Shown: positions 1 through 8,216 of the stretch, piece by piece
Position numbering within the stretch: position 1 is the first letter of the stretch
How the letters are laid out: every line of letters begins with the position of its first letter
From: a bacterium
GTDB taxonomy: Bacteria; BMS3Abin14
Direction: 5' to 3'
Length of the DNA: 8,216 bases
NCBI GenBank assembly: GCA_029210545.1
Contig: JARGFV010000106.1
Location: 1-8,216 of the forward strand
Made by a program: the position numbers and the translations under genes
The notes under the pieces: model-generated
Databases searched by the model: none
What the model was told of the DNA's origin: nothing
Seen by the model: only the letters and a program-made list of their open reading frames with translations

Positions 1-18
1 TTTTTGCGAAGTCATCAA
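1..18. repeat. Left partial copy of dispersed hairpin element
   Basis: The first 18 bases, tttttgcgaagtcatcaa, match the reverse complement of 8133-8150 at 17 of 18 positions, with one T/C difference at position 12. The right-hand copy is a complete 26-base near-palindrome at 8133-8158, so the left copy is almost certainly cut by the window edge and should continue upstream with something like ttgatgac. The two copies bracket the whole gene cluster. Because the element is nearly palindromic its orientation means little. It is probably a dispersed intergenic repeat of the REP/hairpin type; a role as a transcript end for an upstream gene is also possible. Confidence 0.6.
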
Positions 19-39
19 CTTTAATTGCCACACAGTTAG

Positions 40-67
40 CTGACATCTCATCACCATCATGAATAAT
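40..67 (+). promoter_or_regulatory. Candidate sigma70 promoter for the PPC/DUF296-activator pair
   Basis: CTGACA at 40-45 (5 of 6 to the -35 consensus) and AATAAT at 62-67 (5 of 6 to the -10 consensus) are separated by 16 bases. A start near 74 would give a leader of about 110 bases before the ATG at 183. It is the best housekeeping-type promoter I can find in 1-182. No comparable promoter is visible in the 67-base gap before the activator gene, so this one may serve both genes. The stretch is AT-richer than the genes, which raises the chance of accidental matches. Confidence 0.4.
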
Positions 68-100
68 GCGGGCTAGGCGGCCCAGCACGACCAAGCTGGT

Positions 101-117
101 CCAAAATGGAATTTTGG
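101..117. repeat. Inverted repeat in the leader of the PPC/DUF296 gene (possible operator)
   Basis: CCAAAAT at 101-107 and ATTTTGG at 111-117 are perfect reverse complements around the 3-base spacer gga. The site lies roughly 30-45 bases after the predicted start of transcription and 66 bases before the ATG. A repressor site or a small hairpin in the leader RNA are both possible. No half-site matching it is present in the TGCAAC cluster at 2547-2585, so it does not look like a site for the activator encoded here. Confidence 0.35.
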
Positions 118-140
118 GCAATAATAGCGGGCGGCCATAA

Positions 141-158
141 TCAGTTAAAACCAACTGA
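141..158. repeat. Short inverted repeat upstream of the first ribosome binding site
   Basis: TCAGTT at 141-146 and AACTGA at 153-158 form a perfect 6-base inverted repeat with a 6-base spacer, aaaacc. It ends about 11 bases before the AGGAG ribosome binding site (170-174). It could be a weak leader hairpin or a protein site; in AT-rich sequence it may also be chance. Confidence 0.2.
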
Positions 159-182
159 ACATCAAAAAAAGGAGCGCCCAAG

Positions 183-608
183 ATGCGTGTTGAACAGGGA
201 AGAGCGTTCATCGGCAGGCTCCCATCCGGGGCCGATCTTCTGGAATCGCTGACTGCTGTCTGCCGTTATGAGAACGTGCGGTTCGGAGTGGTCACCGCCA
301 TCGGGGCCGTGTCCTCTGCCAGGCTGGGGTATTACAAACAGGATGAACAGGAGTATATGGAGTGCCTGAACATCGAAAAGGGCCTGGAGATCGTTTCCTG
401 CCTGGGCAATATGTCCCTCAAGGAGGGCGAGATCTTTGTCCATACCCATGTCATCTTGTCCGACAAAGAGGGGCGCTGCTACGGTGGCCACCTGATGCCG
501 GGTACCAGGGTGTTCGCAGCCGAATACTGCATCAGGGAACTGGTGGGTAAACCTTACAGCCGGGAGTGGGATGCAGTAACAGGTCTGGCATTGTGGCCCC
601 AGGAATGA
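183..608 (+). CDS. PPC/DUF296 domain protein
   Basis: This 141-residue protein appears to be a single PPC domain (plant and prokaryote conserved, also called DUF296), the usual size for free-standing bacterial members. Seen in the sequence: an IGAVSSARLGYY strand-turn region at about 40-51, GNMSLKEGE at 75-83, H87-T-H89, and GGHL at 101-104 including H103. In this family the HxH pair and the later histidine are commonly arranged as a metal site, and the fold forms trimers. No signal peptide or membrane segment is visible, so it should be cytoplasmic. The ATG at 183 follows AGGAG at 170-174 with 8 bases of spacing. It lies 67 bases before the activator gene and is probably co-transcribed with it. 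The family is often annotated as DNA-binding by analogy with plant AT-hook proteins, but this protein has no AT-hook, so a regulatory role is unproven. Family assignment is fairly secure; function is unknown. Confidence 0.85.
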   Translation: MRVEQGRAFIGRLPSGADLLESLTAVCRYENVRFGVVTAIGAVSSARLGYYKQDEQEYMECLNIEKGLEIVSCLGNMSLKEGEIFVHTHVILSDKEGRCYGGHLMPGTRVFAAEYCIRELVGKPYSREWDAVTGLALWPQE

Positions 609-641
609 TCACCTCTTGTTTAAAAGTCCCGTTCGGTGATC
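607..641 (+). repeat. Inverted repeat between the PPC/DUF296 and activator genes
   Basis: GATCACC at 607-613 and GGTGATC at 635-641 are perfect 7-base inverted repeats with a 21-base loop. The left arm overlaps the TGA stop (606-608) of the PPC/DUF296 gene. The following sequence, ccccttgtctttt, is only mildly T-rich, so this is not a convincing intrinsic terminator. It might partly limit read-through or stabilise the upstream message. Confidence 0.25.
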
Positions 642-675
642 CCCTTGTCTTTTGGCAGTGTGTTGAGGAGGTGAA

Positions 676-2544
676 ATGAGTATCCTTTTCATAGCACCCA
701 GCGCGGAGATGGCCAGGACCGCCCGAAAGGTCTTTGCTGACGAGACCGATCAGATGGAGATCGTGGAGGCACTCCTGAGTACGGCTCTGCCCGTGGCGCG
801 CCGGGCCCAGACCGGGGGCGTAGATACCATCGTCATCACCCGGGGAGGAACGGCCCTTCTGCTCAAGAAAGCGGGCATCATGGCGCCCATCGTGGAGATC
901 CCCATCGCTGCGGAAGACATGGTCCAGGCCGTGGCCGAAGCCTGCCAGTTGGCGGGGAAGGATGATCCGCGTATCGGCGTGGTCGCCTTCCCCAACATGA
1001 CCCTGGGCCTGGAAGCTTTCGCGCCCCTTCTGCGGATCGACCTGCGATACTATCCCCTGGAACTGGAAGAGGATGTTCACCAGGCCCTCGACTTAGCCCT
1101 GGCCGACGGTGTCGAGGTCGTTCTCGGTGGGGTGATCACGAGCAAGGTGGCCGAGGAGAGGGGGATACCAGCGGTCCTTTTACAGTGCGGCCCCAACTCT
1201 TTTCGGCTGGCTGTTCAGGAAGCCCAGAGGATCGTCGACGCCCGCTGGCTGGAAAAGCAGCAGGCAGAGGAGTTCAAGGCCATCCTCGATTACGCCCACG
1301 AGGGCATTGTGGCCATCAATCGTGAAGGGCGCATCACAGTATTTAACCCCGTCACCGAACGGCTCACGGGAGTTCATGCAGGTGATGCCCTGGGAAGACC
1401 GGCGCGGGATGTGATACCGGAGGCGCGTCTCACCGAAGCCCTGGCATCTGGCCGCCAGGAGCTCAGTGAGATGGTTTCCCTGGGGAAAACAGACATGCTT
1501 GTAAGCCGGGTTCCCATTATGGTCGATGGTCAGATCATGGGCGTTGTGGGAACACTCCAGGATGTCACCCGTATAATCAGAGCGGAATCGAAGATCCGTC
1601 AGGAAGCTAACCGCAAGGGCCACGTGGCCCGCTTCCGGTTCTCCGACCTTCGGGGGGAGAGCCCGGCGCTTATGGAGGCGGTGAGACTGGCAAAGGGGTA
1701 CTCCGCTACCGATTCAGCCATCCTTTTGCAAGGAGAAACCGGCGTTGGGAAAGAGATCTTTGCCCAGAGCATCCACCATGAGAGCGGCCGCAGCAAAGGT
1801 CCTTTCGTGGCCGTGAACTGCGCTGCGCTGCCCGAGAGCCTTTTGGAAAGCGAGCTCTTCGGCTACGCGGAGGGTGCTTTTACCGGGGCCAGGAAGGGAG
1901 GCAAGCCGGGACTTTTCGAACTGGCCCACGGCGGGACCCTCTTGCTGGACGAGGTGAGCGAGATCCCCCTTTCCCTGCAGGGCCGCCTTCTCAGGGTTCT
2001 TCAGGAGAGGGAGGTGATGCGTCTGGGCCACGACAGGGTGATCAAGGTGGACGTTCGGGTTATCTGCGCCACAAACCGGGATCTTGACCGGCATGTAAAA
2101 GATGGCCATTTCCGTGTCGATCTTTTCTACCGCCTCAACGTTTTGAGCCTGCGCATCCCGTCGCTGAGAGAGCGCCCCGTCGATGTGCCTGTCCTGGTAG
2201 ATCATTTCCTGGTGCGCCAGGGTGGAGAACCTCCTCACCTGAGCGAGGGGGCCATGGAACTCCTGATGAGCCATCCCTGGCCCGGCAACGTGCGCGAACT
2301 GGAGAACTGGTGCCACCGCCTCATGGTAACGGCAGACCATGGGAAAGAGGTCGGCACTCAGACAGCCGCCCGGCTCCTGGAGAGCAGTCAGCGTCAAACT
2401 CCTTCCCGCGATCGGAGTACGCCGGAGGAGATCCAAAGGGCGCTGCGCCAGGCCGGCGGCAATCTGCACAGGGCGGCCGAGATCCTGGGTATACACCGGG
2501 TCACTCTCTGGCGACGTCTCAAAAAAACAGGCCAGCAGAACTGA
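676..2544 (+). CDS. PrpR-type sigma54-dependent transcriptional activator (PrpR_N-PAS-AAA+-Fis HTH)
   Basis: This 622-residue one-component enhancer-binding protein has a PrpR_N-like sensor at about 5-190, with ITRGGTA at 54-60 and GGVITSK at 151-157. A PAS region follows at about 200-305, starting AILDYAHEGIVAINREG. The AAA+ domain spans about 325-560: Walker A GETGVGKE at 353-360, GAFTGA sigma54-contact loop at 400-405, Walker B LLLDE at 422-426, candidate arginine fingers R480 and R486, and WPGNVREL at 535-542. A Fis-type helix-turn-helix lies at about 585-616. All motifs needed for ATP-driven activation of sigma54 polymerase are intact. There is no receiver domain, so a small molecule rather than phosphorylation is the likely signal. 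The founder PrpR responds to 2-methylcitrate; here a tartrate-type acid or its product is my inference. The ATG at 676 follows GAGGAGGTG at 665-673, a strong but closely spaced ribosome binding site. Its presumed target promoter lies directly downstream. Confidence 0.93.
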   Translation: MSILFIAPSAEMARTARKVFADETDQMEIVEALLSTALPVARRAQTGGVDTIVITRGGTALLLKKAGIMAPIVEIPIAAEDMVQAVAEACQLAGKDDPRIGVVAFPNMTLGLEAFAPLLRIDLRYYPLELEEDVHQALDLALADGVEVVLGGVITSKVAEERGIPAVLLQCGPNSFRLAVQEAQRIVDARWLEKQQAEEFKAILDYAHEGIVAINREGRITVFNPVTERLTGVHAGDALGRPARDVIPEARLTEALASGRQELSEMVSLGKTDMLVSRVPIMVDGQIMGVVGTLQDVTRIIRAESKIRQEANRKGHVARFRFSDLRGESPALMEAVRLAKGYSATDSAILLQGETGVGKEIFAQSIHHESGRSKGPFVAVNCAALPESLLESELFGYAEGAFTGARKGGKPGLFELAHGGTLLLDEVSEIPLSLQGRLLRVLQEREVMRLGHDRVIKVDVRVICATNRDLDRHVKDGHFRVDLFYRLNVLSLRIPSLRERPVDVPVLVDHFLVRQGGEPPHLSEGAMELLMSHPWPGNVRELENWCHRLMVTADHGKEVGTQTAARLLESSQRQTPSRDRSTPEEIQRALRQAGGNLHRAAEILGIHRVTLWRRLKKTGQQN

Positions 2545-2546
2545 TT

Positions 2547-2585
2547 GTTGCAATGCAACGCAACGTTGTGTTGCATTTTGTTGCA
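2547..2585. promoter_or_regulatory. TGCAAC half-site cluster: predicted upstream activator sequence
   Basis: Four copies of one 6-base word occur in 39 bases: GTTGCA at 2547-2552, 2570-2575 and 2580-2585, and its complement TGCAAC at 2554-2559. The first pair makes a perfect palindrome with a 1-base centre (2547-2559). TGCAAC at 2554 and GTTGCA at 2570 are the ends of a 26-base near-palindrome at 2552-2577 with a single mismatched pair. The cluster starts 2 bases after the activator stop codon and is centred about 92 bases before the -24 element of the sigma54 promoter, a typical enhancer distance. I infer it is the binding site of the adjacent activator. I could not identify a clear IHF site between it and the promoter. 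Confidence 0.7.
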
Positions 2586-2657
2586 CAGCTCCCCGCATTT
2601 TCCCCTTTCCAGGTATAAAGTTGTTTTGTAACAGCGTTTTATGTGTTTGTGGTTCTC

Positions 2658-2673
2658 TGGCACGCCCCTTGCT
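2658..2673 (+). promoter_or_regulatory. Sigma54 (-24/-12) promoter of the tct-tartrate operon
   Basis: TGGCACGCCCCTTGCT matches the sigma54 consensus TGGCAC-N5-TTGC exactly, with GG (2659-2660) and GC (2671-2672) separated by the required 10 bases. Transcription should start about 12 bases after the GC, near 2684, giving a leader of roughly 77 bases before tctC. The promoter sits between the activator gene and the transporter operon, downstream of the TGCAAC cluster. It also rules out the ATG at 2641 as the start of tctC, because that codon lies upstream of the promoter. Confidence 0.88.
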
Positions 2674-2736
2674 CTTATCCCTGCGCCCGTCCCTTGCAGG
2701 CGCGGACCCTGGTCCCCGTCTATTTTTCAGTTTAAC

Positions 2737-2753
2737 CCTTTTCGAAAAGGAGG
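2737..2753 (+). promoter_or_regulatory. Palindrome overlapping the tctC ribosome binding site
   Basis: CCTTTTCGAAAAGG at 2737-2750 is a perfect 14-base palindrome whose right arm runs into the AGGAGG ribosome binding site at 2748-2753, 7 bases before the ATG at 2761. In RNA it could form a 5-base-pair stem with a 4-base loop that covers part of the Shine-Dalgarno sequence. The stem is short, so any effect on translation is speculative. The ribosome binding site itself is strong and fixes the start codon. Confidence 0.4.
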
Positions 2754-2760
2754 AAGTTCC

Positions 2761-3714
2761 ATGAAGCGAGCGATAATCCTAGCGATCTCAGTCATGTTCG
2801 TCTTCAGTGCCGGCATTGCCTTTGCCGAGTACCCCGAGAAACCCATCACCTACATTATCCCCTTTAACCCCGGTGGGGAGTCGGATGTCACGGCCCGCTT
2901 CCAGGAGCCCATCCTGGAGGAGGTCCTGGGTGTGGATGTGAACGTGAACCACAAGCCCGGCGGCGGCGGCGCGGTCGCGTGGAGCGAGTTCCAGCGCACA
3001 GCGAAGCCTGACGGCTACACCGTCATCGGGGTCAATATCCCCCACATCATCGGCGGGCCCATGCTGCGCAAGAACTCGGGATACGAGACCGACGGCTTCG
3101 GCCTGGTCATGTGGTTCCACTTTACCCCCAACGCTCTTGTGGTAAACGCGAACAGCCCCTTCAAAACTCTCAAGGACTTCATCGACTACGCAAAGGAACA
3201 CCCCAAGGTCATCACCGTGGGCGGCAGTGGCAGCTACAGCGCCAACCACCTGGAGATGTTGCGTTTGGAGCGTGAGGCCGGCATCAAGCTCACCTACATC
3301 CCGCACACGGGGACTGGTCCCCTGGTACCTGCTATCCTCGGCGGCCACCTCAGCGCCCTCATGACCTACTCCATGCCCCCCGTGCAGCTGGGGGACAAGG
3401 TCAGGGTCCTGGCTGTCGCCTCCGACGAGCGAGTCGAAGCCCTTCCGGACGCCCCCACTTTCAAGGAGCAGGGGTACGACATCGTGGGCGGAGCCTTCCG
3501 GGGCGTGGCCGCTCCCAAGGGAACGCCCAAGGCGGTTATCGACAAGCTGGCCGATGCCTTCACCAGGGCCAACAAGAAGATCGCCGAGAAACAGCTCCCC
3601 CTGGGGTTCGTCATGACCTACGCTACCGGGGATGACGCCACGGCTCTGGTGGAAAAGATGGGCAAGTCCTACAGCGACGTGATCAACGACATACTCGAAG
3701 AGCAGAAGAAGTAA
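2761..3714 (+). CDS. tctC: Tripartite tricarboxylate transporter substrate-binding protein (TctC/Bug family)
   Basis: This 317-residue precursor is the periplasmic receptor of a TctCAB importer. A Sec signal peptide is clear: MKR, a hydrophobic core, then a predicted cut after AFA at residue 22, leaving a mature protein starting EYPEKPIT. There is no lipobox cysteine. Family features are PFNPGGESD at 34-42, which corresponds to the PFxPGGxxD ligand-loop motif, KPGGGGAVAW at 65-74, DAPTFKEQGYD at 230-240 and the RGVAAPKGTP stretch near 247-256. Length is normal for the family. An in-frame ATG at 2641 would add 40 residues, but it lies before the sigma54 promoter and would bury the signal peptide, so 2761 is the start. 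It is the first gene of the operon, 49 bases ahead of tctA. Bug receptors bind varied carboxylates; a tartrate-type ligand is inferred from the downstream enzymes. Confidence 0.93.
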   Translation: MKRAIILAISVMFVFSAGIAFAEYPEKPITYIIPFNPGGESDVTARFQEPILEEVLGVDVNVNHKPGGGGAVAWSEFQRTAKPDGYTVIGVNIPHIIGGPMLRKNSGYETDGFGLVMWFHFTPNALVVNANSPFKTLKDFIDYAKEHPKVITVGGSGSYSANHLEMLRLEREAGIKLTYIPHTGTGPLVPAILGGHLSALMTYSMPPVQLGDKVRVLAVASDERVEALPDAPTFKEQGYDIVGGAFRGVAAPKGTPKAVIDKLADAFTRANKKIAEKQLPLGFVMTYATGDDATALVEKMGKSYSDVINDILEEQKK

Positions 3715-3763
3715 TCATCGGGTTTTAAAGCAGCAGCAGCCGCGAGAGGTCTCGGGAGGTCCA

Positions 3764-5305
3764 ATGGAGCTTTTCTGGAAAGTGGTCACGGAGTTGATGA
3801 ACCCCTTCGTTTTTTTCCTCATCCTGGGGGGAGTGACGTCGGGCCTCTTCGTGGGTGCCATGCCGGGGCTCACGGCTGCCATGGCCCTCGCGGTGCTGCT
3901 GCCTTTCACCTTCAAACTGCCACCGCTGCTGGGGCTGGTGGCCCTGGGCGCCGTCTACATGGGCGCCATCTACGGCGGGTCCTTTGCCGCCATTCTCGTC
4001 AACACCCCCGGAACCCCCTCATCCATCGCCACGGCATTCGAGGGGTACCCCATGGCCAAGGATGGGCGCGCCATCGAAGCCATAAGTATCGCCACCGTTT
4101 CCTCGGCTGTCGGCGGATTGGCGGGGGTATTCTTTCTGCTGGTTCTCTCGCCACCGCTGGCGCGCCTCTCCATCCAGTTCGGTTCCGCCGAGTATTTCTG
4201 GGTCGCCATGCTGGGACTCACCCTTATCGCCAGCCTCTCCCCGGGGTCAACGCTGAAAGGTTTCATGGGAGGGTCCTTCGGCATGGTCCTGGCCTCGGTG
4301 GGCGTGGCCCCCATCGGCGGAGAGAACCGGTTCACCTTCGGAATGCCGGTCCTGCAGGGCGGAGTGGAGATGATCGTGGCGCTTATCGGGTTCTTCGTCA
4401 TCCCCGAACTGTTCAACATGGCGGCCCACGGCCGGGCGGCCCTGGTCGAGGTCACCATGGACTCCAGGAAGCGGGGCACCTTTTTCAGCGCCATCCGCAC
4501 CGTGTTTTCCATGCCTGTCAACCTCATACGTTCGTGTATTATCGGCGAGATCGTGGCAATTATCCCGGGTGCCGGGGGCAGCATCGCCAACCTGGTGGCC
4601 TACAACGAGGCCAAGCGGGCATCCAAACACCCGGAACGTTTCGGCAAGGGGACCGTTGAGGGGCTTGTGGCCTCCGAGTCGAGCAACAACGTCACAGTGG
4701 CCGGAAGCATGGTGCCGTTGCTCACCCTGGGGATCCCTGGAGCTCCGCCTGACGCGGTCATCCTCGGGGTGATGCTGATGCACGGATTGCGGCCCGGCAT
4801 GGACCTTTTCACCGTGAGCGGCGACCTGACCTACGCTTTCATCATTTCCATGGGGTTAGCCGCGCTGTTCATGGTCCCCGTGGGGCTGCTGGGCGGGAGG
4901 CTCATCTACCGGGTGATCGTCAAGACCCCTCACTACCTGCTGGTACCATCCATCGCCCTCGTCACCATTCTGGGCACCTACGCCCTGCGCAACAGCCTGT
5001 CCGACGTGGTTATCATGCTCCTGCTGGGTACAACCGGGTTTGTCCTGCGGGAACTGGAAGTGGAATCCGCGCCCATCGTCCTGGGTCTCATCCTGGGGGG
5101 AATCGCCGAAATGGGTTTCGTCCAGTCCATCCTGAGAGGCACCTCCCTGGACCACCCGTGGATGATGCTGTTCCAGAACAGACTTTCACAGATCATCATT
5201 TTCATGATGGTACTTTCCTTCGCCTCCCCCTACCTTTCGGCGGGATTCAGGAGGTTCAAAAGAGGTCCTGAGGAGCTGTTAAAGGATGAAGGGGATTCTC
5301 CATGA
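3764..5305 (+). CDS. tctA: Tripartite tricarboxylate transporter large membrane subunit TctA
   Basis: This 513-residue, very hydrophobic protein is the channel subunit of the transporter, expected to have about 10-12 transmembrane segments in the inner membrane. Family signatures are present in order: VGAMPGLTAAMALAVLLPF from residue 30, YGGSFAAILVNTPGTPSS from residue 70, IIPGAGGSIANLVAYNEAK from residue 266, ESSNN at 305-309, and GIPGAPPDAVILGVM from residue 323. Length is normal (about 500) and no key segment is missing. The C-terminal tail FRRFKRGPEELLKDEGDSP is charged and probably cytoplasmic. The ATG at 3764 follows GGGAGGT at 3754-3760. The gap from tctC contains a short AGC triplet run and a minor CGAGA/TCTCG repeat, neither convincing as regulation. 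Its TGA overlaps the tctB start (ATGA), which indicates translational coupling. Uptake is thought to be ion-gradient driven in this family. Confidence 0.95.
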   Translation: MELFWKVVTELMNPFVFFLILGGVTSGLFVGAMPGLTAAMALAVLLPFTFKLPPLLGLVALGAVYMGAIYGGSFAAILVNTPGTPSSIATAFEGYPMAKDGRAIEAISIATVSSAVGGLAGVFFLLVLSPPLARLSIQFGSAEYFWVAMLGLTLIASLSPGSTLKGFMGGSFGMVLASVGVAPIGGENRFTFGMPVLQGGVEMIVALIGFFVIPELFNMAAHGRAALVEVTMDSRKRGTFFSAIRTVFSMPVNLIRSCIIGEIVAIIPGAGGSIANLVAYNEAKRASKHPERFGKGTVEGLVASESSNNVTVAGSMVPLLTLGIPGAPPDAVILGVMLMHGLRPGMDLFTVSGDLTYAFIISMGLAALFMVPVGLLGGRLIYRVIVKTPHYLLVPSIALVTILGTYALRNSLSDVVIMLLLGTTGFVLRELEVESAPIVLGLILGGIAEMGFVQSILRGTSLDHPWMMLFQNRLSQIIIFMMVLSFASPYLSAGFRRFKRGPEELLKDEGDSP

Positions 5306-5757
5306 AAAGGCAAACGAATACAGATCTTTTTGCAGGCATCCTCGGCCTGGTCCTGGTAGGCATCTTCTGGTACGGCCGGGGAGAAGTGGGCCACCTGAGC
5401 ATCATGTTCCCCAATGCGATCCTGTTTCTCCTCGGGGTGTTCTCGGTGGCCCTGGTTGTCAAGGGCCTGGTGCGCCCGCACCGCCGGTCCGTTTTTTCCG
5501 AGGGTGACAGGGGCAAGATCCTCGGTACCGGCACAATCCTCTTTGTATGGGTGATCGCTATTCCCTATGCGGGTTTTTTCCTTGCCAGCGTTGCGGGGTT
5601 TTGGGGATTGACATGCTATCTGGCCTCCACGCACCGGAAGGTGACGCCGCTCCAGGCAGGTAAATGGTTATGTATTGTCCTGGCCGAGGTGACCTTTTTC
5701 TACATGATCTTCGCCAAACTCCTTTACGTGCCTCTTCCAACCGGGCTCTTTTTCTGA
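5302..5757 (+). CDS. tctB: Tripartite tricarboxylate transporter small membrane subunit TctB
   Basis: This 151-residue membrane protein matches the size and pattern of TctB. Hydrophobic segments lie at about 7-24, 36-57, 73-90, 91-108 and 122-140. The loop at about 58-72 (RPHRRSVFSEGDRGK) is basic and probably cytoplasmic. The C-terminal FAKLLYVPLPTGLFF resembles the conserved end of the family, and IPYAGFFLAS at about 87-96 fits the usual central motif. TctB proteins are poorly conserved, so the call also leans on position: its ATG overlaps the tctA stop in an ATGA. An out-of-frame ORF starting upstream at 5286 is a shadow. TctB is required for transport with TctA, but its mechanistic role is not well defined. 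Confidence 0.9.
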   Translation: MKRQTNTDLFAGILGLVLVGIFWYGRGEVGHLSIMFPNAILFLLGVFSVALVVKGLVRPHRRSVFSEGDRGKILGTGTILFVWVIAIPYAGFFLASVAGFWGLTCYLASTHRKVTPLQAGKWLCIVLAEVTFFYMIFAKLLYVPLPTGLFF

Positions 5758-5807
5758 TCCGAGCCGGGGGCCTGTGAATCCGGTCCACCATGAAAGGAAG
5801 TTAAAAA

Positions 5808-6875
5808 ATGAGCAACAGCTATAAACTGACCCTGGTGCCCGGTGACGGTATCGGCAGGGAAATGATCCCGGAAGGGGTTCGGGTCCTCGACGCCCTGGCG
5901 GCGCAGCACGGTTTCAGCCTTAAGTACGAGGAGTTTCCCTACTCCTGCGATTACTACCGCGAGCACGGCCGCATGATGCCCGAGGACGGGATCGACCGAA
6001 TGTCCCAGTGCGACGCCATTTTCCTGGGCGCCGTGGGGTATCCCGGGGTGCTGGACCACGTGTCCTTGTGGGGGCTCCTGATCCCCATAAGGCGCAGTTT
6101 CCAGCAGTACATCAACATACGGCCGGTCCGTCTCTTTCCGGGGGTCGTATCACCCCTGGCCAACCGGACGGCAGAGGATATTGATTTTGTCGTTGTCCGT
6201 GAAAACAACGAAGGCGAATATTCCGAGATCGGCGGAAGGATCTTCTCCGGCACAGAAATGGAATCGGTAAGCCAGATCTCCGTATTTACCCGAATCGGCG
6301 TGGACAGGGTTTTGAGGTACGCCTTCGAACTGGCCCGCACCAGGCCCCGGAAGAAGCTCACATCCGCCACCAAATCCAACGGTATCGTCCACACCATGCC
6401 GTTCTGGGATGAGCGGTTTGCCGCAATGGGGTCCGAATACCCGGACGTTGAGACCGACCAGTTCCACATCGATATCCTCACAGCCCACTTTGTTCGCAAC
6501 CCCCACTGGTTCGACGTCGTTGTAGGCAGCAACCTCTTCGGCGATATCCTGAGCGACCTGGGCCCGGCAGTGGCAGGAAGCATCGGTATCGCACCTTCCG
6601 CCAATATCAACCCTGAGCGGGAGTACCCTTCCATGTTCGAACCTGTCCACGGTTCGGCTCCGGACATCGCGGGCATGGGGATCGCTAACCCCATAGCCAC
6701 CTTCTGGTCCATCGTCATGATGCTCGATTTCCTGGGGGAGAAGGAGGCAGGAGAGCGGTTGATGGAAGCCATGGAGACAGTGACCGGTGTGGGCCGGGTA
6801 ATGACTCCGGACCTGGGCGGGAAAGCCAGGACTGTGGACGTAACGGAAGCTGTGATAGCAGCCCTTGGAAACTGA
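5808..6875 (+). CDS. ttuC: Tartrate dehydrogenase / D-malate dehydrogenase (decarboxylating), NAD-dependent
   Basis: This 355-residue enzyme of the isocitrate/isopropylmalate dehydrogenase superfamily would act in the cytoplasm. Visible features: PGDGIGREM at 11-19, IRRSFQQYINIRPVRL at 94-109 with substrate-carboxylate arginines, RENNEGEYSEIGGR at 131-144 (the EGEYS-GGR form typical of the tartrate/D-malate branch, not the IPMDH form), catalytic Y138 and K189 (in TKSNG), metal ligands D222, D246 and D250, and HGSAPDIAG at 281-289, where D286 is the usual mark of NAD rather than NADP use. Characterised relatives oxidise L-tartrate to oxaloglycolate, convert meso-tartrate to D-glycerate plus CO2, and oxidatively decarboxylate D-malate to pyruvate. 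Which substrate matters here cannot be read from sequence; tctCAB upstream and the tartrate dehydratase downstream favour tartrate. The ATG at 5808 follows AAAGGAAG. Start and length are normal. Confidence 0.88.
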   Translation: MSNSYKLTLVPGDGIGREMIPEGVRVLDALAAQHGFSLKYEEFPYSCDYYREHGRMMPEDGIDRMSQCDAIFLGAVGYPGVLDHVSLWGLLIPIRRSFQQYINIRPVRLFPGVVSPLANRTAEDIDFVVVRENNEGEYSEIGGRIFSGTEMESVSQISVFTRIGVDRVLRYAFELARTRPRKKLTSATKSNGIVHTMPFWDERFAAMGSEYPDVETDQFHIDILTAHFVRNPHWFDVVVGSNLFGDILSDLGPAVAGSIGIAPSANINPEREYPSMFEPVHGSAPDIAGMGIANPIATFWSIVMMLDFLGEKEAGERLMEAMETVTGVGRVMTPDLGGKARTVDVTEAVIAALGN

Positions 6876-6932
6876 TCACTCGAAAAACCAGCAGGGGCAG
6901 GGAGGTTGAGCCGTCTGTAGGGGAGGGAACTG

Positions 6933-8114
6933 ATGAAGATCGTCGACATCCAGGAACGAACCGCCTCCATTGCCTCGAGCATCCGGAACGCCTATATAGA
7001 TTTCAGCAAGATGACGGTCTCGGTGGTGGCCCTGGTCACTGATGTCGTGCGTGACGGCAGACCGGTGGTGGGATACGGTTTTAACTCCAATGGGCGCTAT
7101 GCCCAGGGCAGCCTGCTCCGGGAGCGGTTCATTCCGCGGGTGCTCGAGGCCGATCCCGCGACCTACGTTTCCGAATCCCAGGGCAACCTCGATCCTTTCC
7201 GGCTGTGGGACCTCATGATGACCAACGAAAAACCCGGAGGCCACGGCGAGCGTTCCGTGGCCGTGGGCGTTATCGACATGGCGATCTGGGACGCGGCGGC
7301 CAAGATCGAGGGAAAGCCCCTTTATCGGCTGCTCGCCGAACGGTACAACGAAGGAAGGGCCGACGACCATGTCTTCGTCTACGCCGCTGGGGGGTATTAC
7401 TATCCCGGCAAGGAAACCGGGGAACTCAGGGACGAGATGAGCCGCTACCTGGATGGTGGATACAGCGTGGTGAAGATGAAGATCGGTGGAGCACCAATGT
7501 CGGATGATCTTCGCAGGATTGAAGCGGTCCTGAAAATGGTTTCCGAGGGAGAGCGGCTTGCTGTTGACGCCAACGGACGGTTCAACCTGGAAGCAGCGGT
7601 AGAGTATGGCGACGCCCTGACACCGTACGGCCTGCGCTGGTACGAGGAGCCGGGTGACCCTCTGGACTACCAGCTACATGCGGATCTCGCGGAGCAATAC
7701 AATGGCCCCCTCGCCACCGGTGAGAACCTTTTTTCCATGCAGGACGCTCGGAACCTTCTCCGTCACGCGGGACTCCGCCCCGACCGGGATATCCTCCAGA
7801 TGGACCCGGTGCTCTCCTACGGGCTCGTGGAGTACCTGAGGATGATCGAGATGATCGAGCAGATGGGTTGGTCACGCCGCCGGTGCATTCCCCACGGGGG
7901 GCACCAGTTCGCTCTCAATATCGCGGCTGGCCTTGGGCTGGGCGGCAACGAATCCTACCCCGAGGTGTTCGCGCCCTTCGGGGGTTTTGCGGACGATACG
8001 CCGGTGGAGGGGGGAATGGTGGGTCTGCCCGATCTCCCGGGAGTCGGTTTCGAGGCCAAGTCCGACCTGATGAACCTTATCCGTAACCTTTTCGACAGAC
8101 GGTTCTGTGAGTAA
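6933..8114 (+). CDS. tarD: Enolase-superfamily acid-sugar dehydratase, probable D(-)-tartrate dehydratase (EC 4.2.1.81)
   Basis: This 393-residue protein belongs to the mandelate racemase subgroup: a capping domain (about 1-125 plus the C-terminus) and a TIM-barrel. Active-site residues are all present: KMK at 181-183 with base K183, Mg2+ ligands D212 (VDANG), E238 (WYEEP) and E264 (TGEN), and the H321/D291 dyad (IPHGGH and MDP). From memory, Bradyrhizobium japonicum TarD uses K184, D213, E239, E265, H322 and D292, so every residue aligns with a constant one-residue offset; length is also close. That enzyme converts D-tartrate to oxaloacetate by anti-elimination of water. The capping-loop stretch NEKPGGHGERSVAVG at 98-112 probably contributes to substrate selection. 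The ATG at 6933 follows AGGGGAGGG, 57 bases after the dehydrogenase. The gene ends with two in-frame TAA codons. It closes the operon. Another acid sugar as substrate remains possible. Confidence 0.87.
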   Translation: MKIVDIQERTASIASSIRNAYIDFSKMTVSVVALVTDVVRDGRPVVGYGFNSNGRYAQGSLLRERFIPRVLEADPATYVSESQGNLDPFRLWDLMMTNEKPGGHGERSVAVGVIDMAIWDAAAKIEGKPLYRLLAERYNEGRADDHVFVYAAGGYYYPGKETGELRDEMSRYLDGGYSVVKMKIGGAPMSDDLRRIEAVLKMVSEGERLAVDANGRFNLEAAVEYGDALTPYGLRWYEEPGDPLDYQLHADLAEQYNGPLATGENLFSMQDARNLLRHAGLRPDRDILQMDPVLSYGLVEYLRMIEMIEQMGWSRRRCIPHGGHQFALNIAAGLGLGGNESYPEVFAPFGGFADDTPVEGGMVGLPDLPGVGFEAKSDLMNLIRNLFDRRFCE

Positions 8115-8132
8115 TAAACCGTGGACTGAAGT

Positions 8133-8158
8133 TTGATGGCTTCGCAAAAAGTCATCAA
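8133..8158. repeat. Right copy of dispersed hairpin element
   Basis: TTGATGGCTT at 8133-8142 and AAGTCATCAA at 8149-8158 pair over 10 positions, with one G/T wobble, around the 6-base loop cgcaaa. Positions 8133-8150 match the reverse complement of 1-18 with one difference. The hairpin begins 18 bases after the last stop codon. It lacks a T-run on either strand, so it is not a classical intrinsic terminator, although it could protect the 3' end of the operon transcript. Confidence 0.65.
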
Positions 8159-8159
8159 C

Positions 8160-8177
8160 GCGCCCCGCGCGGGGCGC
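8160..8177. repeat. Perfect GC palindrome
   Basis: GCGCCCCGCGCGGGGCGC is an 18-base perfect palindrome composed only of G and C. It starts 2 bases after the preceding hairpin element. In RNA it would form a 7-base-pair GC stem with a tight 4-base loop. No T-tract follows. It appears to be the middle module of a three-hairpin intergenic block. Confidence 0.6.
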
Positions 8178-8179
8178 CC

Positions 8180-8212
8180 AAATCAATGACTCACCCCGTA
8201 AGTCATTGATTT
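8180..8212. terminator. Perfect 12-base inverted repeat, possible bidirectional terminator
   Basis: AAATCAATGACT at 8180-8191 and AGTCATTGATTT at 8201-8212 are perfect reverse complements around a 9-base loop, caccccgta. The stem is closed by AAA and TTT, giving a short T-stretch on both strands, which is a weak bidirectional terminator pattern. It may equally be the third module of a compound intergenic repeat. The window ends 4 bases later, so what follows cannot be assessed. Confidence 0.5.
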
Positions 8213-8216
8213 GTAA

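Follow-up and report, generated by a model that had tools for sequence, protein, structure and literature searches.

Can one operon take up and degrade several stereoisomers of tartrate, and does discrimination between them take place during uptake or within the cell? This question is raised by a locus from a little-sampled bacterial lineage, in which the genes of a TctCAB importer precede those of two different tartrate-type enzymes. The stretch of DNA analysed here (the window; 8,216 nucleotides) is an entire contig, C106; the draft genome to which it belongs measures 2.72 Mb. It carries seven genes on the + strand: a PCC-domain gene, a sigma54 activator gene and a five-gene block at 2761-8114. 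The block starts with tctC (2761-3714; PF03401, 9.7e-42), coding for the periplasmic receptor, followed by tctA (3764-5305; PF01970, 2.3e-132) and tctB (5302-5757; PF07331, 5.9e-9), coding for the large and small membrane subunits. Next come a tartrate/D-malate dehydrogenase of the decarboxylating dehydrogenase family (5808-6875; PF00180/TIGR02089, PRK08194) and a TarD-type D-tartrate dehydratase of the enolase superfamily (6933-8114; MR_MLE). These profiles bear out the enzyme and transporter families named in the original prediction, and the open reading frames, gene order, coordinates and ATGA overlap that it gave all proved correct on re-reading. The tctA/tctB overlap, read directly from the sequence, lies at 5302-5305; the remaining gaps from tctC to the dehydratase gene measure 49, 50 and 57 bp, and a plausible ribosome-binding site precedes every gene start, the one of tctB being the weakest. 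The spacing, the common orientation, a single upstream -24/-12 promoter and the synteny observed elsewhere suggest that the five genes form one transcript. All components of the operon are from known enzyme and transporter families. We consider it likely, with a probability of about 0.7, that this is a substrate-induced operon by which tartrates, and perhaps D-malate, are taken up and broken down. More specifically, it is probably a hydroxydiacid operon centred on D-tartrate, whose other enzyme would act on (R)-hydroxyl diacids.

Within the window, the function assigned most firmly, by homology, is the predicted dehydration of D-tartrate to oxaloacetate by the product of the last gene. Indeed, this dehydratase is 66% identical over its full length to TarD of Bradyrhizobium (Bll6730; PDB 1TZZ/2DW6/2DW7) and 69% identical to 4KEM. 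The KxK base (K181/K183), the metal-binding acids D212, E238 and E264 and the catalytic histidine H321 are invariant in the alignment; we take K183 and H321 to correspond to the base K184 and the acid H322 of TarD. Unlike the Bradyrhizobium gene, that of the window shares an operon with tctCAB and a dehydrogenase gene and comes from an unrelated lineage. Elsewhere in the genome, one protein of the class I fumarase/L-tartrate dehydratase type is encoded (L097, G000:C2:41382-42176).

The dehydrogenase scores above the cut-offs of two curated tartrate dehydrogenase models, TIGR02089 (560.6 bits, cut-off 470.4) and PRK08194 (516 bits, cut-off 501). Its best PDB match is the P. putida tartrate dehydrogenase (3FLK), and it keeps the catalytic Lys/Asp motifs of the TIGR02089 group, which also includes E. 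coli DmlA. The genome contains no other close homologue, the next one being 39% identical. Since characterised members of the TIGR02089-type tartrate dehydrogenase group use D-malate too, passing these models does not discriminate between the two activities. Moreover, because the enzyme is 60% identical to both the P. putida tartrate dehydrogenase and E. coli DmlA, its substrate (L-tartrate, meso-tartrate or D-malate) is not readable from sequence. In the tree, the two references are sisters within a larger group, where the window's enzyme forms a deeper branch with moderate support, and the tartrate and D-malate activities are not separated. The enzyme could thus be physiologically a DmlA-like D-malate dehydrogenase, the operon then serving D-malate and D-tartrate and not all tartrate isomers. 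The equal identity to both references, themselves 78% identical, makes this alternative a serious one, which we hold to be less likely than not. The window's enzyme also differs from both references in the helix beside the substrate site, which reads SLWGLLIPIRR instead of SLWGSLLKFRR, and the former type is common to most other dehydrogenases adjoining this transporter and TarD. A second dehydrogenase subfamily, marked by the motif TKSNAQRxGMVLW and forming a clade with a support of 100/98, recurs in these clusters (L003 8929-9990; L025 7848-8903; L093 15250-16296; L094 11999-12949), at times beside the first type. Its L003 member passes the TIGR02089 cut-off and may have a different substrate.

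Turning to the importer, TctC, TctA and TctB are all complete, and the receptor with its signal peptide, TctA and TctB together make up a TTT transporter. The signal region of TctC ends with GIAFA before EYPEKP. The receptor is one of 13 sequences that form a clade with a support of 100/99, and all of them carry GGESD where the others have GGxTD or similar. Nearly all of these 13 sequences also show a SANH- or SSNH/N-like motif, whereas the others have Ser before His-Leu. TctC belongs to the same fold family as the C4-dicarboxylate TTT receptors MatC (6HKE) and BugD (2F5X). However, it has Glu40 at the position of BugD Pro29/MatC Pro30, reported as ligand-contacting (PMC13390454), and Asn162 at the position of Ser151, a residue of BugD and MatC in contact with C4 ligands (PMC8556258). 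Since two contacting positions are changed, the ligand site of TctC differs from those of the known malate and aspartate receptors, and these substitutions may alter its specificity.

At least 560 TarD loci exist in named genomes, and the neighbourhoods of the 80 best were surveyed. Among these 80, the order TctC-TctA-TctB-dehydrogenase-TarD on one strand was found in Trueperaceae (L004) and Aurantimonas (L042). The same order occurs at a second Aurantimonas locus (L036), where tctB is undetected by similarity and room for it is present, and in Palleronia (L025), where two dehydrogenases are present and A and B are apparently fused. It is also found on a plasmid (L093) and in a genome of the sister genus (G007). 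At locus L003, which reads A-B-dehydrogenase-dehydrogenase-TarD, a run of N (assembly gap) upstream of tctB hides any tctC or regulator. The five-gene order, implied at first to be singular, therefore recurs in Trueperaceae and Alphaproteobacteria, and its uniqueness was rejected. Three loci (L023, L068 and L075) combine the transporter and TarD with no dehydrogenase, and most of the remaining loci among the 80 have neither transporter nor dehydrogenase. Since the loci were chosen by TarD, the link between transporter and TarD in this survey is not independent. An independent search with TctC only matched 4 of 72,556 plasmids, and three of these four have TarD within about 7 kb, TarD being carried by only 108 of the 72,556. 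One member of the GGESD subfamily (L096) has no TarD nearby. Within the window's own family, the operon is present in two of the 12 genomes, a pattern that may reflect its gain or loss through transfer; widening the TctC search to the class and phylum covered the same 12 genomes only.

These neighbourhoods also bear on the breadth of uptake. Near relatives of TctC in Halomonas (L068) and Rhodobacteraceae (L023) adjoin TarD without the dehydrogenase, as would be expected if the receptor were strict for D-tartrate and the dehydrogenase substrates were formed intracellularly or imported separately, with no broad-isomer uptake module. Such strictness is a credible possibility, to which we give somewhat less than even weight. 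On the other hand, the dehydrogenase joins the same transporter and TarD repeatedly, in distant phyla, and the clusters of the sister receptors hold homologues of both the (S)- and the (R)-sulfolactate dehydrogenase.

Indeed, genes matching suyAB, slcC and comC lie in the same cluster at L023, L036, L042, L075, L095 and L096, together with an exporter gene at L023, L042, L095 and L096. They were called by similarity to a Paracoccus set (families GD_AH, 2-hydroxyacid dehydrogenase and Ldh_2), and their naming rests on cluster composition and literature (PMC12421959, PMC6018796), with no equivalog model passed; the comC match is far below the cut-off of the sulfolactate dehydrogenase model. SlcHFG is listed as a sulfolactate TTT transporter, of Roseovarius and Chromohalobacter (PMC5812351), and SlcC and ComC interconvert the two sulfolactate enantiomers (PMC12421959). 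On plasmid p296221 of Paracoccus aestuarii (L095 7423-16150), suyAB-slcHFG-slcC-comC-exporter-like genes are directly followed by TarD in one run. The receptors from the sulfolactate-type clusters are the sister group of the window's TctC and share its GGESD motif; the proteins compared were SlcH-like ones, assigned by synteny, in place of the named SlcH. Within the GGESD clade (100/99), the window's TctC lies on a branch separate from the sulfolactate-linked plasmid receptors. Like SlcHFG, the window's importer is a TTT system with tctB after tctA, but its genes are linked to tartrate-type enzymes, and suyAB, slcC and comC are absent from the window. The relatives in suyAB-slcC-comC-like clusters could mean that the importer is mainly a sulfolactate transporter, derived from an SlcHFG-type ancestor, and that its position beside TarD is secondary. 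We find this improbable. A SuyB query, run without a positive control, had no match in the genome or its family, and in Trueperaceae (L004) and Halomonas (L068) the transporter and TarD occur together with no sulfolactate genes in the stretch examined.

For a tartrate importer, the sulfolactate connection matters in another way. Since the closest relatives of TctC are found in, or sister to, receptors of clusters that deal with both sulfolactate enantiomers, a stereo-tolerant receptor gains circumstantial support and appears plausible. In general terms, and quite tentatively, GGESD receptors could constitute a stereo-tolerant class for small 2-hydroxy dianions (tartrates, D-malate, sulfolactate), marked by the Glu-for-Pro and Asn-for-Ser changes and accompanying enantiomer-complementary enzyme sets; this generalization may well turn out to be wrong. 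To our knowledge, ligands are known for few TTT receptors. Tartrate is absent as a TTT substrate from a 2018 review, which mentions no tartrate TTT importer, and a literature search for tartrate with TTT gave incidental matches only. Were the generalization on GGESD receptors true, import of tartrate would for the first time be shown for a TTT system, within the limits of the literature searched. The conserved link of GGESD receptors to TarD, tartrate/malate dehydrogenases and sulfolactate enzymes leads to a testable ligand prediction, and the same receptors offer a handle on where stereochemistry is screened. The original prediction had suggested a broad tartrate-isomer module, possibly having a receptor loose about stereochemistry. 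The linkage of the importer genes to a TarD-type dehydratase and a TIGR02089 dehydrogenase, on which it was built, is conserved in unrelated bacteria, whereas the breadth claimed for the enzymes meets a dehydrogenase equally close to both references; the broad-isomer module and the loose receptor are hypotheses.

The gene content of the 2761-8114 span stands as first proposed, but the span starts at tctC and leaves out the regulator, the sigma54 promoter, a dyad and the upstream PCC-domain gene. The regulator (676-2544, + strand) is a one-component sigma54 activator composed of PrpR_N, PAS, AAA+ and Fis-type HTH domains (PF06506, PF00989, PF00158 and PF02954), and is the only PrpR_N protein found in the genome. 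It resembles PrpR, the activator of propionate catabolism, in its PrpR_N sensor, sigma54 AAA+ and Fis-type HTH domains. In contrast to PrpR, it has an additional PAS domain, scores 388.4 bits against the PrpR equivalog TIGR02329 (cut-off 499.2) and adjoins a tartrate-type operon; the window lacks prp genes. The gap of 216 bp that precedes tctC contains a -24/-12 (sigma54) promoter, TGGCACGCCCCTTGCT (2658-2673, + strand), an exact match to TGGCACRNNNNTTGCW, of which about 5e-5 would be expected in that gap. Together with the activator and with rpoN, present in the genome, this site with its GG/GC core points to sigma54-dependent transcription, and the PrpR_N/PAS activator probably controls the operon. 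This pairing suggests that PrpR_N sensors can recognise acids besides methylcitrate.

A 26-bp dyad, AATGCAACGCAACGTTGTGTTGCATT (2552-2577), is centred about 120 bp upstream of the presumed transcription start and, by its symmetry and by comparison with G007, is a candidate upstream activating sequence. The corresponding gap of G007 has diverged, except for the promoter core, aligned as TGGCATGTCGCTTGCT, and the dyad. The window copy of the dyad has one mismatch; that of G007 has none: at two positions both partners differ from the window copy, and a single further change restores the symmetry. Such symmetry was reached by none of 1000 mononucleotide shuffles in either genome. Being located just past the regulator stop and resembling, in a terminator scan, a terminator stem followed by a short T tail, the dyad could instead be the transcription terminator of the regulator gene. 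This is improbable, however, in view of the A+T-rich stem, of a single-strand folding that is unremarkable (z -1.09), and of the G007 copy, perfectly symmetric without a T run.

In G007, what is left of the activator is a remnant of about 64 C-terminal residues (L083 7560-7736) that immediately follows the PCC gene, and the 91%-complete assembly yielded no PrpR_N protein; the loss may be a real decay or an assembly fault. Since most of the gene is lost and the operon is kept, the activator may be dispensable in G007. At the Trueperaceae and Aurantimonas loci, the operon instead adjoins GntR/FCD regulators and showed no -24/-12 match; the proposed sigma54 control is therefore a feature of the window's lineage and not of the module.

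Collectively, the operon could work as follows. On sensing a ligand inside the cell, the PrpR-like activator would attach to the dyad near -120 and switch on sigma54 RNA polymerase at the -24/-12 promoter. In the periplasm, TctC would capture the 2-hydroxy-diacid, to be imported by TctAB. Once inside, D-(S,S)-tartrate would be dehydrated by TarD to oxaloacetate, and the dehydrogenase would take (R)-hydroxyl substrates: L-tartrate, meso-tartrate, which would give D-glycerate and CO2, or D-malate, which would give pyruvate and CO2. The gene families, the active-site residues, the promoter match, the conservation of the dyad and the recurrent synteny behind this scheme were observed here, and from them we infer the transcript, the inducer, the receptor ligands, the dehydrogenase substrate and all fluxes.

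Upstream of the regulator, the PCC (DUF296) domain gene (183-608, + strand; PF03479, 1.1e-30) lies between the regulator and a contig-end repeat, and its product has His residues (HTH, GGHL) that could bind metal. This protein is kept in G007 with 71% identity, despite the reduced regulator there; the literature found for the PCC domain concerns plant AHL proteins only. The repeat, TTTTTGCGAAGYCATCA, is found at both contig ends (1-18 and 8133-8150) and is dispersed in the genome, with 87 copies at up to one mismatch and none in the reversed-pattern control. It often lies close to contig ends and is probably what interrupted the assembly here. A near-perfect short inverted repeat, CAAATCAATGACTCAC/GTAAGTCATTGATTTG, occupies 8179-8213 at the contig end, and its last 19 bases recur at a contig end of G007.
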